DNA of 43,164 nt, taken from Flavobacteriaceae bacterium (GTDB taxonomy: Bacteria; Bacteroidota; Bacteroidia; Flavobacteriales; Flavobacteriaceae). The stretch is from contig JAHEMY010000011.1 of assembly GCA_024643425.1 (NCBI GenBank), positions 1 through 43,164 on the forward strand, read 5' to 3'. Position numbers and translations under genes: made by a program. Of this stretch, positions 1-43,164 are shown piece by piece; the stretch's first letter is position 1, and each line of letters starts with the position of its first letter. A model generated the notes under the pieces. That model searched no databases, had not been told where the DNA came from, and worked only from the letters and a program-made list of their open reading frames with translations.

Positions 1-1141
1 CACGATTCACATTGATATACTTCCCAAATTCTTCGTAAATCCCCGCCCAATGTTCGTACCTGTATTTTACGGGACTCCATCGGAACCAGCCAGGAATTTC
101 AATGCCAAATTGCATTCCGTGCGTGTGACCCGATAGCGTTAAATGAAAATGCTTATCATCGTGTTTCACCTCTTCTTTCCAGTGCGAAGGATCATGACTT
201 AATAGTATTTTGAAATCATCTTTTGACAGCCCTTCACTTGCTTTTTTTAGATCTCCTGCTTTTTTAAATCCGCCGGCCCCCCAATTTTCAACCCCTACGA
301 GCTTGATGGTCTGACCCTCTTTCTCCAAGGAGGTATGTTCGTTCAGCAAGAGGCGCCAACCCATTTCTTTTTGGATTTCTTTTAAATGATTCAAATTTTG
401 AGCTTTTTCCTCTTCTGAATTCCAGGAGATATAGTCCCCATAATCATGATTCCCTAAAACTGAAAAAACTCCATCTTTCGCACTGAGTTTTGAAAAATGC
501 GATTTCCAAGGAAGCATCTCATCGGCCTGGTTATTCACAAGATCCCCGGTAAATAGAATTAGATCACTTTTCTGTTCGTTGATCAAATCTATCCCGTAAG
601 CCACCTTCTTCTCATTGTCGAAACTTCCACTGTGAATATCACTAATCTGCGTAATGGTATACCCGTCGAATGCTTCCGGGAGGTCTTCAAACTCCAAAGC
701 ATATTTCAATACCTGATAATTATACTTACCGCGGTACATTCCGTAAAGCAAAGAAGTAAAAGGTATGGCAGCAATTCCTAGGGCAACCGTGCTAATAAAT
801 TTACGCCTAGAAGGCAAGTAAAATCCATCATCACTTCCCGCTATTTTTGAAAAAAGTCCAACACCAAAACGAATGATGTCCTCTCCAAACATGAACACAA
901 TAATTAACAACTTTGGAATAAAGATGGCCAAGAAAAAGCCAAAGGTATACATGCGGGATGGGGTCATTTGTCGTCCATGCACACCTCCGGTTAATTGATA
1001 GATAAACAATCCAAGCAAAATAATTGAAACCGAAAAATAAATCCATTGCAACCACGGGTTTCTTCCTATTGCCCGAAACGCTTGAAATGCGTAGAGGTCA
1101 ATAAGTAAGTAAATAGCAATAAATAGTATCCATCGAATCAT
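1..1141 (-). CDS. Membrane-anchored metallophosphoesterase (C-terminus cut by window edge)
   Basis: The frame is open from an ATG at 1141 to the left edge, giving 380 residues without the C-terminus. The N-terminal ~135 residues hold about four hydrophobic segments (near 1-22, 34-52, 66-87 and 113-133). The soluble part then carries the calcineurin-like metal-binding motifs in order: DIH at 168-170, GD at 199-200, GNHDYG from 230, SHDP with H316, and GHTHG at 338-342. This is the YkuE/YaeI-like layout, in which a membrane-bound phosphoesterase acts at the cell envelope; the substrate cannot be read from sequence. The gene diverges from the asparaginase-family gene at 1249. The family call is solid; the physiological role is unknown. 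Confidence 0.88.
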   Translation of the reverse strand, partial: MIRWILFIAIYLLIDLYAFQAFRAIGRNPWLQWIYFSVSIILLGLFIYQLTGGVHGRQMTPSRMYTFGFFLAIFIPKLLIIVFMFGEDIIRFGVGLFSKIAGSDDGFYLPSRRKFISTVALGIAAIPFTSLLYGMYRGKYNYQVLKYALEFEDLPEAFDGYTITQISDIHSGSFDNEKKVAYGIDLINEQKSDLILFTGDLVNNQADEMLPWKSHFSKLSAKDGVFSVLGNHDYGDYISWNSEEEKAQNLNHLKEIQKEMGWRLLLNEHTSLEKEGQTIKLVGVENWGAGGFKKAGDLKKASEGLSKDDFKILLSHDPSHWKEEVKHDDKHFHLTLSGHTHGMQFGIEIPGWFRWSPVKYRYEHWAGIYEEFGKYINVNR

Positions 1142-1248
1142 AAAGCTCTTTTAAGCCTTAAAGATACTGGGTTTCAAAATGGAAGCTCCAACATTTACTT
1201 TTTTTTAACGTGATTTTGTAACTTTCGAATCTAATTGAACCCAACCAA

Positions 1249-2253
1249 ATGAAGAGACGCACCTTTATTCAAAATGCTTCCTTGAGTGGAATCGGCGTAG
1301 TAACTGCCGGAGCTGCCATTGGATGCAACAATGAAACCAAAACACTCGAAAAAGAAAATAAACCTTCTACTCCCAAAGCATCACTTCCACTGGTGGTTGC
1401 AACATGGGACGTAAAAAATGCTACAGCCAAAGCTTGGGAGACCTTACAGCAGGGAGGATCTGTACTTGATGCCATCGAACAGGGTTGTAGGGTGGAAGAA
1501 GCCAACGCTGAAGGACAAAGTGTGGGTATCGGCGGACTTCCTGATCGTGATGGCAATGTTACTTTGGATGCTTGCATCATGAGTCCTGAAGGTGGTTATG
1601 GCGCCGTAGTTTACCTGCAAAATATTAAACATCCCATTTCGGTTGCGAGGAAGGTCATGGAAGAAACTCCCCATGTGCTCATGGCAGGGGAAGGAGCAAA
1701 ACAATTCGCCATCTCTATGGGTTTTCCTACTGAAAATCTATTGACGGAAGCATCAATAAAAGCCTGGGAAGCATGGAAGGTTACATCGCAATATGAACCC
1801 ATCATCAATATTGAAAATCACGACACCATTGGGATGTTGGCCATTGACAAAGACGGCACAATCTCTGGTGGTTGCACGACCAGTGGCCTAGCCTATAAAA
1901 TGGCAGGACGTGTTGGAGACTCCCCAATTATTGGATCCGGTCTGTTTATCGACAACGAAGTTGGCGGTGCCACCGCAACAGGAATGGGAGAAGAAGTATT
2001 AAAAACAGTAGGAAGTTTTTTAATTGTTGAATTAATGCGTCAAGGAAAGAGCCCGCAAGAAGCCTGTGAAGAAGCTATTAATCGTATCGTGACCAAGAAC
2101 AAAAATTTTCAAAAGATACAAGTAGGGTATGTTGCCGTTAACAAGGCAGGGGAAGTAGGTTATTATGGCATTCACAAGGGGTTTTCGGTAACGAAATTTC
2201 AAAATGGTGAGAATGTGAATTTACCATCAGATTTTTATTTAAAAAGCTCATAA
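1249..2253 (+). CDS. N4-(beta-N-acetylglucosaminyl)-L-asparaginase (glycosylasparaginase), Tat/lipoprotein type
   Basis: This is a 334-residue Ntn-hydrolase of the asparaginase-2 family (PF01112). The motif HDTIGM places the autoprocessing catalytic threonine at T193, and GRVGDSPIIGSG followed by ATGMGEE matches the substrate-binding half of glycosylasparaginases, which split the bond between asparagine and N-linked GlcNAc. Flavobacterial enzymes of this type are known. The N-terminus begins MKRRTF, a twin-arginine-like start, and has a lipobox-like AAIGC with C26, so it is probably exported folded and lipid-anchored. That suits a role in breaking down N-glycopeptides outside the cytoplasm. 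A TAACTTTC sequence at 1219-1226 could be its -7 element. It is a distant paralogue of the cytoplasmic peptidase at 6793-7725, which has no signal. Confidence 0.9.
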   Translation: MKRRTFIQNASLSGIGVVTAGAAIGCNNETKTLEKENKPSTPKASLPLVVATWDVKNATAKAWETLQQGGSVLDAIEQGCRVEEANAEGQSVGIGGLPDRDGNVTLDACIMSPEGGYGAVVYLQNIKHPISVARKVMEETPHVLMAGEGAKQFAISMGFPTENLLTEASIKAWEAWKVTSQYEPIINIENHDTIGMLAIDKDGTISGGCTTSGLAYKMAGRVGDSPIIGSGLFIDNEVGGATATGMGEEVLKTVGSFLIVELMRQGKSPQEACEEAINRIVTKNKNFQKIQVGYVAVNKAGEVGYYGIHKGFSVTKFQNGENVNLPSDFYLKSS

Positions 2254-2399
2254 ACCGTAAAGATTGATCAGAATCTAAGCTGTAATGAATTGTTATTTTT
2301 TTAGTATGTTTACGAAATAACAAAGACTAATTATATTTTTAATAGCTTTGCAAGACATAAGTAGGTTAATCCCTCCGGGGGTTAATCAAATTTGGGGCG

Positions 2400-2431
2400 A
2401 AAAGTCATCACTTAGTGATGGCTTTTCAATT
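2400..2431 (+). terminator. Intrinsic-terminator-like hairpin
   Basis: AAAAGTCATCAC (2400-2411), loop TTA, GTGATGGCTTTT (2415-2426) form a 12-bp stem with one T-G wobble, followed by CAATTTTT. It may end the transcript of the glycosylasparaginase gene or act within a leader for the cytochrome gene. Confidence 0.6.
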
Positions 2432-2508
2432 TTTAAGAACTTGGCTTACCCCAAAGCTTGTATGCTTCGTCCCTCCGGAAACTCCATCAATAAAGAAAAT
2501 TAAACTCG

Positions 2509-2526
2509 TTATCAATTGATAATCAA
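2509..2526. promoter_or_regulatory. Overlapping palindromes upstream of the cytochrome c gene (candidate operator)
   Basis: TTATCAATTGATAA at 2509-2522 is a perfect 14-bp palindrome, and TTGATAATCAA at 2516-2526 is a second inverted repeat overlapping it. They lie about 50 bases before the ATG at 2572. The TTGAT/ATCAA halves recall Crp/Fnr-type sites, but the spacing is not the standard four bases, so regulator identity is open. Confidence 0.35.
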
Positions 2527-2571
2527 TTTTTTACTACTTTTAAGTCAACTAACAACCAAAAATCAATTAAA

Positions 2572-3183
2572 ATGAAAACCTATTCAATCACAATTTTATT
2601 GTGCGCTTGTGCCATTGCCTTAACAAGTTGTAATCAAGGAAAAACAGAATACTCTGAAAAAAGTGAGGTCGCTGTAAACGAGCCCTCAAAAGAAGATCTT
2701 GTCAAAAGAGGGGAATATTTAGTAAATATTATTGGTTGCGACCATTGCCACACCCCTAAAAAAATGACCGAAAACGGTCCTGTTCCGGATATGGACCGCC
2801 GACTCATGGGCTTTCCAGCTTCCGACAGCCTAGCCCCTATTCATAGAAACGATTTAGGACCCGGAAAATGGATGATGATGAATGGGGATCTTACCGCATT
2901 TGTAGGCCCATGGGGAATAAGCTACGGTGGAAATATTACTTCCGATGATACTGGTATTGGCGCTTGGACTTATGAGCAATTCAAAAAAGCCATGACCGAA
3001 GGGAAATATAAGGGAATGGACAATAGTCGACCTATCATGCCTCCTATGCCTTGGGAATCATTTAGAATGTTAGAAGAAAACGATTTGAGTGCAATCTATG
3101 AGTTCCTAATGTCGACCACACCTATTGAAAATGTTGTTCCTGCCTACACACCTCCACCGGCGATGGAATCCATATTATATTAA
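2572..3183 (+). CDS. Monohaem c-type cytochrome lipoprotein
   Basis: The protein has 203 residues. The N-terminus is a lipoprotein signal ending at LTSC with C20 as the likely acylated cysteine. One haem-attachment motif, CDHCH, lies at residues 56-60, and MPPMPW around 156-161 supplies candidate methionine axial ligands. Downstream of the ligand it keeps the helical EENDLSAIYEFL pattern seen in small cytochrome c domains that serve dehydrogenases or oxidases. It therefore should be an envelope-anchored electron carrier; its partner is not encoded nearby. It stands alone between a hairpin-rich intergenic stretch and the convergent cphA, with which it shares a terminator at 3190-3230. Confidence 0.85.
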   Translation: MKTYSITILLCACAIALTSCNQGKTEYSEKSEVAVNEPSKEDLVKRGEYLVNIIGCDHCHTPKKMTENGPVPDMDRRLMGFPASDSLAPIHRNDLGPGKWMMMNGDLTAFVGPWGISYGGNITSDDTGIGAWTYEQFKKAMTEGKYKGMDNSRPIMPPMPWESFRMLEENDLSAIYEFLMSTTPIENVVPAYTPPPAMESILY

Positions 3184-3189
3184 AAAAAC

Positions 3190-3230
3190 AAGGGGTGAAA
3201 GGTATTACAGTGTAAATACCTTTGCCCCTT
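3190..3230. terminator. Bidirectional terminator overlapping the 3' end of cphA
   Basis: AAGGGG (3190-3195) pairs with CCCCTT (3225-3230) and AAAGGTATT (3198-3206) with AATACCTTT (3215-3223), with a one-base bulge and an 8-base loop. On the minus strand the stem is followed by GTTTTTTTA, so it is a good terminator for cphA. Its 5' arm on that strand is the coding sequence for the last residues of cphA, and the stop codon lies at the start of the 3' arm. Confidence 0.8.
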
Positions 3231-5841
3231 TTGATTCTTGTTCCTTAAATCGTTTTACCAAGTCCAGCGCATCAGGAATTACGTCGCTGCAAAGTACAAT
3301 TAAAGAATCTTTCTCTGCGTTATTCACAGCATAGGTTATGGCCTCTTTTTCTGAAGGTATGATTGTCGTTTTCTTTTTGGGATCTCGCATTTGAATACCA
3401 TCATTCAACATTTTAATCAGCTCGGTTTCAGACTTACCTCGTAAATTTTTATCCTGGCGAATAATAATTTCATCAAACATATCGGCCGCCAAACTGCCCA
3501 TTTCATTATTATCTTCAACTCTACGATCCCCTACACCGGCAATAATTCCAACACGCTTGGAACAATCGATGGTGTCGGTAAATTGTTTTAAGGCTCTCAT
3601 TCCAGCAGGGTTGTGAGCATAATCCAAAAGCACTTTGAAGTTTTCAAAATGGAATAGGTTTAATCGTCCCGGGGTCTGCGATGCAGAAGGAATAAAAGTT
3701 TCCAAAGCCGCCTTAATGTCTTGGTTGCTAATTCCCCTTACATGGGCAGCTAGTACCGCAGCCAGAACATTTTTAATCATGAATGTGGCTCTACCTCCGT
3801 AGGTTAATGGAATTTGTTCTGCACTCATGATTCGCATTTTCCATACCCCGCGACAAATGGTTACAAAGCCGTTTTCATAGATAGCAGTGATTCCGCCTAA
3901 GCGCTGAAGTGCTTGAATTCGCGGATTGTTTTCATCCATGGAGAAAAGCGCTACGTTACATTTCACGGTACGTCGCATATCGTACACCAAGTCGTCGTCG
4001 GCATTTAAAATCGCATATCCTTCCGGCAACACCGTTTCAGGAATGACGCCTTTTACTTTTGCTAGTTGTTCAATGGTATGAATCCCCTTTAGTCCTAAGT
4101 GATCTGCTTCCACATTCGTTACAATCCCAACATCACAATAATGAAATCCCAGTCCGGCTCTTAACAGTCCTCCGCGAGCACATTCTAAAACCGCCATGTT
4201 CACCGTAGGATCCTTCAGCACAAATTCAGCACTCGCAGGACCCGTACAGTCACCTCTCATCAACAATCGGTTCTGAATATAAACGCCATCACTAGTGGTA
4301 TAACCAACCCGATAGCCATTCATTTTGGCGATATGAGCAATGAGTCGACTCGTAGTTGTTTTCCCATTGGTTCCGGTAATTGCAATAATAGGGATACGTC
4401 CGGTATCTCCCATCTTAGGAAATAATTTGTCGACAACGGGAGCCGCAACATTTCTTGGAAGTCCCGTGGTTGGGGCTAAGTGCATTCTAAATCCGGGACC
4501 TGCATTCACTTCTAAAACAGCGCCCTTGGTATCTTCTAACGGCTGACTAATATCGGTAGTCATGATATCAATTCCACAAATATCTAAATCGATGATGCGT
4601 GAAATACGCTCTGCCATTTCCACATTCGCCGAATGTACAATGTCGGTGACATCCTCGGCAGTACCACCAGTGCTTAAGTTTGCAGTATCCTTTAGGATGA
4701 GAAACTCTCCTTTAGGAATGATAGAATCTTCCGTATAGCCTTTTGCTGCCAAGATTGTTTTAGTGAGATCATTGATGGTTATTTGAGTAAGCACATTCTC
4801 ATGGCCATACCCCCGTCTTGGATCTTCATTCACCTTGTCAACCAGTTGTTTTACCGTGGAGACTCCATCGCCTATTACATGAGCAGGAGTTCGTTTAGCA
4901 GCGGCTACTAGTTTATAATTGATTACCAACAGTCGATAATCTTCGCCGGTAATATACCGCTCCACGATCACACGATTTGAAACATTCTTTGCGGCATGAA
5001 AAGCCACTAAGGCGTCTTCGTAATTTTTTATATTCACTGTAATTCCACGCCCGTGGTTCCCGTCAATGGGCTTAATAACCAAAGGAAATCCCACATAGCT
5101 ACAAGCTTCCTTCAGGCTGCTTTCTCGGCTGATAATATCCCCTCGTGGAACTTCGACCTGAGCCTGTTCCAAGAGGTATTTTGTGTCTTCTTTATCACAG
5201 GCAATTTCTACTCCAATACTCGAAGTTTCACTGGTTACGGTAGCTTGTATGCGTTTTTGATTGGCTCCATACCCCAATTGACATAGTGAATATTTGTTCA
5301 GGCGAATCCATGGAATTCCTCTACTGGCTGCTTCCTCAACAATAGAACCTGTACTTGGCCCTAATCGCTCGGACTCACGCAATTCTCTCATGCGCTGAAT
5401 ATCGTCTTCCATATCATAAGGAACGCCATCGATCAAAGATTGACAAATCTCCACCGAAGCCTTGGCTGCGTAGCGTCCAACAGATTCTTCTAGGTACGAA
5501 AACACCACATTATATACCCCTTTTTCTCCATAATCGCGCGTTCTTCCAAAACCGGTATCCATACCCGCCAAAGTTTGAATCTCAAGGGCGATGTGCTCAA
5601 TAATATGACCCATCCAAGTACCTTCTTCAACACGTTGAAAAAAGCCTCCCGGAGTTCCTACAGAACAACGATGACTGTACATGCTCGGGAACATTGCTTC
5701 AAGTCGCTCCTTAAAACCCTCGATTTTATTCGATGGCAATTCCTCCATCTCCTCCAGATCCAACACCATTACAATTAATTTATGGCGTCGAACAGACCAA
5801 TAATTGGGTCCTCTCATTGCATTTATTTCACGAATTCTCAT
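3205..5841 (-). CDS. cphA: Cyanophycin synthetase
   Basis: This 878-residue protein has the length and three-part build of CphA1, which polymerises Asp and Arg into multi-L-arginyl-poly-L-aspartate in the cytoplasm using ATP. The N-terminal domain (about 1-160) contains HIIEH at 79-83; I recall a cryptic hydrolytic site reported in this domain that generates primers, and this motif may be its metal site. An ATP-grasp domain follows (about 215-455) with GNHGRGITVN near 261-270 and EVNAGPGFRMH near 444-454. The Mur-ligase-like half starts near 485 with the P-loop GTNGKTTT at 490-497. Both ATP sites look intact, so it should add both residues. It diverges from cphB over 97 bases and converges on the cytochrome gene. 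CphA2-type enzymes, which use only dipeptides, are less likely given the intact sites. Confidence 0.93.
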   Translation of the reverse strand: MRIREINAMRGPNYWSVRRHKLIVMVLDLEEMEELPSNKIEGFKERLEAMFPSMYSHRCSVGTPGGFFQRVEEGTWMGHIIEHIALEIQTLAGMDTGFGRTRDYGEKGVYNVVFSYLEESVGRYAAKASVEICQSLIDGVPYDMEDDIQRMRELRESERLGPSTGSIVEEAASRGIPWIRLNKYSLCQLGYGANQKRIQATVTSETSSIGVEIACDKEDTKYLLEQAQVEVPRGDIISRESSLKEACSYVGFPLVIKPIDGNHGRGITVNIKNYEDALVAFHAAKNVSNRVIVERYITGEDYRLLVINYKLVAAAKRTPAHVIGDGVSTVKQLVDKVNEDPRRGYGHENVLTQITINDLTKTILAAKGYTEDSIIPKGEFLILKDTANLSTGGTAEDVTDIVHSANVEMAERISRIIDLDICGIDIMTTDISQPLEDTKGAVLEVNAGPGFRMHLAPTTGLPRNVAAPVVDKLFPKMGDTGRIPIIAITGTNGKTTTSRLIAHIAKMNGYRVGYTTSDGVYIQNRLLMRGDCTGPASAEFVLKDPTVNMAVLECARGGLLRAGLGFHYCDVGIVTNVEADHLGLKGIHTIEQLAKVKGVIPETVLPEGYAILNADDDLVYDMRRTVKCNVALFSMDENNPRIQALQRLGGITAIYENGFVTICRGVWKMRIMSAEQIPLTYGGRATFMIKNVLAAVLAAHVRGISNQDIKAALETFIPSASQTPGRLNLFHFENFKVLLDYAHNPAGMRALKQFTDTIDCSKRVGIIAGVGDRRVEDNNEMGSLAADMFDEIIIRQDKNLRGKSETELIKMLNDGIQMRDPKKKTTIIPSEKEAITYAVNNAEKDSLIVLCSDVIPDALDLVKRFKEQESKGAKVFTL

Positions 5842-5911
5842 AAAGGGAAATTTAATAGTTGATTTACGTCAAAGATGCTAAATATATAATTTTTTTTACT
5901 TTAAAAACTTG

Positions 5912-5919
5912 TATTTTTG
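5912..5919 (+). promoter_or_regulatory. -7 promoter element of cphB
   Basis: TATTTTTG matches the Bacteroidota -7 consensus TAnnTTTG and lies 20 bases before the ATG at 5939. A possible earlier start at 5909 would lie upstream of this element and is therefore unlikely. No clear -33 TTTG is seen. Confidence 0.6.
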
Positions 5920-5938
5920 CCGCATTCAAAATAAGCAT

Positions 5939-6796
5939 ATGAATGTAAAAGGAATTCTAATTCCAATTGGAGGGAATGAAGACAAAGGAATCGAAGAAAG
6001 TGAACAATACACCCTTGAGTTCATTGGTGAAGGGATACTTCATCATGTAGTAAAAGAGGCCGGTGGAATTTATTCGAATATTGTGGTGATTCCCACTGCT
6101 TCGAGTATTCCTGAAGAAGTAGGACAGAATTATCTGGAGGCTTTTGGAAAATTAGGGTGCAAAAACGTTAGCGTTCTTGATATTCGAAATCGCGAGCAGA
6201 GTGAAGATCCCAAAAATATTGGCATGATTAAGAAAGCCAATTGCGTTATGTTTTCAGGGGGTAACCAATCCAACATTACCCGGGAAATAGGGGGTTCTTC
6301 CATTCATAAAATTATGATGGATAAATTTCGAAAAGAACATTTTGTAATTGCCGGGACAAGTGCCGGTGCCATGTGCATGTCGCAAGAAATGATCACAGGC
6401 GGAAATATCAAAGAGGCCTTCACCAAAGGTGCCGTGGGCATGGGTGGCGGCATGGGATTTATTCCTAATCTGATTATCGATTCGCATTTTATTAGAAGAG
6501 GCCGATTCGGTCGCTTGGCAGAAGCCGTGGCACGTCATCCAAAATTGGTAGGTGTTGGCCTTGCCGAGGACACGGGTTTGATCATTCGCAATTGCAACAC
6601 CTTTGAAGTAATCGGGTCAGGAATGGTTGTTTTATTCGATCCAAGAAAAATAAAACACAACAATGAAAAGCTTTTAAAAGTTGGAACCCCAATGACCCTT
6701 ACGAACTTAAAAACTCATGTGTTGGCAAACGGTGACGTATTTAACATCAAGGATCGAAAAATTACGGTGCTTCCTATAGACGCACCCTTCGTTTAA
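5939..6796 (+). CDS. cphB: Cyanophycinase
   Basis: The 285-residue protein is a serine exopeptidase of the S51 family that cuts cyanophycin into beta-Asp-Arg dipeptides. GTSAGAMCMS places the nucleophile at S141; DSHF gives H183 and GLAEDTG gives E210. The spacing of these three equals that of the Synechocystis triad as I remember it (S132, H174, E201). There is no signal peptide, so it acts on intracellular granules. The start at 5939 is preferred over an upstream in-frame ATG at 5909 because a -7 promoter element lies between them. It is transcribed away from cphA, and its last four bases overlap the end of the isoaspartyl peptidase gene on the other strand. Confidence 0.93.
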   Translation: MNVKGILIPIGGNEDKGIEESEQYTLEFIGEGILHHVVKEAGGIYSNIVVIPTASSIPEEVGQNYLEAFGKLGCKNVSVLDIRNREQSEDPKNIGMIKKANCVMFSGGNQSNITREIGGSSIHKIMMDKFRKEHFVIAGTSAGAMCMSQEMITGGNIKEAFTKGAVGMGGGMGFIPNLIIDSHFIRRGRFGRLAEAVARHPKLVGVGLAEDTGLIIRNCNTFEVIGSGMVVLFDPRKIKHNNEKLLKVGTPMTLTNLKTHVLANGDVFNIKDRKITVLPIDAPFV

Positions 6797-7725
6797 TCTT
6801 TGTAAATCGAGATTCCTTTTTCTCCGGTCGATTTAACATAGGCGCGATACATTCCTTCAGTATTAAAAGGCAATGCAATATTTCCTTTTCCGTCCACCGC
6901 TATTAATCCACCGTCTCCACCTATGTCGAGCACTCGTTTGTGAATTACCTCATGAGCGGCTGCTTCCAGAGACAATCCTTTGTATTCCATAAGACAGGAC
7001 ACATCATAAGCGACCACTCCCCGAATAAAATACTCGCCGCTCCCTGTGCAACTTATGGCACAAGTTTTATTATTTGCATAAGTCCCGGCCCCAATCATAG
7101 GACTGTCGCCTACACGTCCCCATTTTTTATTGGTCATTCCCCCTGTTGAAGTAGCTGCGGCAAGGTTCCCGTGTTCATCTAACGCAACAGCACCAACAGT
7201 TCCAAATTTTCCATCTTTTTTTACACTGTGATCCAATTGAAACGTCGTACTATCTTTAATCCCTTGCCATTGTTGGTAGCGAACCTCGTCGTAAAAGTAG
7301 TCGGGTGATGCAAACTCAAATCCATTCTGACGTGCAAATTCCATCGCGCCTTCTCCCGCTAAAAATACGTGGTAACTTTTTTCCATAACACCCCGCGCCA
7401 ATGAGATCGGGTTCTTCACGCCGGTCACCAATGAAATTGCCCCAGCCTTTAAATTATGCCCGTCCATAATCGCAGCATCCATTTCGTGGGTGCCTTCTGC
7501 AGTAAACACCGCCCCTTTTCCGGCATTAAACAAAGGTGTGTTTTCTAAGAAATTAACTGCCAGCTCCACCGCGTCTAAGGCCGATCCACCTTGTTGTAAG
7601 ACCGCCTGCCCCGATTCCAATGCGAGGTTTAATGCTTGTTTATATTCAGCTTCAAGTTCTTGGGTCATTAAGCCTTTTACCAACGTTCCGGCTCCGCCGT
7701 GAATCGCCAAAGAGTACATTTTCAT
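6793..7725 (-). CDS. iaaA: Isoaspartyl peptidase / type III L-asparaginase
   Basis: This is a 310-residue Ntn-hydrolase (PF01112) of the plant-type asparaginase class. It begins MKMYSLAIHGGAG, the usual start of the family, and an in-frame upstream start at 7785 would add a 20-residue tail not expected in the family. The self-cleavage site is GTVGAVALD with catalytic T176, and GRVGDSPMIGAG with GSGEYFIRG matches the substrate loop. These enzymes hydrolyse beta-aspartyl dipeptides, including beta-Asp-Arg, and also asparagine. Placed next to cphA and cphB, the simplest role is the last step of cyanophycin use, giving free aspartate and arginine. It has no signal peptide. The gene faces away from polA. 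Confidence 0.9.
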   Translation of the reverse strand: MKMYSLAIHGGAGTLVKGLMTQELEAEYKQALNLALESGQAVLQQGGSALDAVELAVNFLENTPLFNAGKGAVFTAEGTHEMDAAIMDGHNLKAGAISLVTGVKNPISLARGVMEKSYHVFLAGEGAMEFARQNGFEFASPDYFYDEVRYQQWQGIKDSTTFQLDHSVKKDGKFGTVGAVALDEHGNLAAATSTGGMTNKKWGRVGDSPMIGAGTYANNKTCAISCTGSGEYFIRGVVAYDVSCLMEYKGLSLEAAAHEVIHKRVLDIGGDGGLIAVDGKGNIALPFNTEGMYRAYVKSTGEKGISIYKD

Positions 7726-7823
7726 AGGGTGTTTTATTAAAGTCGAAAAGTACAAATTGCTTTCGAAATAATTTCTATTCGCCACATAAGTTTTGTAGTT
7801 TTAGACCTTAATCCATTCCTGTT

Positions 7824-10676
7824 ATGTCCCAACAAAAAAGACTTTTTCTTGTCGATGCCTATGCCTTAATATTTAGAGGTTATTACGCCTTTATCAAAAA
7901 TCCGCGGATCAACAGCAAAGGCATGGACACCTCGGCCATTTTGGGCTTTGTAAATTCCTTGTTGGACGTGATCAAGCGGGAACGTCCGGATCATTTGGCA
8001 GTTTGTTTTGACAAAGGAGGCAGCGACCTTAGGAATGAATTGTTTGAGGATTATAAAGCGCATCGGGATGAAACTCCAGAAGCCATTAAAATTGCGGTCC
8101 CCTATATTGAGCGAATTCTGAAAGCCATGAATATTCCCATTATGGTGAAAGAAGGCTTCGAAGCAGATGATATTATCGGCACGCTTGCAAAAAAAGCAGA
8201 AAAGGAAGGCTACCAAACGTTTATGGTGACCCCGGACAAGGATTTTGCACAATTGGTTTCTGAAAATATTTTCATGTACCGCCCCGTTTTTGGAGGAGGT
8301 TATGAAACCTGGGGCATTCCCGAGGTTCAAGCAAAATTTGAAGTAGAGTCTCCACTTCAGGTAATCGACCTGTTGGGAATGATGGGCGACAGTGCCGATA
8401 ACATTCCTGGGCTTCCGGGCGTAGGAGAGAAAACTGCCAAAAAATTTATAAAGGAGTTTGGAAGTTTGGAAGGACTCTTGGCCAATACAGATCAACTTAA
8501 AGGCAAGATGAAGGAAAAGGTTTCTGAAAATGCCGAATTGGGGTTGTTATCTAAGCAACTTGCCACCATTCTATTGGATGTTCCCGTGATTTTTGATGAA
8601 AAGGATTTTGAAATGTGTGCTCCGGATGTACAGGGGGTTACCGAATTATTTGAAGAGTTAGAATTTAGGCGATTAACCGACAACTTCTTGAAAACCTTTG
8701 CACAAAACGATGAAGCTTCAGAAAATAAAGAATCTTCCTCGACTCAGGAAATAAAACCAGCCTCCCAAACTGCAAATGCTTCTACCTCTGCGGGCGCCGG
8801 TCAGTTTTCATTATTTGACAACAACGAAAATCCAACCGAAACAGCGAACGTCTATAGTTCAAGAAACACCCACGAAGGTGTGCCTCATTTTTATCAGCAT
8901 GTGCAGCCCGGAAAAGGAACCGAACTGTTTATAAGAACCCTACTGGAACAACCCTCGGTCTGTTTTGATACCGAAACCACAGGCCTCAATCCATTAACCG
9001 CAGAACTCGTTGGAATTGCTTTTAGCTGGGAAAAAGCCAGTGGCTTTTACCTTCCTTTCCCGGAGCAACAATCCGAGGCACAACAACTTATTGAACTTCT
9101 TCGACCATTCTTTGAAAACGAACAGATCGAAAAGATTGGACAGAATTTGAAATACGACATCAAAGTACTTTCAAAATACAACATCGAGGTAAAGGGAAAA
9201 CTATTTGATACCATGTTGGCCCATTACCTTATCAATCCGGACATGCGCCATAATATGGATGTTCTAGCCGAAACTTATTTGAATTACACCCCTATTTCCA
9301 TTGAAACCTTGATAGGTAAGAAAGGGAAAAATCAAAAATCCATGCGCGATGTTCCGGTAGACCTTCAAACAGAATATGCCGTTGAAGATGCCGACATAAC
9401 CCTTCAACTCAAGGAACATTTTCAATCGGAATTAGGTGCGGCAAACACCCAGAAATTATTCGATGATATTGAAATCCCTTTATTAAGGGTCCTTGCTTCT
9501 ATGGAATTGGAGGGGATTAATTTAGACGAATCGTTCTTGAAAGGACTTTCAGTAACCTTAGATAAGGACATTAAAGATTTAGAACAACAAATCTATGAAA
9601 CCGCAGGAACCACGTTCAATATCGCTTCTCCAAAGCAATTAGGGGAAATCCTTTTTGATAAAATGAAACTGGTGGACAAGCCTAAAAAAACAAAGACAGG
9701 GCAATATTCCACAGCTGAAGATGTCCTATCGTATTTGGCAAAGGACCACGAAATAATTCGAAACATTTTAGAATATCGAGGCTTGGCAAAACTAAAGAGC
9801 ACTTATGTCGATGCTTTGCCTGAACAAGTAGAGCCAAGTACGGGTCGTGTCCATACAGACTATATGCAAACTGTGGCTGCGACGGGTCGTTTATCCAGCA
9901 ATAATCCTAATTTACAGAATATACCAATACGGACGGAGCGAGGCCGTGAGGTACGAAAAGCATTCATCCCCCGAGATGAAGATCACCTATTGTTGGCCGC
10001 CGATTATTCGCAAATAGAGCTCCGAATTATCGCTGCATTAAGTCAGGAAGATACCATGATCAAAGCTTTTCAACACGGAGAAGACATTCATGCCTCTACG
10101 GCTGCCAGTGTATTTAATATTCCACTCGAGGAAGTAACGCGAGAACAGCGTAGCAATGCAAAGACCGTAAATTTCGGAATTATTTACGGGGTTTCCGCTT
10201 TCGGACTAAGCAATCAGACCGAATTAAATAGAAATGAAGCGAAAGAGCTAATTGACACCTATTACAAAACCTACCCAAAACTAAAGCAATACATGAACGA
10301 CCAAGTTAATTTTGCGCGGGAACATGGGTATGTACAAACTGTTTTAGGAAGACGGCGGTATTTAAAAGACATCAACAGTAGGAATGCCGTTGTGAGGGGG
10401 GCAGCAGAACGGAATGCCGTAAATGCACCGATACAAGGAAGTGCCGCCGACATTATAAAAATTGCCATGATTCATATTTACAACAAGCTGAATGCCGGTA
10501 ATTTTAAAACTAAGATGCTGCTTCAGGTACATGACGAATTGGTGTTTGATGTGTACAAACCCGAGTTAGAAGAAGTGAGTACTTTGATCAAGACAGAAAT
10601 GGAACAAGCCTTTACATTCGCGGTTCCACTCGACGTAGAAATTGGAACAGGTGCTAATTGGCTAGAAGCTCATTAA
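7824..10676 (+). CDS. polA: DNA polymerase I
   Basis: The 950-residue protein shows all three domains. The N-terminal 5'-3' exonuclease (about 1-295) contains FEADDIIGTLA and the GLPGVGEKTA helix-hairpin-helix. After a low-complexity linker near 300-345, the 3'-5' proofreading domain has FDTETTG with D382 and the EYAVEDADITL segment, so proofreading appears intact, unlike some polymerases that have lost it. The polymerase domain has DYSQIELR near 727 (motif A), the finger helix around RSNAKTVNFGIIYG, and QVHDELVFD with the HDE at about 903-905 (motif C). It serves Okazaki fragment processing and repair. It is a single-gene unit; a hairpin at 10698-10719 lies downstream. Confidence 0.97.
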   Translation: MSQQKRLFLVDAYALIFRGYYAFIKNPRINSKGMDTSAILGFVNSLLDVIKRERPDHLAVCFDKGGSDLRNELFEDYKAHRDETPEAIKIAVPYIERILKAMNIPIMVKEGFEADDIIGTLAKKAEKEGYQTFMVTPDKDFAQLVSENIFMYRPVFGGGYETWGIPEVQAKFEVESPLQVIDLLGMMGDSADNIPGLPGVGEKTAKKFIKEFGSLEGLLANTDQLKGKMKEKVSENAELGLLSKQLATILLDVPVIFDEKDFEMCAPDVQGVTELFEELEFRRLTDNFLKTFAQNDEASENKESSSTQEIKPASQTANASTSAGAGQFSLFDNNENPTETANVYSSRNTHEGVPHFYQHVQPGKGTELFIRTLLEQPSVCFDTETTGLNPLTAELVGIAFSWEKASGFYLPFPEQQSEAQQLIELLRPFFENEQIEKIGQNLKYDIKVLSKYNIEVKGKLFDTMLAHYLINPDMRHNMDVLAETYLNYTPISIETLIGKKGKNQKSMRDVPVDLQTEYAVEDADITLQLKEHFQSELGAANTQKLFDDIEIPLLRVLASMELEGINLDESFLKGLSVTLDKDIKDLEQQIYETAGTTFNIASPKQLGEILFDKMKLVDKPKKTKTGQYSTAEDVLSYLAKDHEIIRNILEYRGLAKLKSTYVDALPEQVEPSTGRVHTDYMQTVAATGRLSSNNPNLQNIPIRTERGREVRKAFIPRDEDHLLLAADYSQIELRIIAALSQEDTMIKAFQHGEDIHASTAASVFNIPLEEVTREQRSNAKTVNFGIIYGVSAFGLSNQTELNRNEAKELIDTYYKTYPKLKQYMNDQVNFAREHGYVQTVLGRRRYLKDINSRNAVVRGAAERNAVNAPIQGSAADIIKIAMIHIYNKLNAGNFKTKMLLQVHDELVFDVYKPELEEVSTLIKTEMEQAFTFAVPLDVEIGTGANWLEAH

Positions 10677-10689
10677 TAAGAAACCTTGT

Positions 10690-10719
10690 AAAAAAACGGC
10701 GCTCTCTTTCGAGAGCGCC
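10690..10719 (-). terminator. Strong terminator with GAAA tetraloop, minus-strand orientation
   Basis: GGCGCTCTC (10698-10706) and GAGAGCGCC (10711-10719) form a perfect 9-bp stem. Read on the minus strand the loop is GAAA and the stem is followed by GTTTTTTTA, a textbook intrinsic terminator. It would end the transcript of the gene at 10893-13556 after a 3' untranslated stretch of about 170 bases. On the plus strand there is no T-run, so for polA it may only slow polymerase. Confidence 0.8.
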
Positions 10720-10892
10720 TACCTTACAATTATGAAATTAAATGTCTTCAATTCCATAAAATTTTAAATATGTTGGAATTTTATATTTTGACTAAAGCAA
10801 TTATTGGGCAAATATATCTAAATAGTAATGTTGTAAAAAAATATTTATATCAATATTAACATATTTTATTCACCATAGCTGTTCATAAGTCA
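10720..10892. other. AT-rich non-coding stretch
   Basis: This 173-base stretch between the hairpin and the minus-strand barrel gene is very AT-rich, with imperfect repeats such as ATTCCATAAAATTTT and GGAATTTTAT. I see no gene or clear promoter in it. It would form the 3' untranslated part of the minus-strand transcript. Confidence 0.45.
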
Positions 10893-13556
10893 CTAAAGAA
10901 CAAAGCGATAGGTGGCTTTTATTAAGAACGTATTTTGTGGCCTCTTGCTCAATAATTGATTGTCTATAATCGTATCAAAATCGTTATTAGGATCGCCTAT
11001 ACCGGTAATACCCTGCGACCAAACAAAGAATATTTCGGATCCCGGAATGTATTCCCAGCGCACTACAAGGTTGGATCTAAATTGAACAAAGGAAAAATCA
11101 GGGTCCGAAAAACTATAATCGGCAGTTCCATCTCTGTCTTCATCCACACTGTAAAAGGCTCCCGATTGATCTGTAGCCTCATTGAAACTTATCTGATTTT
11201 CTCCATACCAAGAAACACGTTCATTTAAATCTTCTGCTACGGCATTATTCACATAATTAAAGTTAGAATACTTTGCATTAAAAATGAAGGGCTGCCCGTA
11301 ATACTGTATGGTTAAATTCGGATTAATATTATAGTTTAACCTTAGGGTTGTGGTTAGGGATTCATTGTCGATCTCTCCCAAAATATAACGGGGAGTTCCA
11401 TTGAAGGATGTTTCGGTTACGTATTGTGTTTTATTGGGACTTTTCTCATATTCAGTGATAAGAGATAAGTTCAAAGAATTAGTAGGTTGATAGAAGAAAC
11501 GAAGCACATATCGATCTAAACCAAAATTATTCTGTTGCGACCAGGATTTCACATACCCTGCGTGCATATTAAACTTTTTACGTGCGTCGGTGCCTGAGAA
11601 AATGTAATAATAATTTTCATCCCCCCATCTCCACCGTGGCCCACCTCGAAGCACCGTATTTGAAAATATTCGGGGTTTGTGCGCAGCACCCCCTTCGGTC
11701 CACCAATTGTTTTTCCAATTGAGGTATCCACTCAATTCATATTGAACTCGGTTATAATTTCCCTGAAAATCGTAGGAAGATGATTGATTGAGTCCAAGAT
11801 TTGTTTGACGAAACCAGCTTGTTGGTTTATTCCAAAAACGACGAAGGTTTGCGTACTGTCTAATTTCATCTGCTTGCCTAAGAAAACCCAAGTCGTTTAA
11901 TTCCAGTTCGGGGGATCTCCAGTTGGCACCAAAGTTATAGCGCCAGTTTCCGCCGCTTCCCTTGCCTATTTCAAAACGTCCTCCGGAACCTGTAAGTGAT
12001 GTTCTTGTCGGATCGATTTCAACATGGTCGGCATCGACCCTTTGAAAGAGGTGCGTTAACGAATACTGTGTGTTGGTAATTGCTTCCGCCGATCCGCGCA
12101 CATGACTGAATACCGAGCTTCCCTCGACATAATATTTTCGATCTTGCCAGTTGTGTTTAAAATCTAGTCCTCCGGAATATGCATGACTGTGTAAAAATTG
12201 AAGGTTATCGGCCATGTTTCGAGTAGTAGCTGTGAACATTCCTCCCACATAACTATTTCGGTCGTTAAAGTCCTTTTGCACTCTTCCCACAAAATAATTG
12301 GTGAGCGGTTCTACCAAGACTTCTGCTCCATCGCCATTTTCATCGATCACATCGGCATATTCGTTGGAAGTAACACTTTCTAAGACCCCCAGGGTCCAAC
12401 CATCTTTGGTTTTTCCACTAAGTTTTGCCGCTCCTAAAATAGTGGTATTGTTCGGTGTATCGGCATATTTTGTATCCGATTGGTATGGGGAGCCCTGTGG
12501 AGTTCTTCCAATCCGACGAGAAAAAAACAGGTTGTCCTGGTTTCCTCCAAAATTGTAATCAAAGATGTTTTTATTCTCAACGAAAAATGGCCTTCGTTCT
12601 TCAAAGAAAATTTCAAAACCGTCTAGAGCAATCGCTCCTGGGTCGGCATCTACTTGTCCAAAATCGGGATTGATGGTCAAATCCATGGTAAGGTCGTTGG
12701 TCACCCCAATTTTCGCATCCAAACCACCTACTAATTTTGTATCACTTCCATCCAAGTAAGGGTTTCCGGGGACTTTTTCATAGGTATCTAACTGCGTTAA
12801 CACGTAGGGTTGAATCTCGAGTTGTTTTTGCGGTTTTAGTCCGATAAGTCCGCGCAGTTCTCCAAACTCACTCACCCATCCCGGCGGATTTGCAGGTACG
12901 GCTTGCCATAGGGATCGTTCTTCTTTCTTAAAATACCGTCGGTGTGCTTGAAGGCCCCAAATCTGCTCTTCGTTATTACCAAAGCGCAGCTGACTTAAAG
13001 GAATTCGGAGTTCTGCGGTCCACCCTTTGTCGTTCACGTGTGTTTGAACATACCAAATAGGATTCCAGCTACTATCCCAATTATTTCCATTCTCTGAAAT
13101 AAATTCATCGCCCTTGACTCCTGATGCGCTCGTTGTGAAAGAGAATCCGGTACGGTCGTCACCATAACTATCGATGTTTAATTCGACCCAATCGCCGGCA
13201 AAAGAATCCCTCCGACCCATACGTTTTACGATAGTACTAGGATCCGCCTCAAAGCAGAAAAAAGCTACATAAAGATTATTTTCATCATAAATTATTTTCA
13301 TCTTAGTCTGCTCGGTAGGAGGGGTTCCAACATCTGGTTCAAACTCGGTAAAATCTGAAGTCCATTCCACAACATTCCAGGCTTCTTCATCAATAATTCC
13401 GTCAATAGTGATTTCTCCACGCCCTTCAAAGGAAGCCGTAGTGTAGGCACGTTTTTCATATTTTTCCGGAATGGAATCGCTAAATTTTTTCTGGGAAGTT
13501 CCTAAAATTGTAAATAACCCTGAAGTAACTAATGAAATAATTAATTTATAGGTCAT
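10893..13556 (-). CDS. DUF5916 family protein: CBM9-like domain plus outer-membrane barrel
   Basis: The protein has 887 residues. A signal peptide occupies about 1-22. Residues about 45-240 resemble the family-9 carbohydrate-binding fold (DGIIDEEAW, then TKMKIIYDENNLYVAFFCFE and later DRTGFSF), as found at the start of DUF5916 proteins. The long remainder alternates aromatic and polar residues in barrel-like strands and ends TFLIKATYRFVL, an outer-membrane beta-barrel terminus. Such proteins are common in Bacteroidota; their substrate is not known to me, and transport or surface binding of glycans is only a guess. It is transcribed alone toward polA, with an inverted repeat in its upstream region (13584-13626). 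Confidence 0.8.
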   Translation of the reverse strand: MTYKLIISLVTSGLFTILGTSQKKFSDSIPEKYEKRAYTTASFEGRGEITIDGIIDEEAWNVVEWTSDFTEFEPDVGTPPTEQTKMKIIYDENNLYVAFFCFEADPSTIVKRMGRRDSFAGDWVELNIDSYGDDRTGFSFTTSASGVKGDEFISENGNNWDSSWNPIWYVQTHVNDKGWTAELRIPLSQLRFGNNEEQIWGLQAHRRYFKKEERSLWQAVPANPPGWVSEFGELRGLIGLKPQKQLEIQPYVLTQLDTYEKVPGNPYLDGSDTKLVGGLDAKIGVTNDLTMDLTINPDFGQVDADPGAIALDGFEIFFEERRPFFVENKNIFDYNFGGNQDNLFFSRRIGRTPQGSPYQSDTKYADTPNNTTILGAAKLSGKTKDGWTLGVLESVTSNEYADVIDENGDGAEVLVEPLTNYFVGRVQKDFNDRNSYVGGMFTATTRNMADNLQFLHSHAYSGGLDFKHNWQDRKYYVEGSSVFSHVRGSAEAITNTQYSLTHLFQRVDADHVEIDPTRTSLTGSGGRFEIGKGSGGNWRYNFGANWRSPELELNDLGFLRQADEIRQYANLRRFWNKPTSWFRQTNLGLNQSSSYDFQGNYNRVQYELSGYLNWKNNWWTEGGAAHKPRIFSNTVLRGGPRWRWGDENYYYIFSGTDARKKFNMHAGYVKSWSQQNNFGLDRYVLRFFYQPTNSLNLSLITEYEKSPNKTQYVTETSFNGTPRYILGEIDNESLTTTLRLNYNINPNLTIQYYGQPFIFNAKYSNFNYVNNAVAEDLNERVSWYGENQISFNEATDQSGAFYSVDEDRDGTADYSFSDPDFSFVQFRSNLVVRWEYIPGSEIFFVWSQGITGIGDPNNDFDTIIDNQLLSKRPQNTFLIKATYRFVL

Positions 13557-13583
13557 GGGTGGTTAGCTGTTCGTTGATTGATG

Positions 13584-13626
13584 CTCTAATAGACCTCTTT
13601 AATGCGTGGATGTGACACTATTAGAG
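13584..13626. repeat. Inverted repeat upstream of the DUF5916 gene
   Basis: CTCTAATAG at 13584-13592 and CTATTAGAG at 13618-13626 are perfect 9-base inverted copies separated by 25 bases, within the untranslated region of the minus-strand gene. An operator or a leader hairpin would both fit. Confidence 0.4.
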
Positions 13627-13686
13627 GTTAATTGTGAAAATTTTAACATCTTTCAATTCATTCACCTCAAAATTAAATTGTGGGTG

Positions 13687-13717
13687 TTTGTATTTCAAAT
13701 AAATAAGCTTACATTTG
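13687..13717 (+). promoter_or_regulatory. Promoter of the rplM-rpsI operon
   Basis: TTTG at 13687-13690 and TACATTTG at 13710-13717 are separated by 19 bases, a full match to the Bacteroidota vegetative promoter TTTG-N19-TAnnTTTG. Transcription should start near 13725, leaving a leader of about 47 bases; a small CCTC-AAAA-GAGG hairpin falls at the start of the leader. Confidence 0.8.
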
Positions 13718-13771
13718 CACCCCTCAAAAGAGGAATTATTCAATGATTATTAACTATTTGACAAAAAACTA

Positions 13772-14227
13772 ATGGATACATTAAGTTACAAAACAGTATC
13801 TGCCAACAGTAAAACCGTTACAAAAGAATGGGTTTTGGTAGATGCGGACGGCCAGGCATTGGGTCGTCTTGCCAGCGAAGTGGCTAAAATGCTTCGCGGG
13901 AAGAACAAGCCAAACTACACTCCTCACGTGGATTGTGGTGACAACGTTGTGGTTATCAACGCCGGAAAAATTACCCTATCCGGAAAAAAATGGGACACAA
14001 AGGAGTACATTCGTCACACAGGTTATCCTGGGGGTCAGCGTTCATTGACCGCAAAAGAATTGTATGCTAAAGATCCTGCAAGAGTTATCGAGAATGCCGT
14101 AAAAGGAATGTTGCCAAAAAATAAATTGGGAGCAGCACTTTTCAGAAATTTAAAGGTATATGCAGGTGAAGCACACGATCAGGAAGCACAAAAACCTAGA
14201 GTAATTAACCTAAACGACATTAAGTAA
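13772..14227 (+). CDS. rplM: 50S ribosomal protein L13
   Basis: The protein has 151 residues. The signature run WVLVDADGQALGRLASEVAK near the N-terminus and LRGKNKPNYTPHVDCGD are characteristic of L13, as are RHTGYPGG and AVKGMLPKNKLG later on. L13 binds 23S rRNA early in assembly of the large subunit. It is the first gene of a two-gene operon with rpsI; the two share the sequence TAATG, so the stop and start codons overlap by one base and translation is probably coupled. A complete consensus promoter lies upstream at 13687-13717. Confidence 0.97.
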   Translation: MDTLSYKTVSANSKTVTKEWVLVDADGQALGRLASEVAKMLRGKNKPNYTPHVDCGDNVVVINAGKITLSGKKWDTKEYIRHTGYPGGQRSLTAKELYAKDPARVIENAVKGMLPKNKLGAALFRNLKVYAGEAHDQEAQKPRVINLNDIK

Positions 14228-14613
14228 TGGAAACTATTCACAAAATTGGAAGAAGAAAAACTGCGGTTGCTCGTGTGTATGTTTCTAAAGGAAAAGGGAA
14301 CATTACCATCAACAATCGTGAATTCGATAATTATTTCACAACAGCAACGCTTCGTTACAAAGTACAACAGCCTTTAGCATTGACTAACAATGAAAAAGAC
14401 TTTGATATTAAAGTAAATGTATTCGGAGGAGGAATTACTGGTCAGGCAGAAGCAATTCGTTTGGCTATTTCCAGAGCTATGTGTGCATTGAACGAGGAAA
14501 ATCGACTTGTTTTGAAGCCTGAAGGATTACTTACCAGAGACCCAAGAATGGTGGAACGTAAGAAATTTGGTCAGAAGAAAGCTCGTAAGAAATTCCAGTT
14601 CTCTAAACGTTAA
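14227..14613 (+). CDS. rpsI: 30S ribosomal protein S9
   Basis: The 128-residue protein begins METIHKIGRRKTAVARVYV and ends in the basic tail RKKFGQKKARKKFQFSKR, both hallmarks of S9, whose C-terminal tail reaches the decoding site of the small subunit. The GGGITGQAEAIRLAISRA stretch is also diagnostic. Its ATG shares one base with the rplM stop. A long hairpin follows immediately, at 14623-14670. Confidence 0.97.
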   Translation: METIHKIGRRKTAVARVYVSKGKGNITINNREFDNYFTTATLRYKVQQPLALTNNEKDFDIKVNVFGGGITGQAEAIRLAISRAMCALNEENRLVLKPEGLLTRDPRMVERKKFGQKKARKKFQFSKR

Positions 14614-14622
14614 TATTATTAC

Positions 14623-14670
14623 ACCTTATTTGTTTGGGTGTCTCCATCGAGATGCCCAAGCAAGGAAGGT
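14623..14670. repeat. Long imperfect hairpin between rpsI and rpsB
   Basis: ACCTT (14623-14627) pairs with AAGGT (14666-14670), and TTTGTTTGGGTGTCTC (14629-14644) pairs with GAGATGCCCAAGCAAG (14649-14664) through four wobble pairs; the loop is CATC and there is one A-G mismatch. The stem is 21 base pairs. No T-run follows, so it is not a normal intrinsic terminator. It may protect or process the mRNA, or be a member of a dispersed palindromic repeat. Confidence 0.65.
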
Positions 14671-14706
14671 CAAGTTCATATCTTTATTAATTAAGCTGTT
14701 AATATT

Positions 14707-14744
14707 CTCCTTTGCCGGAGGGTATGTTAGTTTAGCATCTAAAC
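14707..14744 (+). promoter_or_regulatory. Possible structured leader of rpsB
   Basis: Two small hairpins sit in the region before rpsB: CTCC-TTTGCC-GGAG (14707-14720) and GTTTAG-CAT-CTAAAC (14730-14744). CTAAAC recurs near 14786. A ribosomal-protein-controlled leader is plausible because rpsB operons are often autoregulated, but I recognise no named motif. Confidence 0.35.
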
Positions 14745-14808
14745 CAAAATAGAACGTCTCGACGCAATATAAAGGTTGCTATCTAAACAGAACGTAAACT
14801 AAAACAAA

Positions 14809-15606
14809 ATGGCAAACAACAATCAGGTCAAGAACCTTCTTGACGCAGGTGTACACTTTGGTCACCTAACACGTAAATGGAATCCAAACATGGCTCCTTA
14901 CATCTATATGGAGCGTAACGGGATTCACATTATCAACCTTTACAAGACTTCTGCAAAATTAGAAGAGGCGAATGAAGCCTTGAAGAAAATTGCAGCCAGC
15001 GGACGAAAAATCCTTTTCGTTGCTACCAAGAAACAAGCAAAAGACATCGTTGCTGAAAAAGCAAAGAATGCCAACATGCCTTACATCACTGAAAGATGGC
15101 CAGGAGGAATGTTGACCAACTTCGTAACTATTCGTAAAGCGGTGAAGAAAATGGCTTCTATCGATCGTATGAAGCAAGATGGTACCTTCATGACCCTTTC
15201 TAAAAAAGAGCGTTTGGCTGTAGATCGTCTTCGTGCTAAATTAGAGAAGAACTTAGGTTCTATTAGCGACATGAGTCGTCTTCCAGGAGCATTGTTCATT
15301 GTAGATACTACTCGTGAGCACATTGCTGTTAAAGAAGCTCAAAAATTGAACATTCCTATTTTCGCGATGGTGGATACCAATAGCGATCCTCGACCCATTG
15401 ATTATGTTATTCCATCGAATGATGACGCATCTAAATCTATCGACAGCATCATTACCAGCGTTACCAATGCTGTTATTGAAGGACTTGCCGAAAGAAAATC
15501 TGGTAAGAGTGAAGACGAAGAAGGAGATACTCCGGTAGTTGAGAAGAAATCAGCTAGAAAAAGAGCAGCTGTTGTTGCTGTCCCTAGTAAGGAAGAAGAA
15601 GAATAA
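14809..15606 (+). CDS. rpsB: 30S ribosomal protein S2
   Basis: The protein has 265 residues. It starts with the S2 pattern LLDAGVHFGHLTRKWNPNM and contains RWPGGMLTNF and the VDTTREHIAVKEAQKLNIPI block that defines the family. The C-terminal ~35 residues are a charged extension rich in E and K, usual in Bacteroidota versions. S2 joins the 30S subunit late and is needed for mRNA binding. It is followed by tsf, as in most bacteria, but a hairpin with a T-rich tail (15626-15674) lies between them, so some transcripts probably end before tsf. Confidence 0.97.
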   Translation: MANNNQVKNLLDAGVHFGHLTRKWNPNMAPYIYMERNGIHIINLYKTSAKLEEANEALKKIAASGRKILFVATKKQAKDIVAEKAKNANMPYITERWPGGMLTNFVTIRKAVKKMASIDRMKQDGTFMTLSKKERLAVDRLRAKLEKNLGSISDMSRLPGALFIVDTTREHIAVKEAQKLNIPIFAMVDTNSDPRPIDYVIPSNDDASKSIDSIITSVTNAVIEGLAERKSGKSEDEEGDTPVVEKKSARKRAAVVAVPSKEEEE

Positions 15607-15625
15607 ATAAACGATTATAAATCTT

Positions 15626-15674
15626 AAAAGGTCGTTCCTAGACTTGAACTAAAAACCCTTGGAACGACTTTTAT
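15626..15674 (+). terminator. Intercistronic terminator or attenuator between rpsB and tsf
   Basis: AAAGGTCGTTCC (15627-15638) pairs with GGAACGACTTTT (15661-15672) over 12 base pairs with one wobble and a 22-base loop; TTTTATT follows. It could lower tsf expression relative to rpsB. Confidence 0.65.
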
Positions 15675-15698
15675 TAAAACTATAAAATCTTGAATACG

Positions 15699-16667
15699 AT
15701 GGTAAAAATAACCGCCGCACAGGTAAACGAATTGAGACAAAAAACCGGAGCCGGAATGATGGACTGTAAAAAGGCATTAGTTGAAGCAGAAGGTGATTTC
15801 GACAAAGCCATTGACATCCTTCGTAAAAAAGGACAAAAAATTGCTGAGAAAAGAGCCGATAGAGATTCTAGCGAAGGTGCTGTAATTGCTAAAGTAAACG
15901 ATGCTGCTACTAAAGGAGTGATTGTTTCTTTAAACTGTGAGACCGACTTCGTTTCTAAAAACGATTCTTACGTAGCCATGGCACATCAAATGGCCGAAGT
16001 TGCTTTAGGAACTTCTACCTTGGAAGAGCTATTAGCTGCTGAATTTGAAAGCGGGATGACGGTTCAAGAAAAACTTACCGAACAAACAGGTGTTATTGGT
16101 GAGAAAATCGAAATCGGTGGATACAAAACTTTAGAAGCTCCTTTCGTAGGTTCTTATATTCACGGAAATAAAATTGCAGCTTTAGTAGGTTTGTCAAAAG
16201 CGATTGACGGTGCTGCTGAAGTTGCGAAAAATGTATCGATGCAAGTTGCTTCCATGGGAGCTACTACTTTGTCTTACAAAGATTTCGATCCGGCATTCAT
16301 CGCATCAGAAACTGAGGCAAGAATTGCTGTAATTGAAAAGGACAACATCGAATTAGGACGTTTAGGCAAAACTTTGAAAAATGTACCTACGTACATTTCA
16401 AGAGCTCAATTAACAGATGCTGTTATTGCTGAAGCCGAAGAAGCTATTAAAGCTGAATTAAAAGCTGAAGGTAAGCCGGAACAAATTTGGGACAAAATCC
16501 TACCGGGAAAACTAGAGCGTTTTATTGCAGACAACACTACGCTTGACCAAGAAAAATGTTTGTTAGATCAAAACTACATCATGGACGACAAAATGAATGT
16601 GGCAGATTATGTAGCTAGCAAAGGTGACGTGAATGTAGTTTCATTCGAACGAATTTCACTTGCATAA
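15699..16667 (+). CDS. tsf: Elongation factor Ts
   Basis: The protein has 322 residues counted from the ATG at 15699. An upstream in-frame TTG at 15690 would add only MNT and is less likely, since the family starts close to MVKITAAQVNELR. The N-terminal UBA-like segment includes KTGAGMMDCKKALVEAEGD, and the dimerisation core contains LNCETDFVSKND, the region that contacts EF-Tu. EF-Ts exchanges GDP for GTP on EF-Tu. Length is longer than the E. coli protein by about 40 residues, as is usual in Bacteroidota. A strong terminator follows at 16690-16726. Confidence 0.96.
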   Translation: MVKITAAQVNELRQKTGAGMMDCKKALVEAEGDFDKAIDILRKKGQKIAEKRADRDSSEGAVIAKVNDAATKGVIVSLNCETDFVSKNDSYVAMAHQMAEVALGTSTLEELLAAEFESGMTVQEKLTEQTGVIGEKIEIGGYKTLEAPFVGSYIHGNKIAALVGLSKAIDGAAEVAKNVSMQVASMGATTLSYKDFDPAFIASETEARIAVIEKDNIELGRLGKTLKNVPTYISRAQLTDAVIAEAEEAIKAELKAEGKPEQIWDKILPGKLERFIADNTTLDQEKCLLDQNYIMDDKMNVADYVASKGDVNVVSFERISLA

Positions 16668-16689
16668 ATTCATCATTTAATTTATATAA

Positions 16690-16726
16690 AAACCGCTTTG
16701 GAATTTAATCTAAAGCGGTTTTTTTT
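16690..16726 (+). terminator. Intrinsic terminator after tsf
   Basis: AAACCGCTTT (16690-16699) and AAAGCGGTTT (16712-16721) form a 10-bp stem followed by a run of T to 16726. It separates the rpsB-tsf unit from pyrH. Confidence 0.9.
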
Positions 16727-16754
16727 ATTCCCCCTATCATCCGTTATTTTTATT

Positions 16755-16762
16755 TATTTTTG
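16755..16762 (+). promoter_or_regulatory. -7 promoter element of pyrH
   Basis: TATTTTTG matches TAnnTTTG and lies 19 bases before the pyrH ATG at 16781. No convincing -33 element is visible. Confidence 0.5.
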
Positions 16763-16780
16763 TGAATGTAAATACACATC

Positions 16781-17488
16781 ATGCACTACAAAAGAATACT
16801 ACTCAAATTATCCGGTGAAGCCCTTATGGGAAATCAACAGTATGGGATTGATCCAAAAAGACTTCAGGAATACGCTCAGGAGATAAAAGAAATCGTCGAA
16901 AAGGGAGTCCAGGTTGCCGTTGTGATTGGCGGTGGAAATATCTTTAGAGGAGTTTCAGGAGTGAGTGGTGGTATGGATCGCGTTCAAGGAGACCATATGG
17001 GAATGCTCGCAACCGTAATCAATGGCTTGGCCTTACAAAGCGCTCTTGAAAATGAAGGCGTACAAACCAGGCTTCAAAGTGCCATAAAAATGAACGAAGT
17101 TGCAGAACCTTTTATTCGACGTAGAGCCGTTCGACATCTAGAAAAAGGTCGTGTGGTTATTTTTGGCGGAGGCACTGGGAACCCTTATTTTACTACCGAT
17201 TCAGCCGCGGTATTGCGCGCTATCGAAATCGAAGCCGATGTGATTTTAAAAGGTACTCGTGTGGATGGTATTTATACCAGCGACCCTGAAAAAGACACAA
17301 ATGCTACTAAATTTGATTTCATCACCTTCGACGACGTACTTAAAAAAGGTTTGAAAGTGATGGATACTACAGCTTTCACCTTAAGCCAAGAGAACGAATT
17401 GCCTATCATTGTATTTGACATGAATACCCAAGGAAATCTCCTTAAAGTAGTTTCGGGTGAAAACATAGGAACAAAAGTGAATCTATAA
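16781..17488 (+). CDS. pyrH: Uridylate kinase
   Basis: The 235-residue protein phosphorylates UMP to UDP in pyrimidine nucleotide synthesis. The amino-acid-kinase fold is shown by [15 protein letters not shown] at the N-terminus, [10 protein letters not shown] near residue 50, the [15 protein letters not shown] segment, [16 protein letters not shown] and the late [13 protein letters not shown] loop. It is hexameric and usually allosteric in bacteria. The gene precedes frr by 43 bases, the standard order, and a -7 element of its own plus the upstream terminator suggest that pyrH-frr is a separate transcript from rpsB-tsf. Confidence 0.97.
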
Positions 17489-17531
17489 TCTGGCTTTATT
17501 ATTGAAATAATACTGCATAAAATTAAAAATT

Positions 17532-18086
17532 ATGGAAGAAGAAATTAACTTTATACTAGATAGTACCAAAGAAGCAATGCATAATGCCTTGCTTCATCTT
17601 GAAAAAAAATTAGTGAGCATTCGGGCAGGTAAAGCTTCGCCCGCCATGTTGAATTCTGTGATGGTTGATTATTATGGAAGCCCAACGCCACTCAACCAGG
17701 TAGCGAATGTAAATACTTCAGATGGAATGACGATCATGGTGCAGCCTTGGGAAAAGGCAATGATTACCGAAATTGAACGAGGCATTATGATGGCTAACCT
17801 AGGATTTAATCCTATGAATAATGGTGAAAGTGTGATCATTAGCGTCCCTCCTCTTACCCAAGAGCGTCGGATAGAACTTGCCAAACAAGCAAAAGCCGAA
17901 GCCGAAGATTCCAAAGTAGGAGTGCGAAACGATCGAAAAAATGCAAACAACGACATTAAAAATTTAGATATTTCGGAAGACTTGAAAAAGAATTTAGAGA
18001 TCGATATTCAAAAAATGACCGATGAGCATATCAATAAAATTGATCAAATTCTGGCCAAAAAAGAGGCGGAAATAATGACGGTTTAG
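17532..18086 (+). CDS. frr: Ribosome recycling factor
   Basis: The protein has 184 residues, the normal size. The motifs IRAGKASPAMLN, VDYYGSPTPLNQVANV and the long C-terminal helix with VRNDRKNANNDIK are diagnostic. With EF-G it splits the post-termination ribosome. It lies behind pyrH and is closed by a perfect 11-bp terminator at 18109-18136. Confidence 0.97.
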   Translation: MEEEINFILDSTKEAMHNALLHLEKKLVSIRAGKASPAMLNSVMVDYYGSPTPLNQVANVNTSDGMTIMVQPWEKAMITEIERGIMMANLGFNPMNNGESVIISVPPLTQERRIELAKQAKAEAEDSKVGVRNDRKNANNDIKNLDISEDLKKNLEIDIQKMTDEHINKIDQILAKKEAEIMTV

Positions 18087-18108
18087 TTCTTTTGACGAAA
18101 TAACACAT

Positions 18109-18139
18109 AATAAAGCGGCCTAATTGCCGCTTTATTTAT
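18109..18139 (+). terminator. Intrinsic terminator after frr
   Basis: AATAAAGCGGC (18109-18119) and GCCGCTTTATT (18126-18136) are perfect inverted copies with a 6-base loop, ending in TTTATTTAT. Confidence 0.85.
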
Positions 18140-18164
18140 AATTTACTATCATTAACCTCCATCC

Positions 18165-19433
18165 ATGCAGCTCTTAAGATGCTTTGTACTGTTTTTATCT
18201 TTAGGGTGTTTGGTGTCCAATGCACAAGAACCTTCCACTGCCGTAGATAGCCTGAATCAACGACAAAAAGAAAAACGACTAAGCCCTTTTGTCACCGGTT
18301 ATTATCCTATTGGTTTTTTCGACGTTGATCTTAAGTACATTATCAAATACAATAATTACGAATCCTTCCGATTAGGGTTTGGTGGTATTACCAACGAACG
18401 ACTGTTCGAAAATATTAAATTAGGTGGTTATATCGCCTACGGATTTAAGGACGACGCCTACAAATACAGTTTAGGAGGCAACCTCCGAATTTCAAGGCCA
18501 ACCAACACCTGGCTTAATGTTTATTACACCGACGATATTCAAGAAATCGGAAGCTTTGAATATTACACGAATAGCAGAGTCTATTCAGTTTTTGAACCCA
18601 GGTTGATTAACATTACGCAATTTTATAAACACCAAACTACACGGATAGGCCTCATTACGGAACCCAGTGCTAAATTGCTTGGGGAGGCACGAATATCCTT
18701 CAGTAAAATTTCACAAATTGAAGATTACACTTTTTTAAACGAAGGGATTTCATACAGCGACTATAATTTAACAGAAGCTACCCTATCGGTGCGTTATGCC
18801 CCAAAAACCTTGTCGTTTACCTCTGAAGATGGCATGGTCGAATATTTTGACGGACTCCCAAAAATTAGTGCTCAAATTACTCAAGGCGTAAGAAATATTT
18901 TCAGCAGCGATTTTAATTATACCAAATTGGGGGTCAAGCTTGACTATTACATAAAACGAAAAAATCTTTCCTCTTCTCATTTTGTCCTCGAAGGAGGAAT
19001 GAGTTTTGGGGCCGTTCCCTTAACCCATTTATATCATGCCTATCCCAATAACCCAACAAAAGATGAGATTCTTCAAAGATTCTCTGTGGCGGGACGACAA
19101 AGTTTTGAAACCATGTACTTTGGAGAGTTCTTCTCAAGCGAATTAATTACCTTCCGCGCAAAACATACCCTGAGGCGATTTCGCATTTCCGATAAAATAA
19201 GGCCAGAACTGGTATTTATAACACGACATGCTTTAGGGGATTTGAAGAACCCTGAGGATCATCTTGGGCTGAATTTTAAAACACTCGACCAATTTTATTC
19301 TGAATCGGGGCTTGAATTGAACAAACTCTTGTTCGGTTTTGGATTGAGTTTTGCCTATCGCTATGGGTACTACAACCTTCCAGATTTTGAAAAAAATATA
19401 TCGTTTAAGTTTACCTTTAACTTAAAAATATAA
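18165..19433 (+). CDS. Outer-membrane beta-barrel protein resembling the DUF5686 C-terminal barrel
   Basis: The 422-residue protein has a signal peptide ending near residue 20 (SNAQE). The rest alternates polar and aromatic residues in barrel strands and ends FKFTFNLKI. Stretches such as YNNYESFRLGFGGITNERLF and KLGGYIAYGFKDDAYKYSLGG resemble the C-terminal barrel of DUF5686 proteins. Full-length DUF5686 proteins of Bacteroidota are about twice this size and carry an N-terminal carboxypeptidase-regulatory-like domain, which is absent here. The start codon at 18165 directly precedes a good signal peptide, so this looks like a genuine short form and not a truncation. Function is unknown; it lies 64 bases before the MMPL exporter. 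Confidence 0.7.
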   Translation: MQLLRCFVLFLSLGCLVSNAQEPSTAVDSLNQRQKEKRLSPFVTGYYPIGFFDVDLKYIIKYNNYESFRLGFGGITNERLFENIKLGGYIAYGFKDDAYKYSLGGNLRISRPTNTWLNVYYTDDIQEIGSFEYYTNSRVYSVFEPRLINITQFYKHQTTRIGLITEPSAKLLGEARISFSKISQIEDYTFLNEGISYSDYNLTEATLSVRYAPKTLSFTSEDGMVEYFDGLPKISAQITQGVRNIFSSDFNYTKLGVKLDYYIKRKNLSSSHFVLEGGMSFGAVPLTHLYHAYPNNPTKDEILQRFSVAGRQSFETMYFGEFFSSELITFRAKHTLRRFRISDKIRPELVFITRHALGDLKNPEDHLGLNFKTLDQFYSESGLELNKLLFGFGLSFAYRYGYYNLPDFEKNISFKFTFNLKI

Positions 19434-19467
19434 CACAAAGTTATCCGTGGAATCCTCTGTATTTTAG

Positions 19468-19475
19468 TACCTTTG
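19468..19475 (+). promoter_or_regulatory. -7 promoter element of the MMPL gene
   Basis: TACCTTTG is an exact TAnnTTTG match 22 bases before the TTG start at 19498. No clear -33 TTTG is present. It supports the short TTG-started frame. Confidence 0.5.
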
Positions 19476-19497
19476 CCGCAATTTTAAGGTAGGTTTT

Positions 19498-21912
19498 TTG
19501 GAGAAGTTATTCAGTATTGGTTTTTGGAGTGCCGTAGCGCGTTTTATTCTTAGAAATAGAACGCTCATTATTATCGGGATTATCGCTGCAACCGTATTCT
19601 TTGGAATGCAATGGAAAAACATGCGGTTTACCTATACAGAGGCCAATTTACTTCCTGACGAACACCCCTACAATATTGAGTACCAGCAATTTCTAGACAC
19701 TTTTGGAGAAGAGGGGAACTTAATCATTTTAGGCGTTAAAGACAGCACCCTTTTTCAGTCCAAACAATTCATGGCTTGGACAAAATTATCGAAAGACATT
19801 GCCAGTTATGACGAAGTTGAATTATCACTTTCTGTTGGCAACCTTCAAAAACTCGAGAAAAGAAAAGATACAGCTGCCTTTCATCTCGTGCCATTTATAA
19901 GTGACTCCGTCTTAAATGATACTAAACTCCAACAATACAAACACGAGTTATTGCACAAGTTGCCGTTCTATGAGGGGCTTGTTTATAGTCCAAATAAAGA
20001 ATCGGTAAGGGCGGCAATCTACCTCAAAAAAGACATCGTAAACACCTCTGTACGGCGAGATTTTATTATCAATGTCCTTATTCCAAGGATTAAAGCATTC
20101 GAAAAAGAAACCAATATAAAAGTGCATACCTCGGGCATGCCTTACATTCGGACCCTCAATTCGCAAAACATCATCGACGAAATTGGATTGTTCATTGGGG
20201 CAGCACTGCTTGTGACTTCTTTAATCTTCTTTTTCTTTTTCCGATCCTTTCGTGCGACCTTCATTTCTCTTATCACCGTAATCATTGGTGTAATGTGGTC
20301 TTTTGGGGTGCTGGGACTTTTGCATTATGAAATCACGGTACTCACTGCTTTGATTCCTCCCCTTATTATTGTGATTGGAATTCCCAACTGTATCTTTTTG
20401 ATTAATAAATATCAACAAGAAATAAAAAGCCATGGAAATCAGGCAAAATCCCTTCAGCGGGTAATCACAAAAGTGGGTAATGCAACCTTGATGACTAACG
20501 TTACCACTGCATCAGGATTTGCAACCTTCATTCTTACAAATAGCAAGCTTTTAAAGGAATTTGGTATCGTAGCATCCATTAATATCCTAGCGATATTTCT
20601 TTTAAGTTTATTCATTATTCCTATCGTCTACAGTTACATGGCGATTCCAAAATACAAGCACCTCAAGCATTTGAATAAAGAATGGATTGGGAAGTTTGTG
20701 CAGTGGATGGAGCGCATGGTGAGAGAACATCGTATCGCTATCTACATAGCCACTGTTATACTATTATGTGCTAGTATTGTTGGAATTTACAATATAAAAT
20801 TATCGGGAAGCCTAATTGAGGATATGCCGAAAAATACCGAATTCTTTAAGGATATCAAGTTCTTTGAAAAAGAATACGAGGGCATTATGCCCATCGAAAT
20901 CATGATCAATACCCAACGTCCGAAGGGAGTCATGAATTTGGCTACATTGAAGCGAATGGACGAGCTACAAGAATTTTTAGAGGAAATTCCTGAGTTGTCC
21001 AAACCTTTGTCGGTGGTAGACCTTGTGAAATACTCAAAACAGGCTTATTACAACGAAAACCCAGAGTATTACCAATTGCCGAACAGCCAAGAAAGGGCCT
21101 TTATCCTTTCTTACGCTAAAAGTAGCACTAAGAGCACTAATTTATTATCGAGCTATGTGGACAGCACGGGACAATATGCTCGTATGACCGTCTTTTTAAA
21201 AGATACAAAAACAGAACGGTTTGATCGGATCGAAGAAGATATTCGCGCCAAAATCGCAAAATTATTTCCCGAAGAACGTTATACAGTAGCCATCACCGGA
21301 AAAGCCTTCGTCTTTGAAAAAGGAACCAAATACTTGGTCAACAACCTACTATTATCGCTATCCTTGGCCATTCTTTTAATAGCCCTGTTCATGGCTTGGA
21401 TGTTCCGAAGTGTAAAGATGATTCTGGTATCGCTTATTCCCAATTTATTACCCCTCCTTATTACGGCCGGAATTATGGGCTTCACTGGCGTTCCCATAAA
21501 ACCATCGACCATCCTTGTTTTTAGTATTGCTTTTGGAATTTCGGTCGACGATACCATCCACTTCTTAGCGAAGTACCGTCAGGAATTAATCACCCATAAT
21601 TGGCGAATTAAGCGATCGGTTTATGCCGCATTGAAGGAAACAGGAGTAAGTATGTTTTATACTTCCATTGTCTTGTTTTTTGGGTTTTCAGTATTTACAA
21701 TTTCAAGCTTTGGAGGAACTGTAGCCTTAGGTGCTTTGGTTTCTATTACCTTGCTATTTGCCATGCTCTCTAATCTATTATTACTACCCTCGTTATTACT
21801 TTCTTTAGAACGAAATATTGCGAATAAACAAACCTTCAAAAAGCCTGCGATTCAAATTCTTACGGCCAACGATGATGAAATGGAGCAAGGTGAAGAGGAT
21901 GAAGAAAGCTAG
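19498..21912 (+). CDS. MMPL/RND-superfamily exporter
   Basis: The 804-residue protein has the two-fold build of RND and MMPL transporters: one N-terminal membrane helix (about 17-37), a periplasmic domain to about 215, five or more helices to about 380, then the same again with a helix near 415-435, a second periplasmic domain and a final helix bundle from about 605. The second half contains FGISVDDTIHFLAKYR, the proton-relay aspartate pattern. The family exports lipids or hydrophobic compounds; the cargo here is unknown. No in-frame ATG lies before the first helix and an in-frame stop lies at 19465, so the start is the TTG at 19498. The last ~20 residues are acidic. Confidence 0.85.
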   Translation: MEKLFSIGFWSAVARFILRNRTLIIIGIIAATVFFGMQWKNMRFTYTEANLLPDEHPYNIEYQQFLDTFGEEGNLIILGVKDSTLFQSKQFMAWTKLSKDIASYDEVELSLSVGNLQKLEKRKDTAAFHLVPFISDSVLNDTKLQQYKHELLHKLPFYEGLVYSPNKESVRAAIYLKKDIVNTSVRRDFIINVLIPRIKAFEKETNIKVHTSGMPYIRTLNSQNIIDEIGLFIGAALLVTSLIFFFFFRSFRATFISLITVIIGVMWSFGVLGLLHYEITVLTALIPPLIIVIGIPNCIFLINKYQQEIKSHGNQAKSLQRVITKVGNATLMTNVTTASGFATFILTNSKLLKEFGIVASINILAIFLLSLFIIPIVYSYMAIPKYKHLKHLNKEWIGKFVQWMERMVREHRIAIYIATVILLCASIVGIYNIKLSGSLIEDMPKNTEFFKDIKFFEKEYEGIMPIEIMINTQRPKGVMNLATLKRMDELQEFLEEIPELSKPLSVVDLVKYSKQAYYNENPEYYQLPNSQERAFILSYAKSSTKSTNLLSSYVDSTGQYARMTVFLKDTKTERFDRIEEDIRAKIAKLFPEERYTVAITGKAFVFEKGTKYLVNNLLLSLSLAILLIALFMAWMFRSVKMILVSLIPNLLPLLITAGIMGFTGVPIKPSTILVFSIAFGISVDDTIHFLAKYRQELITHNWRIKRSVYAALKETGVSMFYTSIVLFFGFSVFTISSFGGTVALGALVSITLLFAMLSNLLLLPSLLLSLERNIANKQTFKKPAIQILTANDDEMEQGEEDEES

Positions 21913-21969
21913 GTTTCTAGCTTCCAAAAAACAGAAAAAAAGTATCTTTACGCTTTCAAATTTTTAAGC

Positions 21970-23412
21970 ATGCAGAAAAAAGTAATTTCTGAAATAGTTC
22001 AGAGTGAACCATCCCTAATTCCCATTGAGGTTTCGGGCTGGGTGCGGACATTTCGAAGCAACCGTTTCATCCATTTAAATGATGGTTCAACCATTCATAA
22101 CCTTCAATGCGTAGTCGACTTTGAAAATTTTGACGAAGCCTTATTGAAGAAAATTACCGTCGGTGCCGCGATTAAGGTTACAGGAATTTTAGTTGAAAGT
22201 CAAGGCCAAGGACAGTCTGTAGAATTGCAAGTGGAGGCTGTTGAGATTTTAGGAGAGGCCAATCCGGAGGACGTGAAACTTACCATTTTAAGTCCGAAGC
22301 GCCATACCCTAGAAACCCTTCGCGAACAAGCCCATTTAAGAGTGCGTACCAATACTTTTGGTGCCGTGATGCGTGTGCGATCAAAACTATCGTTTGCCAT
22401 TCATGACTATTTCAATAAAAATGGTTTCAACTACATGCATACGCCTATTATAACCGGAAGTGATGCTGAAGGTGCAGGAGAAATGTTCCGTGTGACTTTG
22501 TTGGACCCAAAAAACCCGCCCGTAAATCAAGACGGTTCTGTGAATTACGAGGAAGACTTTTTTGAAAAAGAAACCAACTTAACGGTAAGCGGACAATTGG
22601 AAGCCGAAACCTATGCCATGGGTCTTGGAAAAGTATATACTTTTGGCCCTACGTTCCGTGCAGAGAACTCAAATACGTCGCGCCATTTGGCTGAATTTTG
22701 GATGATCGAACCCGAAGTAGCGTTTAACGATTTGGACGATAATATGGATCTTGCCGAAGATTTCATAAAATACATCATCCATTTTGCCTTAGAGCATTGT
22801 GAAGACGATTTAGTTTTTTTAGAAAATCGATTGCTTGAAGAAGAAAAATCGAAGCCACAAAATGAACGAAGTGAGATGTCTCTTCGTGAAAAATTAAAGT
22901 TTGTGCTCGAGAATAATTTTATTCGGGTAAGTTATACCGAAGCTATCGACATTCTAAGAAACAGCGCCCCTAACAAAAAGAAAAAGTTCAAATACCTTAT
23001 AGAAGAATGGGGTGCCGACCTTCAAAGTGAACATGAGCGTTACTTAGTTGAAAAACATTTCAAATGCCCGGTAATTCTATTTGATTATCCGGCTAAAATA
23101 AAGGCATTCTATATGCGTTTAAATGATGATGGAAAAACGGTGCGTGCCATGGATGTTTTGTTTCCCGGGATTGGAGAAATGGTAGGTGGTTCGCAGCGTG
23201 AAGAACGATACGACGTATTGAAGGAAAAAATGAAAGCCATGGATATTTCCGAAGAAGAGCTTTATTGGTATCTGGACCTGCGTAAATTTGGAACCTGTGT
23301 ACACAGTGGTTTTGGATTAGGATTTGAGAGAATGGTCCAATTTGTGACTGGAATGGGCAATATTAGGGACGTTATCCCCTATCCTCGAACTCCGGGGAAT
23401 GCCGAATTCTAG
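21970..23412 (+). CDS. asnS: Asparaginyl-tRNA synthetase
   Basis: The 480-residue class II synthetase charges tRNA-Asn. An OB-fold anticodon domain occupies about 15-105 (VSGWVRTFRSNRFIHLNDG). Motif 2 appears as FRAENSNTSRHLAEFWMIEPE from residue 229, typical of AsnRS in lacking the aspartate-specific pattern, and motif 3 as GFGLGFERMVQFVTG near 450. The protein ends with the expected IRDVIPYPRTPGNAEF. Its presence means that the cell makes Asn-tRNA directly. A TATCTTTA sequence at 21943-21950 may be its -7 element. A strong terminator follows at 23433-23471. Confidence 0.97.
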   Translation: MQKKVISEIVQSEPSLIPIEVSGWVRTFRSNRFIHLNDGSTIHNLQCVVDFENFDEALLKKITVGAAIKVTGILVESQGQGQSVELQVEAVEILGEANPEDVKLTILSPKRHTLETLREQAHLRVRTNTFGAVMRVRSKLSFAIHDYFNKNGFNYMHTPIITGSDAEGAGEMFRVTLLDPKNPPVNQDGSVNYEEDFFEKETNLTVSGQLEAETYAMGLGKVYTFGPTFRAENSNTSRHLAEFWMIEPEVAFNDLDDNMDLAEDFIKYIIHFALEHCEDDLVFLENRLLEEEKSKPQNERSEMSLREKLKFVLENNFIRVSYTEAIDILRNSAPNKKKKFKYLIEEWGADLQSEHERYLVEKHFKCPVILFDYPAKIKAFYMRLNDDGKTVRAMDVLFPGIGEMVGGSQREERYDVLKEKMKAMDISEEELYWYLDLRKFGTCVHSGFGLGFERMVQFVTGMGNIRDVIPYPRTPGNAEF

Positions 23413-23432
23413 ACCCCTAAACCCTCTAGTAT

Positions 23433-23471
23433 AAATCCAGTAACGCCGTCGTTCGTTGCTGGATTTTTTTT
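23433..23471 (+). terminator. Intrinsic terminator after asnS
   Basis: AAATCCAGTAACG (23433-23445) pairs with CGTTGCTGGATTT (23454-23466) over 13 base pairs with one wobble, followed by a T-run to 23471. It separates asnS from rpoN. Confidence 0.9.
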
Positions 23472-23494
23472 ATTTTTATATAAATACTCACACC

Positions 23495-24955
23495 ATGCTG
23501 AAGCAGCAGCTTAATTTTAAATTATCTCAGAAATTATCTCCACAACAAATCCAGTTGATGAAGTTAATTCAGCTGCCAACGCAAGCATTCGAACAGCGTA
23601 TCGCACAAGAACTGGAAGAAAATCCAGCCCTGGAGGGTGGAAAGGAGTCGGATAGCGCGAGTGATGACGAATATGATAACGACGACTATGATTCGTATGA
23701 GGAGGGTAATGAAGTTATTGAAACCGATATCAATGTAGACGATTATCTAAGCGATGACGAAATCCCTAGTTATAAATTGTCTGCAAATAATTATAGCTCG
23801 GACGACGAGGAAAAACAAACCCCTTTTGCTTCCGGCACCTCCTTCAATCAATTTTTACAACAACAATTAAATACCTACCGTCTCACCGAGCAAGAGGAAG
23901 AAATTGCACAATTCTTGGTAGGAAGCATCGATGAGAGTGGCTACCTGCGTCGAGACCTTATTGATATTGTAGACGATCTTGCCTTTACGCAAAACATCTA
24001 CACGGATGAGTCTACCGTGCGGAAAATATTAAGGATTGTTCAGGAGTTGGATCCTGCGGGCGTTGGGGCGAGAGATTTGCAGGAGTGTTTGTTAATTCAA
24101 CTTAAGCGGAAAGAAGAAACTCCGTCGGTTGTATTGGCTATAAAAATGATGGATGAATCCTTTGATGCATTTTCGAAAAAACATTATCAAAAGCTAATTT
24201 CGAAGTATGATATCTCTGAAGAAGAACTTAGAGAAGCCATCCACGAAATTGAAAGTCTAAATCCAAAACCCGGGGGTGCCTATTCGGGAAATACACGCAT
24301 TGTAGAGCACATTGTTCCCGATTTTGCAATTAAAATTGTTGATGGTGAACTGGAACTTACTTTAAATGGCAGAAATGCTCCGGAATTACACGTTTCCAGG
24401 GATTATAGCGAAATGCTAAAGGGCTACAAAGAATCCAAGGAGAAGTCGAAAAACCAAAAGGATGCCGTAATGTTTATCAAACAAAAATTGGATGCGGCAA
24501 AATGGTTTATCGATGCGATTAAGCAACGCCAACAAACCTTGTTTGTTACTATGAATGCCATCATGCATTACCAAGAAGAATATTTTTTAACAGGCGATGA
24601 ACGAAACCTGAAGCCCATGATTCTTAAGGATATTGCCGATCAGATTAATATGGATGTATCGACGGTTTCACGAGTCGCTAATAGCAAATATGTCGATACT
24701 CCTTATGGTACTAAATTAATAAAGGACTTCTTCAGTGAATCCATGAAAAATGATCAAGGAGAAGACGTGTCCACTAAAGAGATTAAAAAGATTTTAGAGA
24801 TCACAATTGGTGAAGAAAATAAAAGAAAGCCATTAACGGATGATAAGCTTGCCAAAATATTAAAAGAAAAAGGGTATCCTATTGCACGTAGAACGGTTGC
24901 CAAATATAGAGAGCAATTGGACTTTCCCGTGGCTAGGTTGCGAAAAGAAATTTAA
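23495..24955 (+). CDS. rpoN: RNA polymerase sigma-54 factor
   Basis: The 486-residue protein starts at the ATG at 23495, giving MLKQQLNFKLSQKLSPQQIQ, the standard glutamine-rich region I with LMKLIQLP. A possible start at 23456 overlaps the asnS terminator and is rejected. An acidic linker rich in D and E (about 50-110) is region II. The core-binding region follows, then a helix-turn-helix near 385-410 (MDVSTVSRVANSKY), and the RpoN box ARRTVAKYRE at 464-473 that reads the -24 element. Sigma-54 needs AAA+ activators, none of which is in this window. The stop codon is directly followed by the ATG of the next gene. Confidence 0.96.
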   Translation: MLKQQLNFKLSQKLSPQQIQLMKLIQLPTQAFEQRIAQELEENPALEGGKESDSASDDEYDNDDYDSYEEGNEVIETDINVDDYLSDDEIPSYKLSANNYSSDDEEKQTPFASGTSFNQFLQQQLNTYRLTEQEEEIAQFLVGSIDESGYLRRDLIDIVDDLAFTQNIYTDESTVRKILRIVQELDPAGVGARDLQECLLIQLKRKEETPSVVLAIKMMDESFDAFSKKHYQKLISKYDISEEELREAIHEIESLNPKPGGAYSGNTRIVEHIVPDFAIKIVDGELELTLNGRNAPELHVSRDYSEMLKGYKESKEKSKNQKDAVMFIKQKLDAAKWFIDAIKQRQQTLFVTMNAIMHYQEEYFLTGDERNLKPMILKDIADQINMDVSTVSRVANSKYVDTPYGTKLIKDFFSESMKNDQGEDVSTKEIKKILEITIGEENKRKPLTDDKLAKILKEKGYPIARRTVAKYREQLDFPVARLRKEI

Positions 24956-25561
24956 ATGAATTATTTCTTACGTTTTGGCGCATATTTATGGCATCCTCTA
25001 TTGATGCCTTTGTTGGGATGTATCACCTATTTCCTAATTACTCCGCGATATATTGACGCAACTATTTTAGAATCAAAATTGATTGCCATTATTATTCTCT
25101 CCTTATTCATTCCAATTACCTCCTACTTCTTACTTCGGAATTTGGGATGGGTTCAATCGATAAAGTTAGAAGAGGTGTGGGAACGAAAAGTTCCGTTAAT
25201 GCTCCAAAGCCTATTAATTATTACCATCATTCGGTGGGTATTCGACCCCTATTTAAGTCCTGAATTATACTATTTTTTTGTTGGAGTATTATTTTCAACA
25301 TTGGCAGCCCTTACTATGGTGTTTTTTAAAGTAAAGGTGAGTTTACATCAAATGGGGATTTCCGGGCTTACCCTTTTTGTCATGTGCCTTAGCATCCACT
25401 TCAAGGTGAATATGCTGCTTTGGATTAGTCTGTTTTTATTTGCCAATGGTTGGGTAGCTTCTTCCCGCTTACACACACAATCCCACACCTATCAAGAACT
25501 TATCATTGGGTTCTTTTTCGGAATTATACCACAGCTTATCGTGTTAAATTATTGGCTATAG
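24956..25561 (+). CDS. Integral membrane protein, PAP2-superfamily-like, coupled to rpoN
   Basis: The 201-residue protein has about six membrane helices. Near the C-terminus SSRLHTQSHTYQELIIGFFFG resembles the third PAP2 phosphatase motif (SR, then H, then an acidic residue and G), and SLHQMGISG could be a worn second motif. The first motif (KxxxxxxRP) is not seen, so catalytic activity is doubtful. Its ATG abuts the rpoN stop codon without a gap, which implies co-transcription and translational coupling. Its stop overlaps the convergent barrel gene by six bases. I know no defined function for it; homologues beside rpoN occur in other flavobacteria as far as I recall. Confidence 0.6.
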   Translation: MNYFLRFGAYLWHPLLMPLLGCITYFLITPRYIDATILESKLIAIIILSLFIPITSYFLLRNLGWVQSIKLEEVWERKVPLMLQSLLIITIIRWVFDPYLSPELYYFFVGVLFSTLAALTMVFFKVKVSLHQMGISGLTLFVMCLSIHFKVNMLLWISLFLFANGWVASSRLHTQSHTYQELIIGFFFGIIPQLIVLNYWL

Positions 25562-26263
25562 GATGTAGAAAATAATCCCCATTTTCAGAGGGGTAAATCC
25601 AATCTTTTCTCCCGTATCGGAAGTAAAAGCGTCTTTAAAGAAAGGGGTTAAACTGTAATTAAAGTATAAATTAAAGGTTCCATAACCAAAGGCCAAAGTC
25701 GCTGCTAAATTAACAGGCTCAAATTCGGGTATATCGGTTTGGCCTACTTCGTTATTTGCTTGAGTAAAATACGATCGATACCAGTACGTATACCGCAAGC
25801 GAAGACCGGTATAGATCCTCCAGAATTTATATACCTCAGCCGTGGAGGTTCTCCATCGAAATTCAATTGGAACCTCGATTCCTGCGGTTGAAAATCTATT
25901 GATTTTATAATCCACATCTTCGTTGATAGGAGTGAAAATTGTTTCATTATCGCCTTCCTCACCGATGAACAAATTTTGTCCATACCGATCCAGGGCAATT
26001 CCGCCACCAATAGCAATCGAAATGTTTCTTTGTTCATTGATCGGCATATCTCGTAAATACCCAAAGTTCAATCCACCGGAAACACCATTTAAATTTACAT
26101 TACTGGGGACTTGGGTAAGCAAATTATACGTAAAGCCAATATAGAATTGATCTTCTCGATATTTAGTGTCTAAGGAGGAAATGTTCAACGAATCTTGCGC
26201 ACTCAAGGAGCAGGCCAAAAGCACTGAAATTAAAAAACAAGAAGTTCTAAATGAAAGTTTCAT
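25556..26263 (-). CDS. Outer-membrane beta-barrel protein (PorT/OMP_b-brl type)
   Basis: The start is the ATG at 26263, giving 235 residues with a clear signal peptide (MKLSFRTSCFLISVLLACSLSAQ). An upstream TTG at 26281 lies within promoter-like sequence and is not favoured. The mature part has the alternating strand pattern of an eight-stranded barrel, with IEVPIEFRWRT typical of the PorT-like barrel family. Size matches PorT, a type IX secretion factor, but I do not see enough PorT-specific sequence to assign that role. It lies downstream of the exbD genes with a terminator between, so it may be expressed alone. Confidence 0.65.
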   Translation of the reverse strand: MKLSFRTSCFLISVLLACSLSAQDSLNISSLDTKYREDQFYIGFTYNLLTQVPSNVNLNGVSGGLNFGYLRDMPINEQRNISIAIGGGIALDRYGQNLFIGEEGDNETIFTPINEDVDYKINRFSTAGIEVPIEFRWRTSTAEVYKFWRIYTGLRLRYTYWYRSYFTQANNEVGQTDIPEFEPVNLAATLAFGYGTFNLYFNYSLTPFFKDAFTSDTGEKIGFTPLKMGIIFYIL

Positions 26264-26293
26264 AGAAATCGTTAACTGCAAAATTGAAGGTAC

Positions 26294-26320
26294 AAAAAAA
26301 GCCTCATAAATGAGGCTTTT
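26294..26320 (-). terminator. Terminator after the exbB-exbD operon
   Basis: AAAAGCCTCA (26297-26306) and TGAGGCTTTT (26311-26320) form a 10-bp stem. On the minus strand it is followed by further T residues, so it ends the transcript of the exb operon. Confidence 0.8.
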
Positions 26321-26340
26321 GCTTTTTAACTTAGCAGACT

Positions 26341-26814
26341 TTAATTATTGTCTAACTGATTACCTGGTGTAGTGATATAGATCAACTTCAACAGATTTTG
26401 TTCTCTTAGTTCTTGCTTTATGTCGGTAATTACTCCAGTATTGGTCTCTTCATCTACTTTCAAAGCAATCATAATTTTATCTTGCAATTCAGGACGAAGT
26501 TTTCTTCGCAATTCCTCCAAAGCAAACCGAATATTGGTGATATCTGTGTATTTATCTCCAATTTGTATCTTGGCTTCCTTTCCATACTTTTCGTATCCTG
26601 GTCCAGGTTTTCCTGCGTAGATAAAAACAGATCTGTCTTTTTGGAGTTTTTCTACCTGATCTCCTTTTGGAAGACGTTGCATTACCAACAGATTACTATC
26701 CCTCAATACAGTTACCACCATAAAGAAGAAAAGGAGCATGAATACAATATCAGGAAGCGAGGCCGTCGAAATTGCCGGTAAATCTCCGCTTTTTTTCTTA
26801 TTAAACTTTGACAT
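26341..26814 (-). CDS. exbD: ExbD/TolR-type biopolymer transport protein (second copy)
   Basis: The 157-residue protein has a short cytoplasmic start, one membrane helix and a periplasmic domain. The helix region reads STASLPDIVFMLLFFFMVVT, where the aspartate is the proton-responsive residue of ExbD and TolR. It is the last gene of the exbB / 144-residue protein / exbD / exbD set and sits 14 bases from the previous exbD. Two ExbD paralogues next to one ExbB are common in Bacteroidota, where the complex energises TonB-dependent outer-membrane uptake. No TonB gene lies in this window. Confidence 0.88.
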   Translation of the reverse strand: MSKFNKKKSGDLPAISTASLPDIVFMLLFFFMVVTVLRDSNLLVMQRLPKGDQVEKLQKDRSVFIYAGKPGPGYEKYGKEAKIQIGDKYTDITNIRFALEELRRKLRPELQDKIMIALKVDEETNTGVITDIKQELREQNLLKLIYITTPGNQLDNN

Positions 26815-26828
26815 GTGTTTTTACTTTT

Positions 26829-27452
26829 TTAAGATCCAGATTTCTTTGGTTCTGCTTCTGATAACTTTAAAGGAATAAGCTCTTGTACGGCTTCTAATTT
26901 CTTTTGAATATCATCTGCTGCCGATCCGGTTATATCCCCTTCATCGATCGCCTTTTTCTTTTCAGTGAACTTCCATCCGTACAAACGTTCGGCTTCTCGA
27001 TTTCTCAAGAAGTTATAAGCCGCAACCAATTCATTTTGAACAGCGATATACATCTTATAGGACGTTAAGCGGTCGTTTTGAACTGAGATTACCGCTTTAA
27101 GAGGATTATCCGATGACTCCGGAGATCTTTTTCCTTTGCAATAGTTACAATACTCAGGAGACCCCTGTGGCGCACCACCATTGTCAAGGAAGTCGATAGC
27201 CGCTTGACGAAGGTCTTTAAGATCCATTAATTCCTCTTCAACCAATAATTGGTCACTCTTATTAACGTTTACAATAAACAGGTTTTTCTGCTTTATAATT
27301 ACGTCTTGTTCTTGTTCAATAGGTGGAGGCAACTGCCTTGCAATACCCTTATCCTTCTCGATGGTTGTAGTCACCAAGAAAAATATGAGCAGTAGGAAGG
27401 CTATGTCTGCCATAGACCCTGCATTAACTTCGGGTGTTGCTCTTCTTGCCAT
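26829..27452 (-). CDS. exbD: ExbD/TolR-type biopolymer transport protein (first copy) with a periplasmic CxxC
   Basis: The 207-residue protein has the ExbD layout: NAGSMADIAFLLLIFFLVTT holds the membrane helix with its conserved aspartate, followed by a periplasmic domain longer than that of the neighbouring copy. Near residue 105 it contains YCNYCKGKRSPESSDNP, a CxxC pair in a loop that E. coli ExbD lacks and the second copy here lacks too. I recall similar cysteine pairs in other Bacteroidota ExbD proteins. The pair could form a disulphide or bind metal in the periplasm. It is one base away from the preceding 144-residue membrane protein, so the two are co-expressed. Confidence 0.88.
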   Translation of the reverse strand: MARRATPEVNAGSMADIAFLLLIFFLVTTTIEKDKGIARQLPPPIEQEQDVIIKQKNLFIVNVNKSDQLLVEEELMDLKDLRQAAIDFLDNGGAPQGSPEYCNYCKGKRSPESSDNPLKAVISVQNDRLTSYKMYIAVQNELVAAYNFLRNREAERLYGWKFTEKKKAIDEGDITGSAADDIQKKLEAVQELIPLKLSEAEPKKSGS

Positions 27453-27453
27453 A

Positions 27454-27888
27454 TTATTTAGAGGTTACTTTTTTGAATCCGCTAAGAACCATCGCTCCAA
27501 TTGCAAGGACCGCTAGGATGTAAAACGCATTTAAACCCGTTCCTACCAACTTCGAGGTGCTTTCTGTGATTGGCTCGTTATCTACAGGCTTTAAACCTTC
27601 TACACTTCCTGAGGCCATAACATATGAAATGACCATCACGAGTAGAAACGCTCCTACAGACATTAAGGTTTTCTTTAAATCTCCTGCGAAGATTCCTTTC
27701 AGCACAAAAACAACCACAAACAAGAGTACGATAGCCATTGTAATGTATGCAATAACAAGCATTGGGGAAACCCCTTCTCCGGTTGCTTTTACAGCCTCAT
27801 CTCCTTTTGAAATAAGCATGAACCAAAAAATCAATCCAGCTACTCCAAGAAGCAAAGCCACTATTTTTAAAATTTTATATAAACCCAT
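27454..27888 (-). CDS. Small membrane protein of the exbB-exbD operon
   Basis: The 144-residue protein shows four hydrophobic segments (near 8-27, 44-66, 78-93 and 115-135) and no known catalytic motif. It lies between exbB and the first exbD, with a gap of 20 bases on one side and one base on the other, which indicates a shared transcript. A protein of this size in this position is usual in flavobacteria, where it is annotated as hypothetical. A structural role in the ExbB-ExbD complex is inference from position only. Confidence 0.7.
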   Translation of the reverse strand: MGLYKILKIVALLLGVAGLIFWFMLISKGDEAVKATGEGVSPMLVIAYITMAIVLLFVVVFVLKGIFAGDLKKTLMSVGAFLLVMVISYVMASGSVEGLKPVDNEPITESTSKLVGTGLNAFYILAVLAIGAMVLSGFKKVTSK

Positions 27889-27908
27889 TTTGAATGATGT
27901 GTTTTAAA

Positions 27909-28709
27909 TTACTTTTTGTTTTTGTAGTCTACCAACATATCGATCAACGTGATAGAAGCGTCTTCCATGTTGTTTACAATGCTATCAATTTTAGCAACGA
28001 TGTAGTTGTAGAAAATCTGAAGGATGATCGCAACGATCAAACCAAATACAGTTGTTAAAAGTGCTACTTTAATACCTCCTGCTACCAGTGAAGGGTTCAT
28101 ATCCCCTGCAGCCTGAATTTTATCAAAAGCCTGAATCATCCCGATTACAGTACCCATGAAACCAAGCATCGGAGCCAAAGCGATGAACAACGATATCCAA
28201 GAAACGTTCTTTTCTAGCTGACCCATTTGTACACCTCCATAGGAAACAACGGCTTTTTCAGCAGCATCGATACTCTCATCGGCTCTATCAAGCCCTTGGT
28301 AATAAATAGAAGCAACAGGTCCTTTTGTGTTTCTACATACTTCCTTCGCAGCTTCGATACCACCACTTTTTAATGCATCTTCCACACTACTCGCCAATTT
28401 AGAAGTATTGGTAGTAGAAAGGTTTAAATAGATAATTCTTTCAATAGCAATTGCCAAACCAAGAATCAAACAAAGAAGTACAATCCCCATGAAACCAGGG
28501 CCTCCTTCAATAAAACGTTGTTTTAACTCCTGATGGAATCCTTTGGATGCCTCTTCGGAAGTTGCTTCTTCTTGAACCAAAGTTACCGTAGTCATTGCTG
28601 ACAAAGAAGGTAAACTTGATGATAAAGATTGGGCTGCAGTTGCTTTTACGTTACTTGTGCCAGCAAATACCATTGCGGTAATTGCGAGAATAGAAAATAG
28701 TTTTTTCAT
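27909..28709 (-). CDS. exbB: MotA/TolQ/ExbB proton channel family protein
   Basis: The 266-residue protein begins with a signal-like segment (about 1-24) and a polar stretch, then has a membrane helix near 73-93 and the paired helices of the family (about 168-190 and 210-235). SWISLFIALAPMLGFMGTVIGMI and VAGGIKVALLTTVFGLIVAI are the classic TolQ/ExbB pore segments. Together with the two ExbD proteins it should form a proton-driven motor in the inner membrane. It is the first gene of the operon; TATCTTTA on the minus strand at about 28755-28762 is a candidate -7 element. The extra N-terminal segment is normal for Bacteroidota ExbB. Confidence 0.9.
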   Translation of the reverse strand: MKKLFSILAITAMVFAGTSNVKATAAQSLSSSLPSLSAMTTVTLVQEEATSEEASKGFHQELKQRFIEGGPGFMGIVLLCLILGLAIAIERIIYLNLSTTNTSKLASSVEDALKSGGIEAAKEVCRNTKGPVASIYYQGLDRADESIDAAEKAVVSYGGVQMGQLEKNVSWISLFIALAPMLGFMGTVIGMIQAFDKIQAAGDMNPSLVAGGIKVALLTTVFGLIVAIILQIFYNYIVAKIDSIVNNMEDASITLIDMLVDYKNKK

Positions 28710-28888
28710 TGCTATCGACTTAAAAGATTTGTTTTAGTTACTAGTTTAAGGTTTTAAAGATATAAAATTATTTGGTTAATCTGCAACAAATTATTCGTAC
28801 GATACTTCCATGGCTCTTGATTTATAAAAGCTTATTTATTGCAGACCAGCATCCTAATCCTATTATAGGTGCCTTTCTTAAATATTTG

Positions 28889-28976
28889 CAGAGAGGAAGG
28901 GATTCGAACCCTCGATACGCTTTTGGCGTATACACACTTTCCAGGCGTGCGCCTTCGACCACTCGGCCACCTCTCT
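28889..28976 (-). tRNA. tRNA-Ser (anticodon GGA)
   Basis: The 88-nt sequence folds as a class II tRNA. The acceptor stem is AGAGAGG/CCTCTCT with discriminator G; the D arm is GCC/GGC; the anticodon stem CACGC/GTGTG encloses loop CTGGAAA with anticodon GGA at 28940-28942. The long variable arm TATACGC/GCGTAT is typical of serine tRNA, and the T arm GAGGG-TTCGAAT-CCCTT is intact. CCA is not encoded, so it must be added by the CCA enzyme. It reads UCC and UCU codons. It lies between ansA and exbB in the same direction. Confidence 0.96.
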
Positions 28977-29054
28977 AAGAACTTTTTTCGTTTTTTTAAC
29001 GGGAGGGCAAATAACAAAAAAAAAACCTTTTGATGAAATATTTACGAGCCTAAT

Positions 29055-30080
29055 TTATGACAATTCTCCTCGCAACGAAGTCTCGAAATTTTCTTTGAAT
29101 TCTTCCGATGATAATCCTCGACCTAACAGATACATCATTTTGGTTAAAGCAGCTTCTGTGGTCATGTCTTTTCCTGAAATTACTCCGATTCTTTTAAGGT
29201 CAACGCTGGTCTCATATAAGCCCATAGATACGCTTCCCCCGGGACATTGGGTAATGTTCACAACAGGAATTCCCTTTGCTATGATCCCCTGCAAGGCATT
29301 AACCAACCAAGGTTCGTTGGTTACATTGCCGCTTCCGAAAGTTTCCATGATCAATCCCTTCATTCCTTTAAACGACAACATATGGTTCAACATTTCCTCT
29401 TCTAATCCTGGAAACATTTTCAGCAAAACAATCTGTGTCACCATATTCTTGTGAACCATCAAGTTGCTTTTTCTATCCGACCTTATCAACTTAGGCTCAT
29501 TAAAAACTAAATGAACACCACTTTCTACCAGAGGTGGATAATTTAATGAAGCAAAGGCTTCAAAATGTTCTGCATTAATTTTAGTAGCCCTATTTGCGCG
29601 GTACAATTTATATTCAAAGTACAGTCCTACTTCTTGTATCATCGGTCCCTTTTCATTTTGAGCTGCTGCGATCTGTATGGAAGTAATTAAATTCTCTTTA
29701 GCATCTGTTCTTAAATCTCCAATGGGTAATTGAGATCCGGTAAAAATGACCGGTTTGGCAAGCCCTTCCAACATAAAACTCAATGCCGACGCCGAATAGG
29801 CCATGGTATCACTTCCGTGCAATATTACAAAGCCATCAAATCGATTATAATTCGATTCCAACACATCTGCCAATGCAATCCAATAATTTGGATTCATATT
29901 GGAACTGTCAATGGGATGAGAAAAACTAAAAGTCTCAATGGTGCAATCCAACAGACGCAATTCTGGAATGTGCTTGAGCAGCTCATCAAAATTAAAGTTC
30001 TTTAGCGCTCCTGTATTGAAGTCTTTGATCATTCCGATCGTTCCTCCCGTATAGATCAGTAGAATATTGGGCTGCTTCAT
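29055..30080 (-). CDS. ansA: Type I (cytoplasmic) L-asparaginase
   Basis: The 341-residue protein hydrolyses asparagine to aspartate and ammonia. The first active-site motif is YTGGTIGM with nucleophile T14; the second is HGSDTMAY with D91 and T92. There is no signal peptide, which fits the cytoplasmic class I and not the secreted class II. Its ATG overlaps the tatD stop by four bases (ATGA), so the two genes form an operon, an order seen in many Bacteroidota. It is unrelated in fold to the two Ntn-type asparaginase-family proteins earlier in the window. Confidence 0.94.
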   Translation of the reverse strand: MKQPNILLIYTGGTIGMIKDFNTGALKNFNFDELLKHIPELRLLDCTIETFSFSHPIDSSNMNPNYWIALADVLESNYNRFDGFVILHGSDTMAYSASALSFMLEGLAKPVIFTGSQLPIGDLRTDAKENLITSIQIAAAQNEKGPMIQEVGLYFEYKLYRANRATKINAEHFEAFASLNYPPLVESGVHLVFNEPKLIRSDRKSNLMVHKNMVTQIVLLKMFPGLEEEMLNHMLSFKGMKGLIMETFGSGNVTNEPWLVNALQGIIAKGIPVVNITQCPGGSVSMGLYETSVDLKRIGVISGKDMTTEAALTKMMYLLGRGLSSEEFKENFETSLRGELS

Positions 30081-30841
30081 ATATCGAATATTTCCTTTGA
30101 ATTTTCTGTGGTGACACGAGCTACTTCTTCTTCCGAAATCCCGTAAATCTCCGCAACTTTTTTACAAACTAGAGCAAGATAACTGCTTTCATTGCGCTTT
30201 CCTCGATAAGGTGCGGGAGCCAGATAAGGTGCATCCGTCTCAAGAACAATGTGTTTTAGATCAATCTGATTTAAGAATTGATCAATTTTGCCGTTCTTAA
30301 AGGTAACCACCCCACCAATACCTAACTTCATTCCAAAATTAATTGCCCTTTGCGCTTCTTCAAAGGTGCCGGTAAAGCAATGAAAGATACCAAATAAGGA
30401 TTCGTCTTTTTCACCTTCAAGCACCTCAAATATTTCATCAAAAGCCTCTCTGCAATGAATCACGATGGGTAAATTCATTTTTTTTGCAAGTTGAATTTGC
30501 CGTTTAAAAGCAATCTTTTGAATTTCTAGCGTGGAGGTATCCCAATATAGGTCAATTCCAATTTCGCCAACGGCGAAAAAATTACGATCTTCAAATTGTT
30601 TTTCAACATGTGCTAATTCTTCTTCATAATTTTCTTTTACAGAGGTGGGATGAAGCCCCATCATAAGAAATACCTGCTCCGGAAATTCTTGTTCCAGTGC
30701 ATACATGGCATTGGTATATTCCGAATCGATTGCCGGAATGAAAAATCGTTTCACCCCTGCCTCAAAGGCACGTTCCATCATCTCCTTTCGATCCTCGGAA
30801 AAAGCTTCGCTGTATAAATGGGTATGGGTATCGGTTAGCAC
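30077..30841 (-). CDS. tatD: TatD family metal-dependent hydrolase (DNase)
   Basis: The 254-residue protein is a TIM-barrel metal hydrolase. It starts MLTDTHTHLY with the HxH metal pair, has AVGEIGIDLYWD near 92-103, IVIHCREAFDEI and IFHCFTG with metal-binding histidines, and ends with VLETDAPYLAP, the TatD signature. Family members act as 3'-5' DNases in repair or turnover. It overlaps ansA by four bases and is the first gene of that pair; it diverges from the retropepsin-like gene at 30888. Confidence 0.93.
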   Translation of the reverse strand: MLTDTHTHLYSEAFSEDRKEMMERAFEAGVKRFFIPAIDSEYTNAMYALEQEFPEQVFLMMGLHPTSVKENYEEELAHVEKQFEDRNFFAVGEIGIDLYWDTSTLEIQKIAFKRQIQLAKKMNLPIVIHCREAFDEIFEVLEGEKDESLFGIFHCFTGTFEEAQRAINFGMKLGIGGVVTFKNGKIDQFLNQIDLKHIVLETDAPYLAPAPYRGKRNESSYLALVCKKVAEIYGISEEEVARVTTENSKEIFDI

Positions 30842-30887
30842 GATGACAAAACTAGCATTTTGTTAGCTATCTTTACAAAAAAAAGCA

Positions 30888-31328
30888 TTGACATCCCTTA
30901 GAACTTTACTCGAATCGCAAGGATTTATTCGCGTTCCATTAAAAAAATTAAGTACCGGACATTTTCAATTGAACATTAAAATTAACCGAAAAGCCGGTGT
31001 ATTCATTTTAGATTCCGGCGCTTCCTCGAGTTGTATCTGTTTAGATTACATTAATTACTTCTCCCTCACTGCCGAGGAAACTGAAATTAAAGCTTCCGGA
31101 GCCGGGGCGGTAGACATGGAAACAAAAGTGGCCAAAGGGAATCACCTTCATATTCATTCGATAGAAATGAAAAATTGTGATTTTGTTCTTTTCAATATGA
31201 CCCATGTAAACCAAGCCTTGGCGCAAGCCGGTGAAGCATCTGTTCAAGGAATCTTGGGTGCCGATTTATTAAAGAAATTTCGCGCGGTTATTGATTATGG
31301 TCGAAATTGTGTCTATTTAAAGTCTTGA
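30888..31328 (+). CDS. Retropepsin-like aspartyl protease family protein
   Basis: The 146-residue protein has the single-domain retropepsin signature: VFILDSGAS with catalytic D42 and, toward the C-terminus, GILGADLLKKFRAVIDY, matching the hydrophobic-hydrophobic-glycine motif. Such proteins work as dimers, each giving one aspartate. No signal peptide is seen, so it is probably cytoplasmic. The only usable start before the conserved region is the TTG at 30888; an in-frame stop lies at 30864. Its substrate is unknown. It stands alone, divergent from tatD and convergent with sucB. Confidence 0.78.
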   Translation: MTSLRTLLESQGFIRVPLKKLSTGHFQLNIKINRKAGVFILDSGASSSCICLDYINYFSLTAEETEIKASGAGAVDMETKVAKGNHLHIHSIEMKNCDFVLFNMTHVNQALAQAGEASVQGILGADLLKKFRAVIDYGRNCVYLKS

Positions 31329-31380
31329 GCTTGCGAAGTAGATTGAATACCATTATACAAGGCCCAAAAAATGAATGATA

Positions 31381-31412
31381 AAAAAACCCGACTTTTTTTA
31401 GTCGGGTTTTTT
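31381..31412. terminator. Bidirectional terminator between the retropepsin-like gene and sucB
   Basis: AAAAAACCCGACT (31381-31393) and AGTCGGGTTTTTT (31400-31412) are perfect 13-base inverted copies, with A- and T-tracts on both sides so that it works for both converging genes. Confidence 0.92.
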
Positions 31413-31414
31413 GT

Positions 31415-32620
31415 TTAAAGCTCTAAGGCCTTTTTGACATCGTTATTCATGAGAAGTTCTGTTGGACTTTCCAGCGCCTCTTTAATGGCTACTAAAAATC
31501 CTACCGACTCCCTTCCATCTATAATACGGTGGTCATAACTTAATGCCAAATACATTACCGGAGCAATCACAATTTCTCCGTTTTTTACGATAGGTCGTTC
31601 CACAATATTGTGCATGCCCAAAATTCCAGACTGAGGAGGGTTGATAATGGGCGTAGACAACATACTTCCAAAAACTCCTCCATTAGAAATGGTAAACGTT
31701 CCACCTGTCATTTCATCGACAGTGATTTGTCCATCACGCGCGCGAATAGCCAATCGTTTTACCTCTGCTTCCACTCCCCGAAAAGTTAGATTCTCTGCAT
31801 TTCTTATTACCGGAACCATCAATCCTTTTGGTCCAGAAACCGCGATCGAAATATCTTTATAATCGTAGGTGATTTTATAATCCCCATCAATCATTGAATT
31901 TACATCAGGATATAACTCCAAGGCTCTAACCACGGCTAGGGTAAAAAATGACATGAAGCCAAGGCCTACACCATGCTTGTTTTTAAACTCCTCTTTATAT
32001 TGGTTTCGAAGCTCAAAAATAGGTCCCATGTCCACCTCGTTGAAGGTAGTTAACATGGCCGTTTCATTTTTGGCGGCTACCAAACGCTCTGCCACTTTTC
32101 TGCGAAGCATGGAAAGTTTCTGACGTTCAGAACCTCTACTTCCTTGTCCTGGAGTTCCCATCGAAGGAGCAGCATTTAAGGCATCTTCTTTAGTGATTCG
32201 GCCGTCTCTGCCGGATCCATTGACTGCCTTGGCCATGATGCCTTTTTCATCCAAAATCTTCTTTGCAGCGGGTGAAGGTGTGCCTGTCGCATACGATTCT
32301 TTCGCAGGAGCAGGAGCCTTTTCCGCTTTAGGCGCTTCCTCTTTTTTTGGTTTTTCTTCTGTTGCTGTTTTCCCTTCCGGTCTTGCAGCGTCTGTATCGA
32401 TTAAGCAAACTACTTCACCAACGGCTACGGCATCGCCTTCTTCAGCTTTTAGAGTAATAATTCCACTCGCTTCCGCAGGAAGCTCAAGCGTTGCCTTATC
32501 GCTATCTACTTCTGCGATGGCCTGATCTTTTTCAACATAATCGCCATCGGCAACAAGCCACTGGGCTATTTCAACTTCGGTAATGGATTCTCCCGGTGAG
32601 GGAACTTTCATTTCTAGCAT
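31415..32620 (-). CDS. sucB: Dihydrolipoyllysine succinyltransferase, E2 of 2-oxoglutarate dehydrogenase
   Basis: The 401-residue protein has a single lipoyl domain (about 1-77) with [14 protein letters not shown] and lipoylated K42, a proline/alanine linker, a peripheral subunit-binding domain near 112-150 ([13 protein letters not shown], then [12 protein letters not shown]) and the catalytic domain with SYDHRIIDG, active-site H364. This E2 transfers succinyl groups to CoA in the TCA cycle. It follows sucA by 18 bases in the same direction, so they form an operon. E3 is not in the window. The gene is also called odhB. Confidence 0.95.
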
Positions 32621-32638
32621 AATTCTTTATTTTGCGAA

Positions 32639-35383
32639 TTAGGAATTCGGTGTTTCAAAAACACTATCTATCACTTTTTTATGTCTTGCTTTTGAGCGTG
32701 TACTGCTTCCCGCTGCCGGAGAGCTGTATACATTTCGAGAAGCTACTCGTAATTTCACTAAGTCAAAATTCATAAGCATATAACCCCAAGCACCCATATT
32801 ACGAGGCTCTTCTTGCGCCCATACATAATCGGTCACTTTAGGATACGTCTTAATAATTTCTTGAATTTTTTTCAAGGGTAAAGGGAACAATTGTTCCAAT
32901 CGCACCAAGGCCACATCTTCCCTTCCATTTTCCTCACGTCGTTCCAAAAGATCGTAATAAAACTTCCCGGTACAGAATACCAATGAAGTCACTTTCTTTT
33001 TGTCTACAAACGTATCGTCAATCACTTCTTCAAAGCTTCCATTCGCCATCGATTCCTTGGTTGAAACAACCTTTGGGTGACGCAATAGGCTTTTAGGAGT
33101 AAAAACAATGAGTGGTTTTCTGAAATTCCATTTCATCTGTCTTCTCAGCAAATGAAACAAATTGGCAGGGGTGGTCACATCGGCGACTACCATGTTGTGT
33201 CGTGAACACAATTGCAGGTAACGCTCCATTCGTGCACTAGAATGCTCCGAACCCTGACCTTCATACCCATGGGGTAATAGCATCACCAACCCATTCTGAA
33301 CTTTCCATTTACTTTCGGCTGCAGAAATGTATTGGTCTAACATAATTTGCGCCCCATTCGAGAAATCTCCAAATTGAGCTTCCCAGATGGTAAGCGTCTC
33401 TGGAGCTGCCATGGCATAGCCATAGTCGAATCCAACAACTCCATATTCAGATAATAGGGAATTATAGATATCCATCTTCCCGTTCAGTCCAATCCTATTA
33501 TGAAGGTTCAACTCTTCGGCATCATCTTCTGTTTTTATAATGGCATGTCGATGCGAGAAAGTTCCTCGTTCAACGTCTTGCCCTGAAATACGCACATTAA
33601 AACCTTCCTCCATCAAACTTGCATAGGCCAATAGTTCCCCCATAGCCCAATCCAAATCGTTGGTTTTAAAGTAACGGTTATTTCGATCCTGAACGATTCG
33701 TTCAATTTTTTTAATGAATTTTTTATCGTCCGGTAATTTTGTAATCCCTTCTGCCAACTCATCTAGCTTCTTCAAGCTAAACGAAGTGTCTACAGCAGCT
33801 AGAATATCTTCAGCATTCCCTAGACGATAATCCTTCCAATCGTCTGCAAGAATTTCGGTGATAACGGTTTTATCCTTTTTTCTTGAGGCCTCAAGGTCCT
33901 CTTCCAAATTATCTTTGTATTCTTTTTCTAATTGGGCAACATAATCTTTATCAATAATCCCTTCCGCAGTCAACTGTGCTACATAAAGATCTCGTGAATT
34001 TTTATGTTTGGAAATCGCCTTATACAAAGTAGGTTGGGTGAATCGAGGTTCATCTCCTTCGTTATGTCCATATTTACGATATCCTAAAATGTCGATGAAT
34101 ACATCACGTCCAAATTTCAATCTAAATTCGAGAGCGAATAAAAAGGCATGACAAACAGCTTCTACATCATCTGCATTCACGTGCAAGACCGGCGAAAGCG
34201 TTACCTTACCTATATCGGTACAATAGGTCGATGAACGACCATCCAAATAATTCGTAGTAAAACCAACCTGATTGTTTGCAACCACATGAATGGTTCCTCC
34301 CGTTCGATAGCCTTCCAATTGGGCCATCTGGATCGCTTCGTAAACAACTCCTTGTCCGGCAATGGCAGCATCTCCATGAATTAAAATAGGCAGAATTTTC
34401 TTTTCATCACCGTTCAATCGATTATCCACTTTAGCACGTGCGATTCCTTCTACTACGGCATTCACCGTTTCCAAGTGGGAAGGGTTTGGAGCCAAATCCA
34501 TACGTACTTTACGTCCTGTATCGGTTTCTCTAAAACTAGTCCATCCCATGTGGTATTTCACATCCCCATCGAATAGTTCCTCTTCATCATATTCCTTGCT
34601 ATCGAATTCACTGAAAATGGCTTCCGGTGATTTCCCAAAGATATTCGCCAATACATTCAAGCGTCCTCGGTGCGCCATTCCCACAACGAATTGCTCAATT
34701 CCTTTGTCGGCTCCTTTTTGAATTAAGGCATCCAGTCCCGGAATAATACAATCAACACCTTCAATAGAGAATCGTTTTTGACCTACATACTTTGAATGCA
34801 AGAATGATTCAAAGGAAAGGGCTTGGTTTAATTTTTTAAGGATATGTTTTTTCTCATCCGCATTGTACTTGGGATGGTTGTTATTCACATTAATCCAGTT
34901 TTGTATCCATTGAATTTCTTCAGGACTACGTATGTACATATACTCGACCCCTATGGAATCACAATATATTTCTTGTAAATGATTGATGATGGCTTTTAGG
35001 GTGGTTTTTCCTATCCCTAAAATTGCTCCGGCTTCAAACTGACTGTCTAGATCCTCATTGGTTAAGCCAAAGTTTTCAAGCGCCAAGGTCGGGCTATACT
35101 TCCGACGTTCCCGAACCGGGTTTGTTTTTGTAAACAAATGTCCGCGTGTACGATACCCATCTATTAGTTTTATTACTTGAAACTCCTTCAACACATTTTC
35201 AGCAATCGCTCCACCGGACTCGATGCCTAAAGATTCTAAGGATCCATTTTCGATTCCAAAATCGAATCCTTGAAAAAAGGCTCTCCAGCTGGGTTCTATA
35301 GAATCAGGAAATTGAAGGTATTTGTCGTAAAGCTCTGCGATGTAAGACGGATGCACCGCGTTGAGAAATGAATATCGATCCAT
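32639..35383 (-). CDS. sucA: 2-oxoglutarate dehydrogenase E1 component
   Basis: The 914-residue thiamine-diphosphate enzyme decarboxylates 2-oxoglutarate and passes the succinyl group to SucB. It starts at the ATG at 35383 (MDRYSFLNAVHPSYIAELYDKY), the usual E1o N-terminus with the binding segment for E2; an ATG-like upstream frame at 35443 would extend through the promoter element. Family motifs include GMAHRGRLNVLANI, HGDAAIAGQGVVYE and VANNQVGFTT in the cofactor domain, and LPHGYEGQGSEHSSARMERYLQL in the second half. It is the first gene of the sucA-sucB operon. The TAnnTTTG element at 35421-35428 lies 38 bases upstream. Confidence 0.96.
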   Translation of the reverse strand: MDRYSFLNAVHPSYIAELYDKYLQFPDSIEPSWRAFFQGFDFGIENGSLESLGIESGGAIAENVLKEFQVIKLIDGYRTRGHLFTKTNPVRERRKYSPTLALENFGLTNEDLDSQFEAGAILGIGKTTLKAIINHLQEIYCDSIGVEYMYIRSPEEIQWIQNWINVNNNHPKYNADEKKHILKKLNQALSFESFLHSKYVGQKRFSIEGVDCIIPGLDALIQKGADKGIEQFVVGMAHRGRLNVLANIFGKSPEAIFSEFDSKEYDEEELFDGDVKYHMGWTSFRETDTGRKVRMDLAPNPSHLETVNAVVEGIARAKVDNRLNGDEKKILPILIHGDAAIAGQGVVYEAIQMAQLEGYRTGGTIHVVANNQVGFTTNYLDGRSSTYCTDIGKVTLSPVLHVNADDVEAVCHAFLFALEFRLKFGRDVFIDILGYRKYGHNEGDEPRFTQPTLYKAISKHKNSRDLYVAQLTAEGIIDKDYVAQLEKEYKDNLEEDLEASRKKDKTVITEILADDWKDYRLGNAEDILAAVDTSFSLKKLDELAEGITKLPDDKKFIKKIERIVQDRNNRYFKTNDLDWAMGELLAYASLMEEGFNVRISGQDVERGTFSHRHAIIKTEDDAEELNLHNRIGLNGKMDIYNSLLSEYGVVGFDYGYAMAAPETLTIWEAQFGDFSNGAQIMLDQYISAAESKWKVQNGLVMLLPHGYEGQGSEHSSARMERYLQLCSRHNMVVADVTTPANLFHLLRRQMKWNFRKPLIVFTPKSLLRHPKVVSTKESMANGSFEEVIDDTFVDKKKVTSLVFCTGKFYYDLLERREENGREDVALVRLEQLFPLPLKKIQEIIKTYPKVTDYVWAQEEPRNMGAWGYMLMNFDLVKLRVASRNVYSSPAAGSSTRSKARHKKVIDSVFETPNS

Positions 35384-35420
35384 ATTTGGAATTGAAGCTT
35401 CTTTTTTGAATAAAACATTG

Positions 35421-35428
35421 CAAAAATA
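35421..35428 (-). promoter_or_regulatory. -7 promoter element of sucA-sucB
   Basis: On the minus strand the sequence reads TATTTTTG, an exact TAnnTTTG match, 37 bases before the sucA ATG. A -33 element at normal spacing is not obvious. Confidence 0.5.
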
Positions 35429-35477
35429 CAATAAATAGAACAATTACGACGCTTGATTTTTTATATTTATGGTCCTT

Positions 35478-36017
35478 ATGAAACGAAATATAACATTCTA
35501 CCGTTCGGTGTTTTACAAGCTTATTCTAGGAAGTATGTTTGTACTGATTACACAATTTGGCTATTCTCAAAATCAGCCTAATGAATTTTGGCAACAGGTA
35601 CGATTTGGAGGCGGCATAGGATTGAGCTTCTCAAACGACTTTTTTAGTGCTACTCTGGCACCAAGCGCCTTGTACGAATTCAATCCTTCTTTTGGATTGG
35701 GTGTGGGTCTCAACGGAACCTACAATAGTTTAAAGAACCGATATACTTCAACCATTCTTGGAGCTAGTGTTCTGGCGCTTTGGAATGTAATTCCTGAAGT
35801 ACAACTTTCTGCCGAATTTGAAGAACTCAATGTGCATCGAAATTTTGAAGACAACCTTGCCATTGAAGATGAAAATTACTGGTATCCGGGATTATTTCTT
35901 GGCGCCGGTTTTCGCAGTAACCATGTAACCTTCGGAATTCGATACGATGTTCTTTATGACGAAGAGCAAAGTATTTACGCCAATGCCTGGGTTCCGTTCG
36001 TTCGGGTATATTTCTAA
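35478..36017 (+). CDS. Small outer-membrane beta-barrel protein
   Basis: The 179-residue protein starts at MKRNITF; an ATG nine bases earlier lies inside a -7-like element (TATATTTA at 35462-35469), so 35478 is preferred and the mRNA may be nearly leaderless. A signal peptide ends near residue 31 (GYSQ). The mature part alternates hydrophobic and polar residues in about eight strands and ends WVPFVRVYF, an outer-membrane barrel terminus. No specific function can be read. It diverges from sucA and overlaps the convergent prenyl synthase gene by four bases. Confidence 0.68.
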   Translation: MKRNITFYRSVFYKLILGSMFVLITQFGYSQNQPNEFWQQVRFGGGIGLSFSNDFFSATLAPSALYEFNPSFGLGVGLNGTYNSLKNRYTSTILGASVLALWNVIPEVQLSAEFEELNVHRNFEDNLAIEDENYWYPGLFLGAGFRSNHVTFGIRYDVLYDEEQSIYANAWVPFVRVYF

Positions 36018-36991
36018 ACGGAGCGATTCATTAGGGAAGCACCTAAATTTCGGAGTTTTTCTTTTTTGTCATGCCCTAAATGTACATGACTAAGGCTTAA
36101 AAAAGCTTTCTGGGTATATTCCTCAATTGCTCCTTGGATTGCTGAAGAGGCCCCTGTAGCTAAAAATAATTCTTTCACCCTAGCCACCTTTTGATCTGAA
36201 GGAGTATCGGTGGTATTTTCAAACAATTTCCGAAGTTCTGCACATCGTTGTTCATTCCCTTTTTCAAGTGCCATTATGTACAAATAGGTCTTTTTATTGG
36301 CAATAATATCTCCTCCCACTTGCTTCCCAAAAGTTTCAGGATTACCAAAAGCATCTAAATAATCGTCCTGTAATTGAAAGGCAATACCAAGATTTCGTCC
36401 AAATTCGTAAATACCATTTTGTGAATCTTCATCAGCTCCGGCTACCATCGCACCCATTTTCATTGCTGCCCCTAACAAAACCGCCGTTTTATATTCGATC
36501 ATGCGCAAATAAGCATCAAGCTCAACACCCTCTTGTGTTTCAAAATCGACGTCGTATTGCTGACCTTCACAAACTTCAATAGCCGTTTTACTAAAAAGTT
36601 TAGCTAGATCACGAAATAAGGGCGCTTCGTATTCTTCAAAATACTGATAAGCAAGGATTAACATAGCGTCTCCAGAAAGAATTCCCGTATTGAGATTCCA
36701 TTTGTAATGCACCGTTTCCTTCCCACGTCGTAAGGGAGCTTCATCCATGATGTCGTCATGGATCAAGGAGAAGTTATGAAACAATTCTACCGCCAAGGCT
36801 GCAGGCAGGGCCTTTTTGTAATCGCCTCCAAAAAAATCGCAGGTTAATAAGGTCAATGCAGGTCGTAATCGTTTCCCCCCCAAAGTTAAAATGTAGTCCA
36901 TGGGCGCATAAAGCCCTTTGGGCTGTGCTGTCTGCAAGTGATTGGGCAAAGCCGATTCTAAGGCCTCTTTAAAAAATAGTAAGTCCTGCAT
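36014..36991 (-). CDS. Polyprenyl synthetase (isoprenyl diphosphate synthase)
   Basis: The 325-residue protein has both aspartate-rich motifs of trans-prenyltransferases: DDIMD at 79-83 and DDYLD at 209-213, with GGKRLRPAL near 38-46. It condenses isopentenyl diphosphate onto allylic diphosphates. Chain length is not certain: the residues before the first motif (NFSLIHDD, with F71 and F74) suggest a short-chain product, such as farnesyl or geranylgeranyl diphosphate, which feeds quinone, carotenoid or undecaprenyl synthesis. It is divergent from tetR, whose operator lies 93 bases upstream of its ATG. Confidence 0.9.
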   Translation of the reverse strand: MQDLLFFKEALESALPNHLQTAQPKGLYAPMDYILTLGGKRLRPALTLLTCDFFGGDYKKALPAALAVELFHNFSLIHDDIMDEAPLRRGKETVHYKWNLNTGILSGDAMLILAYQYFEEYEAPLFRDLAKLFSKTAIEVCEGQQYDVDFETQEGVELDAYLRMIEYKTAVLLGAAMKMGAMVAGADEDSQNGIYEFGRNLGIAFQLQDDYLDAFGNPETFGKQVGGDIIANKKTYLYIMALEKGNEQRCAELRKLFENTTDTPSDQKVARVKELFLATGASSAIQGAIEEYTQKAFLSLSHVHLGHDKKEKLRNLGASLMNRSV

Positions 36992-37083
36992 GCGTAATTT
37001 TTGGGCTAAAATAATATTTCAGCCGCAATTCACCCTACAATACTCACTCTTTTAGTCCCAATGTTAAATAATTGTAAAACTTT

Positions 37084-37111
37084 GGAAACTTTAATTGTTT
37101 TTAAAGTTTCC
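37084..37111. promoter_or_regulatory. 28-bp palindromic operator of the TetR-efflux operon
   Basis: GGAAACTTTAA (37084-37094) and TTAAAGTTTCC (37101-37111) are perfect 11-base inverted copies around TTGTTT. The palindrome covers the -33 region and ends six bases before the -7 element, so a bound dimer would block RNA polymerase. Both length and position are as expected for autoregulation by the TetR protein encoded directly downstream. Confidence 0.8.
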
Positions 37112-37124
37112 TTGTCTACTTTTG
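37094..37124 (+). promoter_or_regulatory. Promoter of tetR-tolC-MFP-RND
   Basis: ATTG at 37094-37097 and TACTTTTG at 37117-37124 are spaced by 19 bases, matching the Bacteroidota promoter. The ATG of tetR follows ten bases later, so the leader is very short or absent. Confidence 0.75.
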
Positions 37125-37133
37125 CAGCCTATT

Positions 37134-37742
37134 ATGAAAGAAAAAATTATTCAGAAATCGGCAGAGATGTTTATCAACCTTGGTTTTAAGAGTGTAACCA
37201 TGGATGATATTGCCCAAGAAATGGGGATTTCAAAGAAAACCATTTACTCACACTTTAAAAATAAAACGCAATTAGTGAAGGAAACCGTTCTTACTGTTTT
37301 CAAAAATATTACCTGCGGCATCGATCATATTATTTCACAAAACAAAAATCCTATTGAAGAACTATATGAAATCAAAAAGTTCGCGATGCTTCAATTAAAA
37401 AATGAAAAAGCTTCTCCTCAATTCCAACTTCAAAAGTACTATCCGGAGATTTATGCCATGATGCGCTCCCTGAAGTTTGAAAATATGAATGCATGTACCA
37501 CGAGCAATCTGCAAAGAGGGGTAGAACAAGGGTTTTACAGAAATAATGTGAATATACATTTCATCTCCAGAATCTATTTTTTAGCGCTTAGCGAAATTAA
37601 CAACGAGGAAATTTTCCCGCCTCAACAATTCCCTAAAATCATGATCATGGAAGATTATCTCGAATACCACCTCCGCGGAATTGTAACTGAAAAAGGAAAA
37701 GAAGTGCTCAACCAATTTATCAATACAAAATCCAATGACTAA
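37134..37742 (+). CDS. TetR/AcrR family repressor of the efflux operon
   Basis: The 202-residue protein begins MKEKIIQKSAEMFINLGFKSVTMDDIAQEMGISKKTIYSHFKNK, quoted here only as its parts: the helix-turn-helix runs over about residues 22-45 with the recognition helix around SKKTIYSHF. An upstream ATG at 37095 lies before the -7 element and is rejected. The C-terminal domain is variable and should bind an inducer, which cannot be predicted. It is the first gene of the operon, overlapping tolC by eight bases, and the palindrome at 37084-37111 is its likely operator, giving negative self-control and drug- or stress-induced release. Confidence 0.9.
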   Translation: MKEKIIQKSAEMFINLGFKSVTMDDIAQEMGISKKTIYSHFKNKTQLVKETVLTVFKNITCGIDHIISQNKNPIEELYEIKKFAMLQLKNEKASPQFQLQKYYPEIYAMMRSLKFENMNACTTSNLQRGVEQGFYRNNVNIHFISRIYFLALSEINNEEIFPPQQFPKIMIMEDYLEYHLRGIVTEKGKEVLNQFINTKSND

Positions 37743-39081
37743 AAATCTATTCATAGCGTTCTTTTTAACCTCCATAATTTCATGGTCCCAAGAAAAAGAA
37801 TATTCCTTTTCGCTTGAAGAAGCAGTGACCTTTGCGCTTGATAGCAGTTATACTGCTTTAAATTCCCGAAGGGATGTTGCAAAAGCGCTCAAGTTAAAGT
37901 GGGAAACCACGGCTGCCGGATTGCCGCAAATCAATGGAAATATTCAATACAACAACAACTTAAAGCAACCTGTGAGCCTAATTCCCGGGGAATTTTTTGG
38001 TGGCGAAGCCGGAACCTTTACTCCTGTGGTGTTTGGCACAAAGCAAACTGCCAATGCCGTTGCTACCCTAGAGCAGCTTATCTTCGACGGAAGCTATTTG
38101 GTGGGATTACAAGCGGCTAAAGTGTTTTTGGATTATACCGAAAATGCCAATGAAAAAACCATGCTTGAAGTTCGAAAAGGGGTAATTGCATCCTACAGCA
38201 GTGTCTTATTGGCCCAAGAGTTAGTAACCATCTACGAGCGCAATAAAATAAATGTTGAAAAGAACCTGTATGAGACCAAGGCCGTTTACGAAAATGGACT
38301 TACTGAAGAGGAGAATGTCGAACAATTAGAAACTACCCTCCTTTTTGTTGCCACAAATTTGAGCAACGCCGAACGAACCCTGTCCATCGCCCGACAAATG
38401 TTCAATGCTTCTCTGGGCATTCCGGTTACCGCTCAAGTAACTTTAACAGATGCCTTAAACGAATTGGTAACAGGAAGCATTCGATTAAATATGATGAATG
38501 AAGAACTTACTTTGGAGGAGAATATTGACTATAAAATTGCCAATAATTTCACCGAACAACGCAGTTTGGAGTTAAAACTCGAAAGGAGTAAAGCGCTTCC
38601 ACAACTTTCAGCCTTCGTGAATTACGGAACCCAGGCAAATAATGATAATTTCACCTTTCTTGATGGCGATCAGCGCTGGTTTCAGTACTCCGTGCTAGGT
38701 GTTAGTATGAACATTCCTATTTTCAGTAGCGGCTTACGAAGTTCCAGAACGCAACAGGCAAGGATTGCTCTTGAGCAGGCGGAAACCCAAATGAAGGAAG
38801 CCATTCAAAACATTCGTCTGCAATACGACACTGCGAAAAGCAATTACCAGTACAGCATCGATAAATATGAAAATGCCCGTAAAAACCTCAGCTTGTCCGA
38901 ACGTATAGAGAATAAGAATCAGATCAAATTTTCGGAAGGTCTGGCCACAAGTTTTGAATTAAGACAGGCTCAAGATCAATTATATACGGCACAACAACAA
39001 TATATCCAATCCATGCTTGATGTAATCAACGCCAAGGTCGAACTGGAAACTGTATTAAACATCCCACAATTAAAAAACTAA
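37735..39081 (+). CDS. TolC-family outer-membrane efflux protein
   Basis: The 448-residue protein has a signal peptide (MTKNLFIAFFLTSIISWSQ) and the repeated long-helix pattern of outer membrane efflux proteins, with the two halves visible as EEAVTFALDSSYTALNSRRDVAKA near the start and QARIALEQAETQMKEAIQNIRLQYDTAKSNY later, quoted as helix landmarks. It would form the trimeric channel across the periplasm and outer membrane. Its start overlaps the end of tetR, and the membrane fusion gene follows after 25 bases. Confidence 0.92.
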   Translation: MTKNLFIAFFLTSIISWSQEKEYSFSLEEAVTFALDSSYTALNSRRDVAKALKLKWETTAAGLPQINGNIQYNNNLKQPVSLIPGEFFGGEAGTFTPVVFGTKQTANAVATLEQLIFDGSYLVGLQAAKVFLDYTENANEKTMLEVRKGVIASYSSVLLAQELVTIYERNKINVEKNLYETKAVYENGLTEEENVEQLETTLLFVATNLSNAERTLSIARQMFNASLGIPVTAQVTLTDALNELVTGSIRLNMMNEELTLEENIDYKIANNFTEQRSLELKLERSKALPQLSAFVNYGTQANNDNFTFLDGDQRWFQYSVLGVSMNIPIFSSGLRSSRTQQARIALEQAETQMKEAIQNIRLQYDTAKSNYQYSIDKYENARKNLSLSERIENKNQIKFSEGLATSFELRQAQDQLYTAQQQYIQSMLDVINAKVELETVLNIPQLKN

Positions 39082-39106
39082 CATCAACTCAAGGAAATAC
39101 CAAATC

Positions 39107-40285
39107 ATGAAACAAGTAATCTATATAGTATTAGCCTCAATTATACTCGCTGCGTGTGGAGGAGATAAGAAATCCACCGAATCGATTATTGCTACCGGTG
39201 ATTTAAATGCCATCCGTGCCAAAAGATCGGAAATTGTAAACCTGCAAAGCACCATTAACGAAGAGTTGAAAGCCATCGACGAAGCAATTAGTAAATTGGA
39301 TACCGTTAAAAAGCTTCCTCTGGTAACCGCTTTCAAAGCGCACGAAGATGCCTTTACCCACTATCTTGAAATTCAAGGAGACGTGGCCACAAAACAAAAC
39401 GTGGTCCTTCATCCAGAATTTTCCGGATTACTCACTCAGGTATTTGTAAAAGAAGGTCAAAAAGTATCGAAAGGTCAATTACTTGCTCGCATCGACGATG
39501 GAGGATTGTCACAGCAACTTGCGCAAATGGAAGTTCAAGCCGCCTTGGCTAAAACAACGTTTGAAAGACAAGAGCGTTTATGGAATCAGAAAATAGGAAG
39601 TGAAATTCAATACTTGCAAGCCAAGACCAACTATGAAGCCCAGGAAAAAGCGGTGAGTCAAATGAAATCTCAGGTTGGTAAAACCTCCATAAAAGCACCT
39701 TTTTCGGGCATTATCGATGACGTGATCTCAGAACAAGGTTCTGTAGTAAGTGCAGGAATGACAGAAGTGTTTAGACTTGTGAACCTAAGCGACATGTATA
39801 TTCAAGCGGAGGTTCCAGAAAGTTATCTTGGAGACATCACTGAAGGTAAAAGCGTGCAGATCTATTTCCCCATTTTGGGAGATACCATTGCTTCGAAGGT
39901 TCGTCAAGTAGGAAGTTACATTCATCCGGATAACAGAACATTCAAAATAGAGATCAACGTGCCGAATAACAACAAACAAATCAAACCCAACCTCACGGCC
40001 ATGTTGAAAATTAACGATTACAGCAATGAAAAAGCCATCCTTATCCCTCAGAGTGTCTTGTCTGAAAATGCATCAGGAGACCAATATGTGTTTGTTGCCT
40101 CCCAAGATCCTTCAACAAAAGAGTCGAAAGCGCGTCGAGTGATCGTTAGTACCGGAAAAACGGAAGGAGATTTTGTTGAAATACTAAACGGGGTCAAAGA
40201 CGGCGATACCATCATTAAAGAAGGTGCTCGAAGTGTGAAGGACGGACAATCTGTCGATATTTTAAACGTGGAAAGCTATGAGTAA
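39107..40285 (+). CDS. Efflux RND transporter periplasmic adaptor (membrane fusion protein), lipoprotein
   Basis: The 392-residue protein has a lipoprotein signal with lipobox LAAC (C17). A short coiled coil lies near 35-65, more N-terminal than in AcrA. The barrel-sandwich (lipoyl) half-motif GLLTQVFVKEGQKVSKGQLLARID is near 105-128, then an alpha-hairpin (about 130-185), the second lipoyl half KAPFSGIIDDVISEQGSVV, and beta-barrel and membrane-proximal domains. It bridges the RND pump and the TolC channel. The RND start codon lies within its last codons, an overlap of eight bases. Confidence 0.93.
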   Translation: MKQVIYIVLASIILAACGGDKKSTESIIATGDLNAIRAKRSEIVNLQSTINEELKAIDEAISKLDTVKKLPLVTAFKAHEDAFTHYLEIQGDVATKQNVVLHPEFSGLLTQVFVKEGQKVSKGQLLARIDDGGLSQQLAQMEVQAALAKTTFERQERLWNQKIGSEIQYLQAKTNYEAQEKAVSQMKSQVGKTSIKAPFSGIIDDVISEQGSVVSAGMTEVFRLVNLSDMYIQAEVPESYLGDITEGKSVQIYFPILGDTIASKVRQVGSYIHPDNRTFKIEINVPNNNKQIKPNLTAMLKINDYSNEKAILIPQSVLSENASGDQYVFVASQDPSTKESKARRVIVSTGKTEGDFVEILNGVKDGDTIIKEGARSVKDGQSVDILNVESYE

Positions 40286-43164
40286 GAAAAATAAAAGTAT
40301 CGATAAGGAGTTCAAACTCGCTTCTTGGGCAATTGACAATAAGACCACCATCTATGTGCTTATTGCCTTCATATTAATCCTAGGTGGAAAGGCCTATTAC
40401 GATATGCCCCGAGAGACCTTTCCGGAAATCAAAGAAACGAAGATTTATATAAGCACTCCGTATCCGGGAAATACTGCCGAAGATATTGAACGCCTTATTG
40501 TAGATCCGCTAGAAGACCGTTTAAAAAACGTAAGCAATGTGGTTGAAATTATTTCAACATCCCAAGAAGACTATGGCATTGTTACGGTTGAATTTGACGA
40601 GAACATCTCGGTAGAAGCTGCGAAGCAAAAAGTGAAGGATGAAGTAGACGTTGAAAAAGCGGGAGAAGACTGGCCCACCTTCAACGGTGCCAAAGTAGAA
40701 CCCAATGTATTCGATTTAAACTTTTCAGAAGAAACTCCTATTAGCAATATCAATATTCGTGGAAATTACCCGATTGAGAAATTAAAGGAATTCGCCGAAT
40801 ATCTGGAAGACGAAATAGAAGACCTTCCCGAGATCAAGCAGGCCGATATTCGAGGTGCGCAAGATATGGAAGTTCAGGTTGCCGTAGACATCTATAAAAT
40901 GATGGCCGCCAAAGTAAGCTTTGACGATATCATCAACACCATTAGAAACGGAAATATGACTGTTTCTGCCGGAAATATGATTTCCAGTGGGCAACGACGA
41001 ACCATCCGGATCCTCGGAGAAATTGAAAAACCTTCCGAGCTGAACACCTTCGTGGTTAAAACACAAGGAGGTCCCGTTTACTTAAAAGACATTGCGCAAG
41101 TAACCTACCAGGAAAAAGAAAAAACCACCTATGCCCGCGAATTTGGAGAAGGTGTGGTAATGCTCGATGTTAAAAAACGAGCAGGAAAGAATATGGTAGA
41201 AGCTGCACAAAAGGTGGAGCAAATTATACAAGAGGCCAAATCGAACGTATTCCCTCAAGATGTTGAAGTCACCGTTGCCAACGACCAATCGGCAAAAACC
41301 ATCAATCAAGTAGACGATTTGGTGAATAATATCATCTTCGGAATTATCCTTGTGGTTACCGTGCTAATGTTCTTTCTAGGGTTTAGAAATGCCCTTTTTG
41401 TTGGTTTTGCCATTCCTATGTCGATGTTCATGAGTTTCATGGTCTTATCGGCTTTAGGATATACCATGAACACCATGATCTTGTTTGGCCTTATTATGGG
41501 ACTTGGGATGCTCGTTGATAACGGAATTGTGGTTGTTGAAAACGTGTATCGCCTCATGGAAGAGGAAGGTATGTCCCGTGTTAAAGCGGCGAAAAAAGGA
41601 ATAGGGGAAATTGCCTTCCCCATTATAATTTCCACTTTAACGACGGTTGCGGCGTTTATTCCTTTAGGGCTATGGCCCGGAGTGATGGGTGAATTTATGA
41701 TCTACTTCCCTATTACGCTTTCAGTAGTGCTCGGATCCTCGCTCTTTGTGGCAATCTTCATGAACTCTATGTTGGTCTCCCAATTTATGGAAACCGAAGA
41801 AAGAGTCCTCACCGTGAAGAGCTTAATACGATTATCTGTTATTCTTGGTGGTCTGGGGATTATTATTCTCCTATTTGGAGGTGCCATGAGAGGATTAGGA
41901 TCGGTGATGATTTTTACCGCATTGCTATTTTGGATGTACAAATATTTCATCAAACGATGGGCAAACGCCTTTCAAAGACATACACTCCCATGGGTAGAAG
42001 AACGCTATAAGGGCTTTTTGAATTTCGCCCTTGGAGGCTCAAAGCCATTTCTGTTTTTTGGCGGAACTTTTTTATTACTCTTTGTAGTTTTTGGCCTATT
42101 TGGTGCTTCCATCGGAAGTCAGCGAACCAGTGTGGAATTTTTCCCGGACAATAAACCAAACCAAATTGTAGTGTATATCGAATATCCACAGGGAACCGAT
42201 ATTGAAAAAACGAATGCCATTACAAAAGATATTGAAAACAGGGTTTATGCTGTGATCAATAACCAAGAGTACAAAGACGACGGATATAACTTCATGGTTG
42301 AATCTGCAGTTTCACAAGTAGGAGAAGGAGCCGGGAACCCTCAAACCGATGGAGGTAGTGCGGCAGAAATGCCTCACCGTGGTAAAATAACGGCGACCCT
42401 CAGGGAATTCAAGTTTAGACAAGGAAAAGATTCTGAAATCCTTCGTAAAAAAGTGCAGGAAACATTAAAAGGAATTTATCCGGGAGTGGCTATTTCAGTT
42501 GAAAAGGATCCTGTAGGACCTCCAGCGGGATATCCTATTAATATTGAATTGGAAGGAGACGATTACGACGAATTGATTCAATCGGCCGAGTTGATGCGAA
42601 ATTTTATCAATTCGCGAAACATTGCCGGTATCGATGAATTGAAAATTGATGTGAACAAAGGGAAGCCAGCCATGCAAATTTATGTCGACCGTAAAAAAGC
42701 GGGTGAACTAGGCGTTTCTGCAGGTCAGGTTGGAAATCAGTTGCGGCGCTCAATTTTTGGTGAAAAGGCGGGGATTTACAAAAATGATGGTGAAGACTAC
42801 GACATCAATATTCGCTTCAATGAAGACATAAAAGATAACAAAAGTGCGCTTTTTAACCAGAACATTACTTTTCGGGACCAGGCTACAGGAAAGTTAAAAG
42901 AAATACCATTATCCGCAGTAACATCGAGAAAGAACACCTCTTCCTTCAGTGCCATTAAACACAGGGATGCCAAACGTGTCGTAACTGTGTATTCTGCCTT
43001 AGAAGCAGGGTATACCGATGCAGGAGCCGTAGTGAGTCAGATCCAAACCGAAATGGCAAATTTCACTAGTTTGCCCAAAGGTGTGTCTGTGGATTATACA
43101 GGGCAAATTGAAGAGCAGAATAAGCAAATGGCGTTTCTAATGGGTGCTTTTTTCACCGGACTGG
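40278..43164 (+). CDS. RND efflux permease (AcrB/MexB superfamily), cut by the right edge
   Basis: The frame is open from an ATG at 40278 to the window end, 962 residues; the full protein is probably about 1,100. It shows the first membrane helix near 28-45, the porter domain starting PRETFPEIKETKIYISTPYPG, the helix bundle near 350-500 with FGLIMGLGMLVDNGIVVVEN, a cytoplasmic loop and the second porter domain. In the proton-relay helix the first aspartate (VD) is present but the neighbour is N where AcrB has a second aspartate; many Bacteroidota pumps share this. With the TetR, TolC and adaptor proteins it forms a complete tripartite efflux system. Substrates are not predictable. Confidence 0.93.
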   Translation, partial: MSKKNKSIDKEFKLASWAIDNKTTIYVLIAFILILGGKAYYDMPRETFPEIKETKIYISTPYPGNTAEDIERLIVDPLEDRLKNVSNVVEIISTSQEDYGIVTVEFDENISVEAAKQKVKDEVDVEKAGEDWPTFNGAKVEPNVFDLNFSEETPISNINIRGNYPIEKLKEFAEYLEDEIEDLPEIKQADIRGAQDMEVQVAVDIYKMMAAKVSFDDIINTIRNGNMTVSAGNMISSGQRRTIRILGEIEKPSELNTFVVKTQGGPVYLKDIAQVTYQEKEKTTYAREFGEGVVMLDVKKRAGKNMVEAAQKVEQIIQEAKSNVFPQDVEVTVANDQSAKTINQVDDLVNNIIFGIILVVTVLMFFLGFRNALFVGFAIPMSMFMSFMVLSALGYTMNTMILFGLIMGLGMLVDNGIVVVENVYRLMEEEGMSRVKAAKKGIGEIAFPIIISTLTTVAAFIPLGLWPGVMGEFMIYFPITLSVVLGSSLFVAIFMNSMLVSQFMETEERVLTVKSLIRLSVILGGLGIIILLFGGAMRGLGSVMIFTALLFWMYKYFIKRWANAFQRHTLPWVEERYKGFLNFALGGSKPFLFFGGTFLLLFVVFGLFGASIGSQRTSVEFFPDNKPNQIVVYIEYPQGTDIEKTNAITKDIENRVYAVINNQEYKDDGYNFMVESAVSQVGEGAGNPQTDGGSAAEMPHRGKITATLREFKFRQGKDSEILRKKVQETLKGIYPGVAISVEKDPVGPPAGYPINIELEGDDYDELIQSAELMRNFINSRNIAGIDELKIDVNKGKPAMQIYVDRKKAGELGVSAGQVGNQLRRSIFGEKAGIYKNDGEDYDINIRFNEDIKDNKSALFNQNITFRDQATGKLKEIPLSAVTSRKNTSSFSAIKHRDAKRVVTVYSALEAGYTDAGAVVSQIQTEMANFTSLPKGVSVDYTGQIEEQNKQMAFLMGAFFTGL

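Follow-up and report, generated by a model that had tools for sequence, protein, structure and literature searches.

A putative operator of a TetR-family repressor, conserved upstream of an RND efflux operon in Flavobacteriaceae

What protein reads the long inverted repeat that precedes the efflux genes of this Flavobacteriaceae bacterium, and which genes does it switch? The window (the whole stretch of DNA that was analysed, 43,164 nucleotides) ends in four forward-strand genes with a tripartite efflux layout: a gene for a 202-residue protein with a TetR_N domain, the presumed repressor by domain search and AlphaFold model (tetR, 37134-37742), a tolC-like gene for an outer membrane efflux protein (37735-39081), a gene for an RND periplasmic adaptor (39107-40285, by ORF and domain searches) and a gene for an RND permease (40278-43163, still open at the window end). 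Overlaps of 8 bp between tetR and tolC and between the adaptor and permease genes suggest that the four constitute one operon. A polyprenyl synthetase gene (36014-36991) is transcribed divergently on the reverse strand, and the 142-bp intergenic region between it and tetR holds the repeat.

The repeat, GGAAACTTTAA-TTGTTT-TTAAAGTTTCC (whole: GGAAACTTTAATTGTTTTTAAAGTTTCC), occupies positions 37084-37111 and was returned by an inverted-repeat search as two arms of 11 nt each (37084-37094 and 37101-37111), 100% complementary, around a 6-nt spacer. The preliminary description had called it a perfect 28-bp palindrome, which holds for the two 11-base arms but not for the spacer TTGTTT. It had also let the repeat begin ten bases before a -33 element and end six before a -7 element, distances that are corrected here to 11 bases 5′ of the TTG and 5 bases, respectively; its count of 22 bases to the tetR start agrees with the ATG at 37134. 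When the 142-bp intergenic region was simulated 3,000 times with a first-order Markov model, 11 of the simulated regions contained a perfect repeat with arms of at least 11 bp and a spacer of at most 12. The whole window contains five perfect repeats of that size against a simulated mean of 0.3 (20 simulations), the other four all located between ORFs at least 100 aa long. Three of these four, perfect-arm stems of 11, 11 and 13 bp at 18109-18136, 26297-26320 and 31381-31412, look terminator-like by eye. A terminator or RNA hairpin was rejected as an explanation for the repeat under study, which is located upstream of the predicted transcription start, no terminator-like site being found at 36900-37300.

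Loci for comparison included the best 80 of 100 homologues from named genomes, of which those named to family or genus were Flavobacteriaceae or its genera and a few bore no name beyond Bacteroidia or Bacteroidetes bacterium, and 30 loci fetched from a family search that identified a tetR homologue in 187 of 199 genomes at E <= 1e-20. Of 112 loci, 111 matched the query at 1e-10, and removal of 10 duplicates left 101 upstream regions, the window included. The site was recognised at 20 or more of 26 consensus positions in 100 of these 101 regions, which are best matches rather than a random sample and from which the consensus itself was built; this recurrence is the strongest argument against chance. 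The one exception (L077) reads like the form with a 13-base spacer that is described below. The exact core GGAAACT-N14-AGTTTCC, which is the conserved form of the candidate operator by repeat search and family comparison (37084-37111, assigned to neither strand), is present in 94 of the 101 regions. Its parts, given on the forward strand, are the left half-site GGAAACT (37084-37090, each of seven positions kept in 97-100 of 100 sites), the right half-site AGTTTCC (37105-37111, each kept in 98-100 of 100) and a central GT (37097-37098) that stands on the tetR strand in all 100 family sites and meets there the TTG of the predicted -33 element. Symmetric pairs are complementary in 95-100 of the 100 sites at pairs 1-7, in 80-82 at pairs 8-9 and in 0-32 at pairs 10-14. 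The 11-bp arms were rejected as the conserved unit, since all 11 pairs match in 3 of the 101 regions and pairs 10-14 are complementary no better than column composition; the long arms of the window are thus partly accidental. Judged from the aligned regions, the conserved unit in the family is a pair of 7-9 bp half-sites plus the central GT. As for neighbours, a tolC homologue lies on the tetR strand in all 101 loci and an adaptor gene in at least 79, while the polyprenyl synthetase gene is divergent from tetR in 98 of the 101, a high constancy for a gene next to an efflux operon.

The predicted promoter coincides with part of this site. A TTG at 37095-37097 on the forward strand, inside the candidate operator, and TACTTTTG at 37117-37124 on the same strand, with 19 nt between them, fit the -33/-7 promoter of the phylum, which is quoted as TTTG/TANNTTTG in a source that describes the -33 motif as weak in F. 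johnsoniae (PMC6847099). The predicted -7 element has the form TAnnTTTG, found 4-6 bp past the site in 99 of the 101 loci. A sigma-70 scan of 36900-37300 returned two sites, both on the reverse strand, with a shuffled mean of 1.2. The spacing known from F. johnsoniae puts the predicted transcription start at 37129, leaving a leader of 5 nt, and the same spacing applied to the 99 loci with TAnnTTTG predicts a tetR leader of 8 nt or less in 91 of them, commonly 5. The short predicted leader of the window, about 5 nt, can be read at 37125-37136. Of the predicted leaders of F. johnsoniae, 87% are given as longer than 10 nt (PMC6847099), and leaderless mRNAs are put at 5.5% in F. psychrophilum (PMC9723704). 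It may be speculated that a very short leader holds the translation of an autoregulated repressor low. Comparison of the upstream regions also revealed a family-conserved block, TGTTAAA-N5-GTAAAAC, at 37062-37080 on the forward strand, directly 5′ of the candidate operator; conservation within the family is strong, its AAAC being present in about all 101 loci, and by eye the block is not conserved outside the family. A role as upstream promoter element or as another protein-binding site is conceivable. The exact block occurs once in the bacterium's own genome; one further place appears when one mismatch is allowed, and the control likewise has one.

Across the 199 family genomes the exact core was found in 157, once in 154 of them and twice in three (160 sites in total), against 11 sites in 10 genomes for a reversed-pattern control. 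Of the 160 sites, 75 were listed, and 64 of those could be checked against a tetR position recorded for the same genome: all but one (63) precede tetR by 18-136 bp, with a median gap of 22 bp; of the 11 listed sites with no tetR place, that of L154 and both sites of L141 are beside tetR or an adjoining yceI-type gene, and that of L153 is without tetR. The exact core is missing from 42 of the 199 genomes, and 12 of the 199 have no tetR match at 1e-20; in three others, G011, G037 and G172, the site departs from the core by a single letter (L107, L097 and L104). At L148, L151, L152 and L153 the stretch fetched around the core site contains no TetR homologue, and these four sites are possibly chance occurrences at the control rate. 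The bacterium's own assembly, of 2.74 Mb in 201 contigs and 96% complete, has the 11-base arms at this place only, even with up to 3 mismatches, and the exact core once; with up to 2 mismatches there are 15 sites against 14 for the control. With no excess of near matches over the control, a wider regulon in this genome was rejected, and the hope raised earlier that the repeat would serve as a ready binding site for finding other regulon members was disappointed by the genome search for the core and the 11-base arms, which gave none besides this one.

The protein encoded next to the site has the properties of a TetR-family regulator. It scores 50.4 bits against the TetR_N helix-turn-helix model (PF00440, cut-off 24), and its AlphaFold model, based on a 43-row alignment, is a confident TetR fold (pLDDT 90.2), all-helical with a C-terminal ligand domain. 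The model has 188 matches in the PDB at E <= 0.001, and the solved structures named among the 50 matches listed are TetR-type or transcriptional regulators. A putative palindromic operator over the gene's own predicted promoter is a further characteristic of the family. Membership in AcrR is not indicated, the score against NCBIfam PRK10668.1 being 33.2 bits with a cut-off of 271. The recognition helix S33-K34-K35-T36-x-Y38 is common to all 128 TetR proteins beside such sites (the 101, three of genus g128 and 24 from outside the family), a conservation that is supportive and not independent because these homologues were picked by similarity to the window TetR. A TetR paralogue in the same genome with a different helix is without the site (L112, a single case).

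The core is not confined to the family. It was found in 67 of 296 phylum genomes (29 of 30 within the family and 38 of 266 outside, against 9 genomes for the control), and a TetR homologue of about 22-35% identity stands beside it in all 19 class-level loci and 5 of the 6 other phylum-level loci examined, a neighbour check that left out 13 further phylum-level core genomes. In a combined set of family f18 and class-level loci, 18 of them shared with the class-level check, tetR is beside the site in all 47 loci and a tolC homologue in 46. Family f18 has the core in 55 of 98 genomes (control, 6). Of these 55, 49 have GT or AC in the middle, and orientation to tetR gives AC in 30 of 35 loci, so that the f18 site resembles a reverse-complemented window type, its centre inverted relative to tetR. 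A -7-like box stands one base downstream of the f18 site in most loci. Among the 12 other class-level loci (L123-L134), a central GT or AC is found in one and is lacking from 11, which would mean either that the centre counts in certain families alone or that other families read it differently.

Two smaller groups show variations on the arrangement. The sister family f5 has the homologue in 21 of 40 genomes, and of 20 loci fetched, 14 have the half-sites at 12 or more of 14 letters with a 13-bp spacer (a 27-bp site); another, L156, has the 14-bp-spacer form at 13 of 14 letters. A half-site scan found no convincing site in L155, L158, L159, L165 and L168, four of which encode SKKT. Two of the 20 f5 homologues have SKRT, and one of these two (L173) has the site. 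The exact 13-base-spacer form was found in 1 of the 296 phylum genomes (in f5, just upstream of the homologue) against 6 control genomes, and is therefore not a phylum-wide form. Genus g128 has an extra gene between polyprenyl synthetase and tetR, which encodes YceI (PF04264) in both loci scanned (L138 and L142); similar ORFs are seen by eye in the same place in L137 and L139-L141. The core precedes the yceI-type gene in all six fetched regions (L137-L142) and is found again before tetR in four of the six, and 12 of the 17 genomes of the genus in the phylum search have two or three core sites. Two operator copies, 45-51 bp apart, were observed before the yceI-type gene in L137 and L141, and two such tetR clusters in L140. 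On this pattern g128 appears to have added the YceI gene to the regulon.

The comparison lends support to the TetR autorepression proposed in the preliminary description, in that the site follows the tetR lineage, covers the predicted -33 element and goes with a shared recognition helix. Very probably, the palindrome is the operator through which the TetR-family protein encoded at 37134-37742 represses its own operon. The protein would bind the GGAAACT/AGTTTCC half-sites and, when bound, would lie over the -33 element and reach to within 5 bp of the -7 element; occupancy of the site, from about -45 to -18 relative to the predicted start at 37129, would block RNA polymerase. The promoter of the tetR-tolC-adaptor-RND operon would be kept shut by its own repressor and, by analogy, a ligand would release that repressor. 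It is very improbable that the site is instead a conserved core-promoter feature, composed of an AT-rich -33 element and upstream region. Such a feature would account for the overlap with the predicted -33 element and for the TAnnTTTG that follows so regularly, and the AT-rich motifs quoted for F. johnsoniae, centred at -18 and -28 (PMC6847099), fall inside the span of the site; but the G and C positions of the half-sites are among the most conserved, 154 of the 157 core-bearing family genomes have one core only, and the f18 centre is on the opposite strand, a flip to which a reader of pseudo-palindromes would be indifferent and a promoter element would not. A TTGACA noticed by eye near the core in L145, L146 and L150 also suggests that the promoter type may differ while the core stays. 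There is scarcely any likelihood that a regulator other than the neighbouring TetR binds here, as the site tracks the tetR lineage and has no second exact copy in its own genome.

A more extensive role, in which the operator is a two-way switch that acts on the divergent polyprenyl synthetase gene as well, is unlikely. The stability of the divergent pair, the short distance of 142 bp that separates its members, the conserved block on the synthetase side and a -7-like box on the reverse strand, one letter off or one base longer, in 26 of 101 loci would all be in keeping with it, whereas 2 of 101 loci have an exact reverse-strand TAnnTTTG within the adjoining 60 bp, and the class-level loci L117-L134 have no polyprenyl synthetase match next to the site. 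The same counts (2 exact, 26 more in near form) do not support the idea that the upstream block serves as a -7 box in the divergent direction.

If the TetR protein binds the site, binding by two dimers, as in QacR, is somewhat favoured: one dimer would read GAAAC-N7-GTTT and the second the other half. TetR operators are quoted as 15-17 bp for single dimers and 22-32 bp for dimers of dimers (PMC4150764), and the present site measures 28 bp, or 27 bp in 14 of the 20 f5 loci. The centres of the outer half-sites are 21 bp apart, which is two helical turns, and this spacing together with the 28-bp length suggests two dimers. Within one half, GAAAC (positions 2-6) and GTTT (positions 14-17) are centred about 11 bp apart, which is a single-dimer distance, the quoted TetR recognition-helix distances of 31-38 Å (PMC4150764) being about 10-11 bp by our conversion; one dimer per half is proposed accordingly from this spacing. 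Conservation of the central GT in two families hints at two dimers per site but is suggestive only, and our estimate of the two-dimer mode was lowered because the GT is kept in only two of the families seen. A single dimer spanning the 28-bp site with widely spaced half-sites is possible, if rather doubtful: the palindromic part comprises the outer 7-9 bp only and the central GT is not general, yet the 21 bp between the outer half-site centres exceeds what the quoted helix distance would span.

A broader reading may be put forward tentatively, with slightly less than even confidence: that this repressor-operator pair is among the most deeply conserved in the phylum, its operator being an oriented, two-module sequence read by two TetR dimers, GGAAACT-N6-GT-N6-AGTTTCC in two families, inverted relative to the gene between them and one base shorter in the sister family, with a recognition helix that is nearly unchanged and a nearly leaderless mRNA for the autoregulated repressor. 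This reading was rated lower because the central GT is missing from 11 of the 12 other class-level loci. Whether or not it holds, the locus provides a defined, testable candidate operator, nearly unchanged in related bacteria and recognisable in distant ones, for an efflux-pump repressor with homologues in 187 of the 199 sampled family genomes, and its natural variants (the inverted centre, a spacer of 13 or 14 bp) offer a ready-made set for studying how TetR dimers share one operator.

A description of this operator was not found in the literature searched by title and abstract opening, which is not proof of absence; within that literature, the operator and the depth of its conservation seem to be undescribed. 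Switches in which a TetR protein locally represses an RND efflux operon are well known, and the one proposed here resembles QacR, SmeT, RaeR or BmeR5 in mode or layout. QacR of Staphylococcus aureus, a TetR-family repressor of a multidrug transporter, also has a 28-bp palindromic operator, reported to be occupied by two dimers (PMC4482099, PMC4150764); it differs in regulator and pump type and in that tetR heads the pump operon here, and the likeness drawn here is one of operator length and symmetry. AcrR of E. coli is likewise a TetR-type local repressor of an RND pump, and the window TetR falls far below the cut-off of the AcrR model. In Bacteroides fragilis, the TetR regulator BmeR5 is proposed to repress an RND operon by binding between bmeR5 and bmeC5 (PMC4790292), and in Riemerella anatipestifer the TetR gene raeR is described beside OMF, adaptor and RND genes (PMC5727081), a likeness drawn from layout. 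SmeT of Stenotrophomonas maltophilia, which is among the fold matches at 15-16% identity, has a 28-bp pseudopalindrome in the smeT and smeDEF promoter regions, and is reported to block its own promoter and that of an RND pump by steric interference (PMC3128119), as is proposed here for a single promoter where S. maltophilia has separate ones for smeT and smeDEF.
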